A stretch of DNA of 64,000 nt from Bacteroidia bacterium. Its GTDB lineage: Bacteria > Bacteroidota > Bacteroidia > UBA4408. The DNA is taken from positions 1 to 64,000 of the forward strand of contig JADLFI010000015.1 of the NCBI GenBank assembly GCA_020845635.1, written 5' to 3'. This document shows, piece after piece, positions 1-64,000 of the stretch (position 1 is its first letter; each line of letters starts with the position of its first letter). The position numbers and the translations under genes were made by a program. The notes below the pieces were generated by a model, which worked only from the letters and a program-made list of their open reading frames with translations, was not told the origin of the DNA and ran no database searches.

Positions 1-2
1 AT

Positions 3-182
3 GTTCATGGCAATGATTTTGTAGAACAGAAAGAAATTAATCAAATTTTGGACTTTATGTTGTTTATTTTCAAAACATCAAATTTTACAGAAACTGATAT
101 GTCTGAAAAGGCACTGAAAGAAGAAACCATAGAAGAAAAACTAAAATTATTACAATTAAAATTTTCATCAAACAATGATTAA
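3..182 (+). CDS. C-terminal tail of an unknown protein (cut by window edge)
   Basis: An open frame runs from the left window edge to a TAA stop at 180-182 and gives 59 residues, with no start inside the window that must be used. The tail is rich in Glu and Lys and ends in KFSSNND. It includes a hydrophobic stretch (ILDFMLFIF) followed by a charged helix-like segment. I do not recognise a family from this fragment. It lies 53 bp upstream of the RecD-like helicase on the same strand, but a promoter-like motif at 209-216 suggests the helicase has its own start. Confidence 0.45.
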   Translation, partial: VHGNDFVEQKEINQILDFMLFIFKTSNFTETDMSEKALKEETIEEKLKLLQLKFSSNND

Positions 183-208
183 TGCACTTCCACTGCACAC
201 CTCCATCC

Positions 209-216
209 TAATTTTG
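209..216 (+). promoter_or_regulatory. Promoter -7 element before RecD-like helicase
   Basis: TAATTTTG matches the Bacteroidota -7 consensus TAnnTTTG and lies 20 bp before the helicase ATG at 236. No clear TTTG at -33 is visible. Confidence 0.5.
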
Positions 217-235
217 CATTAACAAAAACGAAACT

Positions 236-2446
236 ATGAGCATTTTTAATCACTTTCTGCACATTTCCCTCACTGATGACCAACGCAATGCGTTGGAAAA
301 GCTGCATGCTTTTTTGGAAAGTGACGAACGGGTGTTTATCCTTCAAGGATATGCAGGAAGTGGTAAAACGACCTTGCTTAAAGGTTTTGTAGAATATCTT
401 CAATTTTTAGAGAAGAAATACCAATTGATGGCACCAACAGGCAGAGCGGCAAAAGTCATCAATCAAAAAACTGGCTTTGAATCCACAACCATCCACAAAG
501 GTATTTACAGTTTTGAAGAATTGCAGGAAATCAAACAAAGTGAAGATGAAAATGATGTTTCGTTTCTGTACCAGTACAAAATCAGAAACAATCCGGAAGT
601 TCATGATTCAGTATTGATAGTGGATGAAGCATCAATGGTTAGCGATATTTTGAGCGAAGGCGAGTTTTTCCGCTTTGGTAGCGGTCATTTGTTGCGAGAC
701 CTTGTAACTTATGGAAGAATTCAAGAAGCTACCACAACCAGCAAAATCATCTTTATTGGTGACCCTGCACAGTTGCCACCAATCAGAATGAACTTCTCCC
801 CTGCACTTGATTCAATTTATCTAAGTGAGACTTACAAGGTTTCTGTTTCGCAAGCGGAAATGAAGGAAGTGAAACGTCAGGATGCCAATAATGGTATTTT
901 GATTTCAGCGACTAAAATCAGGCAGTGCCTTACTTCTGGCTACTTCAATGATTTTGATTTGAGAGAAAATAATCGGGACATTTTCAATCCTGCATATCAG
1001 GATTATTTAGAAACCTATAAGGCACAGCAAGACCAAAAAATCATCATCTGCTACAAAAACAAAACAGCACTTGATTTGAACCGAGCTATTCGGAGAGACA
1101 AATTTGGAGATGATTTACCCATTCAGCCATCCGATACCGTTATCATTGGTGGAAACAATTACCGTTTAGGAATAATGAACGGTGAATTTGCGGTTGTTTC
1201 AGAAGCAAGTTTAGATGTGAGAAGTGAAGAAATTCGTTTCAAAACAAAAGGAGGAAAGACTGAAAGTATTAGACTAACATGGAGAGGTATTAGTCTCATA
1301 TTGCCGGATGAAAATAATCAACCGAAAACTGTTAACGGCTATATATTGGAAAACTATTTGTATGGAGATAATTATCTAAAACCCGAAGAGCAAAGAGCCC
1401 TTTATGTAGATTTCAAAAACAGGCATCCAAAGCTTAAAAAAGGTACAGAAGAGTTTAAAGAAGCAATATATAATGATAAATTTTTTAACTGCATTCAACT
1501 CAAATTTGGTTATGCTGTAACCTGCCACAAGGCTCAGGGTGGTGAATGGGCAAATGCTTTTGTTTTTTGGGATAAAGGAACTCAAGCCAATTTCAACTTT
1601 TATGAATCAAAACATAACCGCACAGGCAAAACCAATTCAGAATTTTATCGCTGGGCTTATACTGCAGTTACCCGAGCATCAGAGAAACTTTTTTGTATCA
1701 ATCCTCCCCGTTTTTCATCATTTTCTGGAATGACTTTTATTGATGTAAAAGTTCAAAAAGCATTTAATGAATTAACCGGACAAAAACATCCTGAAGTAGA
1801 AATTACTATTAATGAAATTTTACCGGAATTAGAAAAGTTTGGTTTGACTGATGTTCCATTAACTTTTCAAGATCATTTCATACACAGATGGTATCATTTG
1901 AAGAAACATCACATCGAAATTGTTGGTTGGGAAAAGAAGGGCTATGAAATATGGTATAAATTCAATAGAGAAAATGATACAGCAGGTATTAAATACTCAA
2001 TAAATGGAAAAAATCAATTTAATTCTACTTACCAGATCAACTTACCAAAGTTAACAAACTCGATTGAATTCTTTGAAACTATAACCAAAGTACTAGAAAA
2101 TGCAAGCCGAATTGTTGTCAGTAGAAATAGTGTAGAGAGTATTATAAAGCAAATTGAGTTTGATATTACAATTGAAGAAGAAAAACCATTTTTGAAAACC
2201 CTTTTCGATTTTATTTGTCAGGGGTTATCAGAGGGTGAAATTATAAGCAATATTCAACATCTTCATTATAAAGAAAGATATACTATTGAATATAATACAA
2301 ATTCTTGTGTTATTGACTTTGAATATGATAAGGCAGGCTTCTTTGGCAGAGTTTTACCATTGATAAATAAGTGCAATAGTCCTGAATTACTTGCCAAAAT
2401 TAAAACTATTATAAACAACCTTAATGAAGTTGATTATGTCATTTAA
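236..2446 (+). CDS. RecD-like SF1 DNA helicase (AAA family ATPase)
   Basis: This is an ATP-dependent superfamily 1 helicase related to RecD and Dda. The Walker A motif GYAGSGKTT is at residues 38-46, Walker B DEASM at 130-134, and motif III GDPAQLPP at 175-182. The UvrD-like C-terminal motifs GYAVTCHKAQGGEW (425-438) and YTAVTRA (475-481) follow. The core therefore ends near residue 490, and a C-terminal extension of about 245 residues has no motif I recognise. Family knowledge supports DNA unwinding or translocation in the cytoplasm, but the substrate is unknown. The stop overlaps the start of the next gene, so the two are probably co-transcribed. The module looks accessory rather than core. 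Confidence 0.88.
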   Translation: MSIFNHFLHISLTDDQRNALEKLHAFLESDERVFILQGYAGSGKTTLLKGFVEYLQFLEKKYQLMAPTGRAAKVINQKTGFESTTIHKGIYSFEELQEIKQSEDENDVSFLYQYKIRNNPEVHDSVLIVDEASMVSDILSEGEFFRFGSGHLLRDLVTYGRIQEATTTSKIIFIGDPAQLPPIRMNFSPALDSIYLSETYKVSVSQAEMKEVKRQDANNGILISATKIRQCLTSGYFNDFDLRENNRDIFNPAYQDYLETYKAQQDQKIIICYKNKTALDLNRAIRRDKFGDDLPIQPSDTVIIGGNNYRLGIMNGEFAVVSEASLDVRSEEIRFKTKGGKTESIRLTWRGISLILPDENNQPKTVNGYILENYLYGDNYLKPEEQRALYVDFKNRHPKLKKGTEEFKEAIYNDKFFNCIQLKFGYAVTCHKAQGGEWANAFVFWDKGTQANFNFYESKHNRTGKTNSEFYRWAYTAVTRASEKLFCINPPRFSSFSGMTFIDVKVQKAFNELTGQKHPEVEITINEILPELEKFGLTDVPLTFQDHFIHRWYHLKKHHIEIVGWEKKGYEIWYKFNRENDTAGIKYSINGKNQFNSTYQINLPKLTNSIEFFETITKVLENASRIVVSRNSVESIIKQIEFDITIEEEKPFLKTLFDFICQGLSEGEIISNIQHLHYKERYTIEYNTNSCVIDFEYDKAGFFGRVLPLINKCNSPELLAKIKTIINNLNEVDYVI

Positions 2447-3452
2447 AGAAATCAAAGAACTACGGCAAGCGGGAAAGCTTGATGAAGCTTTGCAAATGGC
2501 ACATCAAGCTTTGGAAGCAGAGCCAGACAATATTTGGAATAAGCGGGCTGCTGCATGGGTGTATTATGACCATCTCAAAAAAAACGCTCAACCTGATTCG
2601 TTTGAAGCATTCAAGGAGAATCTCATCAAGATTAAAGAATTGCAATTGCCTGAAGATGAGAAAATGGTGTTTGACAATTGTGCCTGGCAAATCGGCAGTT
2701 TAGTTTTTGCATTACAGAAAACAGAGCATGTTGAATATGTCAAAATCAATGAGTTATTTGAAATTATCAAGGACTTTCATTTCACCAAGCCCTCTGAAGC
2801 ATATTCCTTTATTTACAAAGCTTTTCACAAAGGCTATCAAAACTGGTCAAACTATCTAACTTTTGCCGATTGGTGGAATTTTGATAACCTCCGTTCAGAA
2901 GACTATTTGAAAGAGGAATTCAATGGCAAAAAGATGATGTCTATTGCTGAACAGGCTTACATTGCTTATTCCAAGAAACTTTTGGAAGGAGAACCTTTAG
3001 ATGCTTTTGGACAGCAAAGAGTAGTTGACAAGGAGAAGATCCAATCATTCTTACCAAAACTTGATTCTTTAATAGATAAACATCCTGACTATCAATATCC
3101 GCCCTATTTCAAGGCAAAGATCCTTTTGGCATCAGGTAGTGATGAAAATGTTCTATCTGCATTTATACCTTTTGCCAAGCAAAAAAGAAATGACTTTTGG
3201 GTGTGGGAACTGATGGCAGAAATATTTTCAGAGGACAAAGAAATTCAGTTTGCGTGCTATTGCAAAGCCTTGAGCCTTAAAACTCCCGAAGACTTTTTAG
3301 TTAAGTTAAGACAGACTTTTTCTGAAATGCTCATTGAAAAGAGAATGTACAATGAAGCCAAAACCGAAATAAAAAGTTATAGCAACAAGAGAGAAACACG
3401 AATGGAAGTTGCCGAACCAAATAGTGCAATGGACAGAACAAGAGTGGTATAA
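2436..3452 (+). CDS. TPR-like protein, 5' part of a probably frameshifted gene
   Basis: The start at 2436 (MSFKEIKELR) is preferred over 2424 because the helix-rich TPR begins there. It overlaps the helicase stop by 11 bp. Residues 1-50 resemble a tetratricopeptide hairpin, with the pattern GKLDEALQMAHQALEAEPDN. Further helical repeats follow, including one around residues 265-325. The last 15 or so residues (ending MDRTRVV) look unlike the rest and overlap the next frame. Reading on in the +1 frame gives a smooth continuation (HEWKLPNQIVQWTEQEW) into the OB-like protein. I infer that one TPR-OB protein has been split here. The function is unknown; the tight link to a helicase suggests a partner or regulator. 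Confidence 0.65.
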   Translation: MSFKEIKELRQAGKLDEALQMAHQALEAEPDNIWNKRAAAWVYYDHLKKNAQPDSFEAFKENLIKIKELQLPEDEKMVFDNCAWQIGSLVFALQKTEHVEYVKINELFEIIKDFHFTKPSEAYSFIYKAFHKGYQNWSNYLTFADWWNFDNLRSEDYLKEEFNGKKMMSIAEQAYIAYSKKLLEGEPLDAFGQQRVVDKEKIQSFLPKLDSLIDKHPDYQYPPYFKAKILLASGSDENVLSAFIPFAKQKRNDFWVWELMAEIFSEDKEIQFACYCKALSLKTPEDFLVKLRQTFSEMLIEKRMYNEAKTEIKSYSNKRETRMEVAEPNSAMDRTRVV

Positions 3453-3945
3453 ATCTGCCACATCAAAAAAGGACAACTTAGATTTGTATTCAAGTCACAT
3501 CAAGCAAGCTGAAGAAATATTGTTTCAGGACATACCCGAAGAAATAATTGCAGTTGAGTTTGTGAACGAAAACAAGAGTATGCTGAATTTTGTGAAGGAT
3601 AGGCGGAAATTTGGATTCTTCAATTACTCCGGCAATTTGACGAAACCAAAAATTGGCGACCTTTTAAAAGTACGTTTTAATGGAGACGGACAAGACGGTT
3701 TTTACAAAATTCTGACTGCAAAGAAAGCCGACTCAAATACGGCATCAGACGCAATAAAGGATTTTAAAGGAACAATAAAGGTAATTTCTCCACAGAACTT
3801 TGGTTTTATAGAGGGCATCTTTATTGAACCCAAAATTATAGAAGAAAGCAAGCTAACTGACGGTCAAGCGGTAAAAGGAAGAGCAATACTATCATTCAAT
3901 AAAAAGAAAAATGAATGGGGATGGGAAGCAATAGAAATCAAATAG
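3409..3945 (+). CDS. OB/cold-shock-like domain protein, 3' part of the split gene
   Basis: The first available start is TTG at 3409, inside the previous gene by 44 bp, and the frame is open back only to 3373. That is unusual for a free-standing gene and fits a frameshifted continuation. The protein has two beta-rich segments. One, around residues 65-105, contains RRKFGFFNY. The other, around 118-178, contains a similar FGFI stretch and ends in GWEAIEIK. Both resemble cold-shock or S1-like OB folds, which usually bind nucleic acid. No catalytic motif is visible. It is probably transcribed with the RecD-like helicase. Confidence 0.6.
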   Translation: MPNQIVQWTEQEWYKSATSKKDNLDLYSSHIKQAEEILFQDIPEEIIAVEFVNENKSMLNFVKDRRKFGFFNYSGNLTKPKIGDLLKVRFNGDGQDGFYKILTAKKADSNTASDAIKDFKGTIKVISPQNFGFIEGIFIEPKIIEESKLTDGQAVKGRAILSFNKKKNEWGWEAIEIK

Positions 3946-4053
3946 CCAAGGCTCACATGTAAGCTTCCCCGAAATTGGGCCAAATAAAAATAGAATTCGA
4001 CTACTCCTTTTTAGGAATTAGCAGAGCGTTAAAGGGGCGATGAATTCAGATTT

Positions 4054-5991
4054 CTAATTTTTCCACCGGAACGAATTGATTAAATAATCAATATCGTAAT
4101 TCATATACTTAAGTACCGGAGCAATTGAGTCGGCATTAGGAGCAGCGTTAAAATATAAGGCTCCTCGTACAAAATGGTGAACACTATCGGTTAAATAAAA
4201 CTGGGTCTGAGATGCGCTGTTCCCACTCAGTAAATATATTAAACCATACATATTGTTTTCTTTACGTTTTATTAAAAACTCTTCAATACCATCGGCCATG
4301 GCAGTATGTTTGTAGGCCAAAGTTCGCGAATCGTTTAGTTGTTTTTCTAAATCTTGCTTGTTTGTTAGGGCATTGTAGCTAAAATGAATGGTAGCCTTAT
4401 ATTTTGGATAATAAATATTAAACCAGCACAGATGTTCGGGGTTTTGGCTGTATGGTTTAATAATAGCATGGGTAGAGTATTCAAACTCAAAAGGACAATC
4501 AGGCTTAAATAATTGGTATGCAGGTGCAGGCAAATCTATACGGTAATAGCCTTTAGGTTTTGGCGTAAATTCATTATCGCACGAAGAAAAAAGCAATAAC
4601 AAAGCAAATGGAAGCACCAAAATAATAGATGGGATAATATGACCTCTTGGTGTTTTTTCTTCATCAGGCTTATCAATAATAGTCATTTTTACTCTTTTTA
4701 TTCTTCTCTTATCAACCGACTCAATACTAAAAATATAATTTGCAAAGGTAATTTTCTCGTTTTTAAGCGGTATTTTTCCGCTAAGCTCCAGAATAAAGCC
4801 CGCTAATGTGTCCGACTCGCCTCTTTTTTCCTCAAATTCCTGACCATTAATATTAAGCACTTTATATAAATCGTTCAGCAAAATCTTGGCTTCAAAAACA
4901 TAATTAAGGTCATCTAACTTTGAATAAACCAGTTCTTCTTCATCAAACTCGTCATTTATTTCGCCAACTACTTCTTCAATAATATCTTCAAGAGTAACAA
5001 TACCGTTTGTTCCGCCATACTCATCAACAACAATGGCCAAATGTATTTTTTTGTTTTGAAACTCTTTCATAAGGTCATCAATTTTTTTGCTTTCGGGCAC
5101 AAAAAATGGCGCCCTGATAAGTGACTGCCATGAGAAGGAAGCATCTTTATCAAGATAAGCAATTAAATCTTTAATAAACAATATACCTTCAATATTATCA
5201 ATTGATTCTTTATAAATGGGAACTCTTGAAAAACCATTCTTTATAACTAATTCAATAATTTCATTAAAGGGGGTATTATACTCAAAGGCCACTAAATCAA
5301 GTCGAGGGGTCATAATTTGGCTAACTTCTATGTTTCCAAATTCAACAATACCTTGCAATATTTTTTTCTCCTCATCAGGAGGCTGTTCTCCGGTAGTTAG
5401 TTCAAGCGCTTGCGATAGCTGATCTACAGATAAATCGGGTGCTTTTTGTTTAATTTTAGTATCAAAGCCTTTTGAAATTTGTACCAAAACATACACAAAA
5501 GGATATAATATTTTTTGAACAACCAAAAAAATATGTCCGTACTTGAGAGCTAAATGGCGTGGGTTTTTTGAGGCATATATTTTAGGAATTACCTCGCCCA
5601 CCAATAAAATTATAAAGGTAACTACTACCACTTCTACTATAAATACCAATAGACCGTTCCCTTCAAAGTCAAACAAGCTATCAAAGAGCATTTCAGATAA
5701 AATAACCACTCCAATATTGACCAAATTATGGCTCATTACAATAGTGGCAATAAGGCTTGCCGAATTATTGGTTAGACTTAATAATTTTTGAGCTTTATAG
5801 CTGGAGTCTTGTTTAATAATTTCAAAGTCGGAAGGGCTTAAAGAAAAGAATGATACTTCTGCTAAGGCTATCAGGGATGAACAAATAAGCAAAGCTAATA
5901 TGATAGAAAGCTCTATAGCAGATTGAGAGCCAAAGCCATTAAAAATAAAACCTAAAACTGCGCCCGGGGCGCTACTGACCGAACCGTCCAA
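4054..5991 (-). CDS. GldE-GldD fusion: CNNM/CorC-type membrane protein joined to gliding lipoprotein
   Basis: Residues 1-435 match GldE. A DUF21/CNNM membrane domain has about four hydrophobic segments (27-49, 80-103, 113-135, 154-172), followed by a CBS pair (about 225-345) and a CorC/HlyC domain (about 355-432). Residues 450-645 match the gliding lipoprotein GldD. Its signal-like helix IIPSIILVLPFALLLLFSSC ends in a lipobox Cys at 471, followed by a GldD-type body (GYYRIDLPAP, SFRWKN end). In Flavobacterium these are separate adjacent genes, both needed for gliding and T9SS. Here no stop separates them. An internal ATG at 4684-4686 could start GldD separately. The gene begins 38 bp after ssb. 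Confidence 0.88.
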   Translation of the reverse strand: MDGSVSSAPGAVLGFIFNGFGSQSAIELSIILALLICSSLIALAEVSFFSLSPSDFEIIKQDSSYKAQKLLSLTNNSASLIATIVMSHNLVNIGVVILSEMLFDSLFDFEGNGLLVFIVEVVVVTFIILLVGEVIPKIYASKNPRHLALKYGHIFLVVQKILYPFVYVLVQISKGFDTKIKQKAPDLSVDQLSQALELTTGEQPPDEEKKILQGIVEFGNIEVSQIMTPRLDLVAFEYNTPFNEIIELVIKNGFSRVPIYKESIDNIEGILFIKDLIAYLDKDASFSWQSLIRAPFFVPESKKIDDLMKEFQNKKIHLAIVVDEYGGTNGIVTLEDIIEEVVGEINDEFDEEELVYSKLDDLNYVFEAKILLNDLYKVLNINGQEFEEKRGESDTLAGFILELSGKIPLKNEKITFANYIFSIESVDKRRIKRVKMTIIDKPDEEKTPRGHIIPSIILVLPFALLLLFSSCDNEFTPKPKGYYRIDLPAPAYQLFKPDCPFEFEYSTHAIIKPYSQNPEHLCWFNIYYPKYKATIHFSYNALTNKQDLEKQLNDSRTLAYKHTAMADGIEEFLIKRKENNMYGLIYLLSGNSASQTQFYLTDSVHHFVRGALYFNAAPNADSIAPVLKYMNYDIDYLINSFRWKN

Positions 5992-6029
5992 ATCAGATAA
6001 ATTTAATTACGTACAAGTTATCTAACAGA

Positions 6030-6443
6030 TTATATATTGTCTGCATGAAGACCTTCTGTCTCGCCAGCATTTTTATCTGTTGAAGAATCAGTATTAGAAG
6101 CAAGTTTATTACGGGTTAAAAGGTTTATACTATCACCTTTTATTTCGGTAATATATCTTTTAACTTTTTCTTTATCTTCCGTTACTCTTGTTCTAAGCTT
6201 GCCTTCAATAAACACGGCATCTCCTTTCTTTAAATATTTTTCGGCAAACTCGGCTAACCAGCCCCAAACTACAATGTTATGCCATTCGGTTTGTTCTTGC
6301 CTGTTGCCGTTTTTATCTTTATATATTTCAGTAGTAGCCAATGGAAAAGAAGCCACTACAGAGCCGCTGTCAATATGTCTAACTTCGGGGTCTTTACCTA
6401 AATTCCCCATCAGTAATACTTTATTTATTCCGGGTATCGCCAT
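6030..6443 (-). CDS. ssb: Single-stranded DNA-binding protein
   Basis: The 137-residue protein has the SSB OB fold at residues 5-110. Typical motifs are [16 protein letters not shown] near the start, [10 protein letters not shown] and EGKLRTR. SSB coats single-stranded DNA during replication and repair. The C-terminal tail after residue 112 is short and ends GLHADNI, so the usual acidic tip (D-D-D-I/L-P-F), which recruits partner proteins, is not present. It lies 8 bp after the PorE-like gene and 38 bp before gldE. The ssb-gldE-gldD order is known from other Bacteroidota. It could be a secondary SSB with the main copy elsewhere. Confidence 0.93.
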
Positions 6444-6451
6444 TATAAATA

Positions 6452-8362
6452 TTATTTTTTAATATCAATAACTGTAAATTCTGTTCTTCTGTTGGCCTGA
6501 TATTCTTCATCGGTACAAGGCACCCCATCTACACATTTATTTACCGGCTTGCTTTCACCATAACCCTTAGTTTTAATTCTATTGGCTTTAATACCTTTTG
6601 AAACTAGGAACTTCTTAGCGCTTTGTGCTCTACGGAAAGATAAATTCTGGTTGTACTCATCGGTTCCACGGCAGTCAGTATGAGAACTTAATTCAATAGT
6701 AATATTAGGATTATCTTTTAGTTTTTTAGCTAATTTAGATAAAGGCTCAATCGCATCAGGGCGAATTTCCCATTTGTCAAAATCGTAAAAAATAGGACGA
6801 ATTCCGGTTTCATCGGCTACATCTATCACTACAGGTTCGCCCTTAACTAAAGCCTCTAATGAGAAGTCTTTAACTATATCTCCTGAGTTGTTAACCGTTG
6901 AAATATCATCAGACTGGCTAAAAAAGCCATCTTTTGATACAGTTACTTCAAAATCGGTATTTGGAGCTAAAACATAGCTATAGCTACCATCAGGAGCAGA
7001 ATAAATAGTGTCGGTGGTATTACGAGCACGGTCAAATATTTCAATTTTAGCTCCGCCTAAAGGGCTACCATCAACTTTACTCAAAATTTTACCTCCTAAA
7101 TTTACTTGTGAGGCCTGCAATACAAATTCATATATTTTATCGGCACCACTGCGGTTACTGCTTAAATATCCGGTTTTGTTATCCGGATAAATCATAAAAC
7201 CAAAGTCGTCATTACTACTGTTGATAGGATAATTCATATTGGTAGGCTGCCCCCAAGCATTGCCTTCTTTTTGGGTTCTAAAAATATCTAAGCCTCCATA
7301 ATTGCTGTGTCCTGTTGATGAGAAGTATAAAACGCCTACACTGTCAACAAAAGGAAACATTTCATTTCCGGGGGTATTAACAGTTTCGCCTAAATTCTTA
7401 GGTTGTCCCCATTTCCCGTTTTCCCAATTGGTTAGGTATATATCAGTACCTCCAAAGCCACCGGGCATATCAGAAATAAAATACATTGTTTTCCCGTCAC
7501 TGGTTAAAGTAGGATGCCCCACTGAGTATTCCTGGCTGTTATAAGGAAACTCGGCTCCTTTTTGATACTCGCCATTTACAATAGTATCTTTATTGATTTT
7601 AAGACCTATAATTTTTTCCATCAATTCGGCCTTGCTTAATCCATCAGTATTACTCACAGTATAATAAACTTCGTTTCCGTTTCTGGAATATGTTGCCGAA
7701 GCAGTGTGTAGTTCATTTTTATTGATGTTTCCTTTGAGTTTTTCAGGATTTGAGTAGGCTCCGGTTTTATCTTTTTTGGTAAAAAACAGTTTGTAATAGG
7801 CGTTTCCGGTTTGAGGAGTTTTATTTTTGCCTTTTCCTTGTGTATTGGCGCTAAATACTAAACCATCTTTATATTGTACCGGCCCGTAAAACTCCGAAAC
7901 ATTACCAATTTTGGCATTAGTTACAACATACTTGGCTGAATCTTTTAAAAACACATTAGGGTTTTGACACGACTTGAGCATACTTTGAGCAAGTTTATCG
8001 TTGGGATTGGTTTTTAAATACTCCAGAAGCATAGCGGCAGCCTCACTATGTTTTTTATTGGCTATGAGCATTTGCGCATAATAAAACAAGTCAATAGGTT
8101 CAGAGCCCGGTTGATTTACAACTTTAGCATAAGCGTCAGCACCTTTCTTGGTATCGTTTAGTAAACGATAAGTGTTAGCCAGTTTTTTCTGCACTTCGGG
8201 CTTTTGCTTTTTAGCTAATGCTTTTTCATAATTCTTAGCCGCTTTAATATATTGAAGTTGTTCCATTTTTTTATCGCCCATGGATACATAAATTTTTGAG
8301 CATCCACTCATTATTAATACGGACAGCAGAAACAAATAAGAGTTAATATATATTTTCTTCAT
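6452..8362 (-). CDS. PorE-like OmpA-family lipoprotein (TPR, PD40, CRD, OmpA)
   Basis: The signal peptide has a lipobox ending LIMSGC at residue 21. TPR-like helices follow (about 30-135). Next is a beta-propeller with PD40/WD40-like blades ([17 protein letters not shown] is the clearest), then a carboxypeptidase-regulatory-like domain (about 425-505). A C-terminal OmpA peptidoglycan-binding domain shows [13 protein letters not shown] and [12 protein letters not shown]. This four-domain order is that of PorE, a T9SS envelope protein of Porphyromonas that binds peptidoglycan and associates with PorP. The PorP/SprF-like gene lies directly upstream, which supports the call. It probably links the outer-membrane T9SS parts to the cell wall. 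Confidence 0.88.
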
Positions 8363-8409
8363 TTTACAGTTTTTGTATTTAATACAATTGGTACGTATCT
8401 AGTTTAATA

Positions 8410-9348
8410 TTAAAAATAACGTGGGTTTTTACTCTTCATAATATCGCGACCAAAGTCAATCCCAATCATTACTTCGTGCGACCCGGAAGAATAGCGACCA
8501 ATAGCCGTAGTGGTGTAATCATAAGCATACCCTATTCTAAGTATTGGATTTATTTGATACTCAATAATTCCAATAACTGCATCATTAGTACGGTATGAAG
8601 CACCAATCCAGAAAACATCATTAATCAGCACATTACAATTAATATCGGCTTGCAACGGAGCTGCCTTTTGGTATTTAAGTAATACTGATGGTTTTAATTT
8701 TACCGTATTGCTTAAGTCAAACACATAACCTCCTGTTATAAAATAGTGTCTTCTGCTATCTGATGATTTGTTTAAATCAAGGCTAAAGTTATTGTTTGGG
8801 TCGTAAGCAATGAGTGTAGGAACAGAAATTCCGGCATAATACTTTGCGGCATAATAATAGGCACCTGTTCCAAACTTAGGCATGATTGCACTTTTTACGT
8901 TGGTAAATGCCTCATCGCCCGGGGAAGTTGTACTTAAATTCATTAAATTACTAGACACAGCCGAAACTCCTGCTCTTAACCCTAAGGCGAGTTTACCTTT
9001 TCCTAGTTTAAGATGATAGCTATAGTTGCCCATAAAATCGTTTTGCTTAGTTGGACCTATTTTATCGTTGGCAAATATTAAGCCCCAGCCCATAGTATGG
9101 TTTCTAAGCGGTCCGTCAATACCAACTATATTGGTTTTTGGCGCGCCATCCCACCCTGTCCACTGGTTTCGGTGCAGCAAAGTAGCTCCGGCATATTTAT
9201 GACTGCCGGAATATGCCGGATTAAGAAATAATCCGTTAAACATATATTGACTAAGCATAATATCTTGTTGCGCTTGCAAGCCTAAACTTGTAAGTGAAAG
9301 GGTGATTGCAATGATTAGCTTTTTCATGTGATATATATTACTGTTCAA
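8410..9348 (-). CDS. PorP/SprF family type IX secretion outer-membrane protein
   Basis: The protein has a short N-terminal extension, then a signal peptide (MKKLIIAITLSLTSLGLQAQ, beginning at residue 8). Translation may in fact start at that Met. The mature part opens with QQDIMLSQYMFNGLFLNPAYSGS, the signature of the PorP/SprF family. The remainder is a beta-rich outer-membrane barrel ending in an aromatic residue (NPRYF). SprF-like proteins are needed for secretion and surface attachment of the neighbouring SprB-type adhesin. Here it lies 14 bp downstream of the giant adhesin and 47 bp upstream of the PorE-like gene, so the three form a cargo-anchor-linker set. Confidence 0.92.
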   Translation of the reverse strand: MNSNIYHMKKLIIAITLSLTSLGLQAQQDIMLSQYMFNGLFLNPAYSGSHKYAGATLLHRNQWTGWDGAPKTNIVGIDGPLRNHTMGWGLIFANDKIGPTKQNDFMGNYSYHLKLGKGKLALGLRAGVSAVSSNLMNLSTTSPGDEAFTNVKSAIMPKFGTGAYYYAAKYYAGISVPTLIAYDPNNNFSLDLNKSSDSRRHYFITGGYVFDLSNTVKLKPSVLLKYQKAAPLQADINCNVLINDVFWIGASYRTNDAVIGIIEYQINPILRIGYAYDYTTTAIGRYSSGSHEVMIGIDFGRDIMKSKNPRYF

Positions 9349-9362
9349 AAATATTATGATAA

Positions 9363-12300
9363 TTATTTACGTCTTAACTCAACCCAACGGTTTTCATCAA
9401 TTTTGCCACACTCAGGAGAATCGGCAGTGAGCACCACAAAGTAGGTCCCTACAGGTAGTTCAACACCATTTTTCCCTGTTCCGTCCCAATCGTTTTTATA
9501 TGATCCGCCACTATTATATACTTCATTACCCCATCTGTTAAAGATAACAATATGGTTAGGTTCATAAGCCTCAATGCCCGGAATTACTAAATAGTCGTTT
9601 ACCCCATTACCATCAGGCGAGTAACCTCTTGGCATCTTGTCTAACACCGGAGGAGGCTCAACCAAGACGATAGAGTCCTGAATTGTACAGCCAAAGGCAT
9701 CGGTAACAACAACTTTGTATAAGTTACCTTCTTGTGCTGTTAGTCCGGTAATTACCTGAGTGTTTTGTCCGGTTGACCATTGGTAGGAATAAGGTTCCTG
9801 ACCATTTGATACAACCGCAGTAATTTGTCCGTCAGTTCCTTTAGGGCATTTTACGTTATAGTTTCCGTTCTCGTAGAATAACGGTTCTAATGCAATTTGC
9901 ATATTACTTAAACTTGGTCCGATATAGATAGTATCGGAAGTAGCCTTACAACCAAATTGATTTTGTGAAGTAACCCAGTATATACTTACTGAATTAATAG
10001 TAATAGTTTGTCCCGTTTGACCTGTACTCCAAACAAAGTTTGACCCCCCATCAGCCGAAAGTTCAACGGCACCTGAGCCATCGCAAGCCAACTGACCATT
10101 CACAAAAATAGAAGGAGCTGTGGCCGCAGGGGCAGGAAGTATTTGAACAGCCTGAGCAGTAGCAGTACAACCATTGGTGCCGGTAACTGTTACGGTGTAA
10201 ACACCGGCTGTATCAATAACAATTGATTGAGTAGTATCTAAATTAACGGTTTGGTTATTGATGGTTTGAAACCATTGGTAAGAAACATTTTGATTAACTG
10301 ACAATACTAGGGTATCACCTTCACACAATTGAGGAGAGTTACTTAAGGTAATTACCGCTGTTGGGTTAAACAATGTGGTAACTACTATAGTATCGCTTCC
10401 TAAAGAACAACCACTAGCATTAGTAACATTTAATATATATGTTCCTGCACTGTACACGGTTAAATTCTGTTGATTAGAACCATTGTTCCATAAGTTACCT
10501 GTAGGATTGTTAGAGCTTAACACCACAAAATCGCCAAGGCAGAAAGTAGTAGGGCCACTGGCAGTAATTTGAGCAGGATTTCCTGAGCCTGAAAGCACTT
10601 CAACGGTAATGGTATTTGAAACTGAAGTACAACCATTGGCGTCTGTAGTAACTACTGAATAGTCGCCCGATTGATTAACAACTATTGACTGCCCAACTTC
10701 GTTGGTTGGACTCCATAAGTATGATGTGCTTGCATTGGCAAATAAAGTAACTGAATCTCCCTGGCAGAAAGTAGTAGAACCTGAAGCAGTGATAGTTGCC
10801 TGAGCAGGAGCCGAATAAATGGTTATTTCAGCAGGTTGAGAAGTAAATGATCCGCAGGTGTTGGTAATAGTTACAGATACTGTAGTTGTGCCAACCGTTG
10901 AAATATCAATTGTTTGGGTAGTTTCGCCATTTGACCATAAATAGGTTGAACCCGGATTTCCGGCATCAAGTGTAACCGTACCACCACATTGTGTATAAGG
11001 GCCGCCTAAATTAACAGTAGGAGGCGTTTGAACTAATACATCAATAGGTAATGAAGTGGCAGAGCAGCCAATAGCATCAGTAACGGTAACGGTATATGAA
11101 CCAGTTGAATCAACAATAATTGAAGTACCTGTTTCTGAGGTGTTCCACAAGTATGATAAATTGCTGGTACAAGTATTACAAATCATTTGGATATTATCTA
11201 TACCAAAATCATTTCCACCCGTAGCACTATTCATACTATGCAGGGAAACAACTGCTGTAGGGTTAGCTCCGGCAGTCCATGTTTGAGTAAATAATACCCA
11301 GTTGTTTATTCCGGCAGGACAATTCATTACAGAACCCACATCAACTCCATCAACTCTTAATTGAATAACTCCCGGATTGTTATTGGCCACCATGGAGGCT
11401 AAAAATAATGAAATGTCATACGTTTGGTTAGGCACTACAGTAACTGTTTGTTGCCATACATACTGACCTGTATTTGACGAACCATTAACACATAAGAAGT
11501 TTCCGGCTCCGCCCTGCCCCACTCCGGTAAATCCGGGATGGTTAAGTGAAGCATTAGCAGTAACAAAGGTAGTTCCTTCAGGTTGAAGGTTTGATTGGTA
11601 GTTATATTCTGTAGCAAAATCACTAAATCCTGCATCAAAATTACCGTTTACAATAATATTTTGATTTTGAGATGCTCCGACTACTTCAAGTTGCACCGAA
11701 TTACCTGTACAGAATGTGGTAGGTCCGTTAGCCTGAATAACAGGGGTTGCAGGTAGCGGATTAATAGTTACATTAATTGTATTACTTACTTCGGTGTTAC
11801 ATTGATTACTTACAGTAACAAATACTACCCCGTCACTTGTAAGGGTTGCTATTTGTCCGTTAGGAATTTGATTATTTCCGCTCAAATCAGTCCATACATA
11901 AGTAGCACCGTTTTGCTGACCGGCATCAATGCTCACCGAACCACCACACTGAACAATATCAGTACCAATATTTACAGGAGTAATATTATTTAAAACAGTT
12001 ACGGTAAACCCTTGTGAAACCGCTGTACAACCATTCCCATTATCAACTGTAACGGTATATATCCCCGATTGATTTACTGAAATACTGGCAGTAGTTTGGT
12101 TACCCGGACTCCATGTAATATTTTGGGTTTCGCTTGAGGTAAGTATCAATACATCGTTCTGGCAAATAGTACTTGAACCATTAGCTGTTATAACAGGAGT
12201 TTGTGGGGCAGGTGTAATAGTTACTACAGCAGTGTCGCTACTTACAGTACCACAAGCATTACTTGCAGTTACATAATACGAACCGCTCTGTAACACGAGA

Positions 12301-15300
12301 ATAGTTTGAGTAGTTTCACCATTGCTCCATTGGAAGTTGGCACCCGTATTCCCTGCATCAAGCGTAACATTACCTCCACATTGTGTGTAAGGACCACCTA
12401 AAGCAATAGAGGTACTTAATGGGTTATCAACTACAACATTGACATCTGCTGATACAGCAGAGCAACCGCTAGTATCTGAGGTGCTTACAGAATAAACACC
12501 TGAAGTGTAAACAGTTATTGAGGCGGTAGTTTGACCATTTGACCATAAGTTATTGGCTGCATCTGAAGTTAAAACTACACTGTCGCCAACACAGAAGTTA
12601 AGCGGGCCGCTAGCGGTAATTATAGGCGTAGCAGGTAAAGGATTAATGGTTACATTGGCTGTTGAACTGGTAATGCTTCCACAAGAGTTTGTAACCTCTA
12701 CAAAGTAATTTCCACTGATTGAAACAGAAATGCTTTGAGTAAATTCACCATTGCTCCATAAGTAAGATGTTCCTGCAGAATGGGTTCCTGCATCTAAAGT
12801 AACGGTACCCCCACACTGAGTGTATGGGCCACCCAAGTCAATAGGTAATAACGGAGTATCAACATTTACTTGAATACTGTTAGAGGTAGCAGAACAACCA
12901 TTAGCATCAGTATAAACTACACTATAAGTACCACTTTGAGTAACTGTAATAGAAGGTGTAGTTTCGTTATTAGACCATTCAATATTGTTATTTATACTTG
13001 AAGTAAGTATTACAGATGCACCTTGACAGAAGGTTGTTGGGCCATTAGCTGTTATAACAGGGGCTACAGGAATAGTAAAAAGATTAACTTCCGCGATAGT
13101 ACTTGTAACAGTACCACAGGTATTAGTAATTTGTACCGAATAATTTCCTGAAGTGCTTACGGTAATAGTTTGGGTTGTTTCGCCATTGCTCCATAAATAA
13201 GTAGCATTATTTCCGGCATTAGCGGCATCTAATGTAATAGAACCACCACATTGTGTATAAGGACCTCCTAAATCAGTTGCATTAAGAGGGGTTGAAACAT
13301 TAACAGTAATTGAATTTGATGTTGAACTACATCCGTTGGTGGCTGTTGTAGTTACAAAATAAGTTCCGGACTGGTTAACAATAATACTTTGGGTTGTTTC
13401 GCCATTACTCCATAAGTAGTTTTGCTGTGCATTGCTGGTTAAAGTAACACTTCCGGTGGAACATATTGTAGTTGGGCCACCAGCAGTAATAACAGGCGAC
13501 TGCGGTATGGTTAATATATTAACAACTGCAGTATCTGATTGAACGGTACCACAAGTGTTAGCTACGCTCACATAATAAGAACCGCTTTGCTGCACGGTAA
13601 GTTGTTGGCTAGTTGCTCCATTGTTCCATAAGAAAACATTACCGACACCGGTATTACCGGCATTTAATGTTACTGAACCACCGCATTGAGAATATGGGCC
13701 ACCCAAGCTTGGAGCTACAGGAGCTTGTTGAACATTAACGGTAATAGGAGCTGATGAGCTAGTGCAATTATTACCATCATTAAAAGTAGCAAAGTAAATA
13801 CCACTTTGGGTAACAGTAATTGTTTGAGTAGTTTCACCTGTGTTCCAAGTAATTCCGTTAGCGATATTAACACTTAACGTGAGTGAACCACCCGCACAAA
13901 AAGTTGTTGAACCTAAAGGAGTAACCACCGGTGCAGGAGGGTTTGGATTAATAGTAACTTGAGCCGTAGTACTTTGTACACTACCACAGCTATTAGATAA
14001 TATTACATAATAATTTCCTGATTGATTAACCGTAATACTTGGCGAGGTAGCGCCATTGCTCCATAAATATGTTGTGCTGGCAGGATAGTTTCCTGGGTTT
14101 AACAAAAGAGTTCCGGCACATTGTACAAAAGGACCGCCTAAATTAGGGGCAGTAAGCAGTGTGTCGGATGATACGGTAATAGGAGCCGAAACAGCTGTAC
14201 AACCATTAGCATCGGTAAAAGTTACGGAGTATGTTCCGCTGTTGGAAACAACTATTGATGGAGTGGTAGCACCGTTTGACCAAGTGTTTCCGGTTGCTTG
14301 AGAAGAGTTAAGCACTACTGAATTTCCTTGACAGAACACTACAGGGCCGCCCGGAGTAATAACCGGAGCAGTAGGAATAGGGTTTATAGTAATATTAACG
14401 GTGTTGCTGGTTTCGCTTCCACAAGCATTTGAAACAACCACCGAATAAGCACCTGATGAGGCTACGGTAATCATTTGGGTGGTTTCACCGGTACTCCACA
14501 AATATTGAGCTCCGGGGTGACCTGCATTTAAAGTAACTGTACCGCCACATTGGGTTACATCATTACCAATATTAACTTGTGTTATAGGGTTTTCTATTGT
14601 TACAACTACAGTGTTAGAAACGGCAGTACAACCATTTGCATCGGTTATTAAAGTATAGTAGGAACCCGATGTTGTAACACTAATATCTTGAGAGGTTTCA
14701 CCATTAGGCGACCAAAGGTTTCCTGAAACATAGCTTGAACTTAGAGTTTGTACTGCGCCATTACATATTTGAACCGGGCCTGTAGGAGTAACTACAGGAG
14801 GCGCAGGAGTATTATTTATAGTAATACTAATAGGGTTACTTGTTACGCTACCACATGAATTGGTTACCGTAACTGAAAGAGTAGCTGTAGCAGAAACAGT
14901 AATTGTTTGAGTTGTTTCGCCATTACTCCATGAATAGGTTGCGCCCGGGTTTCCGGCATCTAAAGTTACCGAGCCGCCACATTGAACAATATCATTACCT
15001 AAATTTACTATCGGCATGGTTTCGATAGAAACATTAACAGGGGTAGAAACATTGGTGCAACCATTTAATCCGGTTACAGTTACTGAGTAAGAACCCGATT
15101 GAGTTGCTGTATAGGTTTGAGTTGTTGTTGTGTTATCATTCCATAAATAGGTAACATCAGTCATAGTCCCTGCATCTAAAACCACAGAACCTCCGCATTG
15201 AACAATAGGGCCGGCAGGACTGATAACAGGCTGTGCAGGTGCAGGAGACTCAATTACAGTAACAACATCAGAAACACTTATACAACCTGTTGAGTCAGTA

Positions 15301-18300
15301 TAAGTTACAAAATAAGAACCGGCACTTGATACTACAATAGACTGAGTTGTTTCGCCATTTGGTGACCATACATTGCCGGTAACTGCCGAAGAAACTAAAG
15401 TAACTGATGAGTTCTCACAAATTTGAATTGTTCCTGAAGGACTTACTGACACCTGATTAGGTACAAAATTAGTAACCACAAAAGGTGCAGACACTGAAGT
15501 ACAGCCACTATTATCGGTAATGGTTACTGTATATATTCCGGGACTTGTAACATTTATGGATTGGGTTGTTTCACCATTTGGTGACCACAAATAGGAGGCA
15601 CTGTTGTTGGCTGAAAGTACTGTAGAGCCACCAACACAGAATTGATGATCTCCGGTAATAACGGCATTGCCGGGATTATTAACTAAAACGTTAATAACAT
15701 TTGATTGAGCTGTACAACCGTTAGTATCTGTGGTAGTTACAAAATAGTTACCTGAAGAATATATTGTAATATCTGGAGCAACCTGTCCGTTGTTCCAGAT
15801 GATGCTGTCAACTATATCAGAAGCCAAAACTACCGACTCGCCTAAACAGAAAGTAGTAGGTCCCATAGCTGTAACTACAGGAGCTATAGGGTTGGGCAAC
15901 ACTGTTATTGAGATAGTATCTGATTGTGCAGTACAACCTGCACTATTGGTTACTGTTACGGTATAATTACCAGATGTATTTACCTGAATGGAGTTAGTAG
16001 TTTCTCCACCCGGGCTCCAGGTGTTATTGTTATTGCTGCTACTATATAAAGTAACACTTCCGCCTTGGCAGAATGTGGTTGCTCCAAAAGGGTTAATAGA
16101 TGGCTCGCTTGGATTGTTATTTACCACTACATTGATAGGTGCTGATGCTGCTGTACAATTATTAAAATCAGTTACAACAACATAATAACTTCCTGAGGTA
16201 TTAACAAAAATAGAGTCAACCGATGAAATATTTACAGGCATCCAATAAAAGTCCATTACGCTTGTTGAAGAAATGAACAACTCAACTGAATCGCCCTGAC
16301 AGAATGTTACAGCACCATTAGCAGTAATGACAGGGGCTGTGGGTAGAGGTAATTCAGTAACCACAACAGGTTGAGAAACAGCATTACAACCATTTGCATC
16401 AGTAAAAGTTACGGTATATGTCCCTGCCTGAGAAACGGTTATTGATTGAGTTGTTTCGTTGTTTGGAGACCAAATATTACCACTTGCATAGCTAGAAGTT
16501 AGGGTTACTGAGGAGCCGGGACATATATTAAGACTACCTGAAGCTGTAATAACAGGTGCCGGAGGGCTTGTAGGAACCATTGAAACTTCAAGCGGAGCAG
16601 ATGTACCCTCACAACCGTTAGCATCTGTTACGGTAACAGTAACAGTTTGAGCAGAGTCAACTGTAATTGTTTGGGTTGTTTCTCCTGTGCTCCAAACATT
16701 TCCTGTGGCAAAACTTGAGGTTAAATCAACACTGGAACCTTGACAAATAACGGTTGAACCACTGCTAGTAATTACCGGTATCGGTAAAGCATTTACAATA
16801 ATATCAATATCATTTGATTGGGCTGAACAACCATTATTATCGGTAACGATTACATTATAAACACCGGTACTATTAACGGTAATAGATGTTCCGCTTTGGC
16901 CACCGGGCTGCCAACTATATGATACATATTCGGGCAGAACTGTGGTGTTTAAGGTAACTGAATCGCCCTGGCAGAAAACTATTGGGCCGTCTGCACTAAT
17001 TACAGGGGCCACAGCCACCGGAAACATGGTCACATGAATTGGAACACGTACGGGACTTTCGCAATCAGGAGTGTAATCAACCACCCAAAAAGTAGTATCG
17101 CTGCTTACTGTTACGGTAAGCATATTAGAGCCTTCTAATAAAATATTGCCAGCGGCATCATACCATCTGTAATTTGTGGCTCCTTGAGCTTCTAAAGTAA
17201 TTGTTTCAGGCCCGCAAACGTGCTGATCCTCAACCACCGGACCACTGTATTCAACAGCGCATATATCATAGGCCGAACCATAGTTAGCCCTTACAAAGCC
17301 TCTTTGGTCATTAGCAGGAGCACCGTAGTTGGTTCCGGCATCAATAGCAGGACTACAAGCCAAAAGTAAAACGGTAGGAGTAGGTCCTCCATTTTTCTTC
17401 AACACATTACTAATTACTAAATTGCTTGGTAACCCAATAATATTTCCTGCAGTGTTTCCGGTAAAGTTCATCCCTAAAACATTGTCCACTAAATTATGAC
17501 CGGATACGGAGTACATATTTCCGAATACGGCACTAGCACCGTTAGTAGCGGTGTTTGCAGTAATAATAGTGTTATTAACCTCAATATTTCCAAGGTTAAC
17601 ATAAATAGCCCCGCCTACATCATCGGCAGTATCATAAGCAAAGGTACAATTTCTGATAGTAACAGTTCCGATAGTGGCTTTGTCAAGACCTCCACCAATA
17701 GCGGCACGGTTTCCGAAAACGGTACAGTTGGTCATTAATAATGAGCCAAAATTCATATAAACACCTCCACCTAGTCCGGCTAAATTAGTGTTGTAATCAA
17801 TTGTAGTATTGTTTATGGTTACATTAGCATTATTGGTACATATTCCTCCACCTAATCCGTTATTTACATAGTTTTTTGTAATTTGGCAATTATTAATGGT
17901 TAAGTCGGCATTTTCAACATAAATACCACCACCTGTAAGACTTGACCCTTTTGTTATTACTAAATTGTTAAGCTCTACTTTGATCGCCATAAGACCTACA
18001 GATTTAACCGAAATAACAGAAAAGTCGGGAGCAGTAAGGCTTCTTTCAATCGTTAAACTATTATTTGAAGGCCCATTTATTATAACATGGTTTCGGATTT
18101 CGGAAAGTGTCGAATCTAAAACTATGTTTCCCGACAGACTTGTCATATCAACAATATGAGGTGACAAAGCTGTAGCCGAAGCATCAATATTAAGTGCATT
18201 AATTACGGCTCGTAATGATCCGGGACCACTATCATTAGTGTTTGATACTGTATAGTTGGTTGCACTTGCCGGTAAAGAATAACCTATGAAGGCTATTACT

Positions 18301-18377
18301 GACCATGTTAGTAGTTTTATTGAACTACGACTAAACCATGATGAAAATCTTGTACGTTGTATGTCTCTTAAATTCAT
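9363..18377 (-). CDS. Giant multi-repeat cell-surface adhesin with type B T9SS sorting domain
   Basis: The 3004-residue secreted protein has a long-leader signal peptide (1-39, cleavage after ASA). A right-handed beta-helix of the pectate-lyase/choice-of-anchor type follows (about 45-375; repeated GGGIYV, NNCTV-type rungs). About 30 Ig-like repeats of 70-80 residues (375-2830) each carry two conserved Cys. The pattern is GPTTFCQG, then YLWSNGETTQSITV, then DANGC. In the middle, A-type repeats (TFCQG ... NGC) alternate with B-type repeats (GGPYTQCGG ... NTCG). A different domain is inserted near 2230-2405. A SprB-like repeat (about 2830-2913) precedes a gliding-motility-type C-terminal domain (2914-3004; SPDGNGVNDYL, NRWGNEVY). 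By family it is exported by T9SS and displayed for adhesion or gliding. Confidence 0.93.
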   Translation of the reverse strand: MNLRDIQRTRFSSWFSRSSIKLLTWSVIAFIGYSLPASATNYTVSNTNDSGPGSLRAVINALNIDASATALSPHIVDMTSLSGNIVLDSTLSEIRNHVIINGPSNNSLTIERSLTAPDFSVISVKSVGLMAIKVELNNLVITKGSSLTGGGIYVENADLTINNCQITKNYVNNGLGGGICTNNANVTINNTTIDYNTNLAGLGGGVYMNFGSLLMTNCTVFGNRAAIGGGLDKATIGTVTIRNCTFAYDTADDVGGAIYVNLGNIEVNNTIITANTATNGASAVFGNMYSVSGHNLVDNVLGMNFTGNTAGNIIGLPSNLVISNVLKKNGGPTPTVLLLACSPAIDAGTNYGAPANDQRGFVRANYGSAYDICAVEYSGPVVEDQHVCGPETITLEAQGATNYRWYDAAGNILLEGSNMLTVTVSSDTTFWVVDYTPDCESPVRVPIHVTMFPVAVAPVISADGPIVFCQGDSVTLNTTVLPEYVSYSWQPGGQSGTSITVNSTGVYNVIVTDNNGCSAQSNDIDIIVNALPIPVITSSGSTVICQGSSVDLTSSFATGNVWSTGETTQTITVDSAQTVTVTVTDANGCEGTSAPLEVSMVPTSPPAPVITASGSLNICPGSSVTLTSSYASGNIWSPNNETTQSITVSQAGTYTVTFTDANGCNAVSQPVVVTELPLPTAPVITANGAVTFCQGDSVELFISSTSVMDFYWMPVNISSVDSIFVNTSGSYYVVVTDFNNCTAASAPINVVVNNNPSEPSINPFGATTFCQGGSVTLYSSSNNNNTWSPGGETTNSIQVNTSGNYTVTVTNSAGCTAQSDTISITVLPNPIAPVVTAMGPTTFCLGESVVLASDIVDSIIWNNGQVAPDITIYSSGNYFVTTTDTNGCTAQSNVINVLVNNPGNAVITGDHQFCVGGSTVLSANNSASYLWSPNGETTQSINVTSPGIYTVTITDNSGCTSVSAPFVVTNFVPNQVSVSPSGTIQICENSSVTLVSSAVTGNVWSPNGETTQSIVVSSAGSYFVTYTDSTGCISVSDVVTVIESPAPAQPVISPAGPIVQCGGSVVLDAGTMTDVTYLWNDNTTTTQTYTATQSGSYSVTVTGLNGCTNVSTPVNVSIETMPIVNLGNDIVQCGGSVTLDAGNPGATYSWSNGETTQTITVSATATLSVTVTNSCGSVTSNPISITINNTPAPPVVTPTGPVQICNGAVQTLSSSYVSGNLWSPNGETSQDISVTTSGSYYTLITDANGCTAVSNTVVVTIENPITQVNIGNDVTQCGGTVTLNAGHPGAQYLWSTGETTQMITVASSGAYSVVVSNACGSETSNTVNITINPIPTAPVITPGGPVVFCQGNSVVLNSSQATGNTWSNGATTPSIVVSNSGTYSVTFTDANGCTAVSAPITVSSDTLLTAPNLGGPFVQCAGTLLLNPGNYPASTTYLWSNGATSPSITVNQSGNYYVILSNSCGSVQSTTAQVTINPNPPAPVVTPLGSTTFCAGGSLTLSVNIANGITWNTGETTQTITVTQSGIYFATFNDGNNCTSSSAPITVNVQQAPVAPSLGGPYSQCGGSVTLNAGNTGVGNVFLWNNGATSQQLTVQQSGSYYVSVANTCGTVQSDTAVVNILTIPQSPVITAGGPTTICSTGSVTLTSNAQQNYLWSNGETTQSIIVNQSGTYFVTTTATNGCSSTSNSITVNVSTPLNATDLGGPYTQCGGSITLDAANAGNNATYLWSNGETTQTITVSTSGNYSVQITNTCGTVTSTIAEVNLFTIPVAPVITANGPTTFCQGASVILTSSINNNIEWSNNETTPSITVTQSGTYSVVYTDANGCSATSNSIQVNVDTPLLPIDLGGPYTQCGGTVTLDAGTHSAGTSYLWSNGEFTQSISVSISGNYFVEVTNSCGSITSSTANVTINPLPATPIITASGPLNFCVGDSVVLTSDAANNLWSNGQTTASITVYTSGVYSVSTSDTSGCSAVSADVNVVVDNPLSTSIALGGPYTQCGGNVTLDAGNTGANFQWSNGETTQTILVLQSGSYYVTASNACGTVSSDTAVVTITPAPQTPVITANGSSTICQNDVLILTSSETQNITWSPGNQTTASISVNQSGIYTVTVDNGNGCTAVSQGFTVTVLNNITPVNIGTDIVQCGGSVSIDAGQQNGATYVWTDLSGNNQIPNGQIATLTSDGVVFVTVSNQCNTEVSNTINVTINPLPATPVIQANGPTTFCTGNSVQLEVVGASQNQNIIVNGNFDAGFSDFATEYNYQSNLQPEGTTFVTANASLNHPGFTGVGQGGAGNFLCVNGSSNTGQYVWQQTVTVVPNQTYDISLFLASMVANNNPGVIQLRVDGVDVGSVMNCPAGINNWVLFTQTWTAGANPTAVVSLHSMNSATGGNDFGIDNIQMICNTCTSNLSYLWNTSETGTSIIVDSTGSYTVTVTDAIGCSATSLPIDVLVQTPPTVNLGGPYTQCGGTVTLDAGNPGSTYLWSNGETTQTIDISTVGTTTVSVTITNTCGSFTSQPAEITIYSAPAQATITASGSTTFCQGDSVTLFANASTSYLWSPTNEVGQSIVVNQSGDYSVVTTDANGCTSVSNTITVEVLSGSGNPAQITASGPTTFCLGDFVVLSSNNPTGNLWNNGSNQQNLTVYSAGTYILNVTNASGCSLGSDTIVVTTLFNPTAVITLSNSPQLCEGDTLVLSVNQNVSYQWFQTINNQTVNLDTTQSIVIDTAGVYTVTVTGTNGCTATAQAVQILPAPAATAPSIFVNGQLACDGSGAVELSADGGSNFVWSTGQTGQTITINSVSIYWVTSQNQFGCKATSDTIYIGPSLSNMQIALEPLFYENGNYNVKCPKGTDGQITAVVSNGQEPYSYQWSTGQNTQVITGLTAQEGNLYKVVVTDAFGCTIQDSIVLVEPPPVLDKMPRGYSPDGNGVNDYLVIPGIEAYEPNHIVIFNRWGNEVYNSGGSYKNDWDGTGKNGVELPVGTYFVVLTADSPECGKIDENRWVELRRK

Positions 18378-18408
18378 TTTACTCGTATAAGTAGTATTTA
18401 TATTGGTG

Positions 18409-18416
18409 CAAATTTA
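18409..18416 (-). promoter_or_regulatory. Promoter -7 element of the adhesin/PorP/PorE block
   Basis: On the minus strand TAAATTTG (TAnnTTTG) lies about 31 bp before the adhesin ATG. It is the only such motif seen before the block of closely spaced minus-strand genes reaching to 4054. The 18378-18721 gap otherwise holds only AT-rich sequence and the mdh terminator. Confidence 0.5.
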
Positions 18417-18640
18417 TTTTTTTTTTCATTATGAGCTAATTTTTTATTCAACATAATATTTTCTGATGAAGAGAAACTTAATTTTTATGTCTTGTAATTC
18501 ATACCCAATGGTTAGTGTTACGAAGAATTATTAGGGTAATATACTGTAATTTAACATCTCATTATTAATATTTAGAAACCGGCAACAAATGGAATTTTTT
18601 GAATAAATATGACAAAAGTACCTTCCTTGAGGGCAAAAAA

Positions 18641-18680
18641 AATGTGATTATAAAGTAACAAACTACTTTATAATCACATT
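18641..18680 (-). terminator. Intrinsic terminator of mdh
   Basis: A perfect 17-bp inverted repeat (aatgtgattataaagta and its complement) surrounds a 6-nt loop. Read on the minus strand it is followed by a run of T (complement of the A8 at 18635-18642). It lies 41 bp past the mdh stop. Confidence 0.85.
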
Positions 18681-18721
18681 AATTAAATAGAAAAAAACTA
18701 TAAAATATAAAAGAGGCTTAA

Positions 18722-19660
18722 TTAGGCAACTACATTCATGTTGTCTAATACACTCATAACTTCTTTTACAGCTTTAGCAGAATTATTACATAATTCTTGC
18801 TCTTCTTTGGTTAGCTGAAGTTCTATAATTTTTTCTATACCGTCTTTTCCAAGAACCACCGGAACACCCAAATAGATATCTTTTAAACCATACTGCCCTG
18901 TTAACCATGCGCATACCGGGAAAATACGTTTTTGGTCCCGTACAATAGCCTCAACCATTTGAGCAGCAGCAGCACCCGGTGCGTACCAAGCCGAAGTACC
19001 TAAAAGGTTCACTATTTCGCCCCCTCCTTTTTTAGTTCTTTCAATAATGGCATCTAATTTAGATTTTTCAATTAACTCAGTAACAGGGATACCGCCAACG
19101 GTGGTATATCGTGGAAGTGGTACCATAGTATCGCCATGACCACCCATTAATACAGCTTGAATATCTTTTGGAGACACCTGTAATTCGGTAGCTAAAAAAG
19201 CTTTATAACGCGCTGTATCTAATATACCGGCCATCCCAAACACTCTGTTTGAAGGTATTTTAGCAGTAAGATAGGCACAATAAGTCATTACATCTAAAGG
19301 GTTGGAAACGATAATAATTTTAGCATTTGGTGAGTATTTAATTACGTTTTCAGTTACACTCTTTACAATTCCGGCATTGGTAGCAATTAAATCATCGCGG
19401 CTCATACCCGGCTTACGCGGCAAGCCTGAGGTAATAACAACAACCTCTGAATTTGCAGTTTTTGAATAATCATTAGTACTTCCAACAACTCGGCTGTCAT
19501 ACATATTAATGGGTGATGTTTGCCACATATCTAAAGCTTTACCTTCGGCAAAGTTTTCTTTGATATCTAATAAAACAACTTCGTTGGCAAGCTCTTTATG
19601 AGCAATTACATCGGCACAGGTTGCACCCACATTGCCGGCTCCTATAACAGATACTTTCAT
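18722..19660 (-). CDS. mdh: Malate dehydrogenase (LDH-like type)
   Basis: NAD-dependent interconversion of malate and oxaloacetate in the TCA cycle. The Rossmann motif GAGNVG is at residues 7-12 and an acidic residue in VVLLDIKE selects NAD. The substrate loop LPRKPGMSR (80-88) has the Arg expected of malate rather than lactate enzymes. The catalytic His lies in GGHGDTMVP (about 174-182). The length of 312 residues is normal for this family. The gene stands alone with its own promoter (19697-19704) and a strong terminator. A 17-bp palindrome sits in the promoter spacer and suggests a dedicated regulator. Confidence 0.96.
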   Translation of the reverse strand: MKVSVIGAGNVGATCADVIAHKELANEVVLLDIKENFAEGKALDMWQTSPINMYDSRVVGSTNDYSKTANSEVVVITSGLPRKPGMSRDDLIATNAGIVKSVTENVIKYSPNAKIIIVSNPLDVMTYCAYLTAKIPSNRVFGMAGILDTARYKAFLATELQVSPKDIQAVLMGGHGDTMVPLPRYTTVGGIPVTELIEKSKLDAIIERTKKGGGEIVNLLGTSAWYAPGAAAAQMVEAIVRDQKRIFPVCAWLTGQYGLKDIYLGVPVVLGKDGIEKIIELQLTKEEQELCNNSAKAVKEVMSVLDNMNVVA

Positions 19661-19696
19661 TATAATTAATTTTATTGAGTTAGAAATTTATTGCTG

Positions 19697-19722
19697 CAAA
19701 TTTAGTATTCTGAAACAGAATA
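19697..19722 (-). promoter_or_regulatory. mdh promoter with palindromic operator-like site
   Basis: The -7 element TAAATTTG (minus strand) is at 19697-19704. Immediately upstream is TATTCTGAAACAGAATA (19706-19722), two 7-bp arms around 3 bp. It fills the 19-nt spacer up to a TTTA in the -33 position (19724-19727). This is the placement expected of an operator. Confidence 0.55.
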
Positions 19723-19895
19723 TTAAAAAGAATATTTAATTATTATTCATTTTGGTGGAAAAGTTTAAGCTTTTAGAGGGTTTTAAATACAAAATTGATA
19801 TTGTTGAGCTTAAAATTGTTAGGTTACACTTATTATTTTTATTTTGCGCTATTTATAATAGCTGTTTTTTTGGGTTGGTGTAAAAAAGTTTACCT

Positions 19896-21488
19896 ATGAT
19901 TAATCGGTTAATTACTATTTATAATAGAACATACAAATATATAAGTGAAATACTTGATAAATATCCTAACTATTCTTTTGGAATAGTTGTTTTGGTTTTA
20001 TTGATACATTTTAGATTTTACGAAACAATTAACCTACCGCCACAAGCAACAGATTTATGGCGGCAATCAGATTGTTATTCTATAGCCCTAAATTATTATC
20101 AGCATGGTTTTCATTTTTTTAAACCTCAGGTACATTTTCAATTTGCTCAGCAAGGGTATGCTGCCGGTGAGTTCCCCATAGTGTATTTTATTGCTGCCGT
20201 ATTATTTAAATTTTTTGGGGTTCATTATTTTTTATTCCGTGGTATTAATGTTATTATTTTTTTAGCCGGCATTTATTGCCTATTTAGGTTGTTTATTAAA
20301 CAGACTCAAAATACCATATTTTCATTATTGGTCATTACCCTGTTTTTTTGCAGCCCGCTTATTTTCTTTTATGCCAATAATTTTATGTGCGATACTTCGG
20401 CATTGAGTTTTAATATTATGGGGCTTTACTTTTTTATGCAATTTTTAGAACAACCTAAGAAAGGCTACCTTACACTAAGCGCTATATTTTTTTCTTTAGC
20501 AGCGTTGCTTAAGGCTAATGCTATTATTTTTCCAATTGCTATTGTGGGAGCTGTTATTTATAATGTATGGTTAGCTAAAAAGAAATCGGAATACTTTGTT
20601 GTTTTAAGCACATACAAAATAACCATTTTAGTATCATTGCTGCTGGCTGTAATAATGGCAAGCAGTTGGTATTTATATGCTATAAGGTTTAATGCATCTA
20701 ACGGAACTGTTTTTTTTGGAACTCGTGCTATGCAAGGTTGGCCGCTGTGGGAAAACAACTGGGCAGAAATAAAACCTACGCTTATTTATTTTAAGAATAT
20801 TTATTATGATCAGGCACTCCTTTCGAATTTAATGTTAACCTTTTTGTCGGTTGTGTTTGTTGTGCTTTATTTTAGAAAAATAGATTCTTTCTTATCTACT
20901 TTATGGATATTGGTATTTATTGGTTTATTACTTTTTGCCATTTATTTTTTTAAGGGCTTTGTTGAACAGGAGTATTATGTGGTTAATACGGTTATATTTC
21001 CAATATTATCTATGATGATAGCCTACCCACTAATGGCAAACATTAAGTTAAGCGTTTTTATTAAACAAAGTTTGCCTTTGGCGGCTTTATTCTTGGCTTT
21101 GCTTGGAATATACAAAGGCAAGAATATGTATAAAATGTACTATAAAAAAGGATGGCGTATGCATAAACTTATGGCAGTGTATTACGATAAGGGCTTGAAT
21201 GATGCCCTTATTAGGCATGGTATAGATAGTAACGACAAGGTAATATCATTAACCGATAATACACCTAACGGAACATTAGTGATGCTAAACCGAGCAGGGT
21301 GGTCGGGGTTTGGGTTTGCCAGAAATTCACCTTTTTTGAGCAGCGATTTTGAATCGAAGATTAAAATGGGAGCTTCTTATTTAATTCTTAATGATACACT
21401 TTTGTTGCAAAATGATGTGGTTAAGAAATATACCCAAAAATTTATAGGCAACTATAAGGAATTATATTTTTATTCGCTAAAGGAGTAG
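19896..21488 (+). CDS. Polytopic membrane glycosyltransferase (GT39/PMT-like)
   Basis: A 530-residue integral membrane protein with roughly ten hydrophobic segments. The first runs at about 28-38 and is followed by a large loop. That loop carries ATDLWRQSDCYSIALNYY, an acidic motif of the type used by GT-C fold enzymes (ArnT/PMT class) that transfer sugars from polyprenyl phosphate donors. The C-terminal 110 residues are soluble, with a Gly-rich patch (NRAGWSGFGFARNSPF). The acceptor (lipid A, protein or glycan) cannot be told. It stands alone, with mdh divergent upstream and an AT-rich gap downstream. It could serve T9SS cargo or LPS modification, but there is no direct evidence. Confidence 0.7.
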   Translation: MINRLITIYNRTYKYISEILDKYPNYSFGIVVLVLLIHFRFYETINLPPQATDLWRQSDCYSIALNYYQHGFHFFKPQVHFQFAQQGYAAGEFPIVYFIAAVLFKFFGVHYFLFRGINVIIFLAGIYCLFRLFIKQTQNTIFSLLVITLFFCSPLIFFYANNFMCDTSALSFNIMGLYFFMQFLEQPKKGYLTLSAIFFSLAALLKANAIIFPIAIVGAVIYNVWLAKKKSEYFVVLSTYKITILVSLLLAVIMASSWYLYAIRFNASNGTVFFGTRAMQGWPLWENNWAEIKPTLIYFKNIYYDQALLSNLMLTFLSVVFVVLYFRKIDSFLSTLWILVFIGLLLFAIYFFKGFVEQEYYVVNTVIFPILSMMIAYPLMANIKLSVFIKQSLPLAALFLALLGIYKGKNMYKMYYKKGWRMHKLMAVYYDKGLNDALIRHGIDSNDKVISLTDNTPNGTLVMLNRAGWSGFGFARNSPFLSSDFESKIKMGASYLILNDTLLLQNDVVKKYTQKFIGNYKELYFYSLKE

Positions 21489-21851
21489 CATATTATTATT
21501 TATTTTAGTCACAAAATTTTTTAGTTGAGATTACAGTGATATGAACAGAATACTCAGGCTCGCAACTATTATTATAGGGTGTATATATTTTATTGTAAGA
21601 TAAAGATAATAAGCACATCGCAAGATAAAACACTAATAAAACCCCATCCTGTATTTTTTTGCAACAGTACTCCCAAAGCTGTTCAGTGGAGCCTAGTATA
21701 AGCTTTATTCAATCTACCTGAGGCACAGGCACAGGGTTAAATCGAAGCAGATCCTCTACTAATCCTTATATGTTAGAGGCTTGTGTTCCTTTGTTAACCA
21801 TGTTGTTTTTCAAATCTATTATCCTTTTTGAAGTCTATTTCAAGTTGCTAT
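21489..21851. other. Intergenic gap with repeat copy 1
   Basis: This 363-bp gap holds the first copy of the direct repeat (21672-21750) and no supported gene. No clear terminator for the upstream glycosyltransferase gene is visible. Confidence 0.6.
21672..21750. repeat. Direct repeat copy 1 (about 80 bp)
   Basis: The segment beginning CCAAAGCTGTTCAGTGGAGC and ending ATCGAAGCAG recurs at 22382-22462 in the same orientation. By eye there are about eight differences plus a small gap. The two copies flank the small gene at 21852-22238. Confidence 0.8.
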
Positions 21852-22238
21852 TTATTTAATAATCAGCTTCCCTTTCTTTACTGTTATCTTTTTAAGTATA
21901 TCTTTCAACTCGTCCCATTTTTGTTTGCTTGGGTTAATTTGAATTTCATATATGTCACTTTCAATTGTCAGTATAAAGCTGTTTTTTGATAAAATAATTT
22001 CAAAGTCGTCTAACTCTCCTGATTTTTCAAATTCAGATGTTTCAAAATAATAAAAGTCCTCCTCAAATTCATCTTCAGGATAAGTTCTTTGAAGCAATAT
22101 ATATTGTCTTAATGAATTTAGAATTTCTTCTACCGTCATATTTTTATCATAATTGTTTTGTACTTTTCTGTCAGACAGAGTAATTGTACAACCTAATTCC
22201 TCATCATTTATAGATATTTCTTTACATTTAAATTTCAT
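21852..22238 (-). CDS. Orphan acidic hypothetical protein between direct repeats
   Basis: I do not recognise a family. The 128-residue protein is acidic in the middle (YPEDEFEEDFYYFE, about residues 53-66). It has predicted beta strands near the C-terminus (NSFILTIESDIYEIQI) and a basic end (KKGKLIIK). There is no signal peptide and no membrane segment, so it is probably cytosolic. A promoter-like TACTTTTG lies about 117 bp upstream on the same strand. The gene lies between two copies of an 80-bp direct repeat in an otherwise gene-poor 1.3-kb stretch, which suggests it arrived as a small cassette. Small acidic proteins in such places are sometimes immunity or anti-restriction proteins, but nothing here shows that. 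Confidence 0.65.
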   Translation of the reverse strand: MKFKCKEISINDEELGCTITLSDRKVQNNYDKNMTVEEILNSLRQYILLQRTYPEDEFEEDFYYFETSEFEKSGELDDFEIILSKNSFILTIESDIYEIQINPSKQKWDELKDILKKITVKKGKLIIK

Positions 22239-22354
22239 TTCTTGATTTGTTGTCGGTTGGGTTTTATTTACGAGTTTGTTCTCTACGCCTACCTACAACG
22301 GCAGTCTCTGAAAAACTCATAGTAACTAACACAAGCTGTTTAATACTTATAAAA

Positions 22355-22362
22355 CAAAAGTA
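22355..22362 (-). promoter_or_regulatory. Promoter -7 element upstream of the orphan gene
   Basis: TACTTTTG on the minus strand matches TAnnTTTG. It would give a leader of about 110 nt before the ATG at 22238. Confidence 0.4.
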
Positions 22363-22381
22363 CAAATAAAAATGACAAACT

Positions 22382-22462
22382 TCCAAAGCTATTCAGTGGA
22401 GCCAAGTAGAAGCTTTATTCAATCTACCTGAAGCAGGTAGGCACAGAATTAAATCGAAGCAG
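22382..22462. repeat. Direct repeat copy 2 (about 80 bp)
   Basis: Second copy of the repeat at 21672-21750. This copy contains a perfect 7-bp inverted repeat, CTACCTG-AAG-CAGGTAG (22424-22440), that is interrupted in copy 1. It looks like a small structured intergenic element. Confidence 0.8.
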
Positions 22463-22847
22463 AACTCGGCTTAATGAGTATATGTAATGGGTTGAATTTT
22501 TATAGGTTTTAGTCCAACAGTTTGTTCAGTTCGCATTTATGCCGTTGTCCAATACAATTTGTCGGGTTTTTGTCTTGTCCTAAAACGCACATGTTAAGCA
22601 CATTCAAAGTATACAATTTGACAGTTTTGTGCTAAGACCCGCTGTTTCGGGCATCTGCTAACAGTCCTTACAATAAATTGGCGGGTAATGCCGAAGATTT
22701 GGAGTTCAGCACTCTTTTTTAACTTTGCAGTAGATTGACAAGTGATGCACATCAACGTAGTTACCTACTCGACAGCATTATCCGCTTCAATCTCAAAAAA
22801 AATTTTCATTTAATCTTTGGCCTTAAATATAACTGCATTTGATATAA
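22463..22847. other. Gene-free stretch with an unpaired forward promoter
   Basis: No supported coding region is present. On the plus strand TTTG (22698-22701), an 18-bp spacer and TAACTTTG (22720-22727) form a good Bacteroidota promoter, but no forward gene follows. A transcript would run into the 3' end of the convergent YCF48-type gene. It may be a small RNA start or a relic. Confidence 0.4.
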
Positions 22848-25800
22848 CTACTTCAACACACTCACTCTTTGATGGTAAACTCCGCTTATTGATTGCACGG
22901 AAACAATATAAACGCCTGCGCTGAATGTTTTGGTATCTACATCCAAGGTGTTATTCAAAATAGTTTTATTCTTATAAATTATTTCGCCTGCTGCATTAAA
23001 AATGATTATCCGGGCAAAGTTTTCATTTGTATTTAAAGTAATGTGTAATACATCAAGAACAGGGTTGGGCGAGATTAACACACCTGTACTATTTGTTTGG
23101 TGTGTAAGTCCATTAATATTTACTACAAAAGGATTTGACATTGCGATGCATCCAGAAGCATCAGTTACTTCCACAGTGTAATCGCCATTCATTAAAGGCA
23201 CATAACTTATGTTTGTAGCGCCAGCTATGATATTTCCTCCTTCATACCATTGATAGGTACTTGCGCTTGTTGATGTTAAGCTTGTGCCATCAAAAGAAAC
23301 TGTTGGGGTGTTTGGGGTAGGATATATATCAACATTAATATTGCTGCTTGCCGTACACTGATTACTATCGGTAACGGTTGCAGTGTAACTTATGTTTATT
23401 GTAGGACAAGCTGTAGGATTAATAACAGTACTATCATTGAGTGTTGATGCCGGACTCCAGCTAATTTGTAAATTTCCTCCAACTATTGGCAGGAGTGTTA
23501 CACAAGCATTTTCGCATACCGATGTGTCTGATGCAAAACTAATTTGAGGTAAAGGATTAGAGTTAATAGTAATACTATCTGTACCTGCACATCCTGTTGC
23601 ATCTGTAATAGTTAAAAAATAAGTAATATTATTACTAATGGTGGCTGTTGGGTTTGCAATAGTAGGGTTGTTTAAGCCTTGACTTGGCGACCAAATATAA
23701 TTATATCCTGCTGGTGCATTTAATTGCAAACTTGAGTTTGCACAAACTGTTGTATCATTAGCCAAAGTAAGCGGCAATACAACCAAAATACTTGCTGTAA
23801 ATGTATTTGACAAAACAGGTAAAGTGTTGGCACAATTCAGGTTAGATATCATACTTACCTGCACTATATCTCCATCTTGTAATGAATTTATTACTAAAAG
23901 ATTTGAATTATTGTTGATGATATTTCCATTGATGGTCCAAGTATAAATTGGATTTAAACCTCCGGCAAAAGGTGAGGCACTTAAAGATAGCATACTGCCA
24001 GCACAAATTGTTCCATTGGCACTGCTGTTTAAAGTAACACTTGGTGTAAATGAAGATTGAATAGTTATATCATTACCATTATAAACTCCAATAGTGGCAG
24101 GATCGGAGGCAATTACTCTTACTCTGTAATTGCTACCGCTCACTGTTCCAAAAGGAATAGTTGCAGTAATAATGCCCGATTGATAAGCAGAGGGAGTAGC
24201 AGTATAAGTTCCAATATTAACAGGGTTTGCAAAGCTCCCCGAAGCATCGCTTAATTGTGCGGTAAATGTGTTTGTTACACCATAAAAACCCCTAGCATAG
24301 TAAGCAATAAAAATATTACTTCCAGCACAATAAGTATTGGTTGAAGTATAAGTTCTATAAATTTCTCTTTGTTCTGTTTGATGAATTATTCCGTTTAGGC
24401 CTCCCACACAGTAACCATAAGTGCCACCATCGGTCATGCTGATACTGTTCATAGTCCAGTTATTTGCCAAACAAGCTGTTGGAATAGTGCCAACAGTTTT
24501 ACAACTATCTAATGTAATATATTGGGTTGTGCTTTTTGCAAAATAGCCCACACTATCATTGGCAAACCACATTTCCTCAATGGCCGCACCAACAATTGTA
24601 TTATTAGTTTGATTCCATGTTAAACCACCATCAATGGTAAATAATATTTTGCCGAAAGTGCCAGCACAATATCCCAATGAATCATTGGTAAAAATTATAT
24701 CCTGTAAACTGCTTGCAACTGCCGAAGTATGCTCACTCCAGGTTAATCCTCCATTGTAGGTACTTACAATTTTATTGCTTCCGGCTATAAAACCTGTGTC
24801 TTCATTTAAAAACCATATCGCTCTGTAGGCATCTGGTTCTCCTGTGCTTATTGAATCCCACGTTTCTCCTGCATCATTGGTTTTAAAAACAAAGCCACCG
24901 CTTGCGGAAGCAAAGCCTATATTGTCATTAATAAAACTTATATCTGTAAATCCTCTTAAAGTATTGGTGGTTTTTAAAATCCAATGCTCTCCTCCATCTG
25001 TTGTTTTCATCATTCTTCCACTATCGCTGCAAGCAAAACCAATGTTATTATTGATAAAATAAAGTTTATTAATAATACTTGGAAAAGCTTTAGTTTGCTG
25101 AAAATAACTTACCCCTCCATTTTCTGTTTTGAAAATTTTTCCTTCTTTGCCACCGATATAGGCAGTATCTTTATTGGTAGCAAACACGGTAAAAAGTTCA
25201 GTCCCCAATCCAGTAATCATGTTTTTCCAAGTTAAGCCGCCATCCACTGTTTTATTTATTTTGCCTAGGTCTCCACCAATATATCCGGTATTTACATCAG
25301 TAAAATAAATGGCATAAAAAGTATCGTAAAGTCCATTTAATGTTGTATTGTTATGCCATGTTAGGCCCGCATTTGTTGTTTTGTAAATGCCTTCTCCACT
25401 AACACTTAAAAATCCTGTATTTAAGTCGGTAAAAAATATTCGTAAAATAGGATAGGAAGCACCTGTGATTACTGAATTCCAGGTTAAACCACCATCAACA
25501 GATTTAAATAAATTGTTACTGCTTGATAAATAGCCTGTATTGGCATCTACAAAGAAAATATCATTAATACTACCAGCCCCTGTGGTTATTACACTCCAAG
25601 TGTTTCCTCCATCGGTGGTTCTTAAAATTTGTCCATTTCCACAAGCAATAAAACCAAGATTATTATTGGCAAAAAATATTCTTCTTAAAGCAACAGTAAC
25701 GCCACTTGCAATTGTTTGCCATGTGCTACCTCCATTGGTTGTTTTTCTTAAAATACCATTATTACCTATCACAAAACCATTATTTACATCTTTAAACCAA

Positions 25801-26171
25801 ATGTCGTTATTGCCGGAGCCTACTCCTGAACTTTGTTGCACCCATGTGGCACCTCCATCGGTAGTTTTTCTAATATCGGACGATGAGCCTGTAAACCATC
25901 CTGTTAATTGATTTACAAAATGTACTGCATTAATGACACTTGTGTTGCCTGTATTCATACGCACCCAATCTTTACCCTCGTTGATTGTTTTATATAAACC
26001 ATGACTTACCGTACAATTTCCTATGCCCGATGATTGAAAAACCGCGTAGCCATGATACCTATCGGTAAAAGTAATATCGTCAATGGTGGTACCTGCCGGA
26101 GTGGTTACGCGCCATTGCGCATTCAATATTGTTGAAAATAAGCTTAGGCAAATTAATAGTTTTAATTTCAT
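22848..26171 (-). CDS. Secreted YCF48-type beta-propeller protein with type A T9SS sorting domain
   Basis: The start at 26171 (MKLKLLICLSLFSTILNAQ) is preferred over 26201 because it begins a clean signal peptide. About twelve YCF48/BNR-like blades follow, each marked by a KTTDGGxTW-type motif after about 45 residues. They suggest one or two beta-propellers over residues 20-560. Ig-like and PKD-like domains occupy about 590-1020 (YIWSPSQGLNNPT, YTATVTDSNQC). The last 75 residues form a type A sorting domain (LISPNPVLDVLHI, FSAGVYIVSV, QRVSVLK). By family the protein crosses the outer membrane through T9SS. The target is unknown; the gene has no close partner. Confidence 0.87.
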   Translation of the reverse strand: MKLKLLICLSLFSTILNAQWRVTTPAGTTIDDITFTDRYHGYAVFQSSGIGNCTVSHGLYKTINEGKDWVRMNTGNTSVINAVHFVNQLTGWFTGSSSDIRKTTDGGATWVQQSSGVGSGNNDIWFKDVNNGFVIGNNGILRKTTNGGSTWQTIASGVTVALRRIFFANNNLGFIACGNGQILRTTDGGNTWSVITTGAGSINDIFFVDANTGYLSSSNNLFKSVDGGLTWNSVITGASYPILRIFFTDLNTGFLSVSGEGIYKTTNAGLTWHNNTTLNGLYDTFYAIYFTDVNTGYIGGDLGKINKTVDGGLTWKNMITGLGTELFTVFATNKDTAYIGGKEGKIFKTENGGVSYFQQTKAFPSIINKLYFINNNIGFACSDSGRMMKTTDGGEHWILKTTNTLRGFTDISFINDNIGFASASGGFVFKTNDAGETWDSISTGEPDAYRAIWFLNEDTGFIAGSNKIVSTYNGGLTWSEHTSAVASSLQDIIFTNDSLGYCAGTFGKILFTIDGGLTWNQTNNTIVGAAIEEMWFANDSVGYFAKSTTQYITLDSCKTVGTIPTACLANNWTMNSISMTDGGTYGYCVGGLNGIIHQTEQREIYRTYTSTNTYCAGSNIFIAYYARGFYGVTNTFTAQLSDASGSFANPVNIGTYTATPSAYQSGIITATIPFGTVSGSNYRVRVIASDPATIGVYNGNDITIQSSFTPSVTLNSSANGTICAGSMLSLSASPFAGGLNPIYTWTINGNIINNNSNLLVINSLQDGDIVQVSMISNLNCANTLPVLSNTFTASILVVLPLTLANDTTVCANSSLQLNAPAGYNYIWSPSQGLNNPTIANPTATISNNITYFLTITDATGCAGTDSITINSNPLPQISFASDTSVCENACVTLLPIVGGNLQISWSPASTLNDSTVINPTACPTINISYTATVTDSNQCTASSNINVDIYPTPNTPTVSFDGTSLTSTSASTYQWYEGGNIIAGATNISYVPLMNGDYTVEVTDASGCIAMSNPFVVNINGLTHQTNSTGVLISPNPVLDVLHITLNTNENFARIIIFNAAGEIIYKNKTILNNTLDVDTKTFSAGVYIVSVQSISGVYHQRVSVLK

Positions 26172-26512
26172 AGTAATGCATTTGGGTTTGCAAGAATCCA
26201 CATGGTTATTGTTTTTATTTTTTGTTTCATTATGTTTTTTATTTGAATGTTAATTTCCGTTCGTTAAACTTACTTCAACCATGAGTCTGTCTAACAACCA
26301 ACTTTACCGTTAATTTCCTTAACAAAACTATGCATTTATTTCAATTTAGAGCAAAAAAAGCATTTTTTTCAAAACTCTGTTTGCGATGATTTAAAAATAT
26401 AAAGTCGCAATATAGCTTGTCGGAAGTGAGAAATAAATGCAAGCTGTCTAAGGAACTTTTTGAGCAGGTTTTGTTTGCACAATTTACTGCCAAAGTTTTT
26501 GAAAATCGGATA
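26172..26512. other. Intergenic gap between YCF48-type gene and murA
   Basis: This 341-bp AT-rich gap separates two minus-strand genes. I see no convincing gene, RNA or terminator. A short forward frame from 26330 is interrupted by TGA after 19 codons and is not supported. Confidence 0.5.
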
Positions 26513-27820
26513 TTACGGAATACGTTTAATCTTTGCTCCAATAGCATTTAGGCGTTCATCTATTCGCTGATATCCTCTGTCTATTTGCTCTATATTTGAA
26601 ATAACGCTTTTGCCTTCGGCACTCAAAGCAGCTATCAATAAGGCCACGCCCGCTCTGATATCCGGTGATGACATAGATATTCCTTTTAGTGCATGATGAT
26701 TATTTAACCCTATAACGGTGGCGCGGTGCGGATCACACAAAATAATTTGGGCACCCATATCAATAAGTTTATCTACAAAAAACAAACGACTTTCAAACAT
26801 TTTTTGGTGTATCAATACACTCCCTTTGGCCTGTGTAGCTACTACCAAAGCTATACTTAGTAAATCGGGTGTAAAGCCGGGCCAAATGGCATCTGCAATA
26901 GTCATAATTGAGCCGTCAATAAAAGTATCAATCTCATAACTCTCTTGTGAAGGTATATATAAATCGTCTCCGCGTAGCTCCATTTTTATCCCTAACCTAC
27001 GAAAAACATCAGGGATAATACCCAACTCTTGATAGGCTACATTTTTGATAGTAATTTCTGACTGAGTCATGGCTGCTAACCCAATAAAGCTACCTATCTC
27101 TATCATATCGGGCAACATACGGTGTGTAGTACCTCCAAGATAATCAACCCCTTCAATGGAGAGCAAATTACTGCCAACTCCCGAAATTTTGGCTCCCATA
27201 CGATTAAGCATTTTGCATAATTGCTGTATGTAAGGCTCGCAGGCGGCATTATAAATAGTGGTTGTTCCTTTGGCCATTACGGCTGCCATTATAATATTTG
27301 CTGTTCCGGTAACAGAAGCCTCGTCCAGCAACATATAGCAGCCCTTCAAATGCTTGGCCTCAACTTTATAAAAACTATCATTGTCATCATAAGTAAAATC
27401 TGCTCCCAGTTTCTGAAAGCCTATAAAGTGAGTATCTAATCTCCTTCGACCTATTTTATCGCCTCCCGGGCGCGGAATATAGCCTTTCCCGAAACGTGCC
27501 AACAAAGGCCCCACAATCATAATGGAACCTCTAAGCGCCCCTCCTTTTTTCTTAAACTCATCACTGTTCAAATAATCAACATTAACATTATCGGCCTGAA
27601 ATGTATATTCCTCATAACCTGACTTTTCGACCTTAACCCCTAAGCTTTGAAGCAATTGAATAAGTTTATTGACATCAACAATATCAGGAACATTAGATAT
27701 TGTAACTTTTTCGGGAGTAAGCAATACGGCACAAATAATTTGTAAAGCTTCATTTTTTGCTCCTTGCGGTATAATGTCTCCTTTAAGACGTGTACCTCCA
27801 ATAACTTCAAATACTGACAT
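26513..27820 (-). CDS. murA: UDP-N-acetylglucosamine 1-carboxyvinyltransferase (MurA)
   Basis: First committed step of peptidoglycan synthesis, adding enolpyruvate from PEP to UDP-GlcNAc in the cytosol. The 435-residue EPT fold includes the substrate Lys/Asn pair in AKNEALQ (21-27) and the loop LRGSIMIVGPLLARFGKG. The residue corresponding to E. coli Cys115 is Asp121 (PRPGGDKIGRR). Cys115 is the site that fosfomycin alkylates. Asp at this site is known from some other bacteria and makes the enzyme insensitive. The C-terminal half is normal (SSPDIRAGVALLIAALSAEG, DRGYQRIDERL). The gene is monocistronic, with a gap of about 220 bp to its upstream neighbour. Confidence 0.96.
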   Translation of the reverse strand: MSVFEVIGGTRLKGDIIPQGAKNEALQIICAVLLTPEKVTISNVPDIVDVNKLIQLLQSLGVKVEKSGYEEYTFQADNVNVDYLNSDEFKKKGGALRGSIMIVGPLLARFGKGYIPRPGGDKIGRRRLDTHFIGFQKLGADFTYDDNDSFYKVEAKHLKGCYMLLDEASVTGTANIIMAAVMAKGTTTIYNAACEPYIQQLCKMLNRMGAKISGVGSNLLSIEGVDYLGGTTHRMLPDMIEIGSFIGLAAMTQSEITIKNVAYQELGIIPDVFRRLGIKMELRGDDLYIPSQESYEIDTFIDGSIMTIADAIWPGFTPDLLSIALVVATQAKGSVLIHQKMFESRLFFVDKLIDMGAQIILCDPHRATVIGLNNHHALKGISMSSPDIRAGVALLIAALSAEGKSVISNIEQIDRGYQRIDERLNAIGAKIKRIP

Positions 27821-28039
27821 TTCTTTTTAATTATTATGATTGCACAAAGATTTAAAATTGGTTGAAGAAAAAAACAATTTTGGTTTTATGTTTTTAACTG
27901 TGCATTGTGGATTATTATAGGGGAATTATTAATTCTTGAAATAAATACTCAAACTAACTTCATACAACCTGTATGAAAGCTAATTTTCAAATAGGTTGTA
28001 GCATAAAAGTCAGCTTAGCGCTACATAAAGCACGAATCC

Positions 28040-29968
28040 TTACTTTCCGGTTGAGACAGCTATAATTTGAATTTTTCTTTCTAAAGCTGCAGATCGGCTA
28101 TAAACCGAATTAGTGGCATCGTTTGGATTATCGCTAACCAAATGACTTGCTTTTAATTCTCCTATTTCTTCAATGGTAATTTCTAATTTAGATTTATCAT
28201 TGATATAGGTAACCAAGGCCCCATTTTTATAGGCATTAAAGTAATTTAAAAGGCTTGATATTCTGCGTTTGGCCAAATTAATATTATAATCAGTTGAAGC
28301 TAAAGGACTGCAATAACCTTTAAGCGTTAAATGCACTTTTTCCCCTTTCTGCAATACAAAAAGCATTAATTCCGTGAAACGCTCCAACTCCTGATAAGCC
28401 GACCGTACCGAATCTTCAAAAAAATCAGACATCTCATTTATGGCAATTTCTTTTTGTTCGGCAGTTAAGCCTTTGGCATAAGCTTTCAAATAATTATCTT
28501 TTTGTATTAAATAGCTGTTTAGCGTTTCGGTATAGGTTTTTTGTGTAGTAGTTTTTGTGGTTTTGCTGTCGGGCTCATCATTATTGAAATACAAGGTTAA
28601 AGGAACCAAGGTTTGTAATCTCGATTTTGCAATAAATACCGAATCTTTAGGTTGCTTTTCTACCAAAACACTATCCATTTGAGTTGATATATTGAAATAA
28701 TAAATATCGTTGCAGCAAGTTTCGTTCTTTTCAAAATATGATCCTTCGCGGTTTGAAACTAGATAGGCTTTAGTTCGTGTATTGTTATACTTAAAATACA
28801 TATCATTTTGTGGGCTGTTTATTGGGAATCCAAGGTTTTCAGGTTCCCCAAACTGTCCTGCATCAAAAAACGATTTAAAGATGTCAAAGCCCCCCATGCC
28901 TTGATGATGTGTACTGCTAAAATATAAAGTTTGGCAAGGGTTGCAGAAAAAAGGAGTAATTTCATCTTCGGCACTGTTTACTTTACTTCCGGCATTTTTG
29001 GGCTCTTGCCAGTTGTTGTGCTCATCTTGTAAACTATACCAAATGTCCATTCCTCCAAAGCCTCCCGGGCGATTACTGGCAAAGAACAGAACATTCCTAT
29101 TGTTAAACTTAGTAAAATAAGGTTGGGTATTGATGTAATTTTTTGCATTGATAGTAACCGGTAGCTTTTTTTCTTCCATAAAAGTTGAACCATTAAAATG
29201 ATATTCATAAATATCGCAATCATTATTTAGGCAGCGTGTGCAATACATTTTATCCCCCTCTTCGCTAAATGTAATATTGGTAATACTTTGGCCCGGTTTG
29301 TTAATGGTTGAATCTATTAGTTGACGGTAACTGTATTTATTTTTCTTAATCATAGCGCTATAGATTCTACTATCCACCTGATTTCCCGATGTATTGACAG
29401 ACGAAAAAAATAAAATACTGTCTAACTCATAAGGCGAATACTCTCCATTTTTGCTGTTTACCATAGTATCCAAATGAAAAACTTTTATTGGTAACGGGTT
29501 TTTTATTAGCATTAATGCATAACTGCAATTTTGTGATTCCTTAGTAGCCTCACCGGCCTTGGTGGCATTTTTTTTCTTGTTGCGTTTGGCATATTTTTCA
29601 AACATCTTTATGGCATCTTTATAGCGCCCATTATTTTTCTTACATAAAGCCAAATTAAACAAGGCATCAGGGTACTGTTTCCCATTGTCTTTTTTATATA
29701 CTTTGTTGTACCATCTTTCGGCCACCAGGTAATTAAGATTTAAACGGCACGCCTCGGCATAAAGATATTGAAGCTCTGTGGTTGTAGAATCAATGCTGAT
29801 AGCCTTTTTAAAATAATTTTCGGCCAGATAATACTCCTTGTTCTCAAGTGCTTCTTTACCATCTGCAATAAAGTTTTTTAGTTTTTGAGCATAACTGTAG
29901 TTAAAGCAAAAAACAAACGCTGATAAAATTAAAATTTTAAGAATAGAAACATTAAACAATTGGCGCAT
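28040..29968 (-). CDS. Second PorE-like OmpA-family protein (TPR and PD40)
   Basis: The 642-residue envelope protein has a cleavable signal peptide (1-27, ending SYAQ) rather than a lipobox. TPR-like helices follow (about 30-150), then PD40 propeller blades (VLFFASNRPGGFGGMDIWYS and TLYFSSTHHQGMGGFDIFKS). The C-terminal OmpA-type domain (about 520-640; LKGYCSPLASTDYNINLAKRR) is diverged. It lacks the carboxypeptidase-regulatory domain of the 6452-8362 protein. A coiled-coil-like segment runs at about 470-520. By family it is a periplasmic, peptidoglycan-associated protein, perhaps T9SS-related. It follows a methyltransferase gene by 31 bp, and no PorP-like gene is adjacent. Confidence 0.8.
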   Translation of the reverse strand: MRQLFNVSILKILILSAFVFCFNYSYAQKLKNFIADGKEALENKEYYLAENYFKKAISIDSTTTELQYLYAEACRLNLNYLVAERWYNKVYKKDNGKQYPDALFNLALCKKNNGRYKDAIKMFEKYAKRNKKKNATKAGEATKESQNCSYALMLIKNPLPIKVFHLDTMVNSKNGEYSPYELDSILFFSSVNTSGNQVDSRIYSAMIKKNKYSYRQLIDSTINKPGQSITNITFSEEGDKMYCTRCLNNDCDIYEYHFNGSTFMEEKKLPVTINAKNYINTQPYFTKFNNRNVLFFASNRPGGFGGMDIWYSLQDEHNNWQEPKNAGSKVNSAEDEITPFFCNPCQTLYFSSTHHQGMGGFDIFKSFFDAGQFGEPENLGFPINSPQNDMYFKYNNTRTKAYLVSNREGSYFEKNETCCNDIYYFNISTQMDSVLVEKQPKDSVFIAKSRLQTLVPLTLYFNNDEPDSKTTKTTTQKTYTETLNSYLIQKDNYLKAYAKGLTAEQKEIAINEMSDFFEDSVRSAYQELERFTELMLFVLQKGEKVHLTLKGYCSPLASTDYNINLAKRRISSLLNYFNAYKNGALVTYINDKSKLEITIEEIGELKASHLVSDNPNDATNSVYSRSAALERKIQIIAVSTGK

Positions 29969-29999
29969 GTTATTTACTTATCTCAATTAAACAAATTTC

Positions 30000-30854
30000 T
30001 CAAAACTCCTGATTCTGTGATTTAGCTCCCGACACTATTTTTTCGTGCTTATAATCTTTTAATTCAAAGGTAATGATTAAATGATCAGAATAATTACTCA
30101 GCCATTTAAAGCGCGTTAAAAACATATCTAATTTATTTAGACGTTTTAACCACTGTGGCTTTTTATTAAAATAATTTTGCATAAATGTGGGCGGAACAGC
30201 TACTGCTATTGGTTTTACATCAACCATAGCAAAACGTGGTGCAAATATTTCTTTTAGTGCGGTAGTGCTGTAAAACCAATTTCCATAATCATTATCTTCA
30301 TCATAAAAAAGTATTTCCTTATTATCCCATCTTTGCAAGGCACGGTTCATTTTAAATTTAAGCATAAAGTAAAATGTTTCCCAAAGACAGTATTTCCCTT
30401 TCATTACTACAATCATTTTTCCGCCAGGATATAATAAACGCGACATGATATTAGAAACCACCTTAAGCTCCGGTTCATTCAATGTATTTAGGCCGCCAAA
30501 ATTACTAATCACAAAATCAAATTGCTGAGGGGCAAGTTCTTTATGAAGCTTAAAAAAATCTAAAGCCTTAAATTCTAAGTTACGAATCCCGGCAATAATT
30601 TTTTTTGTTTCGGCCACAATTATATCCTGTTCAGAGGCGTCAACAGCCGTAACACTATAACTTTTTTTAGCCAACCATAAGGAGTCTTTTCCGCTGCCGC
30701 AGTTTAACTCCAAAACATCGGGTTTGCGTTTTTCTAAAATTTTCTCAAGGTATTGACGAACACGATTACGTTGCATGTCTTCAATTGACATACTTTCTGA
30801 ATATTCAATATCAGAACTATTTTTGATATGCTCTACCTGTTTAACATTATTCAT
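30000..30854 (-). CDS. Class I SAM-dependent methyltransferase
   Basis: Motif I VLELNCGSGKDSLWLA (residues 48-63) and the acidic end of strand 2, SVTAVDAS, mark a Rossmann methyltransferase that binds S-adenosylmethionine. Motif IV appears as FDFVISNFGG (about 115-124). The C-terminal half (WFYSTTALKEIFAPRF) resembles small-molecule or lipid methyltransferases, but the substrate is unclear. No membrane segment is visible. It is separated by 31 bp from the downstream PorE-like gene on the same strand, so co-transcription is likely. The upstream 253-bp gap is shared with the divergent flavoprotein gene. Confidence 0.8.
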   Translation of the reverse strand: MNNVKQVEHIKNSSDIEYSESMSIEDMQRNRVRQYLEKILEKRKPDVLELNCGSGKDSLWLAKKSYSVTAVDASEQDIIVAETKKIIAGIRNLEFKALDFFKLHKELAPQQFDFVISNFGGLNTLNEPELKVVSNIMSRLLYPGGKMIVVMKGKYCLWETFYFMLKFKMNRALQRWDNKEILFYDEDNDYGNWFYSTTALKEIFAPRFAMVDVKPIAVAVPPTFMQNYFNKKPQWLKRLNKLDMFLTRFKWLSNYSDHLIITFELKDYKHEKIVSGAKSQNQEF

Positions 30855-31079
30855 AACGCAATCTATTTCATGGAATTTTTTTTAATTACAACCGGTTTAA
30901 ACACTGTTGTATTTTCAAAGTTAATGAATTTAAAAATGAAAACAAAATTTGCCTCGTTTTGGTATAAGAATTATAAATATAAAGCCGTTCAGACAAAGTG
31001 TAACTGAAAAGTAAAGAGTACAGAAAAATAAATTCAGTATGTTTTAATTTTACGAAATATTAATTAACGCCTTTATTGT

Positions 31080-31087
31080 TATATTTG
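31080..31087 (+). promoter_or_regulatory. Promoter -7 element of the LLM flavoprotein gene
   Basis: TATATTTG matches TAnnTTTG and lies 20 bp before the ATG at 31108. The remaining 30855-31079 region between divergent genes is AT-rich with nothing else recognised. Confidence 0.5.
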
Positions 31088-31107
31088 ATACGCTTAATAT
31101 AAAAAAT

Positions 31108-32145
31108 ATGATAGAATTAGGGATAGGAATGTTTGGAGATTTGCCCTTTGATTTTGACACTAAACAATACCAAAAAGCATCAAAAAGACTGAGCGAAATT
31201 ATTGAGGAAATTAAATTGGCTGATGAGTTAGGGATTGACAGTTTTTCAATGGGTGAACACCATAGAGTCGATTATGCTGTTTCGGCCCCCGAAATAGTGA
31301 TTGCAGCTTTAGCTACAGTTACAAAAAAAATAAAACTGCTCAGTGGTGTAAGTGTGGTAAGTTCAACCGATCCTGTTAAACTTTTTCAGGATTTTGTATT
31401 ATGTGATTTAATAGCCGGTAATCGTGTAGAAATAATGGCAGGCAGAGGGAGTTTTATTGAGTCGTTTCCGCTTTTTGGGTGCAACTTGGAGAACTACCAC
31501 GAACTGTTTGAAGAAAAACTAAACTTGTTGTTACAACTGCGCGAAAAAGAAACAATTAGTTGGACAGGCAAACACCGCGCTGCTATTGATAACCAAACTG
31601 TTTATCCGCGCCCCGAGCGAAAAATCCCTATATCTGTAGCCGTAGGAGGTACACCATCATCGGTGCTGCTGGCTGCAAAGTTAGGGCTGCCTATTGTGTT
31701 TGCCATTATTGGAGGCAAACCAATTCAATTCCAACCTTTGGTTGAGTATTACAAAAGCGAATTTATTAAGCACGGCCACAAGCCTTCAACTATGAAAGTT
31801 GGCGTTCACTCTCACACTTTTGTAGCCAATTCTCAAAAAGAAATAATGCAAGATTATTTTCCTCATTATGCTTACTCTATGAATAAAATAGGACGCGAAC
31901 GCGGTTGGTCGGGTTCTTATACTCCGGAAAATTTTTTGGCAGGAACAAGTCCAGAAGGGGCTTTATTTATGGGTAATGCCAATGAAGTAGCAGAGAAAAT
32001 AATTAGTATAATAGAAACTCTGGGATTGCAACAATTTATTGCACATATTGATGTAGGAGGGCCATCTCATCAACAAATTATGAAAAATATTGATTTATTG
32101 GGAACCAAAGTTTTTCCGGCAGTTAGAAAACATTTTGGCAAATAA
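31108..32145 (+). CDS. LLM-class flavin-dependent oxidoreductase
   Basis: A 345-residue luciferase-like TIM barrel. Typical segments are EEIKLADELGIDSFSMGEHH (37-56), IKLLSGVSVVSSTDPVKLFQDF and RVEIMAGRGSF, which in this family line the FMN and substrate pocket. A late segment, FLAGTSPEGALFMGNANEVAEKI, is the usual substrate-loop and helix region. Members reduce or oxygenate small organic substrates with FMNH2, and the substrate here cannot be inferred. It is followed by the helicase gene after 12 bp on the same strand, probably co-transcribed without an obvious functional link. Confidence 0.88.
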   Translation: MIELGIGMFGDLPFDFDTKQYQKASKRLSEIIEEIKLADELGIDSFSMGEHHRVDYAVSAPEIVIAALATVTKKIKLLSGVSVVSSTDPVKLFQDFVLCDLIAGNRVEIMAGRGSFIESFPLFGCNLENYHELFEEKLNLLLQLREKETISWTGKHRAAIDNQTVYPRPERKIPISVAVGGTPSSVLLAAKLGLPIVFAIIGGKPIQFQPLVEYYKSEFIKHGHKPSTMKVGVHSHTFVANSQKEIMQDYFPHYAYSMNKIGRERGWSGSYTPENFLAGTSPEGALFMGNANEVAEKIISIIETLGLQQFIAHIDVGGPSHQQIMKNIDLLGTKVFPAVRKHFGK

Positions 32146-32157
32146 GTCTTAAATATA

Positions 32158-35100
32158 ATGTCAATTATGAAAAACTTTAAAGTATATAAATCATCGGCAG
32201 GGTCAGGAAAAACATATACCATAGTTCGTGAATATTTATCATTGGCTTTAGGGACTGAGCAAAGTAGTAAGGTAAAAAATATTTTAGCTATAACCTTTAC
32301 CAACAATTCAGCATCCGAAATGAAGGAACGAATCATAAAAATGCTTTATGAGTTTAGTAGTGGAGAACCCAAGGGTACGGCATTAAGTATGTTTAATGAA
32401 TTGCAAAGTTTGCACGGAATAAGCCCATTGGAGTTACAGAAGAGAGCCCTGCAAACTTTAAAATATATTTTGCATCATTATACAAGTTTTTCAGTAAGTA
32501 CTATTGATAAGTTTAACCATAAAATTATTCGCTCTTTTGCTTTTGATTTGGGTTTATCGGTAAACTTTAGTCCCGAAACAGATGCAACACCAACTTTACG
32601 TGATACCGTTGATGAGTTGTTGGGAAACATTGGTGAGCAAAACTATCAAGAACTAACAAAAATTCTGATTAGCTTTGTTGAAGACCTGCTGGAGAAAGAT
32701 AAGGGTTGGAATATTCAAAAGAAACTACTAGAGTTTAGCAAACAACTGCTTGAAGAAAAAACAGCTCGAATACTAAAATCGCTATCGGGAATTGACATCA
32801 AAGGATATATTGAAATATCTCAATCGTTGGGACAGTATATTAATCAATATAAAAAGGAAATAACCCAAATTGGGGAAAAGGGAATACAAGTCATAGAGGA
32901 TAATCAAATAGAACCCGATTTATTAGCCGGAGGAGCCAACGCAGGAGTAAAAAAATACTTCAGTTACCTCCAAAATTTTAAAGATGATAGTATTGTTCCA
33001 AAAAATAGTATAACAAATTATTTTGCCAACGGAAAACTATATAGCTCAAAAGCAAAAGCAGAACAAATTAAAGCCATTGAGGCTATAAGTACACTGCTTA
33101 CACAATACTATAATGAAGCTCAAAAAATAATAACACAAAAACATTCATCTTATTTGTTTTATAAAAATGTAAAAGACAATATTTACACAATGGCCTTGTA
33201 TAATGAGCTGGATGTGGTTTTTAGTGAACAAAAAAAAGCTAATAATATTTTATTTATCTCTGAGTTTAACAAAATAATTTCTGCGGCTGTAACCAATGAG
33301 CCTGTTCCTTTCATATACGAGAAAATAGGCGAAAAATACCATCATTTCCTTATTGATGAGTTTCAGGATACTTCTTCTATGCAATGGCAAAATATTTTGC
33401 CCTTAATGCACAACTCATTATCGCAAGGTTTTATGAATATGATTGTGGGTGATGCCAAACAATCAATTTACCGCTGGCGCAACAGCCAGGTTGAACAATT
33501 TGTTCAACTTCCTCAAATCTATAAAACAGTTGATGACACACAAAGTCCTGCCTTAGAAGAACAGGAAAAAGCACTAAAAAATAACTATATTGAATATAAC
33601 CTTGACACCAACTACCGAAGCAAAAAGAATATCATTGATTTTAACAATGATTTCTTTAATAAAATTATAGAAACAGGGAATGATAAAATTAAAGCTATAT
33701 ACCAACAAGTAAAACAAAAACCCCAACCCAATAATACCGGAGGTACAATTCATTACACTGAGTATATGAAAAACGAATCTGAGGAAAGTAAAGAAGAATG
33801 GATGTGCCGGCAAACTCTAGAAATAATAAATCTGTGTAAGCAAAAAGGGTATAGCCAAAAAGATATTGCAGTAATATGTCGAAAAAATAAAGAAGGAGCC
33901 CAAATAGCTACTTATCTTTTAGAAAACAATATTGATGTTATTTCTAAAGAATCCTTATTGCTGTCTTCCTCCCCTGAGGTTAAGATAATTATGGAAATAA
34001 TGAAACTCTTAAACAATCCCAATAATGAAATCAGTGTTGCATCAATTAAATATTACTTCAAACACAAACATCATTTTAACGATAGCTCCCAAGGGATAAA
34101 TTCTTTAAACAGTTTGTTGCAATTTTTTGAGGAAAACAATATTGTTATCAGCATTAACGAGTTGATGAAGCAAGGTCTTTATGAAATATGTAACAGCCTG
34201 TGCATTAGCTTAGGGTTAAACAGGAAACCTAATGTTTATTTGCAATTTTTTCTTGATAATATTTATAGTTTTGGACAAGAAACAAGAAACATTGATGAGT
34301 TGTTGGTATGGTGGGAAGACCAACAAGATACTTTGTCAATATGTATTCCCGAGGGCGAAGATGCGGTTAATATTTTAACCATAAATACCTCCAAAGGCCT
34401 ACAATTTCCTGTAGTAATTGTTCCGGGAGCAGATTTAACCGGAAAGCAAAATGATAACAAACTATGGATTAATCTAAAAAGCAAACAATTACCACTTCTC
34501 AACGGGCTGAATTATGCTTATGCTAATCTCATTAAAGGACTTGAACAAACCGATTTTGCTGACCAATATAGGGAAGAATCAGAAAAAATATTGTTAGATG
34601 ATATTAACTTACTCTATGTTGCTTTTACGCGTCCTGAAGATCATTTATTTATTCTATCATTAGGACGAAATACGTTCAGTCAAGTAGCTTCAAAATATTT
34701 AGTTCCATATTTTAACTCTCCTTCGGGTTTTGAGGATGTCATCATTAATAAGCAAACATTCAAACGCAGTGGAGGCGAAATAGCTCAAGTAAATAAAAAT
34801 ACTAAGGCCCCAAAAGAACAGCTCCAAATAACAAACATTACCAACCACAATTGGAAAAACAAGCTAGAAACAGAAAATAAAACCTATAATACTCATTGGC
34901 AACAAGAACAAATACTGTATGGTAATATGGTGCATTTATTACTTTCAGAAATAAATACCGATAAGGATATTGAGAAGGTAATATATAAATACAAATTTAA
35001 TATTGAACAGGGAGGCCTTCAGGTTTCAACCTTAAAAGAAAAGCTGGCAGAAGTACTAAATATTGATACGGTAAAAAAATATTATGACGGGAAATATTCA

Positions 35101-35331
35101 TTAAAACGCGAAAACTCTATAATTGATGAAAAAGGCACTATTTATCGCCCCGATTTGATTGCTATAAAAGAAAAACAAGCCGTTATTATTGATTACAAAA
35201 CCGGAATTCCGCAAAAGAAATATGCCGAACAAATTAACAACTATGCCCTACTGCTTGAAAAAATGGGATATCAAATAGATGAAAAACTAATCATTTATAC
35301 CGATGATGTTCAAGTAGAGAAAGTTGTATAA
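32158..35331 (+). CDS. UvrD/AddA-like helicase with C-terminal PD-(D/E)XK nuclease
   Basis: The 1057-residue SF1 enzyme acts in double-strand break processing. Walker A SSAGSGKTYT is at 12-21, followed by TFTNNSASEMKER (motif Ia). Motif II DEFQDTS lies near 400. Later motifs are GDAKQSIYRWR, TINTSKGLQFPVV and YVAFTRPEDHL (motif VI). At the C-terminus, YRPDLIAIK plus VIIDYKTG form the nuclease core of the RecB/AddA class. This is the Bacteroidota AddA arrangement. The usual AddB-like partner is not adjacent in this window. The start could also be at 32167 (MKNF). It acts on DNA ends in the cytoplasm. Confidence 0.9.
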   Translation: MSIMKNFKVYKSSAGSGKTYTIVREYLSLALGTEQSSKVKNILAITFTNNSASEMKERIIKMLYEFSSGEPKGTALSMFNELQSLHGISPLELQKRALQTLKYILHHYTSFSVSTIDKFNHKIIRSFAFDLGLSVNFSPETDATPTLRDTVDELLGNIGEQNYQELTKILISFVEDLLEKDKGWNIQKKLLEFSKQLLEEKTARILKSLSGIDIKGYIEISQSLGQYINQYKKEITQIGEKGIQVIEDNQIEPDLLAGGANAGVKKYFSYLQNFKDDSIVPKNSITNYFANGKLYSSKAKAEQIKAIEAISTLLTQYYNEAQKIITQKHSSYLFYKNVKDNIYTMALYNELDVVFSEQKKANNILFISEFNKIISAAVTNEPVPFIYEKIGEKYHHFLIDEFQDTSSMQWQNILPLMHNSLSQGFMNMIVGDAKQSIYRWRNSQVEQFVQLPQIYKTVDDTQSPALEEQEKALKNNYIEYNLDTNYRSKKNIIDFNNDFFNKIIETGNDKIKAIYQQVKQKPQPNNTGGTIHYTEYMKNESEESKEEWMCRQTLEIINLCKQKGYSQKDIAVICRKNKEGAQIATYLLENNIDVISKESLLLSSSPEVKIIMEIMKLLNNPNNEISVASIKYYFKHKHHFNDSSQGINSLNSLLQFFEENNIVISINELMKQGLYEICNSLCISLGLNRKPNVYLQFFLDNIYSFGQETRNIDELLVWWEDQQDTLSICIPEGEDAVNILTINTSKGLQFPVVIVPGADLTGKQNDNKLWINLKSKQLPLLNGLNYAYANLIKGLEQTDFADQYREESEKILLDDINLLYVAFTRPEDHLFILSLGRNTFSQVASKYLVPYFNSPSGFEDVIINKQTFKRSGGEIAQVNKNTKAPKEQLQITNITNHNWKNKLETENKTYNTHWQQEQILYGNMVHLLLSEINTDKDIEKVIYKYKFNIEQGGLQVSTLKEKLAEVLNIDTVKKYYDGKYSLKRENSIIDEKGTIYRPDLIAIKEKQAVIIDYKTGIPQKKYAEQINNYALLLEKMGYQIDEKLIIYTDDVQVEKVV

Positions 35332-35454
35332 TAAACACTTTGTCATAAGATAAAATGGTATTGGTTGGCTAAAAAAGGTGTTTTACCGCTTAATATTTGT
35401 TAATTTAATAAGTTACAATTGGTTAAAATATAAACCTGATACCTATTAATTGGC

Positions 35455-35462
35455 TACTTTTG
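35455..35462 (+). promoter_or_regulatory. Promoter -7 element of the FKBP pair
   Basis: TACTTTTG matches TAnnTTTG and lies 25 bp upstream of the first FKBP gene. Confidence 0.5.
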
Positions 35463-35487
35463 CGAACTAATTTACAAAATATACCAA

Positions 35488-36426
35488 ATGAAATTAAGTT
35501 TTACTCCATTAACACTATTAGGCTTAGCGTTAGTTTCTATAGTTCTCTTTTCATGTAACAACTCTGAGTACCCCGGGTACAAAAAAACAAATGATGGCTT
35601 ATATTACAATTTGATTAAGCATGACGATAAAGGTAGAAAAGCAGAAATTGGCGATGTGCTAATGATGGATATGATCTATAAAAATGATAAAGACAGTATT
35701 ATTTTTGACTCTCATATACAAGGCCGTAAAATACCTGTACCTTTAACTAAACCAACTTTTAAGGGTGGTTTGGAAGAAGGATTTGCTATGTTAGCTGTTG
35801 GCGATAGTGCCAGCTTTATTGTAAGTGCTGATTCATTATTTCAAAAAACATTTGGAATGCAAGAACTTCCTAAGGAAATAACCAAAGGAAGTATGCTTAC
35901 TTTTTTTGTAAAGGTTGATGAAATAAAAACCAAAGCCGAATTAGAAAAAATGCGAGAGGAAAGACAGGCCGAAGCCGAAGCAGAGGCAAAAAAATATAAA
36001 GAAGAAGAAAAAATTAACCTTGATAAATATTTAGCTGATAATAAAATTACTACACCACCTACTGCAAGCGGTTTAATTTATATTGAGAAGGTGAAAGGTA
36101 AAGGTGCTAAAGTAGAAAAAGGGAAAAAAGTAGTAATGAATTATGTTGGTAGATTATTAGACGGAACTGTTTTCGACACAAGCATAGAAAAAGAAGCCAA
36201 AGCGAATAACCTTTATCAAGAAGGCCGTACTTATGAGCCTTTTGAGTTTACCGTTGGAAACGGGGAGGTAATTCAAGGCTGGGACGAAGCTTTACCTATG
36301 ATGAATGAAGGAGGAAAAGCTGTTTTTATTATTCCTTCTGAAATTGCGTATGGTGAAATGGCTCAAGGCCCTATAAAACCATACAGTACCTTGGTATTTG
36401 AGGTTGAATTATTGAAAATAAAATAA
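35488..36426 (+). CDS. FKBP-type peptidyl-prolyl isomerase lipoprotein (two-domain)
   Basis: The signal peptide carries a lipobox ending VLFSC (Cys23). An FKBP-like domain follows (about 35-150), lacking most active-site residues. A charged helix rich in Glu, Ala and Lys (about 153-185) leads to a complete FKBP domain (190-312; VVMNYVGRLLDGTVFDTS, EFTVGNGEVIQGWDEAL, IPSEIAYG). Such proteins catalyse cis-trans isomerisation of proline bonds during periplasmic folding. GldI of gliding bacteria is a related lipoprotein, but I cannot assign it as such. It is followed after one base by a paralogue, so the two form an operon. Confidence 0.9.
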   Translation: MKLSFTPLTLLGLALVSIVLFSCNNSEYPGYKKTNDGLYYNLIKHDDKGRKAEIGDVLMMDMIYKNDKDSIIFDSHIQGRKIPVPLTKPTFKGGLEEGFAMLAVGDSASFIVSADSLFQKTFGMQELPKEITKGSMLTFFVKVDEIKTKAELEKMREERQAEAEAEAKKYKEEEKINLDKYLADNKITTPPTASGLIYIEKVKGKGAKVEKGKKVVMNYVGRLLDGTVFDTSIEKEAKANNLYQEGRTYEPFEFTVGNGEVIQGWDEALPMMNEGGKAVFIIPSEIAYGEMAQGPIKPYSTLVFEVELLKIK

Positions 36427-36427
36427 A

Positions 36428-37297
36428 ATGAATAAACAGAAGTTGCTTACCATATTCTTTGTTTCTTTGGGAATGATGGTATGGGCTCAACCAAAGAAAG
36501 CACCTCCTATATTCAAAAAAACAAGTTCAGGGCTGGAATATAAATTATTCCCACATGGAGGTACGGTAAAACCTGTGCCTGGAGATGTTGTTAAAGCCAT
36601 AATTGTATATACCAATGCTAAAGATTCGGTAATATACGACTCGAGAAAAAGCCGCCCCGATAATATTTTTGAATTGCTTGCCCCCACCTTTAAAGGAGGC
36701 TTGGAAGAAGGAATGATGATGATGTCAATTGGTGACTCCGCTGTTTTTAGGGTTAGTGCCGACTCTGTTTTTTTAAAAACTTTCCAGAAACCTTTGCCAC
36801 CATACCTAAAAAAAGGCTCTAAACTTATTTTCAAAGTAAAACTTCAAGCCGTACAACCTAAAGAAACTATTGACCATCGTACCCCTGAAGAAATTCAAAA
36901 AGATAACGAAAAGAGAAAAGAAACAGAACCCAAATTAATAGAAGAATTTATTACTTTAAATAATATTACTGCTGCCCCAACACCAAGTGGATTATATTAT
37001 ATTGAACGTGAGGTAGGCAAAGGTAATGCTGTAACATCGAAAAGTATAGTTAAGATAATTTACTCGTGTACTACCCTTGATGGTACCGCCATTGATACCC
37101 AATCTAACCCTATTGAAATTGATATGTCCTTAGGGAAAATAACCAAAGGAATGGAAGAAGGATTGCTTTTAATGTCAGAAGGTACCAAGGCAACCTTAAT
37201 TATTCCAAGTGTATTGGCATTTGGCTCTAGAAAAATAAATAAAATACAACCTTATACCACATTAATTTACGATTTGGAAGTAGTAGAGGTAAAGTAA
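36428..37297 (+). CDS. Degenerate FKBP-like periplasmic protein, paralogue of upstream gene
   Basis: Same architecture as the preceding gene (N-terminal FKBP-like domain, charged linker, C-terminal FKBP-like domain). The signal peptide is cleavable (ending VWAQ at residue 21) instead of a lipobox. In the C-terminal domain the conserved pocket has changed. The VIQGWDEAL motif is replaced by ITKGMEEGL, so the central Trp is missing, and the FDTS/YEPFEF region is shortened. I infer a chaperone or scaffold role with weak or no isomerase activity. It begins one base after the upstream stop and ends 11 bp from the convergent ATPase gene. Confidence 0.82.
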   Translation: MNKQKLLTIFFVSLGMMVWAQPKKAPPIFKKTSSGLEYKLFPHGGTVKPVPGDVVKAIIVYTNAKDSVIYDSRKSRPDNIFELLAPTFKGGLEEGMMMMSIGDSAVFRVSADSVFLKTFQKPLPPYLKKGSKLIFKVKLQAVQPKETIDHRTPEEIQKDNEKRKETEPKLIEEFITLNNITAAPTPSGLYYIEREVGKGNAVTSKSIVKIIYSCTTLDGTAIDTQSNPIEIDMSLGKITKGMEEGLLLMSEGTKATLIIPSVLAFGSRKINKIQPYTTLIYDLEVVEVK

Positions 37298-37308
37298 CAA
37301 TGCTTGAT

Positions 37309-39744
37309 TTACACCTCTGTTTTTAATCCATATTTCTTTTTGGCTATCAAGTTGGAGCTGAATGTGGTAAATAACACTATGCTGATAGTACTTAAAGGCA
37401 TTATTATAGCAGCAATTACAGGATGCAAAGTACCGGTAAGCGCATAGGCCAACCCGATAATATTGTAAATAACAGAGATTACAAAAGTAGCCCTGATAAT
37501 GCCCATACCGGATTTTGCAAATGACAGGTATTGTGTTAATTCAGATAGTTTTTTTCCTTCAAAGATGGCACTGCAAGCCGGTGTAAAATAGTTTATATCA
37601 TCAGTAACAGCAACACCTACATAGCTCTTCATCAAAGCTCCTGCATCGTTTAATCCATCGCCTATCATCATTACTTTCTTTCCCCCATGGCTTAGTTTCT
37701 CAATATATTCAAGCTTTTGCTGAGGATCTTGATTAAAATGCAAATTATTGGCATCGGTAAAATAATTTTGAAGAAACTCTTTCTCTTTATCGTTATCACC
37801 GCTTATTAAATGCATCTCGTAGCCCTTGTCCTTTAAACTATTAAACAAATTAATCATGCCTTCTCGGTAAATATTTTTGAAACTGAAATAACCCAAAATT
37901 TCATGGTTAATACTCACATACACCTTGCTGCCAGGAGTATTGTTAATTGCATCTTCTTGGTCAGTAAAAATTGCAGAACCAAGTTTGACATAATAATCGT
38001 TTACAAAAGCTTCAATACCTTTGCCGTTATGTTCCTTAAAGTTTTCGGCTTTATCATAAGAATTTTGTTCAAGCCATGAACATATTCTCTTGCTAAGTGG
38101 ATGCAACGACTGTTGACTTACAGAGGCTATTAATCGTTTTTGTAATTCGTTTAAAGGCTTCCCGTTCCATTTAACCCCCGAAACATGACTTTGTGTAATG
38201 GTGCCTGTTTTGTCAAACACAACTGTATCGGCCTTGGCCAAACGTTCAACAGTTTTGGCATTCTTTACATACATTTTATTCTTAGCCATAATCTGCATTA
38301 CATTACCATAGGTAAAGGTAGCACTTAGCAACAATGCACAAGGGCAGGCTACAATAAGCATAGTAGTTACAGCATTTATTCCTCTTTCCACATCAATAAA
38401 CCACCAATAAGCAAAAGCGCCAATAGCCAAGAGCAACAAAGAGTATGTAAAATATTTATTGATAGCTGCAACCAATTCGGTTTCTTGCTGATTTTCTTTC
38501 TCTGTGTTTTGCTTGTTCCATAATGAGGTTAAATAACTTTGCGATACTTCTTTAGTAACCTCAATTTCAATCCTGCTGCCTTTTTGTTTGCCTCCGGCAT
38601 AAATTATATCTCCTGCTTGTTTGCTTATAGGTTCGGCTTCTCCGGTAACAAAACTGTAATCTATATGAGCATCTCCATTAAACAAAACACCATCTGCCGG
38701 TATCAATTCATTTTGCCGAATTAATAACCTCATTCCTTTTTTTATTGATGAAACAGGAATAGACCTCTCTATAAAGGATTGTCCTTGCTTCTCTATAATA
38801 GTAACCCCTAAAGGGAAATACGATTTATAATCGCGTTCAAAGGAAATATTATCATAAGTTTTATTCTGAAAGAAACGACCTAACAACATAAAAAACACTA
38901 TGCCTGTCATACTGTCAAAATAACCTACCTTTGCCCCCCAAATAATTTCGTAAACACTTCTTAGGAAAGCAATTAATATGGCTAAAGCAATAGGAATATC
39001 AATGTTTAACACTCGTTGTTTTACCGCATTGTAGGCCGACACAAAAAACTCTTCGGAGCAGTAAAATAAAACGGGAAGCGACAACCCCAAACTCAATATA
39101 TTAAATATGTGGCTAAAGTTTTGTGTTTCGGTAAAATCGCTCAAATGAAAATACTCAGGCAAGCTAAGCATCATAATGTTTCCAAAACAAAATCCGGCAA
39201 TACCAATCTTGTAAATTCTGCTACGATTTATTTTCTTATTTTGAATGTTGCTTTCCTCAGAAGCTAATGAGATGTATGGCGGATAGCCTATTTTATCAAG
39301 TAATAAAGCTATGTTTTTTAGGCCCGTTTGTTGGTGCTTGTATATAATTTCAACTTCCTTTTTCTGAAAATTTACTCTGCTATTTATTATGGCACTATCC
39401 AGCTTATGCATATTCTCTAGCAGATATATGCACGAGCTGCAATGCATATATGGAATATAAAAATGCACATGACTTTCGGTGTCGTTTCTAAAGCTAATCA
39501 GCTTTTCCTGTGTTGGCGCATCGTCAAGTATATTATACTTTTTGCTACTTGAATCAGATACTTGCTGCTTGCCAGGATTGCTGTTAATGCTGTAATAACC
39601 ACATAAATCATTACTGTTTAATAATTCATACACTGCCTTACATCCGGTGCAACAAAACTTTTTATTGTCAAAGTCAACAAAATCGGCACTTTGCTCACCG
39701 CAGTGATAACAAGTAAGTTTTTGCTCTTGAAGTACCTGTGGCAT
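37309..39744 (-). CDS. Copper-type P1B ATPase (CcoI/FixI-like)
   Basis: The 811-residue heavy-metal P-type ATPase has an N-terminal Cys-rich metal-binding region (CYHC at 12-15; CCTGC at 31-35) and an HMA domain with MHCSSC (Cys102 and Cys105). The membrane motif CPC is at 467-469, the phosphatase loop TGEA at 368-371, the phosphorylation site DKTGT at 511-515 and the hinge GDGLNDAGAL near 700. This layout is that of CcoI/FixI pumps, which export Cu(I) for assembly of cbb3 oxidase. The cco genes are not adjacent. Its place behind Fnr-like, Ric and Usp genes suggests low-oxygen control, and it might also feed NosZ. Confidence 0.9.
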   Translation of the reverse strand: MPQVLQEQKLTCYHCGEQSADFVDFDNKKFCCTGCKAVYELLNSNDLCGYYSINSNPGKQQVSDSSSKKYNILDDAPTQEKLISFRNDTESHVHFYIPYMHCSSCIYLLENMHKLDSAIINSRVNFQKKEVEIIYKHQQTGLKNIALLLDKIGYPPYISLASEESNIQNKKINRSRIYKIGIAGFCFGNIMMLSLPEYFHLSDFTETQNFSHIFNILSLGLSLPVLFYCSEEFFVSAYNAVKQRVLNIDIPIALAILIAFLRSVYEIIWGAKVGYFDSMTGIVFFMLLGRFFQNKTYDNISFERDYKSYFPLGVTIIEKQGQSFIERSIPVSSIKKGMRLLIRQNELIPADGVLFNGDAHIDYSFVTGEAEPISKQAGDIIYAGGKQKGSRIEIEVTKEVSQSYLTSLWNKQNTEKENQQETELVAAINKYFTYSLLLLAIGAFAYWWFIDVERGINAVTTMLIVACPCALLLSATFTYGNVMQIMAKNKMYVKNAKTVERLAKADTVVFDKTGTITQSHVSGVKWNGKPLNELQKRLIASVSQQSLHPLSKRICSWLEQNSYDKAENFKEHNGKGIEAFVNDYYVKLGSAIFTDQEDAINNTPGSKVYVSINHEILGYFSFKNIYREGMINLFNSLKDKGYEMHLISGDNDKEKEFLQNYFTDANNLHFNQDPQQKLEYIEKLSHGGKKVMMIGDGLNDAGALMKSYVGVAVTDDINYFTPACSAIFEGKKLSELTQYLSFAKSGMGIIRATFVISVIYNIIGLAYALTGTLHPVIAAIIMPLSTISIVLFTTFSSNLIAKKKYGLKTEV

Positions 39745-39749
39745 TATAC

Positions 39750-40601
39750 TTATTTATGCATTGATAGTATGGGTGATTTCCATTCATATACCAACTCGGC
39801 AGTAGTACTTTTTTCAAATATTGATTGCCAAAAACTTCTTTGTTTGTGAAACATAATCAATAAATCTGTATTTATATTTTCCAATATACTCCTAAGCTGT
39901 TCGGCTGGTTTACTGTCCTTTCCTGATTGTAAGAAATGGAAATTTATTTTATCATAATCTTTTTGCTTTTGCCATTTTTGTAATATAGGTGAAATATTAT
40001 CAAAATCCTTTATAGACTTGCTGTAGTCAATATGAATAACATTCAAATTGGCCTCAAAGAGCTTAGCAAAATCAATAACAGCACCCATTTCTGTATCAAT
40101 ATCTTTAAAATCGCTAGCATAAGCTATGCTGCTGAAATTGTTATATGAGCTGTTTCCCGGAACAGTAAGCACAGGAATATCAATATTTTCAATAACATCA
40201 ACTGCATTACTGCCTAAAAAAATCTTTTTTAACCCAGTAGCACCATGAGTCCCCATAATAACAATATCGGCCTTATACTTCTTAATAATTTTTTCTAAAC
40301 CGGATGATATGGTAAGCGCCTCCACAACCTCAAACTCTGAAAGCAATAAATTGCGGTTCATGCCTAGTGAATTGTAAATTTTATCAATGTTCTCACTAAG
40401 TGTGCGTTCTGCTTTCTGTTTTATGGATTCCGATAGTGAATCAACATAAACCAATCCGGCTTCGGACGTTATAATAGGAGTACTGTATATATGAGCATAA
40501 ACAATTTTTATATTGCGTTGTCGGGCTAATTGTATAGCATATCTAATGGCATTTTCTGCATTTAAAGAAAAATCTGTTGGAACAATAATGGTATTCATCA
40601 T
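39750..40601 (-). CDS. Universal stress protein, two UspA domains
   Basis: The 283-residue protein has two UspA folds in tandem. The first (1-148) opens with MNTIIVPTDFSLNAENAIRYA and contains the ATP-binding signature GTHGATGLKKIFLGSNA (about 116-132). The second (150-283) starts SSIAYASDF and has lost the glycine motif. Proteins of this type support survival under low oxygen or energy stress. The gene begins 52 bp after the Ric gene and ends 5 bp before the copper ATPase gene, so the group is probably one operon. Confidence 0.9.
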   Translation of the reverse strand: MMNTIIVPTDFSLNAENAIRYAIQLARQRNIKIVYAHIYSTPIITSEAGLVYVDSLSESIKQKAERTLSENIDKIYNSLGMNRNLLLSEFEVVEALTISSGLEKIIKKYKADIVIMGTHGATGLKKIFLGSNAVDVIENIDIPVLTVPGNSSYNNFSSIAYASDFKDIDTEMGAVIDFAKLFEANLNVIHIDYSKSIKDFDNISPILQKWQKQKDYDKINFHFLQSGKDSKPAEQLRSILENINTDLLIMFHKQRSFWQSIFEKSTTAELVYEWKSPILSMHK

Positions 40602-40653
40602 TTAAGTTTTAGTAAAGTTAAAAATAAAAAAACAAGATTATATAACCAAGAAC

Positions 40654-41205
40654 CTATTTTGTATTTGGCTTTAACAAAAGTACCTCGTCTTGTAATTTCA
40701 AAAGCTTAGCAAATAAAATATTGTTTTCTATGTAAATGTGTTTTTGTATATCTTGCTCCATCTCAAACAGCTCGGCATGTAACAGTTTTTGATTGGGTTT
40801 TTGAGCTGTTATTGAGTTATAATTGCCTGTAATTACACGAATTTCCATTAAGATTTTAAGCAACTCATCATGTTCCTTGGTAATTAAATGAATAGGATTA
40901 CTGATAAGATCAACTCCCGGAATCATTTTGTTATTGCTATTTTTCTTCCATTCCAGAAGTTTTTTTACATAGGGATACAGTATTTCCTCCTCGGTTGCAA
41001 AATGTTGCTCAAATCGAATTTTTAACTTCTCAAGAATCAAACTTATTTGTAATGCATTGGAATCTCCCTCCTCGGCCAACTGCTTGCTATGCTGCAAGGT
41101 TAGGATAAGCATATTTTTAGCAAAGCCATGATGCTTATTAACTATGTAGTTAATAAGCTCATCAACTGATAAATCGTTAAAATTAATCTGATTGAAACTT
41201 TGCAT
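40654..41205 (-). CDS. Hemerythrin-domain protein of the Ric (Fe-S repair) type
   Basis: The start at 41205 (MQSFNQINFNDLSVDELI) is preferred over 41232, which adds nine unrelated residues. Predicted di-iron ligands appear in order: His in NKHHGFAKN, HFATEEE (H-x3-E), HDELLKI and HIYIENN (H-x3-E). This matches the hemerythrin domain of Ric/YtfE/ScdA, which restores iron-sulfur centres damaged by nitric oxide or oxidants. The N-terminal ScdA_N Cys-pair domain seen in many homologues is absent. It sits between a Crp/Fnr gene and a Usp gene. A near-palindrome ATGAT-TTTA-GTCAT lies at 41274-41287, upstream. Confidence 0.82.
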   Translation of the reverse strand: MQSFNQINFNDLSVDELINYIVNKHHGFAKNMLILTLQHSKQLAEEGDSNALQISLILEKLKIRFEQHFATEEEILYPYVKKLLEWKKNSNNKMIPGVDLISNPIHLITKEHDELLKILMEIRVITGNYNSITAQKPNQKLLHAELFEMEQDIQKHIYIENNILFAKLLKLQDEVLLLKPNTK

Positions 41206-41273
41206 GGTATAAATAGCTACGCAAAGGTTCATCTATTTCTCAAAAAAAAATATGATAAGGCTCAATAAATAGT

Positions 41274-41287
41274 ATGATTTTAGTCAT
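41274..41287 (-). promoter_or_regulatory. FNR-like half-palindrome upstream of ric
   Basis: ATGAT-N4-GTCAT differs from a symmetric ATGAT-N4-ATCAT by one base. It lies about 70 bp before the chosen ric start and just after the crp stop. A TTTTTTTG element at 41241-41248 could be its -7 box. Confidence 0.35.
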
Positions 41288-41316
41288 GTAATTTTGTTCG
41301 GTAAATGTAAACCGAA

Positions 41317-42024
41317 CTAATCAATGATATGAGCTGTTTTAACTAGCTTGGGGTAATCTAAAATTTTTATTTTCTTTAGTTGTAACTCAATAATAGAGTC
41401 TGATTTAAATTCCGAAAGCAAACGAATAGCTGTTTCTGTGGCTGTTCCAACCAAGTTGGCAATTTCTTCACGAGTTAATACTACATTCAACGTTTTTCCA
41501 TCCTCTTCAGTACCATAAGTTTCTTTTAAAAACAAAATAGCTTCAGCCATGCGTTCTCTTACCGGTTTTTGTGCTAAATCAGTAATTTTGTGCTCGGCCT
41601 TTCCCAAATTTTGACTTAGCAGTTTCATAAGTTGGAGCGCTAAGGAAGTATCATTTTCAAGCAACTTAAAGAACTGTTCTTTAGGAATAGAACAAATACT
41701 GCAATCTTCTAAAGCAATGGCAGTAGCAAAATACTTCTCACCACTCAGCAATGCGCGATAGCCTAATATATCACCTTCTTTCTTTAATCTTACAATTTGC
41801 TCACGACCATTATCACCTAATTGCACAAGCTTTACCTTACCCGAATTAATACAATATAAAGCCATTGGCTGAAAACCTTCGGAGAAAATAATCTGACCTT
41901 TTTTAAAATAGTTGCAGGATTTACTTGAGTTAATTATGTCAAGAGACTCTCCTTTTAATTCACAAAAGATAGATTTTTCCCGTGAATCACAATTATCGCA
42001 ATCTATTCGTTTATTAACTTTCAT
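41317..42024 (-). CDS. Crp/Fnr family regulator with N-terminal Cys cluster
   Basis: The 235-residue protein has a cyclic-nucleotide-type sensor fold (about 30-150) and a C-terminal winged helix (about 160-230). The recognition helix LTREEIANLVGTATETAIRLL carries the E-xx-x-R pattern that reads TGA half-sites. Cys9, Cys12, Cys21 and Cys37, plus a CSIC pair near residue 108, could hold an oxygen-sensing iron-sulfur cluster as in Fnr. The spacing is not identical to E. coli Fnr. It is followed by ric, usp and the copper ATPase. I infer control of low-oxygen or NO genes, perhaps including nos. An inverted repeat GTTCGGT/ACCGAAC overlaps its stop codon. Confidence 0.9.
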   Translation of the reverse strand: MKVNKRIDCDNCDSREKSIFCELKGESLDIINSSKSCNYFKKGQIIFSEGFQPMALYCINSGKVKLVQLGDNGREQIVRLKKEGDILGYRALLSGEKYFATAIALEDCSICSIPKEQFFKLLENDTSLALQLMKLLSQNLGKAEHKITDLAQKPVRERMAEAILFLKETYGTEEDGKTLNVVLTREEIANLVGTATETAIRLLSEFKSDSIIELQLKKIKILDYPKLVKTAHIID

Positions 42025-42041
42025 GCCTTAATGAATGGTTA

Positions 42042-42049
42042 CAAAATTA
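42042..42049 (-). promoter_or_regulatory. Promoter -7 element of crp/fnr gene
   Basis: TAATTTTG on the minus strand matches TAnnTTTG and lies 17 bp before the ATG at 42024. Confidence 0.5.
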
Positions 42050-42116
42050 AGATTATTTTTTATTTTTCAAAACTATATATCCTTTTATCGCTTTGCTTTT
42101 TTCCAATAGTTTAACA

Positions 42117-43343
42117 CTAATTGAATCGTATAGCACGCAACGGTGAAATACGTGATATTAAGCGTGAAGGTATAAGTAAAGCTATGATACATATAAAAAA
42201 GGTGGATAAATTAATTATTAAAATATACCACCACTTAATACGAATGGGGATGTAAGCTATATAGTAAGAAGCTTCATCTAATTTTATCCAGTGAAAATGA
42301 TATTGAAGAAAACATAGCGTTAGTGCAAATATATTGCCGTATAGTAACCCTTTTCCAATAATGTTTCCGGCCTGATAAAGGAATATTTTTCTAAGCTGGT
42401 TATTATTCATTCCTAAGGCCTTTAACATACCTATGAGTTGTGTGTTTTCTAATATAAGTATAATAAGTGCCGAAACCATATTTACAATGGCTACCAAAGT
42501 CATTAATATAATTATTACCTGAACATTGATATCTTGAAGTTTCATCCAATCAAACAATTGTGGAAACTGTTCCTTAATGCTGCTAGCCACCCAATCGGTA
42601 GGAATAATTTCGTTAATCTCATTGGTGGTGTTTTCTAATTTATTAAAATCAAAAATTGATATTTCAATCCCTGCAAACTGTGTACTATCCCAGTTGTTTA
42701 ACTTTTGAATGTGTTTAACATCACACAATAAAAATCTATTGTCAAAATCTTCGAGCCCTGTATTGTATATTCCCGAAACGGTAAATTTACGCACTCTGGC
42801 AGGGTTTTGAATAAAGTAAACAACAACCTTATTGCCCGTATGAATATTAAGTTTATCGGCTATTTTTTTTGAAACCAAAATACTGTCGTTGCGGTTTATA
42901 TTATTAAGCCTAAAAACAGTCCCTTCAACCAAATGATTTTTAAAGAAAGTTGGGTCAAAACCGGAACTTACCCCTTTTAATATAACCCCTTCCATTTCAT
43001 TGTCGGTTTTTATGATTCCTGCTTTTATTCCATATGGGGTTATTTTCGATATATTAGGCAATTGTTCAACCTGATTCAGATATTGCGGAGTTACGGTTAT
43101 AGGCTGGGCTTCAAACGAGTTGTTATTGTCATATTTGCTTAATTGAATATGCGATCCAAAGCCTATTACTTTAGTAGTAATTTGGTACTGAAAACCATCA
43201 AGAACTGCTATGGCAATAATCATTACCGCCACGCTAAGAGCAATGGCTAATACCGAAATGCGATACAGTGGTGTTGATAATTGTTTCTTGTTTTTGGAGC
43301 TTCCTTTTATTAAACGGAAGGCTATAAATCTCTCTATATTCAA
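42117..43343 (-). CDS. LolC/LolE-like ABC transporter permease (FtsX domain)
   Basis: The 408-residue protein has the MacB/FtsX permease layout. The first membrane helix lies at about 25-50 (ISVLAIALSVAVMIIAIAV). A periplasmic domain follows (about 55-265), then three helices near 275-300, 320-345 and 370-395. It ends SRISPLRAIRFN, typical of LolC/E proteins, which release lipoproteins from the inner membrane with the ATPase LolD. No ATPase gene is adjacent, which is common in this phylum. The upstream neighbour is the SRPBCC protein, 25 bp away. Confidence 0.88.
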   Translation of the reverse strand: MNIERFIAFRLIKGSSKNKKQLSTPLYRISVLAIALSVAVMIIAIAVLDGFQYQITTKVIGFGSHIQLSKYDNNNSFEAQPITVTPQYLNQVEQLPNISKITPYGIKAGIIKTDNEMEGVILKGVSSGFDPTFFKNHLVEGTVFRLNNINRNDSILVSKKIADKLNIHTGNKVVVYFIQNPARVRKFTVSGIYNTGLEDFDNRFLLCDVKHIQKLNNWDSTQFAGIEISIFDFNKLENTTNEINEIIPTDWVASSIKEQFPQLFDWMKLQDINVQVIIILMTLVAIVNMVSALIILILENTQLIGMLKALGMNNNQLRKIFLYQAGNIIGKGLLYGNIFALTLCFLQYHFHWIKLDEASYYIAYIPIRIKWWYILIINLSTFFICIIALLIPSRLISRISPLRAIRFN

Positions 43344-43368
43344 CTATTTCTACTTATTTGTATTTGGT

Positions 43369-43749
43369 TTATTCATCAAAAAAATCAAACAAAGATGCAA
43401 AATAAGTCTCATTCCAACCATCTATAATTTCTTGAAAGTCTTCTTCCGGAATATTGGTGTGTTCCAATTCAATAGATGTTCCGTTGCCTTGTGTGTGTAA
43501 CTTAATAGTTACTATTGAAGCTTCTTTTTGCTCACCGAAAAACCATTGCTGAATTATTTTTTTATTCTCTTCAAACTCTAAATTTATACCCGAAATGCTT
43601 CCGTCCCATAACGAAAATTCAGAACCCGGTTGGGTTGACATAATAGCACGCTCACCTGTCCAAAGCTGTATTGCTAAAGGATTGGTAAGTGCAATATAAA
43701 TATCTTCTGCGGTAGCCGGGAGCAAAAAATACTTTTTAAAATTTTTCAT
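43369..43749 (-). CDS. SRPBCC/AHSA1-like ligand-binding domain protein
   Basis: The start at 43749 (MKNFKKYFLLPATAEDIY) is preferred because the 13 residues before it (from 43788) are not family-like. The 126-residue START-like fold has typical landmarks: NPLAIQLWTG, GSEFSLWDGSISG, IIQQWFFGE, and a C-terminal helix EEDFQEIIDGWNETYFASL. Members of the activator of Hsp90 ATPase 1-like family bind hydrophobic ligands, and the biological role here is unknown. It lies 25 bp before the LolC/E-like gene on the same strand and diverges from ndk. Confidence 0.82.
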   Translation of the reverse strand: MKNFKKYFLLPATAEDIYIALTNPLAIQLWTGERAIMSTQPGSEFSLWDGSISGINLEFEENKKIIQQWFFGEQKEASIVTIKLHTQGNGTSIELEHTNIPEEDFQEIIDGWNETYFASLFDFFDE

Positions 43750-43948
43750 GAAATGAAGAAATAAGAGTGCCTTAAAGTATTGACTCAAATAATTTTCTCT
43801 AAATTAAGAAATAATTTAATGTTATAATACTTAACTAAAATAAATTTTCAAACAAATAAGGTGTAAGGGGCAGAACATCAATTATAGATGACCTTAAATC
43901 ATAAATTGAAATAAAAATGATTGTTGTTTATAATTAGTATAAAAATAA

Positions 43949-43956
43949 TACTTTTG
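43949..43956 (+). promoter_or_regulatory. Promoter -7 element of ndk
   Basis: TACTTTTG matches TAnnTTTG and lies 24 bp before the ndk ATG. An AAGAGG stretch between the two resembles a Shine-Dalgarno site, which is uncommon in this window. Confidence 0.55.
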
Positions 43957-43980
43957 CAGCAACAATTTAAGAGGAAAACT

Positions 43981-44400
43981 ATGACAACAAACAGAACATT
44001 TACAATGATTAAACCCGATGCTACCGCAAAAAATTATATTGGTGGCATTTTAAAAATGATTAATGAGGCCGGATTTAGAATAATTTCTATGAAATATACT
44101 AAATTAACCAAAGAGCAAGCCGGAGCTTTTTATGCAGTTCATAAAGAAAGACCATTTTATGGCGAGTTGGTAGAGTATATGTCATCAGGTCCTATTGTAG
44201 CTGCCATTCTTGAGAAAGATAATGCTGTGGCCGATTTCAGAACATTAATTGGGGCTACCGACCCAACTAAAGCTGCCGAAGGTACAATCAGAAAAATTTA
44301 TGCTGAGTCTATCTCTGCCAATGCCGTACATGGCTCCGATAGTGATGAAAATGCTGAAATTGAAGGAAATTTCTTTTTCTCAGCTTTAGAAAGATTCTAA
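43981..44400 (+). CDS. ndk: Nucleoside diphosphate kinase
   Basis: Transfers the terminal phosphate from NTPs to NDPs through a phosphohistidine intermediate. The start at 43981 ([15 protein letters not shown]) gives the normal length of 139 residues. The longer frame from 43921 is rejected because it would begin upstream of the promoter. The Lys of IKPDA, the central segment [15 protein letters not shown], and the catalytic-loop His in [15 protein letters not shown] (about residue 116) are all present. The gene has its own promoter and an intrinsic terminator, so it is monocistronic. Confidence 0.97.
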
Positions 44401-44422
44401 TATTATATACTTTGCTAACATT

Positions 44423-44459
44423 AAAAAATGCAACATCGTTTTGGGTGTTGCATTTTTTT
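44423..44459 (+). terminator. Intrinsic terminator of ndk
   Basis: The 13-bp stem aaaaaatgcaaca/tgttgcatttttt has a 10-nt loop and is followed by a T run. Confidence 0.88.
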
Positions 44460-44484
44460 GTCAAACTATTAGTATTATTAAAAA

Positions 44485-44919
44485 ATGCCCAATAAACATA
44501 AAACAGAAGTAATTCCACCCCAGTATCTTGAAGTTAAAGATAGTATTTTACCCAACTGCGGAAAAGGTTTGTTTACTAAAATTCCAATAAAAAAAGGAAC
44601 AGTGATTGTGGAATACAAAGGCGAAAAAATTACTTGGGCAGAAGGTTTGAAAAGAAATGAGAATCATCCCACACAATCGCCTTATTTATTTTACATTAGT
44701 GCCAACAACTGTATTGATGCCGAATACACTCTTGATGCCTTAGCTCGATATGCCAATGATGCAAAAGGACATACAAGAGTTAAGGGAATAAGTAACAATG
44801 CTGATTATACTATTATTAATAAAGTACCCTATATTATTGCTACAAAAAACATTAAAGCTGGTAGTGAAATTTTTGTAAGCTACGGGAAAGATTACTGGAA
44901 TGCCTTAAAGAAGAATTAA
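44485..44919 (+). CDS. SET-domain protein (putative lysine methyltransferase)
   Basis: The 144-residue SET fold has GKGLFTKIPIKKGTVI (26-41) at the N-terminal beta hairpin, RYANDA (87-92) in place of the usual RFxNHS cofactor knot, and EIFVSYGKDYW (128-138) as the C-terminal motif with the catalytic Tyr. SET enzymes methylate lysines using SAM, and bacterial targets are mostly unknown. The Cys-rich post-SET segment is missing, as usual in short bacterial forms. It lies 26 bp after the ndk terminator and ends 2 bp from the convergent RNase G gene. Confidence 0.85.
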   Translation: MPNKHKTEVIPPQYLEVKDSILPNCGKGLFTKIPIKKGTVIVEYKGEKITWAEGLKRNENHPTQSPYLFYISANNCIDAEYTLDALARYANDAKGHTRVKGISNNADYTIINKVPYIIATKNIKAGSEIFVSYGKDYWNALKKN

Positions 44920-44921
44920 AT

Positions 44922-46472
44922 TTATAGACTTATTTCTTCCTGATCGGAATTAAAGAAATGGTATTCCAATATATGGTATGAACTAATGGATACAATCTTA
45001 ATCCATTTTTTATATTTCATAAACCATTTCATACGTATAGATGGAAAGCCTTTGGTAAAGTAGGCCGCAAGATAAGGGTTCGTATGTAGTATAATATTTT
45101 TTTCGTTTTGTTCTTTTAATACATAACGTAAGTTACTCTCAAGCTCATCGGCCAATAAAACGGTAGAGCCAATTTCGCCAGAGCCATTACAAACAGGGCA
45201 CTTCTCAAGGGTCTCAACGCTCATCTCCGGACGAACTCTTTGACGGGTAATTTGAACCAACCCAAACTTGGTAGGAGGTAAGATTTGATGCTTTGCGCGA
45301 TCGTTCTTCATTTCTTCCCTGATTTTCTGATATAAAGCATTTCTGTTTTCAACATTACCCATATCAATAAAATCAACTACAATAATGCCTCCCATATCGC
45401 GTAAGCGCAACTGACGCGCTACTTCTACGGCTGCATCCATATTTACCTCCAAGGCATTTAATTCTTGTGAACTATCGCTTTTAGTACGATGTCCGCTATT
45501 TACATCAATTACGTGCATAGCCTCGGTATGCTCAATAATTAAGTATGCACCATTGCGTATAGGAACTGTTTTCCCGAACGAACTTTTAATTTGTTTTTCA
45601 ATCCCGAAGTGTTCAAATATGGGCAGTTTACCTTTGTATAATTTTAAAATATCTTTTTTCTCGGGAGCTATATTTTGCAAATAGGTTTTAACTTCTTCAT
45701 ATAAGTTTTCATCATCAACCTGTATGTTATTAAAATCAGCATTTAGTATATCGCGCAGTATGGCTGATGTTCTGTCAAGCTCACCTAAAACCTTTTTGGT
45801 TGGTTGTACTGTTTTTAAATTTTGGAACAAAACATCCCATTTACGTATTAAACTTTTTAGGTCTGTTTCAATCTCGTTTACGGTTTTGCCTTCGGCTACG
45901 GTACGTACAATTATTCCAAAATGCTTGGGTTTTATCCCTTGTAATATTTTTCTTAAACGGTCACGCTCTTCTGCATTCTTTATCTTTTGTGAAACTGATA
46001 CTTTTTCGGCAAACGGAATAAGAACAATATAGCGACCGGCCAATGATAATTCAGAAGTAATTCTTGGCCCTTTGGTGGAGATAGGTTCTTTGGCAATTTG
46101 CACCAATACCAAATTTTGACCATTAAGCACCTGACCTATTTTGCCTGCTTTCTCAATGTCATGTTCAAGGTGAAAATGGTCAAGTCGGCAATCCTTTTGC
46201 GAGCCGTTTAATACTTTCTTTGTGTACGAAGCCAGTGATAAAAATTGGGGACCTAAATCAAAGTAATGTAAAAAAGCATCTTTCTCATATCCAACATCAA
46301 TAAAAGCAGCGTTCAGTCCGGGCATAATTTTTTTAATTTTACCCAAATGAATATCGCCAACAGAAAACGTACTGTTGCGCTTTTCCCTATGTAGCTCATG
46401 TAAGCGTTTGTCTTTCAACAAAGCTATCTGAACTTCATGCGTTGTAGATTCAATAATTAATTCGTATTGCAC
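44922..46472 (-). CDS. rng: Ribonuclease G/E family endoribonuclease
   Basis: The 516-residue endonuclease acts in rRNA maturation and mRNA decay. An S1-like RNA-binding region lies near residues 35-130 (IHLGKIKKIMPGLNAAFIDVGYEKDAFLH). The catalytic DNase I-like part carries the metal-binding Asp in HVIDVNSG and the second Asp in IIVVDFIDM. The Zn-link CPVC is near residue 437. The length matches RNase G rather than RNase E, with no long C-terminal scaffold. The HU, TPR and COX24-like genes lie upstream on the same strand, a common order in the phylum. Confidence 0.94.
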   Translation of the reverse strand: MQYELIIESTTHEVQIALLKDKRLHELHREKRNSTFSVGDIHLGKIKKIMPGLNAAFIDVGYEKDAFLHYFDLGPQFLSLASYTKKVLNGSQKDCRLDHFHLEHDIEKAGKIGQVLNGQNLVLVQIAKEPISTKGPRITSELSLAGRYIVLIPFAEKVSVSQKIKNAEERDRLRKILQGIKPKHFGIIVRTVAEGKTVNEIETDLKSLIRKWDVLFQNLKTVQPTKKVLGELDRTSAILRDILNADFNNIQVDDENLYEEVKTYLQNIAPEKKDILKLYKGKLPIFEHFGIEKQIKSSFGKTVPIRNGAYLIIEHTEAMHVIDVNSGHRTKSDSSQELNALEVNMDAAVEVARQLRLRDMGGIIVVDFIDMGNVENRNALYQKIREEMKNDRAKHQILPPTKFGLVQITRQRVRPEMSVETLEKCPVCNGSGEIGSTVLLADELESNLRYVLKEQNEKNIILHTNPYLAAYFTKGFPSIRMKWFMKYKKWIKIVSISSYHILEYHFFNSDQEEISL

Positions 46473-46618
46473 CGTATAATTTTCTAAATATTACCACATT
46501 TGTTATTCAATAAAATCAATAACAAAACAGCCCCATTTATACTTTGATTTATATAAATGAAACCGGTAAACTGGCTAATACAAAACAGCCTGATGGATAT
46601 AATGAAGGTAAGAAAATA

Positions 46619-46711
46619 TTATTTCTTCTTCTTATGTCTGTTTTTTCTTAAACGCTTTTTGCGTTTATGAGTAGCAATTTTATGTCTTTTTCTTTTCTTT
46701 CCGCTTGGCAT
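46619..46711 (-). CDS. 30-residue basic AURKAIP1/COX24-domain protein
   Basis: A 93-bp gene encodes MPSGKKRKRHKIATHKRKK plus a further 11 residues, almost all Lys, Arg and His, and ends in TAA at 46619-46621. The sequence matches the small AURKAIP1/COX24-domain proteins found throughout Bacteroidota, related to the mitochondrial ribosomal protein mS38. It is therefore likely to be ribosome-associated, though this is inferred. It lies 12 bp after the TPR gene and about 146 bp before RNase G, consistent with an RNA and translation theme. Small size and extreme composition make it easy to miss. Confidence 0.85.
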   Translation of the reverse strand: MPSGKKRKRHKIATHKRKKRLRKNRHKKKK

Positions 46712-46723
46712 GGTTCTAAAATT

Positions 46724-47533
46724 TTATTGTTTTTCTAATTCGTTTATAAATTTCTCAACCTGTTGGTTAAGGGTATAATCATTACTTTTTTTCATATAAA
46801 GCCTTAATACTTCAATTGCCTCTTTCTTTCTTCCCATATCAGCATATATCTGCCCTAGATAAATATAAGCCTGTATATATTCAGGGTTTATTTTTAAAAT
46901 CTTCTCAAAGCGCTCCAATGCTTTTTCGTATTGCCCACTTTGAATAGCAAATACTCCCAACTGAACTTGTGCCTCTAAAAAAGTTGAATCTTTTTTAACA
47001 ACATTTTTTAATATGGTAACCCCTTCCATAGCTTTACTTCCTTCCTCAACATAGCAAGTTCCTAACATAGTTTCGGCTTCTAAGTCAGAGGCATCAAGTT
47101 TTAGAGCATTGCTAAAACACCATTGAGCTTTCCCAAATATAGTTGGCAATAATTCGGGTTTTTCAAAATGTGTAGCTCTGTAGTATAGCATACCGGCATC
47201 TTTCCAGGCTTGCGCAGAAGCAACAAATTCAGCTTTCTTTTCTAAAAAGCTAGCTGCTGCTCCCATACTTTTAGTAGCTACAATTCGGGCAATAGAGTCG
47301 TAGGTTTCAGCCTTGTTTTCGAACTGTTTAAAGGTTTCTATCCTTGCTTTTTGCTCTTGGTCTAAGGCTTTTACAATACTATCGCTGTAACGGTTTAAGT
47401 CAATAATCTGAACTTCTACTTTGGGGCTTTCTTTTTTTGAAGGCTTTCCCTTTTTATTTGTAAAAAATAAAAGAACTGTTAATACTATTAATCCAAAAAC
47501 AACTAATATTTGAATAGTTTTTGGTTGTTTCAT
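46724..47533 (-). CDS. Membrane-anchored TPR protein
   Basis: A single N-terminal membrane helix (7-25, IQILVVFGLIVLTVLLFF) is followed by a basic patch and a periplasm-facing domain. At least three TPR units run at about 150-265, such as YIQAYIYLGQIYADMGRKKEAIEVL. No enzyme motif is present. TPR domains act as docking surfaces. The gene overlaps the HU stop codon by one base and is followed by the COX24-like gene, so the set is probably one transcript. The function is unknown. Confidence 0.83.
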   Translation of the reverse strand: MKQPKTIQILVVFGLIVLTVLLFFTNKKGKPSKKESPKVEVQIIDLNRYSDSIVKALDQEQKARIETFKQFENKAETYDSIARIVATKSMGAAASFLEKKAEFVASAQAWKDAGMLYYRATHFEKPELLPTIFGKAQWCFSNALKLDASDLEAETMLGTCYVEEGSKAMEGVTILKNVVKKDSTFLEAQVQLGVFAIQSGQYEKALERFEKILKINPEYIQAYIYLGQIYADMGRKKEAIEVLRLYMKKSNDYTLNQQVEKFINELEKQ

Positions 47534-47820
47534 TATTTTACCGGAACATTCTTAACTCGCTCAACAAAAGATTTAGCCGGTTTAAAAGCCGGAATATTAT
47601 GAGCCGGAATAACTACAGTTGTATTCTTTGAAATATTTCTTCCTAACTTTTCTGCTCTGCGCTTAACAATAAAGCTGCCAAACCCTCTTAAATAAACATT
47701 TTCTCCATTTGAAACCGATTGCTTTAGGCTTTTCATGAAAGACTCAACTACTGTTTGTACTTCTAGTTTCTCGATTCCTGTTTTTGCTGCAATTTCATTA
47801 ACAATGTCTGCTTTAGTCAT
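47533..47820 (-). CDS. HU/IHF-family DNA-binding protein
   Basis: The 95-residue nucleoid protein bends and compacts DNA. The N-terminal helices (MTKADIVNEIAAKTGIEKLEVQ) and the beta-arm region (VYLRGFGSFIVKRRAEKLGRN, then VIPAHNIPAFKPAKSF) are diagnostic, including the arm-tip IPA-type motif. It could be HU or IHF-like; the RGFGSF form is common to both. It has a well-formed promoter at 47877-47907 and heads the HU-TPR-COX24-rng group. Confidence 0.95.
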   Translation of the reverse strand: MTKADIVNEIAAKTGIEKLEVQTVVESFMKSLKQSVSNGENVYLRGFGSFIVKRRAEKLGRNISKNTTVVIPAHNIPAFKPAKSFVERVKNVPVK

Positions 47821-47876
47821 AATTTTTGTAAGTTATTGTTTTTTATACACTTATATTTTATTTCAGTTTTGGGCTG

Positions 47877-47907
47877 CAAATATAGTCTAAATTATATTAC
47901 CCACAAA
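47877..47907 (-). promoter_or_regulatory. Full promoter of HU gene (TTTG-N19-TATATTTG)
   Basis: On the minus strand a -33 TTTG (47904-47907), a 19-bp spacer and the -7 box TATATTTG (47877-47884) match the Bacteroidota consensus fully. This is the best promoter in the window. Confidence 0.75.
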
Positions 47908-47999
47908 TCACATTCTTATTTAACTTTAAATTAACAGCCTATTTTTGTTGCTTAAAAATAAGAATGTACTTTTTATTTTTAAAATAAATAAAATAATAT

Positions 48000-48007
48000 T
48001 AACTTTG
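48000..48007 (+). promoter_or_regulatory. Promoter -7 element of tRNA-Leu
   Basis: TAACTTTG matches TAnnTTTG and lies 37 bp before the mature tRNA. Confidence 0.5.
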
Positions 48008-48044
48008 CAAACTTTTAGTGAAAACCCTAAGAAGGTAATCAATT

Positions 48045-48126
48045 GCGGATGTGGCGTAATTGGCAGCCGCGCCAGACTTAGGATCTGGTGCCGAGAGGCG
48101 TGGGGGTTCGAGTCCCTTCATCCGCA
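48045..48126 (+). tRNA. tRNA-Leu (anticodon UAG)
   Basis: The acceptor stem GCGGATG/CATCCGC is perfect. The anticodon arm CCAGA-CTTAGGA-TCTGG gives anticodon TAG. A long class II variable arm (TGCCGAGAGGCG) and a T-arm GGGGGTTCGAGTCCCTT follow. The discriminator base is A, and CCA is not encoded. Confidence 0.95.
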
Positions 48127-48131
48127 CAAAC

Positions 48132-48168
48132 AAAAAACCTCTGTTCAAAAAGTACAGAGGTTTTTTTG
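48132..48168 (+). terminator. Intrinsic terminator after tRNA-Leu
   Basis: The stem AAAAAACCTCTGT/ACAGAGGTTTTTT (13 bp) has a 9-nt loop and is followed by T. It lies 5 bp past the tRNA. Confidence 0.85.
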
Positions 48169-48243
48169 TTTTCCATTTTTACCATCGCTATTTATCAATT
48201 TGTTTATTAGGTTTGTTGTTTAGATGCAAAAAATCACAAGGGA

Positions 48244-49767
48244 TTGAAAAATAATAATATCATTATCGGGATAGGTAACAAACAAGTTGAATCTATTGCT
48301 ACTGAATTGTTAAATAAACTAGAAAGTAACAATATATATGCTGAGATAGCTTATCAAAAAGGCCCTCGCAACATACATAACAACTTGTTGGCTAAATTAG
48401 GTAAGAAGGATATAAATTACATAGTGGCCTATAAAAATGAATTACCCGATAACCTGCCTGAAGATATTAATATTATTGCTGTTTGTGAGCGGCATGACCC
48501 ATCATGGAGTATGGTAATGACACCAGGCAAATATGAGAAAAATCAACCCTTAGCCATAAAAAAAAACACAAAAGTTGGAGTGTTATTACAATTGGTAAGC
48601 CAACAAGTTGCTGCATTACGTCCTGATATTAAAATAGAGCAACTTGACAATAATATGGATGAGACCTTAAAAAAATTGGAGGATAATAGAATTGATGGTG
48701 CAATTTTGCCAAGCCTTTGGCTTAATACTGAAATAGAAAATAAGTTCAATATCGAAAAATTTTCTCCACGTTTTCTTATTCCTGCCCCCGAGTATGCTTT
48801 TGTAGTAATATTAGGAAGAAAAGATGATACTTCAAATAATGTCTTTATAAATGAAATAAATCATCTTAAAACAACCCAAAGGTATACTCTGGAAAGTGAA
48901 TTAAAAGAACTTTCTATGGCAGAAAACTACTTATTAGGTGCCTATAGCGAACATAGTGTTGATGATGAAGAAAATGAAATTTTAAGTGTTTGGACGTGCT
49001 GCTCTAAACAAGAAAATCAATTGCCCGCATTTTTGTATGAGGAGAATGTGGAGGTCGAAAAATCAGCAGAATCAATCCTTTATAAATATAAAAATGTAAA
49101 TCCTTGCTCGGTATATATTAGTAAAAATATTTATAACAAAGGATTACTAAAAAACAGTTTGGAGGCTAACGGGTTTAAAATTGAGGGTATAGGCCTGAAT
49201 GAACAAGAAATGATTCCTATAAAACAATTACCCGAAACCGAATGGGTATTTTTCAGTAATAAATTATCGGTTGATTTTTTCTTTAAACAAACCCAACTAA
49301 AACATCAACAAAGAATAGGGGTTATCAGCAAATCGGTAGCCGATGCGGTGCGTAAATACAACGTAAGAGCCGAGTTTATTGGACAATCAGAAGACACCAA
49401 AATAACAGGGAGGCAATTTGCCGCTAAGGTGGGGAAAGCTTCTGTTCTTTTTCCTAAAGCAAAAGAGTTAATGGGAAGTATTCAGAAGCAATTTACCGTA
49501 CGCGACAAACTGTTTGAACTGAATGTTTATCAAACCATTGAAAATACCGTTAAATTAAAGGATTATGATGTATTAATATTTACCAACCCTGCGGCTGTTA
49601 GAACATTCTTTAAGAGCAATCAAATACAATCTACTCAAAAGGCTATTGCCCTTGGAGGGGCCACCAAGGCCGAACTGCAAAAGTATGGAGTAAAAAGAGC
49701 AGTGCTGTGTAACGGTTATGATGATATGGCTATTTTACAATGCATATATCACCTAAGTACTCCGTAA
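48244..49767 (+). CDS. Uroporphyrinogen-III synthase fused to a degenerate HemC-like domain
   Basis: Residues 1-260 align in order with hydroxymethylbilane synthase (IVAYKNELP in place of HSMKDVP, then VCERHDPSW). Its catalytic features are gone. The cofactor-binding Cys (GGCQVPIG in HemC) is replaced by ENYLLGAYSE. The paired Arg of SSLRR became LLQLV, and RGNVGTR became DNNMDET. Residues 285-507 form a HemD domain (WVFFSNKLSVDFFF, VLIFTNPAAVRTFF, ALGGATKAELQKYG), which closes uroporphyrinogen III in haem synthesis. Only TTG at 48244 is available as a start. No ATG occurs in frame between the stop at 48208 and that point. A functional HemC is presumably elsewhere. Confidence 0.8.
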   Translation: MKNNNIIIGIGNKQVESIATELLNKLESNNIYAEIAYQKGPRNIHNNLLAKLGKKDINYIVAYKNELPDNLPEDINIIAVCERHDPSWSMVMTPGKYEKNQPLAIKKNTKVGVLLQLVSQQVAALRPDIKIEQLDNNMDETLKKLEDNRIDGAILPSLWLNTEIENKFNIEKFSPRFLIPAPEYAFVVILGRKDDTSNNVFINEINHLKTTQRYTLESELKELSMAENYLLGAYSEHSVDDEENEILSVWTCCSKQENQLPAFLYEENVEVEKSAESILYKYKNVNPCSVYISKNIYNKGLLKNSLEANGFKIEGIGLNEQEMIPIKQLPETEWVFFSNKLSVDFFFKQTQLKHQQRIGVISKSVADAVRKYNVRAEFIGQSEDTKITGRQFAAKVGKASVLFPKAKELMGSIQKQFTVRDKLFELNVYQTIENTVKLKDYDVLIFTNPAAVRTFFKSNQIQSTQKAIALGGATKAELQKYGVKRAVLCNGYDDMAILQCIYHLSTP

Positions 49768-49775
49768 CTTATTTA

Positions 49776-50543
49776 TTATAAATCTTTCTTTTTAAACTTA
49801 CGTAAAGAAATAAGGTAAGGAATAACTATCCAAAGAAGCAATAAACCAAAAGAAATAATTAATCCCTGAGTAGTTCCAAAAAAATCTTTAAATATAGCAC
49901 CTGTATAGCCTAACATGGCCGAAACATCAAGGTTTAAAAGAATAAGTATTCGCGCCAAATCAATAGGACTCAGAGAGGTAATAACCACCATCATTTTTTC
50001 TATAGGGTACTCGCTTAACTGATAAAGCAAAAATAAAATAAGACCATCAAATAATAAAGCAAAATACAGCCATAATATAATGGATACACCTATCCCTTTG
50101 GCTTTATCTTTACTTAGAATAGAACTTAAAAATGCTAAAGCCACAAAAATTAGAGTAGTTAGGATCCCCGCTGCTATAAATAATAACGCATTGTTAAATT
50201 CAGCATAAATAAGCAAAGGTATGCCTGCGCCTAATATAAAAGACAATGACAAACTAAGGCCTAATCCAATAAACAAGCTATTCCAAATAACTTTTCGCTT
50301 AATGGGTAAACTAACTAATAGTTCAACAAACTCACTACTATTATAAATATATATGGTGGTAAACAGAATAGATACCAAAGGAACGGTAAGTAAAATAATA
50401 TTAAGCAAAGTAAGTAAACCTTTAGACTCATTATCTTCCAGGCTAAATGCGCTCCATGATAACATAGCTAAAAGAATAGTATAGAAAATAACTATTTTAT
50501 TCTTAAAAATATCGAGCATTACATATTTAAAAATTCTACCCAT
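49776..50543 (-). CDS. nosY: NosY-type ABC transporter permease
   Basis: The 255-residue inner-membrane protein has about six hydrophobic helices: 15-32, 37-65, 95-120, 125-150, 160-185 and 225-248. The motif ELLVSLPIKRKVIW after helix 2 is the usual ABC-2 coupling segment. With NosF it forms the transporter that, together with NosD, is needed for assembly of the NosZ copper site. It is the last gene of the nos cluster and overlaps nosF by 8 bp. It ends 8 bp from the convergent hemD-like gene. Confidence 0.9.
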   Translation of the reverse strand: MGRIFKYVMLDIFKNKIVIFYTILLAMLSWSAFSLEDNESKGLLTLLNIILLTVPLVSILFTTIYIYNSSEFVELLVSLPIKRKVIWNSLFIGLGLSLSLSFILGAGIPLLIYAEFNNALLFIAAGILTTLIFVALAFLSSILSKDKAKGIGVSIILWLYFALLFDGLILFLLYQLSEYPIEKMMVVITSLSPIDLARILILLNLDVSAMLGYTGAIFKDFFGTTQGLIISFGLLLLWIVIPYLISLRKFKKKDL

Positions 50544-51249
50544 TGCGCGACTGTTTTAAAAAGTGAAGAATTGCTTTTGAAGCCTTAGTTGTATTAGTTT
50601 CAGCATTGAGTTGTGATACTCCTTTGTGAAATAAAATATTTCCATCTTGCATAAAAATTATTTGACTCACCATATCGTCCAACTCACTTAAGAGATGAGA
50701 AGTTATAATAATCAATTTCCCCTTCTCCTTTTCACGAATAATCTTTTCTTTCAATAACTCGGAGGCTAACGGGTCAAGCCCTGCTGTTGGCTCATCTAAA
50801 ATCAATACATCCGGATTAAACAAAAAAGCCAATACGGCACTTACTTTTTGTGTTGTCCCTCCACTTAGTGTACCCATGTATTTATGCAACATCTTCTGAA
50901 TTTCAAAATAATCATACAAATCATTATCTAAGGCCGCATCTGAATTACGGATATTTTTTACCATATTAATAATTTGTCCTATCGTCATATTTTGTGGATA
51001 GCGCCCTATTTGGGGCATATAACCTATATGCTTACGGTATTCTATATTATTAAAAATAGATTGTTGCTTTACAATAATATCGCCTTGATCCGGCAAAACC
51101 ATACCTAGTATACTTTTTATAAGTGTTGTTTTACCGCAACCATTAGGACCTATGAGGGCTATACACTGTCCAAGTTCTAAATGCAAATCAATATTTTTTA
51201 GTACAGATAATTTCCCAAAACTTTTAGATATATTTTTTATTTCAATCAT
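50536..51249 (-). CDS. nosF: NosF copper-ABC ATPase
   Basis: The 237-residue ABC ATPase has Walker A GPNGCGKTT at residues 34-42, the Q-loop in YMPQIGRYP, signature LSGGTTQK near 122-129, and Walker B LILDEPTAGLDPLAS. It powers the NosDFY complex that matures nitrous oxide reductase. It overlaps nosD by 4 bp and nosY by 8 bp, indicating translational coupling. Confidence 0.92.
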   Translation of the reverse strand: MIEIKNISKSFGKLSVLKNIDLHLELGQCIALIGPNGCGKTTLIKSILGMVLPDQGDIIVKQQSIFNNIEYRKHIGYMPQIGRYPQNMTIGQIINMVKNIRNSDAALDNDLYDYFEIQKMLHKYMGTLSGGTTQKVSAVLAFLFNPDVLILDEPTAGLDPLASELLKEKIIREKEKGKLIIITSHLLSELDDMVSQIIFMQDGNILFHKGVSQLNAETNTTKASKAILHFLKQSRNG

Positions 51250-52481
51250 AAAGGTATTGCGTTCATCAAAGGTTTATTGTCAACAAAATTATCAGGGGTA
51301 ATACTTGGTAATATTTTTTCTGATTTATCAAGTAATGTTATCATAAAGCTGCGATATAAAAGCATTGCTGGCGGGTTTCCCTCAACAATTACCGCAAATA
51401 TACTAAGAGGATGATAAGGAACATCTCCAATTTTATCTTTATTCAAATCATAACCTTCATATTTATCCCAGTAGTTTTCACTAAAACTATTAAGGGTTAA
51501 GCTCCCGTTGGTGCTAATGTCAAAGGTGTTACCTAAGAAATTATTGCTACTGATATAATTATCCATACAATTTGCCTGCATCTTTAGCCCCCAACCGTTA
51601 TTTTTAAAGATATTTCTTTTAACTTCCATTCGGTTCGAGCCATCCATAAAAACAGCCGCTGTATTGTTGTACATTGTGTTTCCTTCCAAATGGCAATCTG
51701 AAATTTCTTTTAATAACAGACCATAAGCAGCATCACCCCAATTATCAGAAAATGTATTATTCATCATCACTACTTTTTTGGTAAACATTACTGATACTCC
51801 GGCACCATTATTCCTAAATATATTGGTAAAATAGGCATCGTTATTGGAAAACATAAAATGCAAGCCATAACGTAAATTATATTCTGAGATATTTCGCCAA
51901 ATTACCGAATTGGTAACAAATTCAAAATAAATACCATCTCTGTTTCTCTCCACTTTGTTTCCAATGATTTGTAAACTATCACTTTTCCAGCAATGTATGC
52001 CATTTCCGCTTTCTTGTTCTTTTTGCCCTTTAGCAATAATACGATTGTTTTTTACAAGCGTATTTTTACACTTTTGAAGATAAATCCCAAAAAAATTATT
52101 GAGCAGATAATTGCTCTCAATGATAATTTTATTCCCGTTTATTATTTTTATAGCAGCGGGGTCTTCTAGAATTGCAAAACTAGAATTCTGTAATTTAAAC
52201 CCTTTTATAAGTACTGAGTCTGAATTTACAGTGATAATCTGATATTTATTTCCACCATCTAACACAGGCATTTTTTCGCCTATTAAACTAAGCGGTTTAT
52301 CAATAATAATTTTTTGATTTTTGTAAAGTCCGGGTTGTACCAGTATGGTATCATATCTTGATGCCTGTTCAATGGCTTTATCAATAGAATTAAATTGTGC
52401 CTTTGAACCTACGGTAACAACTTTAGCAGTGGCAGAAAATGCAAAAACACTGATAAATATTATCAGAACAATATTTTTCAT
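51246..52481 (-). CDS. nosD: NosD periplasmic copper-site maturation protein
   Basis: The 411-residue protein has a signal peptide (1-19, ending SATA) and a right-handed beta-helix of CASH/NosD repeats (about 25-330), rich in Asn and with rungs such as NSVIWRNISEYNLRYGLH. An end segment GSLTLNSFSENYWDKYEGYDLNKDKIGDVPYHP is typical of NosD. NosD works with NosFY to build the CuZ cluster of NosZ in the periplasm. It starts 19 bp after the NosL-fusion gene and overlaps nosF. Confidence 0.93.
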   Translation of the reverse strand: MKNIVLIIFISVFAFSATAKVVTVGSKAQFNSIDKAIEQASRYDTILVQPGLYKNQKIIIDKPLSLIGEKMPVLDGGNKYQIITVNSDSVLIKGFKLQNSSFAILEDPAAIKIINGNKIIIESNYLLNNFFGIYLQKCKNTLVKNNRIIAKGQKEQESGNGIHCWKSDSLQIIGNKVERNRDGIYFEFVTNSVIWRNISEYNLRYGLHFMFSNNDAYFTNIFRNNGAGVSVMFTKKVVMMNNTFSDNWGDAAYGLLLKEISDCHLEGNTMYNNTAAVFMDGSNRMEVKRNIFKNNGWGLKMQANCMDNYISSNNFLGNTFDISTNGSLTLNSFSENYWDKYEGYDLNKDKIGDVPYHPLSIFAVIVEGNPPAMLLYRSFMITLLDKSEKILPSITPDNFVDNKPLMNAIPL

Positions 52482-52500
52482 AAAGAGGTAAACAATTTAC

Positions 52501-53511
52501 TTAGTTCAACTTATCCCACTGAACTACGCTAGCACTAATTTTGCTGGCGTAATCATTGGCCAATTGTTCGTTCTCAAATGCCGCCCAATTACCACCCATT
52601 GGGCTTCTTAAGTCTTCGTTTTGTACATAAAATGCTAAAGTGGCATCTATAAGTGAATTTTCGGCCAGATAATTATGAACGTAAAATGAGCTAATTTCGG
52701 TACTGCTTTTTTCGTTTGTATAATCAAGCATACATTTTAAATCATCAAACTTGTAAACCCTTCCCTTTTTAGTGATTAATTCAGCTCCAAAATGACCATC
52801 AGAGATGGCCATGGAGCAAAAATCGCACTTGTCAGAATTTAATTTAATGGGCGAAGGGCCACTACTACTGCAGGCACTAAATCCGAGCATACCAACGGCT
52901 ACAAGCATTGTTGCAGCAGTTTTCTTTTTCATATACTTATCTAAAAAACCTGATTCGGTAATTACGGCAACAAACATTAATAAGCCACCTACTACAAACA
53001 ACCATCCTCCAATATCAGGAACAGAGAATGCTCCAAAATTAAGTAATTGTTTAAATCCTATTAGAGGGGGTTGATAAGCCATTCCGGGAACTATAATGGC
53101 AGCATTAGGGTCAAGATTATGGCCATAATTATATTCCCATCTCCAGAAATCAACCATAGCAATTACTCCAAATGCTACAAAGGCCCAAAAAGCTATATAT
53201 AAGAATTTCTTTTTGCCCGAAAGTCCTGCTAATAAAATTATCAGAAAATAGCCTATAATTATGTATTTTAAGATAGAAAATTCAATAAAGTTTTCGGCAT
53301 GTAACGTTTGCATACCGATATAGTGATTCAAACCGTTAATAATATCTACATCACCTGCCAGCTTATCTGCATGAATTTTAAGTGCTAATCCTTCAGGGTA
53401 TTGAGGTGCATCTAATTCAATACGCCATATTGGAACAAATATGGAAGTCAATACGGCTATGGCGGCTACTATATATAGAATCTTTGATTGTTTTGAAATT
53501 GTGGGAGACAT
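52501..53511 (-). CDS. Fusion of a nos-cluster membrane protein to NosL
   Basis: Residues 1-190 form a polytopic membrane domain with about four helices (12-30, 80-97, 103-121, 165-185). It resembles the unnamed membrane protein of clade II nos clusters. At 194 comes a typical lipoprotein signal (MKKKTAATMLVAVGMLGFSAC, lipobox Cys214). The NosL domain follows, with the Cu(I)-binding CDFCSM (229-234), KGRVYKFDDLKCML and SPMGGNWAAF. NosL delivers copper to apo-NosZ. Normally these are two genes. Here there is one frame with no stop, although the Met at 52930-52932 could start NosL internally. An intrinsic terminator (53535-53567) precedes the gene. Confidence 0.88.
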   Translation of the reverse strand: MSPTISKQSKILYIVAAIAVLTSIFVPIWRIELDAPQYPEGLALKIHADKLAGDVDIINGLNHYIGMQTLHAENFIEFSILKYIIIGYFLIILLAGLSGKKKFLYIAFWAFVAFGVIAMVDFWRWEYNYGHNLDPNAAIIVPGMAYQPPLIGFKQLLNFGAFSVPDIGGWLFVVGGLLMFVAVITESGFLDKYMKKKTAATMLVAVGMLGFSACSSSGPSPIKLNSDKCDFCSMAISDGHFGAELITKKGRVYKFDDLKCMLDYTNEKSSTEISSFYVHNYLAENSLIDATLAFYVQNEDLRSPMGGNWAAFENEQLANDYASKISASVVQWDKLN

Positions 53512-53534
53512 TTTTTATAAATTATTGCAAAAAA

Positions 53535-53567
53535 AAGGAGCAGTTGGTTTTATTTAAACTGCTCCTT
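53535..53567 (-). terminator. Intrinsic terminator between nosZ and the NosL-fusion gene
   Basis: The 11-bp perfect stem AAGGAGCAGTT/AACTGCTCCTT has an 11-nt loop. On the minus strand it is followed by a run of T (complement of the A run at 53529-53536). It lies 25 bp after the nosZ stop and inside the cluster. Confidence 0.85.
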
Positions 53568-53591
53568 ATTTTTTACGGGTTACTATTCATA

Positions 53592-55565
53592 TTAGTTCTG
53601 TGATAAATCTTTGTTCAAACCAAAACGAAGCGGTACATTGCTATTTGCAGGAGAAACCCTCACATACCCTTGCATCTCTTGATGTAATGCACTACAGAAG
53701 TCTGTGCAATAGATTGGGAATATTCCTGTGCGATCTGGTATCCATTTTAAAGTGCAAGTTTCGCCCGGCATAATCAACAACTCTGCATTATTGGCACCTT
53801 TTACAGCAAATCCGTGCGGAACGTCCCAGTCTTGTTCTAGGTTAGTTACATGGAAATATACCTCATCTCCAAGTTTAATTCCTTCAATGTTGTCCGGAGC
53901 AAAGTGAGATCTGATAGAAGTCATATAAACATGTACCTTCTTACCATCTCTAACAACTCTAGCGTCATTTTCATTTTTTGTAACGTAAGGATGCTTGTTT
54001 TCATCAATTTTGTAAATCTTAAGTTGACCATTGTTTCTGATTAAGTCGGCCGGAGCAGCTTGTGCATAATGAGGTTCTCCAATAGTTGGGAAGTCTAAAA
54101 TCATCTGCATTTTTTCTCCGCTTATATCAAATAATTGGGCACTTTGAGTTAACTCCGGACCGGTTGGCAAATATCTGTCTTTAGTAATTTTGTTATAGGC
54201 TATTACGTATTTTCCATAAGGTTTTACAGTGTTTCCACCCGGTACACATAAGTGACCTACTGAATAGAAAGTTGGAACTCTGTCTAATACTTTCAAATCT
54301 TTAACATTCCACTTCACTACTTCTGATGAAACGAAGAAAGAAGTATAAGCATTTCCTTTATCATCAAATTCGGTATGAAGTGGCCCTAATCCCGGCTTTT
54401 GTACTTCACCGTACAATGCTGCGTCATACTTAATTACAGGAATCCCATCGTATTCAGTTTCAAAAGCTTTATCGTTAATCGCTTTCATTATTTTATCAAA
54501 ACTAAATACCGGTAATAAAGCTGCTAACTTTCCACTCCCAACAATATACTCACCTGAAGGGTCAACATCGCAGCCATGTGGCGACTTAGGACAAGGAATA
54601 AAGTAGCAAATATCTTTTAACTCTGCAGCATCTAAAACTGTAACTTCTGTTTCGATAGTTGAAGTAGAGGTATGAGTTGCATCATCATATACGTTATGCG
54701 CATATCTAACAGCTTGTTTTTTACCTTTTCCGGCTTTAAGATACTCTTCGGCCTTTTTCCAGTTAACTGCCATAATAAAATCTTTATCTCTTTGTGAAGC
54801 ATTAACTTCTAACAAAGTATTGGCTTGCTCTGTATTATAGGTAGAGAAAAAGAACCAACCGTGAGATTTTGCCTTACCGGCACGCGCCAAGTCAAAGTTA
54901 ACACCAGGGGTTCTAAGCTGAAAAGCAAGCTTCATATTTCCTGAATTGGGGTCAATGCTAACAAAGCTAATATGACCTTTAAAGTTTTGCTTATAAGTAC
55001 TGATTGGTACATCTCCGTTATCAGCATCGCCCGGAACACTAAAACGTGTACCTGCAACAATATACTCAGAGTTTTCGGTACCGAATGGCGAACTATGATT
55101 ACCGGCACTGTTAGGTAACTCAATAATTTCGGCTGTGCGGAAAGTTTTTAAATCAATTCTTGCCAAACGTGGTGTGTTGTTAGCGTTAGCAAAAGCCCAT
55201 TTTCCGTTATACTCCCCCTTAGTTTGAGAAAGCTCAATGTGATGTAAATCATCCCAAGGAACAAAACCATGTGATGTGTTTAACATAGGTTTGGTTTCTT
55301 CGCTGTATCCCCATCCTTTTTCAGGATCAACAGAGAATACCGGAATATAGCGAAACATACGACCGCTAGGCAAACCATAAACGCTCATTTGGCCACTAAA
55401 TCCTCCGGAAACAAAGTTATAAAACTCGTCATACTGACCCGGAGCAACATAGGCTTTAGCAGCAGAATTTCCAGAAACAACATTGCTGGTATTTTTAGGT
55501 TTACACGCAAATAAAGTAACCGCTAAACCTAAGGTAGTTAATAATGTGATTTTTGATGTTTTCAT
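53592..55565 (-). CDS. nosZ: Nitrous oxide reductase, lipoprotein (clade II, Sec type)
   Basis: Reduces N2O to N2 in the periplasm. The signal is Sec-type with a lipobox ending TLFAC (Cys21), not a Tat motif, as in clade II enzymes of Bacteroidota. The seven-bladed propeller holds CuZ ligands. DDLHHIELS (about residues 103-111) contains the first His pair, and further His occur in SPHGCD, GPLHTEF and SVGHLC. The C-terminal cupredoxin has CuA ligands in CTDFCSALHQEMQ (C-x3-C-x3-H-x2-M; about 618-630). The length of 657 is normal. It is preceded by a cytochrome c gene and followed by the accessory genes. Confidence 0.97.
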   Translation of the reverse strand: MKTSKITLLTTLGLAVTLFACKPKNTSNVVSGNSAAKAYVAPGQYDEFYNFVSGGFSGQMSVYGLPSGRMFRYIPVFSVDPEKGWGYSEETKPMLNTSHGFVPWDDLHHIELSQTKGEYNGKWAFANANNTPRLARIDLKTFRTAEIIELPNSAGNHSSPFGTENSEYIVAGTRFSVPGDADNGDVPISTYKQNFKGHISFVSIDPNSGNMKLAFQLRTPGVNFDLARAGKAKSHGWFFFSTYNTEQANTLLEVNASQRDKDFIMAVNWKKAEEYLKAGKGKKQAVRYAHNVYDDATHTSTSTIETEVTVLDAAELKDICYFIPCPKSPHGCDVDPSGEYIVGSGKLAALLPVFSFDKIMKAINDKAFETEYDGIPVIKYDAALYGEVQKPGLGPLHTEFDDKGNAYTSFFVSSEVVKWNVKDLKVLDRVPTFYSVGHLCVPGGNTVKPYGKYVIAYNKITKDRYLPTGPELTQSAQLFDISGEKMQMILDFPTIGEPHYAQAAPADLIRNNGQLKIYKIDENKHPYVTKNENDARVVRDGKKVHVYMTSIRSHFAPDNIEGIKLGDEVYFHVTNLEQDWDVPHGFAVKGANNAELLIMPGETCTLKWIPDRTGIFPIYCTDFCSALHQEMQGYVRVSPANSNVPLRFGLNKDLSQN

Positions 55566-55585
55566 GTTTTCTAAGATGTTTATAT

Positions 55586-56068
55586 TTATTTGGAGTCATT
55601 TTTTCTCATAAACTCAACGATTTCTCGAGCCTCTTGGTCGGCCAAATTTTGATTTGGCATACGTACCAAGCAAAGTTCAAGTTGTGCCTGTACTTCAGGG
55701 TCTTTGTCAATCATTGGGTCTGGGTTAGTTATAAAATTCATTAACCAATGTGGTGTTCTTCTTTTGGTAACATCTTTCCATCCCGGTCCTACCAATCTTT
55801 CGTCAGATGTTTTGTGGCATGATAAGCATTTTGTACCTGCAATGGCTTCGCCTTTGCTGGCCATAGCTTCATCAATGGTTTCTCCTACCTGAACATTTGA
55901 TTCATCAAATTTGCCTTCACCTCTTTTAGGATCATAAGATTCGGTGTTCGCTTGATGCTCAGGGTTGGCAGCCGAATCCTTGCTTGATTCATGATTGCCA
56001 CTGTTTCCACAACTGCTTATTATGAAAGCTGCAATTGTTGTGAGTGCTATTAAAGATAATTTTTTCAT
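55586..56068 (-). CDS. Cytochrome c lipoprotein of the nos cluster
   Basis: The 160-residue protein has a lipoprotein signal (ending ISSC at residue 20), an Asn/Ser/Glu-rich linker, and one class I cytochrome c domain. Haem attaches at CLSCH (about 82-86), and RMPNQN (about 137) provides the axial Met. It is the likely electron donor or conduit to NosZ, being the first gene of the cluster and 20 bp upstream of nosZ. Its promoter carries an FNR-like box. Confidence 0.92.
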   Translation of the reverse strand: MKKLSLIALTTIAAFIISSCGNSGNHESSKDSAANPEHQANTESYDPKRGEGKFDESNVQVGETIDEAMASKGEAIAGTKCLSCHKTSDERLVGPGWKDVTKRRTPHWLMNFITNPDPMIDKDPEVQAQLELCLVRMPNQNLADQEAREIVEFMRKNDSK

Positions 56069-56086
56069 ACGCTTTGGATTTGATTA

Positions 56087-56132
56087 CAAAATTAGTTTTA
56101 GATAATTAAATTGTTTATGATAAATATCATAA
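56087..56132 (-). promoter_or_regulatory. nos operon promoter with FNR-like box
   Basis: The -7 element TAATTTTG (56087-56094, minus strand) and the dyad TTATGATAAATATCATAA (56115-56132; core ATGAT-N4-ATCAT) lie upstream of the cytochrome c gene. The dyad centre is about 41 bp before the start point expected from the -7 box, the class II activator position. Confidence 0.6.
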
Positions 56133-56453
56133 GAAAACATGATTATTGTCAGTGAAAGAGCTGGAAGCCTTGATAGCATTAGGACTCAATATAAATTCAT
56201 TAATAAATATTGCATTCCCCTTTATCAAAAAATTATACTTTATTATAAAATTCATTTGTAAAATACTAAAAAGGTAGTTTCATAAATAATAACAAAAATA
56301 AGCTATAATAGTTGGAAATTTAAATTGCCCGAATAATAAGTTTCATTGTTAGAATATTCATTAACCTCAGCCAAGGTGTTAGAATAAATCTTTTAAACAA
56401 TATTAATTCTATTGCTTGAGTGATTTATTAATTATTTTTTTATGATGATATGA
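56133..56453. other. AT-rich gap between nos cluster and next gene
   Basis: No further genes, RNAs or hairpins of note are seen in this AT-rich stretch upstream of the nos promoter. Confidence 0.5.
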
Positions 56454-56891
56454 TTATTTTTTCTTTTTCTGAAGTAAACCAACTATGGCAAAACTTTTTT
56501 TTGTTTTCCCTTTTTTAGTCCAAATAGCATTACCTTCTATGTCTTCATCAGTTACGGTACCATGCCAGGTAAGTATTTCATCTGCCCCCTCTCCTTTCAT
56601 TACAGCATCAAAAGTAATAACTATTTCTTCTGCATCTGAGGAGTCAACTGTAGCAGTAAAGGTTCCTTGTTTAAAATTATATTTATCAGACATAACTTTT
56701 GATTTAATCTTGTCTCCTTTAAATGTAAGTTGATCAGAAATTGGCTTGGTAGGTTTAGCTGTAGATTCAGTGGTTAATGTAATGTTAAAGGTCATCCCAT
56801 CTAATAGTTTTTCCTTTTTCCCTTTTTGTGCAAATGCACAGACCGTAATAAGCATAGCAACGGCCAATAGTATTAATTTGTTTTTAATCAT
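56454..56891 (-). CDS. Small secreted protein, unknown function
   Basis: The signal peptide (1-21, ending CAFAQ) is followed by a lysine-rich segment. A beta-rich body has alternating threonine strands (MTFNITLTTES, YNFKQGTFTATVDSS, ILTWHGTVTDEDIEGNAIW). It ends LLQKKKK. The layout resembles small lipocalin-like or calycin-like secreted proteins of this phylum, but I cannot name a family. It is probably periplasmic. It stands alone between the nos cluster and the acyl-CoA dehydrogenase gene. Confidence 0.75.
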   Translation of the reverse strand: MIKNKLILLAVAMLITVCAFAQKGKKEKLLDGMTFNITLTTESTAKPTKPISDQLTFKGDKIKSKVMSDKYNFKQGTFTATVDSSDAEEIVITFDAVMKGEGADEILTWHGTVTDEDIEGNAIWTKKGKTKKSFAIVGLLQKKKK

Positions 56892-56970
56892 AATATTTAG
56901 TTTTAAATACTACAAACGTAAAAGAAAAAACTCACAATACAAACCTTATCCACAAAATGCTACTCTTCTA

Positions 56971-58155
56971 TTACGAGAATGCATTAATTCCTGTTATATC
57001 CATTCCGGTAATCAGCAAATGTATATCATGTGTTCCTTCGTAAGTTACAACACTTTCTAAATTCATCATGTGTCGCATAATTGGATATTCGCCTGTAATA
57101 CCCATACCACCGTGTATTTGGCGTGCCTCACGCGCAATTGTTAAGGCCATGTGTACGTTATTTCTTTTCGACATGCTTATTTGAGCCGGAGTAGCCCTGT
57201 TTTCGTTCTTTAAAACTCCTAAACGCCACGTAAGTAATTGAGCCTTGGTAATTTCTGTTATCATTTCGGCAAGTTTCTTTTGCGTTAACTGAAAACCTCC
57301 TATCGGTTTACCAAACTGAATTCTTTCTTTTGAATATCGTAATGCCGAGTCGTAACAGTCCATAGCAGCTCCAATAGCTCCCCATGCTATGCCATAGCGG
57401 GCACTGTTTAAGCAACTTAAAGGTCCTTTTAGGCCTCTAATATCTGGAAATACATTTTCTTTTGGGACTTTTACATTATCAAAAACAAGTTCACCGGTGG
57501 CGCTGGCTCTTAAACTCCATTTTCCGTGGGTTTCAGGGGTAGTAAAGCCTTCCCAGCCTCGTTCTACTACCATACCCCTAATGGCGCCTGTTTCGTCTTT
57601 TGCCCAAACTACGGCAATATCGGCAAATGGTGCATTTGATATCCACATTTTGGCTCCGTTAAGCAAGTAATAATCTCCCATATCTTTAATATTGGTAATC
57701 ATACCGGCAGGGTTAGAGCCGTGGTCAGGTTCGGTAAGTCCAAAGCAACCCATTAGCTCACCTGCTGCCAACTTAGGTAAATATTTTCTTTTTTGCTCTT
57801 CGCTTGCAAAACTAAATATTGGATACATTACCAAAGAGCTCTGAACTGATGCAGTACTTCTTAGTCCGCTATCTCCTCTTTCAAGCTCCTGCATAATAAT
57901 ACCATACGAGATTTGGTCTAATCCCGGACCTCCATATTCTTCTGGAATATAAGGACCAAAAGCGCCAATGCTTGCCAAGCCTTTTATCCATTGTTTAGGA
58001 AACTCCGCTTTTTGGCATGCTTCTTCAACAATAGGCGACACTTCTTTTTTTACCCAAGCCCTTGCAGTGTCTCGAATTAATTTATGTTCATCAGTTAACA
58101 ATTCATCCATTAAATAATAATCGGGATGTTGAAATACGTCTGTTTTTGTTGCCAT
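56971..58155 (-). CDS. Glutaryl-CoA dehydrogenase-like acyl-CoA dehydrogenase
   Basis: The 394-residue FAD enzyme of the acyl-CoA dehydrogenase family has FAD and substrate segments CFGLTEPDHGSNP (about 136-148), WISNAPFADIAVVWA, ARYGIAWGAIGAA and ARQIHGGMGITGEY. The catalytic Glu lies in TYEGTHDIH near residue 376. The ARYGIAWG and YEGTHDIH forms are those of glutaryl-CoA dehydrogenases, which oxidise and decarboxylate glutaryl-CoA in lysine and tryptophan breakdown. The assignment to glutaryl-CoA is from motif memory only. It is monocistronic, with a promoter at 58177-58184. Confidence 0.9.
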   Translation of the reverse strand: MATKTDVFQHPDYYLMDELLTDEHKLIRDTARAWVKKEVSPIVEEACQKAEFPKQWIKGLASIGAFGPYIPEEYGGPGLDQISYGIIMQELERGDSGLRSTASVQSSLVMYPIFSFASEEQKRKYLPKLAAGELMGCFGLTEPDHGSNPAGMITNIKDMGDYYLLNGAKMWISNAPFADIAVVWAKDETGAIRGMVVERGWEGFTTPETHGKWSLRASATGELVFDNVKVPKENVFPDIRGLKGPLSCLNSARYGIAWGAIGAAMDCYDSALRYSKERIQFGKPIGGFQLTQKKLAEMITEITKAQLLTWRLGVLKNENRATPAQISMSKRNNVHMALTIAREARQIHGGMGITGEYPIMRHMMNLESVVTYEGTHDIHLLITGMDITGINAFS

Positions 58156-58176
58156 TTTTTATATTTTTTTGCGCTG

Positions 58177-58184
58177 CAAAAGTA
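58177..58184 (-). promoter_or_regulatory. Promoter -7 element of acyl-CoA dehydrogenase gene
   Basis: TACTTTTG on the minus strand matches TAnnTTTG and lies 21 bp before the ATG. Confidence 0.5.
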
Positions 58185-58362
58185 GGCTTTTATTTCAAAT
58201 AAACAGAATACGGTTCAGTAATTAGGCAATTTGGTGGCCAAAAAAAGATTAAATATTATTAACCTTAATGCAAAAAATGGGAAAAAATAAATTCAAAATT
58301 TACAGAAAAGAATCAAAAGTAACCTCTACGGTAAAAGAAATTCAATTTATAATAAGCTGTTA

Positions 58363-58797
58363 CTACTGTTTGGTGAAAGTAGCACTACACGCATCAACAT
58401 CACCACTACCATCACTCATTTCATAATTCATACTAAATTTGGCAGTAGAGTTAACAGTACCGCTTCCACTGGCGGTAAATGCTGAATTTCCTGAGCCAAT
58501 AGTTTGTGAGCTCATATAAACACCACTGGTACCAATACTAACTTTGGCTTCGTTATTAAATCCCAAATTATAAAAGTTCTGAATTTTATACTCTGACGAG
58601 GCCGTTCCAACCTTTACCAACTTAACTGTAAAACTCGATGTTCCGGCAGGATTAGTGGCAGTTTCATTACATGTCCAGGAACCGGAATAATCTGGCTCGG
58701 GTTCTTCGCTTGGCTCGGGGGCACACGAAGCAACAAATAGTACAGATACCCATAATACCCCAAAAAGGATGTTCTTTACTCTTAATGTTGAGATCAT
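58363..58797 (-). CDS. Small lipoprotein, unknown function
   Basis: The signal peptide ends in a lipobox (LFVASC, Cys25), followed by a Glu/Pro-rich spacer (PEPSEEPEPD). A beta-rich domain starts YSGSWTCNET and is rich in Ser, Thr and Gly. Two Cys, one in WTC and one in DACSATF near the end, could form a disulfide. The pattern resembles small Bacteroidota lipocalin-like lipoproteins. It is probably at the outer or inner membrane facing the periplasm. It lies downstream of waaA on the same strand with a 40-bp gap. Confidence 0.78.
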   Translation of the reverse strand: MISTLRVKNILFGVLWVSVLFVASCAPEPSEEPEPDYSGSWTCNETATNPAGTSSFTVKLVKVGTASSEYKIQNFYNLGFNNEAKVSIGTSGVYMSSQTIGSGNSAFTASGSGTVNSTAKFSMNYEMSDGSGDVDACSATFTKQ

Positions 58798-58837
58798 AAT
58801 TTTAATATTTATATTTTACTAATATCAAAAATCGAAC

Positions 58838-60085
58838 CTAAATTATTTCATGTTGTTTCATATATTGTATAATTATCGATACAGCGCCTTTTTTATTGTT
58901 TACATAATCAATACAATGCTTGCCGGCTTCTGTACTTTTTTGAATATCCGAAACAAATAAACGAAGAAATTCTAATATATCGCTTTCATGCTGTACCAAA
59001 AATGCACCTTGTTGACTTAATAAATCTTTTGCTTCCTGAAACTTATCATTTCGAGGCCCAATCAACAATGGAATTTCAAATACGGCAGCTTCCAATATAT
59101 TATGAATACCTTTGTCAAACCCCCCGCCAATATAAGCAAAATGTGCGTATCCATACAATGATGACAACATCCCAATATTGTCAATAATCAATATTTTCTT
59201 ATTGTTGAAATTGTTATCTAATTGAGAGTATCTTACACTGTCGTGTACCCCAAAGGTATTTAACACTTCATTTATTCTGTGCGTACTAACCTCATGCGGA
59301 GCAATGATAAGCTTTATATTTTCTGATTCTTTAATAAATTCACTAAAGGCCTTTCTTATTATTATTTCATCATTATGGTATGTGCTTCCGGCCACCAATA
59401 CTTTACTGTTTTGTACAAAAGCATCAACATTTTTAAACGTTTTAAGTTGGTTTTTTATTTCAAGCACTCGATCAAATCGGGTATCGCCACTTATTGTTAC
59501 TTGCTGATAGCCAATATTTGAGAGCAGTTCTTTACTTTCGTTATTTTGAACAAAGAAATGAGTAAATGCCGATAGTTGGTTCTTCATCCATAATCCGTAC
59601 CATTTGAAGAAATAATGATTAGGTCTGAAAATACCTGAAATTAGAAAAACCGGGATATGCCTTAACTTTAATTGATGTAAATAATTAAACCAAAATTCAT
59701 ATTTAATAAAAAATACTGCCCTAGGTTTAACATGCTGAATTAAGTAGCCGGCATTGGAAGGCGTATCAATAGGTAAATAAATTACCCAATCAGCATAGCT
59801 ATAGTTTTTCCGAAGCTCGTATCCGCTGGGCGAATAAAAGCTAAGCAATATAGCTATTTCATTTTGTTTTTTAAACGTTTCAATGATGGGGCGAGCTTGC
59901 TCAAACTCTCCCACCGAAGCACAATGAAACCAATAGACTTTTTTTGTACTAAAATTTATTAACGAGAGTTTATTCTTCCAATCCTTACGACCCATTACCC
60001 ATAACGAAGCTTTGTGATTAAACAACGCAGCAACGCGAATACCTAAACTGTAAAATTGAATAAAAAACGTATAGAAGAACCTCAT
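58838..60085 (-). CDS. waaA: 3-deoxy-D-manno-octulosonic acid (Kdo) transferase
   Basis: Transfers Kdo to lipid A precursor in LPS synthesis at the inner membrane. The N-terminal hydrophobic segment (1-20) anchors it. The GT-B N-terminal motif VYWFHCASVGEFEQARPIIE is strongly conserved and contains the catalytic Glu. Further motifs are FFIKYEFWFNYL, PVFLISGIFRP, VAGSTYHNDE, APHE and YIGGGFDKGIHNILEAA. The 415-residue length is normal. Its -7 box ends 8 bp before the ATG, so the leader should be very short. Confidence 0.95.
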   Translation of the reverse strand: MRFFYTFFIQFYSLGIRVAALFNHKASLWVMGRKDWKNKLSLINFSTKKVYWFHCASVGEFEQARPIIETFKKQNEIAILLSFYSPSGYELRKNYSYADWVIYLPIDTPSNAGYLIQHVKPRAVFFIKYEFWFNYLHQLKLRHIPVFLISGIFRPNHYFFKWYGLWMKNQLSAFTHFFVQNNESKELLSNIGYQQVTISGDTRFDRVLEIKNQLKTFKNVDAFVQNSKVLVAGSTYHNDEIIIRKAFSEFIKESENIKLIIAPHEVSTHRINEVLNTFGVHDSVRYSQLDNNFNNKKILIIDNIGMLSSLYGYAHFAYIGGGFDKGIHNILEAAVFEIPLLIGPRNDKFQEAKDLLSQQGAFLVQHESDILEFLRLFVSDIQKSTEAGKHCIDYVNNKKGAVSIIIQYMKQHEII

Positions 60086-60092
60086 ATCAGGG

Positions 60093-60100
60093 CAAAACTA
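60093..60100 (-). promoter_or_regulatory. Promoter -7 element of waaA
   Basis: TAGTTTTG on the minus strand matches TAnnTTTG and lies only 7 bp before the ATG at 60085. Confidence 0.4.
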
Positions 60101-60357
60101 TATAAAAACGTGTAAAGCTATTTACAAATTGCCAAATGGCAATAATTTATTATTTTTAATATTTTATATGGTATTATATTTTTTAGGGAATTAGCCACAA
60201 TTAGCCTCCGAAGCCCGAAATGAAATACTAAAACGCTAATAAAGCAAGTCGTTATTACTCATTACAACTATGAAATAAAATTTGACATTATGTTCTAAGT
60301 TTTAAACATAAGACCTGATTCTTTAAATTCTTTTATGCCCATATAATCTTTCTTATA

Positions 60358-60924
60358 CTAAACTCTTAGTATTGCTCTAAAACCCCTTGCTGCATAATAC
60401 GACTCGGCACCGTTGTGATAAAAGAATACTCGTCCAAACCGAAAATCTCCAAAAATTGCTCCGCCAAGCTCCCTCACTTCTTTGATTGTCCTTAACCAAC
60501 TTGAAGTTTTTGTATCAAAATTTCCTAGCGACTGTAAATGTAAATATTGCTGTTCGTCTAAAACCTCAACACCCATTTGGCATGCCATATTGATAGCACT
60601 ATTTTGAGGTTTATTAGCTTTTCTTGACTCTAATGCTTCTTGGTCATAGCATAAACTTCTCCTTCCTGCAGGGCTTTCTGCTGAACAGTCGCATAATGTA
60701 AATATATCATTCTGTTTATCATAACCAATAACATCAGGCTCACCACCAGTAGTTTCCATCATATTTAATGACCAAAGTTTTTCCGGATATTTATTTAATC
60801 TAGCTTCTACTTCACTCCAGTTTATGTTTTTGTGTCTGTGTATGTTTTTCTCAAAACGTAGTTTCAAGGTTTTAAGCAAGTTTGTTTTTTCAATGTTAGA
60901 GATACTTTTATTCATATATTCCAT
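60358..60924 (-). CDS. DUF4256 family protein
   Basis: The 188-residue protein matches DUF4256 almost along its whole length. Landmarks are TLKLRFEKNIHRHKNINW, PEKLWSLNMMETTGGEPDVIGYD, CDCSAESPAGRRSLCYD, LGNFDTKTSSWL and a C-terminal YHNGAESYYAARGFRA. No function is known for the family, and no signal or membrane segment is present. Translation may begin at either Met of MEYM. It stands alone between two gaps of roughly 270 and 340 bp, which show nothing recognisable on its side. Confidence 0.88.
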   Translation of the reverse strand: MEYMNKSISNIEKTNLLKTLKLRFEKNIHRHKNINWSEVEARLNKYPEKLWSLNMMETTGGEPDVIGYDKQNDIFTLCDCSAESPAGRRSLCYDQEALESRKANKPQNSAINMACQMGVEVLDEQQYLHLQSLGNFDTKTSSWLRTIKEVRELGGAIFGDFRFGRVFFYHNGAESYYAARGFRAILRV

Positions 60925-61265
60925 CTTTTATATTGGATACTTAGGTTTTGTTTTCACTATCAAAAGTTTGGATATTTCCTATGGGCAGCAAATAAGGCAC
61001 AAAAATTAAATCAAGGCACAAAGTTGTTTCCTGAAACCCTCCAAACTACACCTAAGGTAAATGTCAAAGTTGAAATTGTTTTCCGGGTTAACAACTTATT
61101 AAATAACCCCATTTATAGCTCTCTTGTACTTAATTATTTTTATCAAATTTACTTAGAAATCTATACTTAATAACCTAATTTTATTATAAATTATGTAAAA
61201 TAATATCAAGGTTAATGAGTTATAAACTTAAACATCAATTATTAATGCTATTTTTGTAGTATATT
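60925..61265. other. Divergent intergenic region
   Basis: This 341-bp AT-rich gap lies between DUF4256 (-) and the flavin reductase gene (+). Apart from the forward -7 box at 61249-61256, I see no gene, RNA or repeat. Confidence 0.5.
61249..61256 (+). promoter_or_regulatory. Promoter -7 element of flavin reductase gene
   Basis: TATTTTTG matches TAnnTTTG. It ends 9 bp before the ATG, so the mRNA leader would be only a few bases long. Confidence 0.5.
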
Positions 61266-62153
61266 ATGCTAAGTATTAAACCTAAAGATATAGCTACAGG
61301 TAAGTTTCACGGACTATTGTTATCGGCAGTGGCTCCACGACCTATAGCTTTTGCAAGTACCATTGATGACCAAGGAACTCCAAACCTTAGTCCTTTTAGT
61401 TTTTTCAATGTTTTCGGGAGCAATCCTCCAATCGCTATTTTTTCGCCTGCACGCAGGGTAAGAGATAATACTACCAAACATACTCTGGAAAATGTAAAAC
61501 ACCACCCTGAAGTGGTGATAAATGTTGTGAACTACAACATGGTGCAGCAAGCATCATTGGCGAGTACAGAGTATCCTAAAGGGGTAAATGAGTTTGTTAA
61601 ATCAGGATTTACACCTTTGGCCTCAGAGTTAGTAAAACCATTCAGGGTAAAAGAAAGCCCGGTACAATTAGAGTGCAAGGTTAAGCAAATTATTGAAACA
61701 GGAACCGAAGGAGGTGCCGGAAATCTGATTATGTGCGAAATAGTTTTAATACATATTAGTGAAAATGTATTAAACGAAAAAGGAGAGATAGATCAACACA
61801 AGATTGATTTGGTAGCTCGATTGGGCGGAAACTGGTATTCCAGAAATTCGGGAAGCGCCTTGTTTGAAGTGCCTAAGCCTCTTACTACTTTAGGAGTAGG
61901 TGTTGATGCTATTCCTGAAAATATCAGATATAGCCATGTATTAAGTGGCAACGATTTGGGAAAACTGGGTAATGTTGAACAATTACCATCAAATGATGAA
62001 ATTGAATTTTTTAAAGAATCAGCCGAATATGAACAGTTAAACAAAGAGTTTAAATTCAGTCAGGAAGGTGATAATGCCAAACACCATGCCGCCAAGTATT
62101 TGTTGAGTAAAGATGACAATATAACTGCTTGGAAGATTCTATTAAGTAGCTAA
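61266..62153 (+). CDS. Flavin reductase-like FMN-binding protein
   Basis: The 295-residue protein has an FMN split-barrel domain (1-200). It is marked by SAVAPRPIAFASTIDDQGTPNLSPFSFFNVFGSNPP (18-53), which shapes the FMN pocket, and VINVVNYNMVQQASLASTEYPKG. A C-terminal helical segment (210-295) is less conserved. Members use NAD(P)H to reduce free flavin or bind FMN as a cofactor for a partner oxygenase, and no partner lies next to it. It is followed after 22 bp by the DUF3127 gene on the same strand. Confidence 0.9.
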   Translation: MLSIKPKDIATGKFHGLLLSAVAPRPIAFASTIDDQGTPNLSPFSFFNVFGSNPPIAIFSPARRVRDNTTKHTLENVKHHPEVVINVVNYNMVQQASLASTEYPKGVNEFVKSGFTPLASELVKPFRVKESPVQLECKVKQIIETGTEGGAGNLIMCEIVLIHISENVLNEKGEIDQHKIDLVARLGGNWYSRNSGSALFEVPKPLTTLGVGVDAIPENIRYSHVLSGNDLGKLGNVEQLPSNDEIEFFKESAEYEQLNKEFKFSQEGDNAKHHAAKYLLSKDDNITAWKILLSS

Positions 62154-62175
62154 TAAATAATTAAAATTATATATC

Positions 62176-62592
62176 ATGTTTGAAATTTCAGGTATTTTAA
62201 AGGTTAAGAATTCGGAAGTTCAAGTTTCCGAAAAATTCCGTAAGCGCGAGTTTGTTATTCAAGAAAACTCTTCGCAATTTCCACAAATATTACTATTTCA
62301 ATTAACACAAGATCGTTGTTCTTTGATTGAGAATGCCAATATTGGCGATGAGATTAAAGTAAACTTCAACTTAAGGGGCAGGGAATGGACTAACCAGCAA
62401 GGAGAGGTTAAATATTTTAATTCGCTTGAGGCTTTTAGGGTTGATATAGTAAGATCTGTTGTTAATAGTAATAATGCTTCGCAGATGTCTCAAAGCACTG
62501 ATTTTACTGCAGAAGCAAATAAGTCGGTTGAAACTGCAGCCGCACCGGGAAGCAATGAGGCTTCAGGAGCTGATGATGATTTGCCGTTTTAA
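62176..62592 (+). CDS. DUF3127 OB-fold protein with SSB-like acidic tip
   Basis: The 138-residue protein has a DUF3127 domain at 1-98 (FEISGILKVKNSEVQVSEKFRKREFVI, LFQLTQDRC, NFNLRGREWTNQQGE), predicted to be an OB-like beta barrel. A Ser/Ala/Asn-rich flexible linker follows (100-131). The last residues are DDDLPF. That end is the recruiting tip of bacterial SSB proteins, so I infer a single-stranded nucleic acid-binding role. The family function is not established. It ends 4 bp from the convergent mqnD gene. Confidence 0.85.
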   Translation: MFEISGILKVKNSEVQVSEKFRKREFVIQENSSQFPQILLFQLTQDRCSLIENANIGDEIKVNFNLRGREWTNQQGEVKYFNSLEAFRVDIVRSVVNSNNASQMSQSTDFTAEANKSVETAAAPGSNEASGADDDLPF

Positions 62593-62596
62593 CAGT

Positions 62597-63430
62597 TTAT
62601 TCCGAAACGAATAACGGTTCGGTAATAGCCGGAATTGCATTTATTTCACGGGCTGTATCAAACAATAATTGAATGGCATTTTTGCCTTGTTCGCCTAGGT
62701 GTAAACTGTAATTATTAACATATAGGTTTATATGTTGTTGAATTACTTTTTCGTCCATGGCTTGTGCGTGCATTTTAGTATATGGTAATGATTGTTCAGG
62801 GTGTTTAAAAGCATAGGCAACACTGTTTTTAATTAATTCATCAACATCTTTCTTTACTTGTTCGGGCAGGGTTCTTTGTATGGCTATACCACCAAGTGGG
62901 ATAGAAGCTCCCGAGAACTCTTCCCAAAAAGCACCTAAGTCTTTTATCAATTTTAATCCTTTTTGTTGATAGGTAAATCGGTTTTCGTGAATAATTAAAC
63001 CGGCATCAAAATCATGCCTTAAAACTGCATCTTCTATTTCGCTGAAAATAAGCTCGTGGGTATTGGTAACCTCAGGAAAAGCAAGCTTCATAAGCAAAGC
63101 AGCAGTAGTGTATTTTCCGGGAATAGCAACTTTTAAGTCCGAAAGAGGCTTATCTATTTTATCAGAGGTAGTTATTAGTAAAGGGCCACAACCTTTGCCG
63201 AGTGCACTTCCTGCATTCAGTATCTGGTAATTTTGTGTAAGATATGCCATGGCACTATAGCTGAGTTTGCTGATATGCACAGAGTTGTTCAAGGCATTTT
63301 TATTAAGCTCTTCTACATCGGCCAGTATTACTTCAAAGGAGTATCCTTTAGTATCAATACGATGATTAACTATAGCGTCAAAAATAAAAGTATCATTGGG
63401 GCAAGGCGAGAAAGCTAATTTTAAGTTCAT
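62597..63430 (-). CDS. mqnD: 1,4-dihydroxy-6-naphthoate synthase (MqnD)
   Basis: Acts in the futalosine route to menaquinone, turning cyclic dehypoxanthine futalosine into 1,4-dihydroxy-6-naphthoate. Landmarks of the 277-residue periplasmic-binding-protein-like fold are LAFSPCPNDTFIFDAI (4-19), SKLSYSAMAYL, GSALGKGCGPLLI (75-87), AIPGKYTTA, DAGLIIHENRFTYQQ (about 156-170, with the catalytic His) and PLGGIAIQR. No other mqn genes occur in the window, which is usual because the pathway is scattered in Bacteroidota. The gene lies 12 bp after recO on the same strand. Confidence 0.94.
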   Translation of the reverse strand: MNLKLAFSPCPNDTFIFDAIVNHRIDTKGYSFEVILADVEELNKNALNNSVHISKLSYSAMAYLTQNYQILNAGSALGKGCGPLLITTSDKIDKPLSDLKVAIPGKYTTAALLMKLAFPEVTNTHELIFSEIEDAVLRHDFDAGLIIHENRFTYQQKGLKLIKDLGAFWEEFSGASIPLGGIAIQRTLPEQVKKDVDELIKNSVAYAFKHPEQSLPYTKMHAQAMDEKVIQQHINLYVNNYSLHLGEQGKNAIQLLFDTAREINAIPAITEPLFVSE

Positions 63431-63442
63431 AAGAATAAGTAA

Positions 63443-64000
63443 TTAAGCAGTATGTACTTCTGACAGTACCTCTAATGATTTTATATTTTTAAATTCAGGA
63501 ATATGTAAGGAATAATATAACAATATGTTTTCGAGAAGTTTCACACGTGTTTCTGTATTCAAAAATATTTGCCCCATCGTTTCATAGTCAAGAGAAAGGA
63601 GTTGAGCAAAGAGTTGACTGTATTGCTCCCCCATCATATAATTATCTCCTGATTTAAAATGATTAAAACGACCCTCGTGAAAGTAAAAAAACTTATTGTG
63701 TTTATCATAATTTGAAACAGGCTTAAACCCTAAATACCGGGTAAGCTGAGTTAAGAATACCAAATGAAAATTATTACAATTGCCCTCCGTATTGTTTAAA
63801 TGTGCAATACTTTGAATAATAAATCCAAATAGAGCCGTGTCTGATTGTTCTTCTTTAAGAACTTTGTAAAGCACTTCGTTTAGAAACAAAAGTACAGAGC
63901 GCTTGGTATGATGAAGCAAGATAGAGTTAATACTCTCGGCACATCTTATTTCTCCCAGCCGGTTTAGCTTAGAACTATTATCATCGGGTATTTCGAGCCA
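63443..64000 (-). CDS. recO: DNA repair protein RecO, C-terminal part (cut by window edge)
   Basis: The frame is open to the right window edge and gives 185 residues without the N-terminal OB domain. The segment LLHHTKRSVLLFLNEVLYKVLKEEQSD and the helical run HLVFLTQLTRYLGFKPV are typical of Bacteroidota RecO, which loads RecA onto SSB-coated DNA with RecR. The Zn-binding Cys of many RecO proteins are not visible in this part, as is common in this phylum. It precedes mqnD by 12 bp. Confidence 0.85.
   Translation of the reverse strand, partial: WLEIPDDNSSKLNRLGEIRCAESINSILLHHTKRSVLLFLNEVLYKVLKEEQSDTALFGFIIQSIAHLNNTEGNCNNFHLVFLTQLTRYLGFKPVSNYDKHNKFFYFHEGRFNHFKSGDNYMMGEQYSQLFAQLLSLDYETMGQIFLNTETRVKLLENILLYYSLHIPEFKNIKSLEVLSEVHTA

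Follow-up and report, generated by a model that had tools for sequence, protein, structure and literature searches.

Introduction

In Bacteroidota of the Flavobacterium johnsoniae type, GldE and GldD are encoded by separate genes, whose founding description is reportedly that of Hunnicutt and McBride in 2001. CNNM/CorC proteins, known from magnesium-cobalt transport, hold their CBS and CorC domains in the cytoplasm, and the described place of a lipoprotein signal is the N-terminus. FbcH, the cytochrome b/c1 preprotein of Bradyrhizobium, is a single chain that comprises a multi-span membrane protein and an exported protein; the signal peptide of the latter lies inside the chain and is cut by signal peptidase at an ordinary signal peptidase site.

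GldD is a lipoprotein that is essential for gliding, and GldJ and GldK depend on it for their stability, according to the passages of PMC9127263 that deal with it. In the part of PMC5682007 covering a gldD mutant of Flavobacterium psychrophilum, GldJ is missing from the table of surface proteins. As stated in the relevant sections of PMC5395568, certain genomes of Flavobacterium lack GldE, and a gldB defect was partly suppressed when GldE was overexpressed. Within the open-licence literature, we found no paper on lipoproteins whose signal peptide or lipobox is internal, and the accessible portions of papers naming GldD, GldE and fusion make no mention of a GldE-GldD fusion. In the locus described here, a lipoprotein signal lies inside a fusion of two known proteins; the processing step that would follow is a prediction.

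GldE and GldD share one reading frame

The window, that is, the whole stretch of 64,000 nucleotides analysed here, contains at 4054-5991 on the reverse strand a single open reading frame of 645 amino acids, which starts with TTG and runs without a stop codon in the ORF listing. Unlike the separate gldE and gldD genes of the Flavobacterium johnsoniae type, the two parts occupy one frame and the lipoprotein signal is internal rather than N-terminal, yet both parts lie far above their NCBIfam cut-offs. Specifically, GldE (TIGR03520) matches residues 32-438 with 528.1 bits against a cut-off of 376.05 and covers positions 2-407 of the 408 in the profile, and GldD (TIGR03512) matches residues 463-644 with 223.5 bits against a cut-off of 120 and covers positions 2-182 of 182. 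Pfam divides the frame into a CNNM membrane domain (PF01595; residues 30-200, 5392-5904), a CBS pair (residues 223-344, 4960-5325), a CorC_HlyC domain expected in the cytoplasm (PF03471; residues 358-438, 4678-4920) and GldD_lipo (residues 473-643), all encoded on the reverse strand. The GldE part thus has the CNNM membrane domain, CBS pair and CorC_HlyC domain of CNNM/CorC proteins, and its relatives of solved structure are 7m1t and 7m1u, which match the CNNM domain, 4hg0, and CorC 3nqr, which matches residues 223-344. Distinct from these proteins, the fused chain adds a C-terminal hydrophobic helix and a lipoprotein domain that is expected in the periplasm.

Between the two proteins, a charged linker of low model confidence (residues 439-449, 4645-4677) leads into what was once the signal peptide and is now a hydrophobic helix inside the chain, without K, R, D or E (residues 450-470, 4582-4644; helix at 456-469 in the model). 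This is followed by an internal lipobox, FSS-C (4579-4590), with Cys471 as the candidate lipid acceptor, and by the mature GldD part (residues 471-645, 4057-4581). The preliminary description had read the frame as GldE and GldD joined without a stop, with a signal-like helix (Cys471) inside it, and the ORF, NCBIfam and Pfam results bear out the join as the 21 charge-free residues ahead of FSSC bear out the helix. In the source genome, which is rated 99.99% complete, no gldE or gldD was found besides this frame; the one further match is a CorC-type paralogue that shares 29% identity and has no GldD part.

Upstream of the frame, and 38 bases from it, lies ssb (6030-6443, reverse strand), which is found upstream of gldE at all 25 fused loci and at 54 of the 62 separate loci that we compared. 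A PorP/SprF-family protein is encoded near gldE-gldD within the window, and GldJ is found above its cut-off in the genome. Also on the reverse strand, at 9363-18377, is a gene for a 3004-residue repeat protein, in which a choice-of-anchor Q domain is accompanied by a T9SS type B sorting domain that scores slightly under the cut-off (34.2 versus 35 bits); the gene adjoins a PorP/SprF-family gene and an OmpA/PorE-like gene.

The fusion is conserved and recurrent

The fusion is real, conserved and recurrent, and it joins two known proteins via an internal lipoprotein signal. Every genome of the genus (four of four) has the frame open across both parts, with 64-68% identity for the three besides the source. 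Among the four remaining genomes of the family, two, from two further genera, carry the fused form, one (G005) has separate genes and one (G007) shows a fragment only. The comparison with close relatives that the preliminary description had called for therefore upholds the fusion in the genus and beyond it. In the class sample of 396 genomes, a stop-free match spanning GldE and GldD is present in at least 25; the fused form occurs in 8 of 11 genomes of family f61 and in 2 of 7 genomes of genus g8 in family f4.

Junctions were tabulated for 25 fused loci and 62 separate ones, all distinct; left out were duplicates (fused L108, L109 and L112; separate L092, L097 and L099), loci without both parts on one strand and loci with a short or weak GldE match. 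One fused member noticed later (L155, in G401) is outside these counts, and rows inside one clade are not independent. Removal of five rows with a short or interrupted GldE left 82 GldE domains, 25 fused and 57 separate, for a maximum-likelihood tree. On this tree, the fused members fall into eight groups and eight changes of state are needed, of which well-supported branches force at least seven, compared with an average of 21.7 for shuffled labels. The changes may be gains or losses, and seven to eight of them mean that fusion recurs. Three further GldE matches (L139, L146 and G108:C12) lie in long open frames of about 690-725 codons with possible N-terminal extensions; L139 and L146 have a separate gldD and are not GldD fusions.

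At separate loci, gldD mostly stands close behind gldE, often with its start overlapping the gldE stop, and in several pairs the gldE stop lies at, or a few codons from, the gldD start in the same frame. With pairs packed so tightly, and some of them in frame, fusion looks like an easy step. In genus g8, where both states occur, the flanks of the fused and separate forms align well; in the separate form the gldE stop and the gldD start overlap as ATGA, an overlap that is missing from the fused form, whose signal region is largely rewritten. Separate genes with the same flanks, which the preliminary description had named as evidence against the fusion, do occur in G005 and in genus g8, with ssb preceding gldE whether fused or separate; they represent a natural alternative to the fused frame and not a correction of it.

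A sequencing or assembly artefact that dropped a stop codon might be suspected, given that many of the compared genomes, the source included, are drafts in many contigs. The same frame, however, is present in four genomes of the genus and in unrelated families, and two separate species of genus g8 (L073 and L109) have identical junctions. An artefact, to which we assign next to no probability, is thus ruled out by the fused frame in independent genomes.

The internal lipoprotein signal keeps its cysteine

The 21-residue stretch without K, R, D or E and the lipobox FSSC that follows it have the helix-plus-lipobox arrangement of a bacterial lipoprotein, placed at residues 450-471 of 645 instead of at the N-terminus, and separate translation is disfavoured. 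F at -3 and S at -2 and -1 depart from the strict form, Leu-Ala/Ser-Gly/Ala with Cys, given in the motif definition of PMC9360617; such departures are common among the compared GldD sequences. All 25 fused rows have the lipobox Cys, versus 59 of 62 separate rows, where the residue scored is the nearest Cys within eight residues of the expected place, a rule that favours the Cys count (offsets of -3 to +3 were observed). Position -1 of the fused rows is always occupied by S, G or A (25/25), and position -3 by L or F in most of them (23/25). Three deep fused clades, of 6, 7 and 6 rows, each have one invariant position among the 29 columns that end at the Cys, namely the Cys itself, in a gap-free layout anchored on it. 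Additionally, across eight fused pairs, similarity is lower in the linker and signal than in the GldE and GldD parts, with 29-35% identity in four of the eight. Sequence thus drifts in this region and the Cys stays. The three separate GldD proteins without the Cys (L010, L013 and L056) come from flavobacterial MAGs and retain a hydrophobic N-terminal helix.

The surroundings of the Cys differ between the two states. The charge-free stretch before it has a median length of 18 residues in fused versus 14 in separate rows. The flank on its N-terminal side has a mean net charge of +0.32 in fused rows (+1 or more in 14/25) versus +1.85 in separate rows (57/59), a comparison of internal segments with real N-termini. 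Within the 25 residues that precede the Cys, or the whole signal where that of a separate protein is shorter, the net charge is positive in 13 of 25 fused versus 53 of 55 separate rows. Judged from sequence, a longer uncharged stretch and a weaker positive flank fit a membrane span behind a cytoplasmic domain that would not need an N-terminus of its own. As a control for chance, a loose pattern found a lipobox-like motif in 16 of 301 internal hydrophobic segments from 415 proteins; these 16 include four GldE-GldD fusions, one separate gldD whose start was called too early (L037) and the NosL frame that is described below.

Internal initiation is unlikely

The preliminary description had offered translation of GldD from an internal ATG at 4684-4686 (reverse strand) as an alternative. 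If GldD were made in this way, the open junction would be incidental, and two observations lend this some appeal: the ATG exists, as Met436, at a possible place in the source frame, and the tight packing of separate pairs implies that coupled initiation at the junction is probably ancestral. Its use as a start is disfavoured, however. Met436 lies within the last CorC strand (431-438 in the model) and is not conserved in the genus, its position being Leu, Ile and Leu in the three congeners, all of which lack the Met. Moreover, 7 of the 25 fused junctions have no usable in-frame ATG, GTG or TTG, and 16 of 25 have no such ATG, a usable start being an in-frame codon that lies 60 to 15 residues before the Cys and leaves a K or R in the signal. 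The seven start-less junctions (L005, L068, L069, L073, L106, L118 and L128) are spread over six of the eight fused groups. Rare starts such as ATT or CTG are outside these counts, and three separate loci whose start is absent or doubtful (L126, L137 and L144) remain in the start-codon and stretch counts. GldD at the seven junctions would hardly be made except within the fusion, barring a rarer start codon. By these sequence comparisons internal initiation is unlikely, and we give it a low probability.

Predicted structures of the fusion and of GldD

An AlphaFold2 model of the whole fusion (89 aligned rows) places confidence in the GldE and GldD domains, with a linker (443-457) of pLDDT below 50 and a pTM of 0.44; with such a pTM and linker, we claim neither a contact between GldE and GldD nor their relative placement. 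Modelled alone, GldD reaches a pLDDT of 91.4 and a PsbP/Mog1-like fold. In Foldseek, the GldD model matches PsbP-type chains with E values from 7.1e-5 to 1.8e-3, and VIA gives Z scores of about 10-11 against Mog1, PsbP and LpqN (Z 10.7 and rmsd 3.4 over 136 residues with 2vu4; Z 11.1 and rmsd 4.1 over 147 residues with 1jhs). By sequence, no solved relative of GldD was found at E values up to 1, and in the open-licence literature we found no paper that treats GldD together with PsbP. The GldD part is thus predicted to have a PsbP/Mog1-like fold over most of the domain; sharing a fold does not show a function.

Proposed maturation of the fused protein

We propose that gldE and gldD are translated as one polypeptide in which the former signal peptide would serve as a membrane helix, that Cys471 would be lipidated by Lgt, and that the chain would probably be cut by LspA to free GldD; this is the reading that we hold to be the most probable one. 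In this scheme, the CNNM-type membrane domain of GldE would insert first, and the CBS and CorC domains would fold in the cytoplasm. Because these domains are cytoplasmic, the chain must cross the membrane again for GldD to be periplasmic, and the retained helix is rightly placed for this purpose. Specifically, the helix would act as an internal start-transfer segment, with its N-terminal side in the cytoplasm and its C-terminal side in the periplasm, and would send the GldD domain to the periplasm. Lgt would then place a lipid on Cys471, and LspA would most likely cut just before this residue, yielding an ordinary lipidated GldD and a GldE that carries an additional membrane helix at its C-terminus. 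The gene would therefore be a small natural polyprotein gene that provides two gliding/T9SS proteins in matched amounts. An LspA-family gene is present in the same genome. A signal helix enters LspA between two of its membrane helices, according to the structural passages of PMC9360617, so a cytoplasmic extension would not obviously be a barrier.

The main alternative is that the chain stays joined, with the helix permanently anchoring periplasmic GldD to GldE and the lipid on Cys471 optional. Retention of the single frame over long divergence, in three deep clades, speaks for such an anchor, as does the longer uncharged stretch, which suits a stable membrane span. Three of 62 separate GldD rows have no Cys at all and seem to have become simple membrane-anchored proteins, which counts against processing in that GldD can manage without the Cys in some lineages. 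However, a plain anchor needs no lipobox, yet the Cys is kept in every fused row and is the one invariant residue of the three clades, and the LspA family is present in the genome. The strict retention of the Cys suggests lipidation and cutting at the buried signal, and we consider a permanently joined chain possible but distinctly the less probable of the two.

Lipidation and release of GldD, the reading that we prefer, has a parallel in FbcH. Like that preprotein, GldE-GldD comprises two complete proteins that share a frame and are separated by an internal signal peptide, so that a membrane protein and an exported protein share one chain with the signal of the second protein inside. The two differ in the cutting site: FbcH has an ordinary signal peptidase site, whereas GldE-GldD has a lipobox and is predicted to take the Lgt and LspA route.

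A second fusion of like design in the window

The lipobox control also led to a second frame in the window, at 52504-53514 on the reverse strand, which encodes a multi-helix membrane protein followed by NosL (PF05573), a copper chaperone lipoprotein, with an internal lipobox. As in GldE-GldD, a membrane protein, an internal lipobox and a lipoprotein domain succeed one another; the proteins are unrelated to GldE and GldD, and distinct from that fusion, a good internal Met is retained in the 52504-53514 frame, from which NosL may be translated separately. A search of 60 relatives gave matches in 22 genomes, and both parts lie in one open frame in 10 of these 22. The lipobox Cys is present in all ten fused frames, and in one of them (L198) the stretch 45 to 12 residues before the Cys is free of in-frame ATG, GTG and TTG codons. 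The like design of this frame means that the layout is not confined to GldE-GldD. In the accessible parts of the open-licence literature on Bacteroidetes NosL lipoproteins, we found no paper on a NosL fusion of such design.

Discussion

Two unrelated examples in one 64 kb window, GldE-GldD with its eight fused groups in the tree and the membrane protein-NosL frame, raise a broader idea, namely that in Bacteroidota membrane-protein genes repeatedly have lipoprotein genes welded to their 3' ends and the resulting polyproteins mature at internal lipoboxes, with Lgt and LspA acting on signals that are not N-terminal. We see the chances for and against this idea as evenly balanced. A recurrent internal lipobox with a strictly retained Cys offers a natural test of whether the lipoprotein enzymes take internal signals, and for genome annotation it means that predictors that read N-termini alone would overlook such lipoproteins. 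The fusion also ties GldE, which is poorly understood in gliding, to GldD, and its recurrence suggests that GldE and GldD work together at a fixed ratio. If such repeated welding is true, GldE and GldD would act side by side at the inner membrane.

Follow-up and report, generated by a model that had tools for sequence, protein, structure and literature searches.

Pseudoenzymes are catalytically dead relatives of enzymes that are kept for binding, scaffolding or regulation. In the literature that we searched, we found no description of such a protein in the HemC family. The intact family is represented by HemC of Escherichia coli (hydroxymethylbilane synthase, HMBS, also called porphobilinogen deaminase; PDB 1pda/1ypn), and in Bacteroidia the enzyme occurs fused to HemD (uroporphyrinogen-III synthase, UROS). 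HemC–HemD fusions as such are already known; according to the passage of PMC8698207 that cites it, the fusion of Leptospira interrogans has been reported to be bifunctional, with both activities. Bacteroidetes also possess a stand-alone HemD-like protein, which is a single domain, highly conserved, distributed across the class and encoded beside rnpA. Likened by description, it probably belongs with PG0202 of Porphyromonas gingivalis, which a 2007 list of proteins specific to Bacteroidetes includes under the annotation HemD (PMC1887533).

Here we analyse a gene within a stretch of 64,000 nucleotides (the window) from the genome of a Bacteroidia lineage that has not been cultured. Its product shares domain order, length, start position and predicted fold with the HemC–HemD fusions of Bacteroidia, but its HemC active site is erased and its lid loop largely deleted, and the gene lies outside a hemA/hemB operon in a genome that appears to have no pathway left. 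Compared to E. coli HemC, the predicted fold is shared (Z ∼25 over 271 residues), whereas the cofactor Cys and the substrate-binding arginines are absent and the catalytic Asp has become Glu. Like the stand-alone HemD-like protein, which is a separate gene in the host genome, it represents a HemD fold in a genome where HemB and an intact HemC were not found, and, like pseudoenzymes in general, it seems to keep its fold and to have lost catalysis while its frame is apparently under selection. On balance, we favour the reading that the product is a HemCD pseudoenzyme particular to this lineage, still folded and retained because it serves some non-catalytic purpose in an organism that has lost heme biosynthesis. 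If true, this would to our knowledge be the first HemC-family pseudoenzyme to be described.

Gene structure and the HemC active site

The degenerate HemC–HemD fusion gene (window positions 48244–49767, forward strand; defined by its open reading frame, Pfam matches and orthology) encodes 507 amino acids. An earlier note on this DNA had described it as HemD fused to HemC with a TTG start, and both points were borne out: TTG is the earliest start codon in the frame and falls where the orthologues begin with GTG or ATG, and the product matches PF01379 (Porphobil_deam; E 1.2e-11, residues 47–197, 45 bits versus a cut-off of 22.1) followed by PF02602 (HEM4; E 1.6e-15, residues 319–496, 57.3 bits versus a cut-off of 27.5), i.e. 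HemC and then HemD. Its TIGR00212 score was 52.6 bits, below the cut-off of 164. The product is most closely related to the HemCD fusions found in its own genus (36–39% identity, E ∼1e-106). No stop codon interrupts the 507 codons, so the gene is not a pseudogene in the sense of a disrupted frame. By eye, TAGGTTTG (48208–48215), 28 bases 5′ of the TTG, matches the Bacteroidetes −7 promoter consensus TAnnTTTG; inspection of the upstream region by eye found no clear −33 element.

The active site was compared in an alignment of the product with seven orthologues of the family, the N-terminus being corrected by the predicted structure. A gap over helix 1 in the N-terminal alignment was rejected because the predicted secondary structure and the alignment with the G003 orthologue place the deletion in the lid loop. 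Apart from E. coli Asp84, Arg149 and Cys242, the roles of the checked positions are well established in the family. In the HemC half (residues 1–285; 48244–49098, +), we checked 18 positions that serve the cofactor, the substrate or catalysis; 17 of them were altered or deleted, and N153 was the only one kept (numbering of the G001 orthologue, also used below). R11 is deleted. The lid loop is ∼15 residues shorter between residues 40 and 41 of the product (48361–48366, +; from the pairwise alignment and the secondary-structure register of two models), which removes D44 and K53. K57 is replaced by P, S79 by Y, K81 by N and the catalytic D82 (E. coli Asp84) by Glu66 (48439–48441, +). SSARR has become LLQLV, residues 113–119 (VLLQLVS; 48580–48600, +) replacing the anion-binding TSSARRK loop; further downstream R151 is D, R157 is T, R178 is deleted and Q202 is Y. 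The dipyrromethane-cofactor residue Cys246 (E. coli Cys242) is replaced by Asn228 (48925–48927, +), where the local alignment is uncertain by 1–2 residues and there is no Cys nearby, and GGCQLPLG is lost. Thus all six checked Arg are gone, and the residues that hold the carboxylates of the polypyrrole chain (E. coli R11, K83, R131, R132, R149, R155 and R176) are replaced or deleted in 7/7 cases. The roles of Asp84, Arg149 and Cys242 in HMBS follow the review PMC8561815.

Judged from its sequence, the HemC half is almost certainly catalytically dead. The earlier note had said so on the loss of the cofactor Cys, the SSLRR arginines and RGNVGTR, and in the structure-corrected alignment N153 is the one checked residue that is retained.

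Predicted fold and unequal constraint on the two halves

The AlphaFold2 model of the product reached a pLDDT of 89.4 and a pTM of 0.81; as the input alignment contained intact homologues, these scores support folding and are no proof for this particular sequence. Both the three-domain HMBS fold and the two-domain HemD fold were found in the model. With VIA-align, residues 3–287 matched E. coli HMBS (1ypn; Z 25.2, 271 residues, rmsd 3.5) and residues 288–506 matched uroporphyrinogen-III synthase (1jr2_A; Z 14.4). The HemC fold is thus probably retained according to the model; the motif AYKNELP, which the earlier note had named as a landmark of this fold, is instead a degenerate version of the catalytic HSHKDLP motif. 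In addition, positions that are always hydrophobic in the orthologues were still hydrophobic in 77% of cases in the HemC half and 95% in the HemD half, compared to a background of 41–43% (p < 1/5000). This test uses only the alignment and is independent of the structure-model score.

The two halves have fared differently. The HemD half (residues 287–505; 49102–49758, +) keeps 26 of the 37 residues that are invariant in the seven family orthologues, with its FTSPSN signature now FTNPAA, whereas the HemC half keeps 25/93, no more than its general identity. In the trees, the HemD half grouped with the genus-mates and one family-mate (support 99) on a branch of 0.80, and the HemC half sat on a branch of 4.68, so long that the gene cannot be placed by this half. 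Residues and branch lengths show that constraint is tighter on HemD than on HemC. Such a contrast could mean that only the HemD half matters, its fold being kept for a non-heme role and the HemC half being a passive tethered domain under a weak folding constraint. There is a precedent for this in the stand-alone HemD-fold protein, which is present in 79/80 genomes with a HemD match. Among the 22 relatives that lack both HemC and HemB, 21 have it, and in such pathway-less genomes it is unlikely to act as a uroporphyrinogen-III synthase. However, the core of the HemC half has stayed hydrophobic too, its ∼285 codons form an open frame, and the usual stand-alone protein is already encoded in the host genome, with 82–87% identity to that of G001 and, in the genus, a position beside rnpA. 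We consider this the leading alternative, albeit one with the odds clearly against it. The stand-alone gene was seen at 6832–7923 of L189 (host contig 35), at 7062–8258 of L192 and at 8202–8945 of L195.

Substitution rates and selection

The other HemCD proteins of the genus are 65–74% identical among themselves, and the RNase G encoded in the window is 82–84% identical to the RNase G of the genus. The terminal branch leading to the window HemCD measured 1.40 substitutions per site, compared to 0.19 for three concatenated reference genes, indicating that the gene evolved much faster than the host genome. One alternative is a decaying relic: the pathway would have been lost recently, the gene would be drifting and its frame would be open by chance. 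All tested metabolic partners are indeed missing and the degenerate form is confined to one lineage. However, when we simulated neutral evolution to the observed divergence, the HemC half accumulated a mean of 13 stops and 0/300 runs were stop-free, and the HemD half accumulated a mean of 4.6 stops with 6/300 runs stop-free, so that neutral decay would give ∼18 stops in total where the real gene has 0. The GC content by codon position also followed the pattern of a coding gene.

Synonymous sites were saturated and free branch lengths in the codon model ran to the bound, which weakens codon tests; we therefore used profiles at fixed branch length. With the branch fixed at the ∼5 neutral substitutions per codon supported by RNase G, the HemC half had an omega of 0.45 and the HemD half one of 0.21, and omega = 1 was rejected for both (2ΔlnL of 47 and 232, respectively). 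At ∼2.5 neutral substitutions per codon, which corresponds to loss of the pathway late in the branch, the HemC half alone fitted an omega near 1. This fit at a short post-loss time agrees with decay, and means that the HemC half may have undergone late relaxation. Against decay of the whole gene, the unequal rates of the HemC and HemD halves are unlike uniform neutrality, and the hydrophobic core is still present. We think it likely that the gene is maintained by selection, and rate the relic as an unlikely explanation.

Heme biosynthesis in the host genome and its relatives

We searched the host genome (completeness 99.99%) family by family for HemA, HemB, HemC, HemE, ferrochelatase and SUMT. 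The window gene was the sole above-threshold HemC match, so a complete hemC elsewhere in the genome, for which the earlier note had suggested looking, was not found. HemA, HemB, HemE and the uroporphyrinogen-III methyltransferase SUMT/CobA gave no match in the host genome, while controls responded in the same searches. A second weak PF01379 match on contig 11 (E 0.08, in a frame of 138 codons) was judged to be due to chance. A weak ferrochelatase match on contig 12 was rejected as a second degenerate heme enzyme, being a CbiX-type protein within an HmuY/TonB uptake locus. This locus (8164–14250 of L054, host contig 12) encodes two HmuY proteins, the CbiX-type protein, which may be a lipoprotein, a PepSY membrane protein and a TonB-dependent receptor.

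In relatives, the pathway is in place. HemA, HemCD, HemB and HemE were intact in 7/7 sampled genus- and family-mates, with hemA directly 5′ of hemCD in 7/7 family relatives and hemB directly 3′ in 6/7. In the window, the place that hemA takes in the hemA-hemCD-hemB operon of relatives is occupied by a tRNA-Leu gene (48045–48127, +; ARAGORN), which lies directly upstream of hemCD. In Bacteroidia more widely, heme biosynthesis has been lost repeatedly, and HemC normally goes too: the 22/80 genomes without HemC were the same as those without HemB, and the host alone combined a HemC match with no HemB. Its best HemC match (2.9e-12) was the weakest among 395 Bacteroidia genomes, the next weakest being 5.9e-32, and we found no second species with a degenerate HemCD among these 395. 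A single-protein genome scan gave no match, and no relatives turned up among viruses either. The host has very probably lost heme biosynthesis. As the pathway genes were not found in the host and are intact in 7/7 relatives, the window gene is what remained of the genus HemCD, as its orthologue, after this loss. In the simplest history, the gene would have descended vertically, hemA and hemB would have been lost or rearranged, and rapid change concentrated in HemC would have followed. The gene order HU/TPR/RNase G was considered as a clue to how the locus formed and was uninformative, because in every relative it breaks off immediately beyond HU. Elsewhere in the window, an open reading frame of 3004 amino acids (9363–18377, −) shows local similarity to large open reading frames in relatives.

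The same data bear on two further explanations. The assembly might miss the real heme operon, the window gene being a fast-evolving extra copy. In G002 and G003, hemE lies ∼12–34 kb from hemCD, so that a single gap in the assembly could conceal several genes. However, the genome is virtually complete, a comparable second, weak HemC match is absent from all relatives and the HemD half clusters with the HemCDs of the genus, all of which make a missing operon highly improbable. The earlier note had proposed a relay, in which the HemC domain takes hydroxymethylbilane from a separate HemC and hands it to HemD; the predicted retention of the HemC fold speaks for it, but with the positively charged side chains that grip the polypyrrole lost, and with no separate HemC, no HemB to make the substrate, no HemA and no HemE or SUMT to use uroporphyrinogen III found in the host genome, the idea is refuted for practical purposes.

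Possible function

We return to the folded pseudoenzyme. Its non-catalytic role might consist of binding or of regulation, the latter having been the second suggestion of the earlier note, and the mechanism that we prefer is ligand binding by the HemD cleft, perhaps also by the HemC cleft, where the cationic loop is now hydrophobic. Since the carboxylate-binding Arg are lost, a polypyrrole chain would be disfavoured as the ligand and a more hydrophobic one would suit better. The HmuY/TonB/PepSY/CbiX locus of the host genome is of heme-uptake type, and one protein encoded in the window is a cytochrome c, which requires heme, so that the cell should need heme. In such a heme scavenger, the product might bind heme that has been imported, or some other tetrapyrrole, might act as a buffer for it, or might signal its presence to a partner. 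That the role concerns tetrapyrroles in particular is a tentative suggestion, and the fuller version, a heme- or tetrapyrrole-binding and signalling protein of a heme auxotroph with an HMBS cleft turned from cationic to hydrophobic, is more speculative still. We identified no heme-binding motif in the product, and a degenerate form seen in one species means that a new function would have no independent conservation behind it.

If the pseudoenzyme reading is true, an enzyme of the pathway has lost its chemistry while keeping its frame and apparently its fold, which would reveal a dead metabolic enzyme with another job and would offer a route to asking whether HemCDs have roles beyond catalysis. 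The cytochrome c gene lies in a nos cluster (49776–56068, −) that is convergent with hemCD and ends 9 bases away from it; nosL, nosZ and the cytochrome c were assigned by Pfam, and nosY, nosF and nosD by context.
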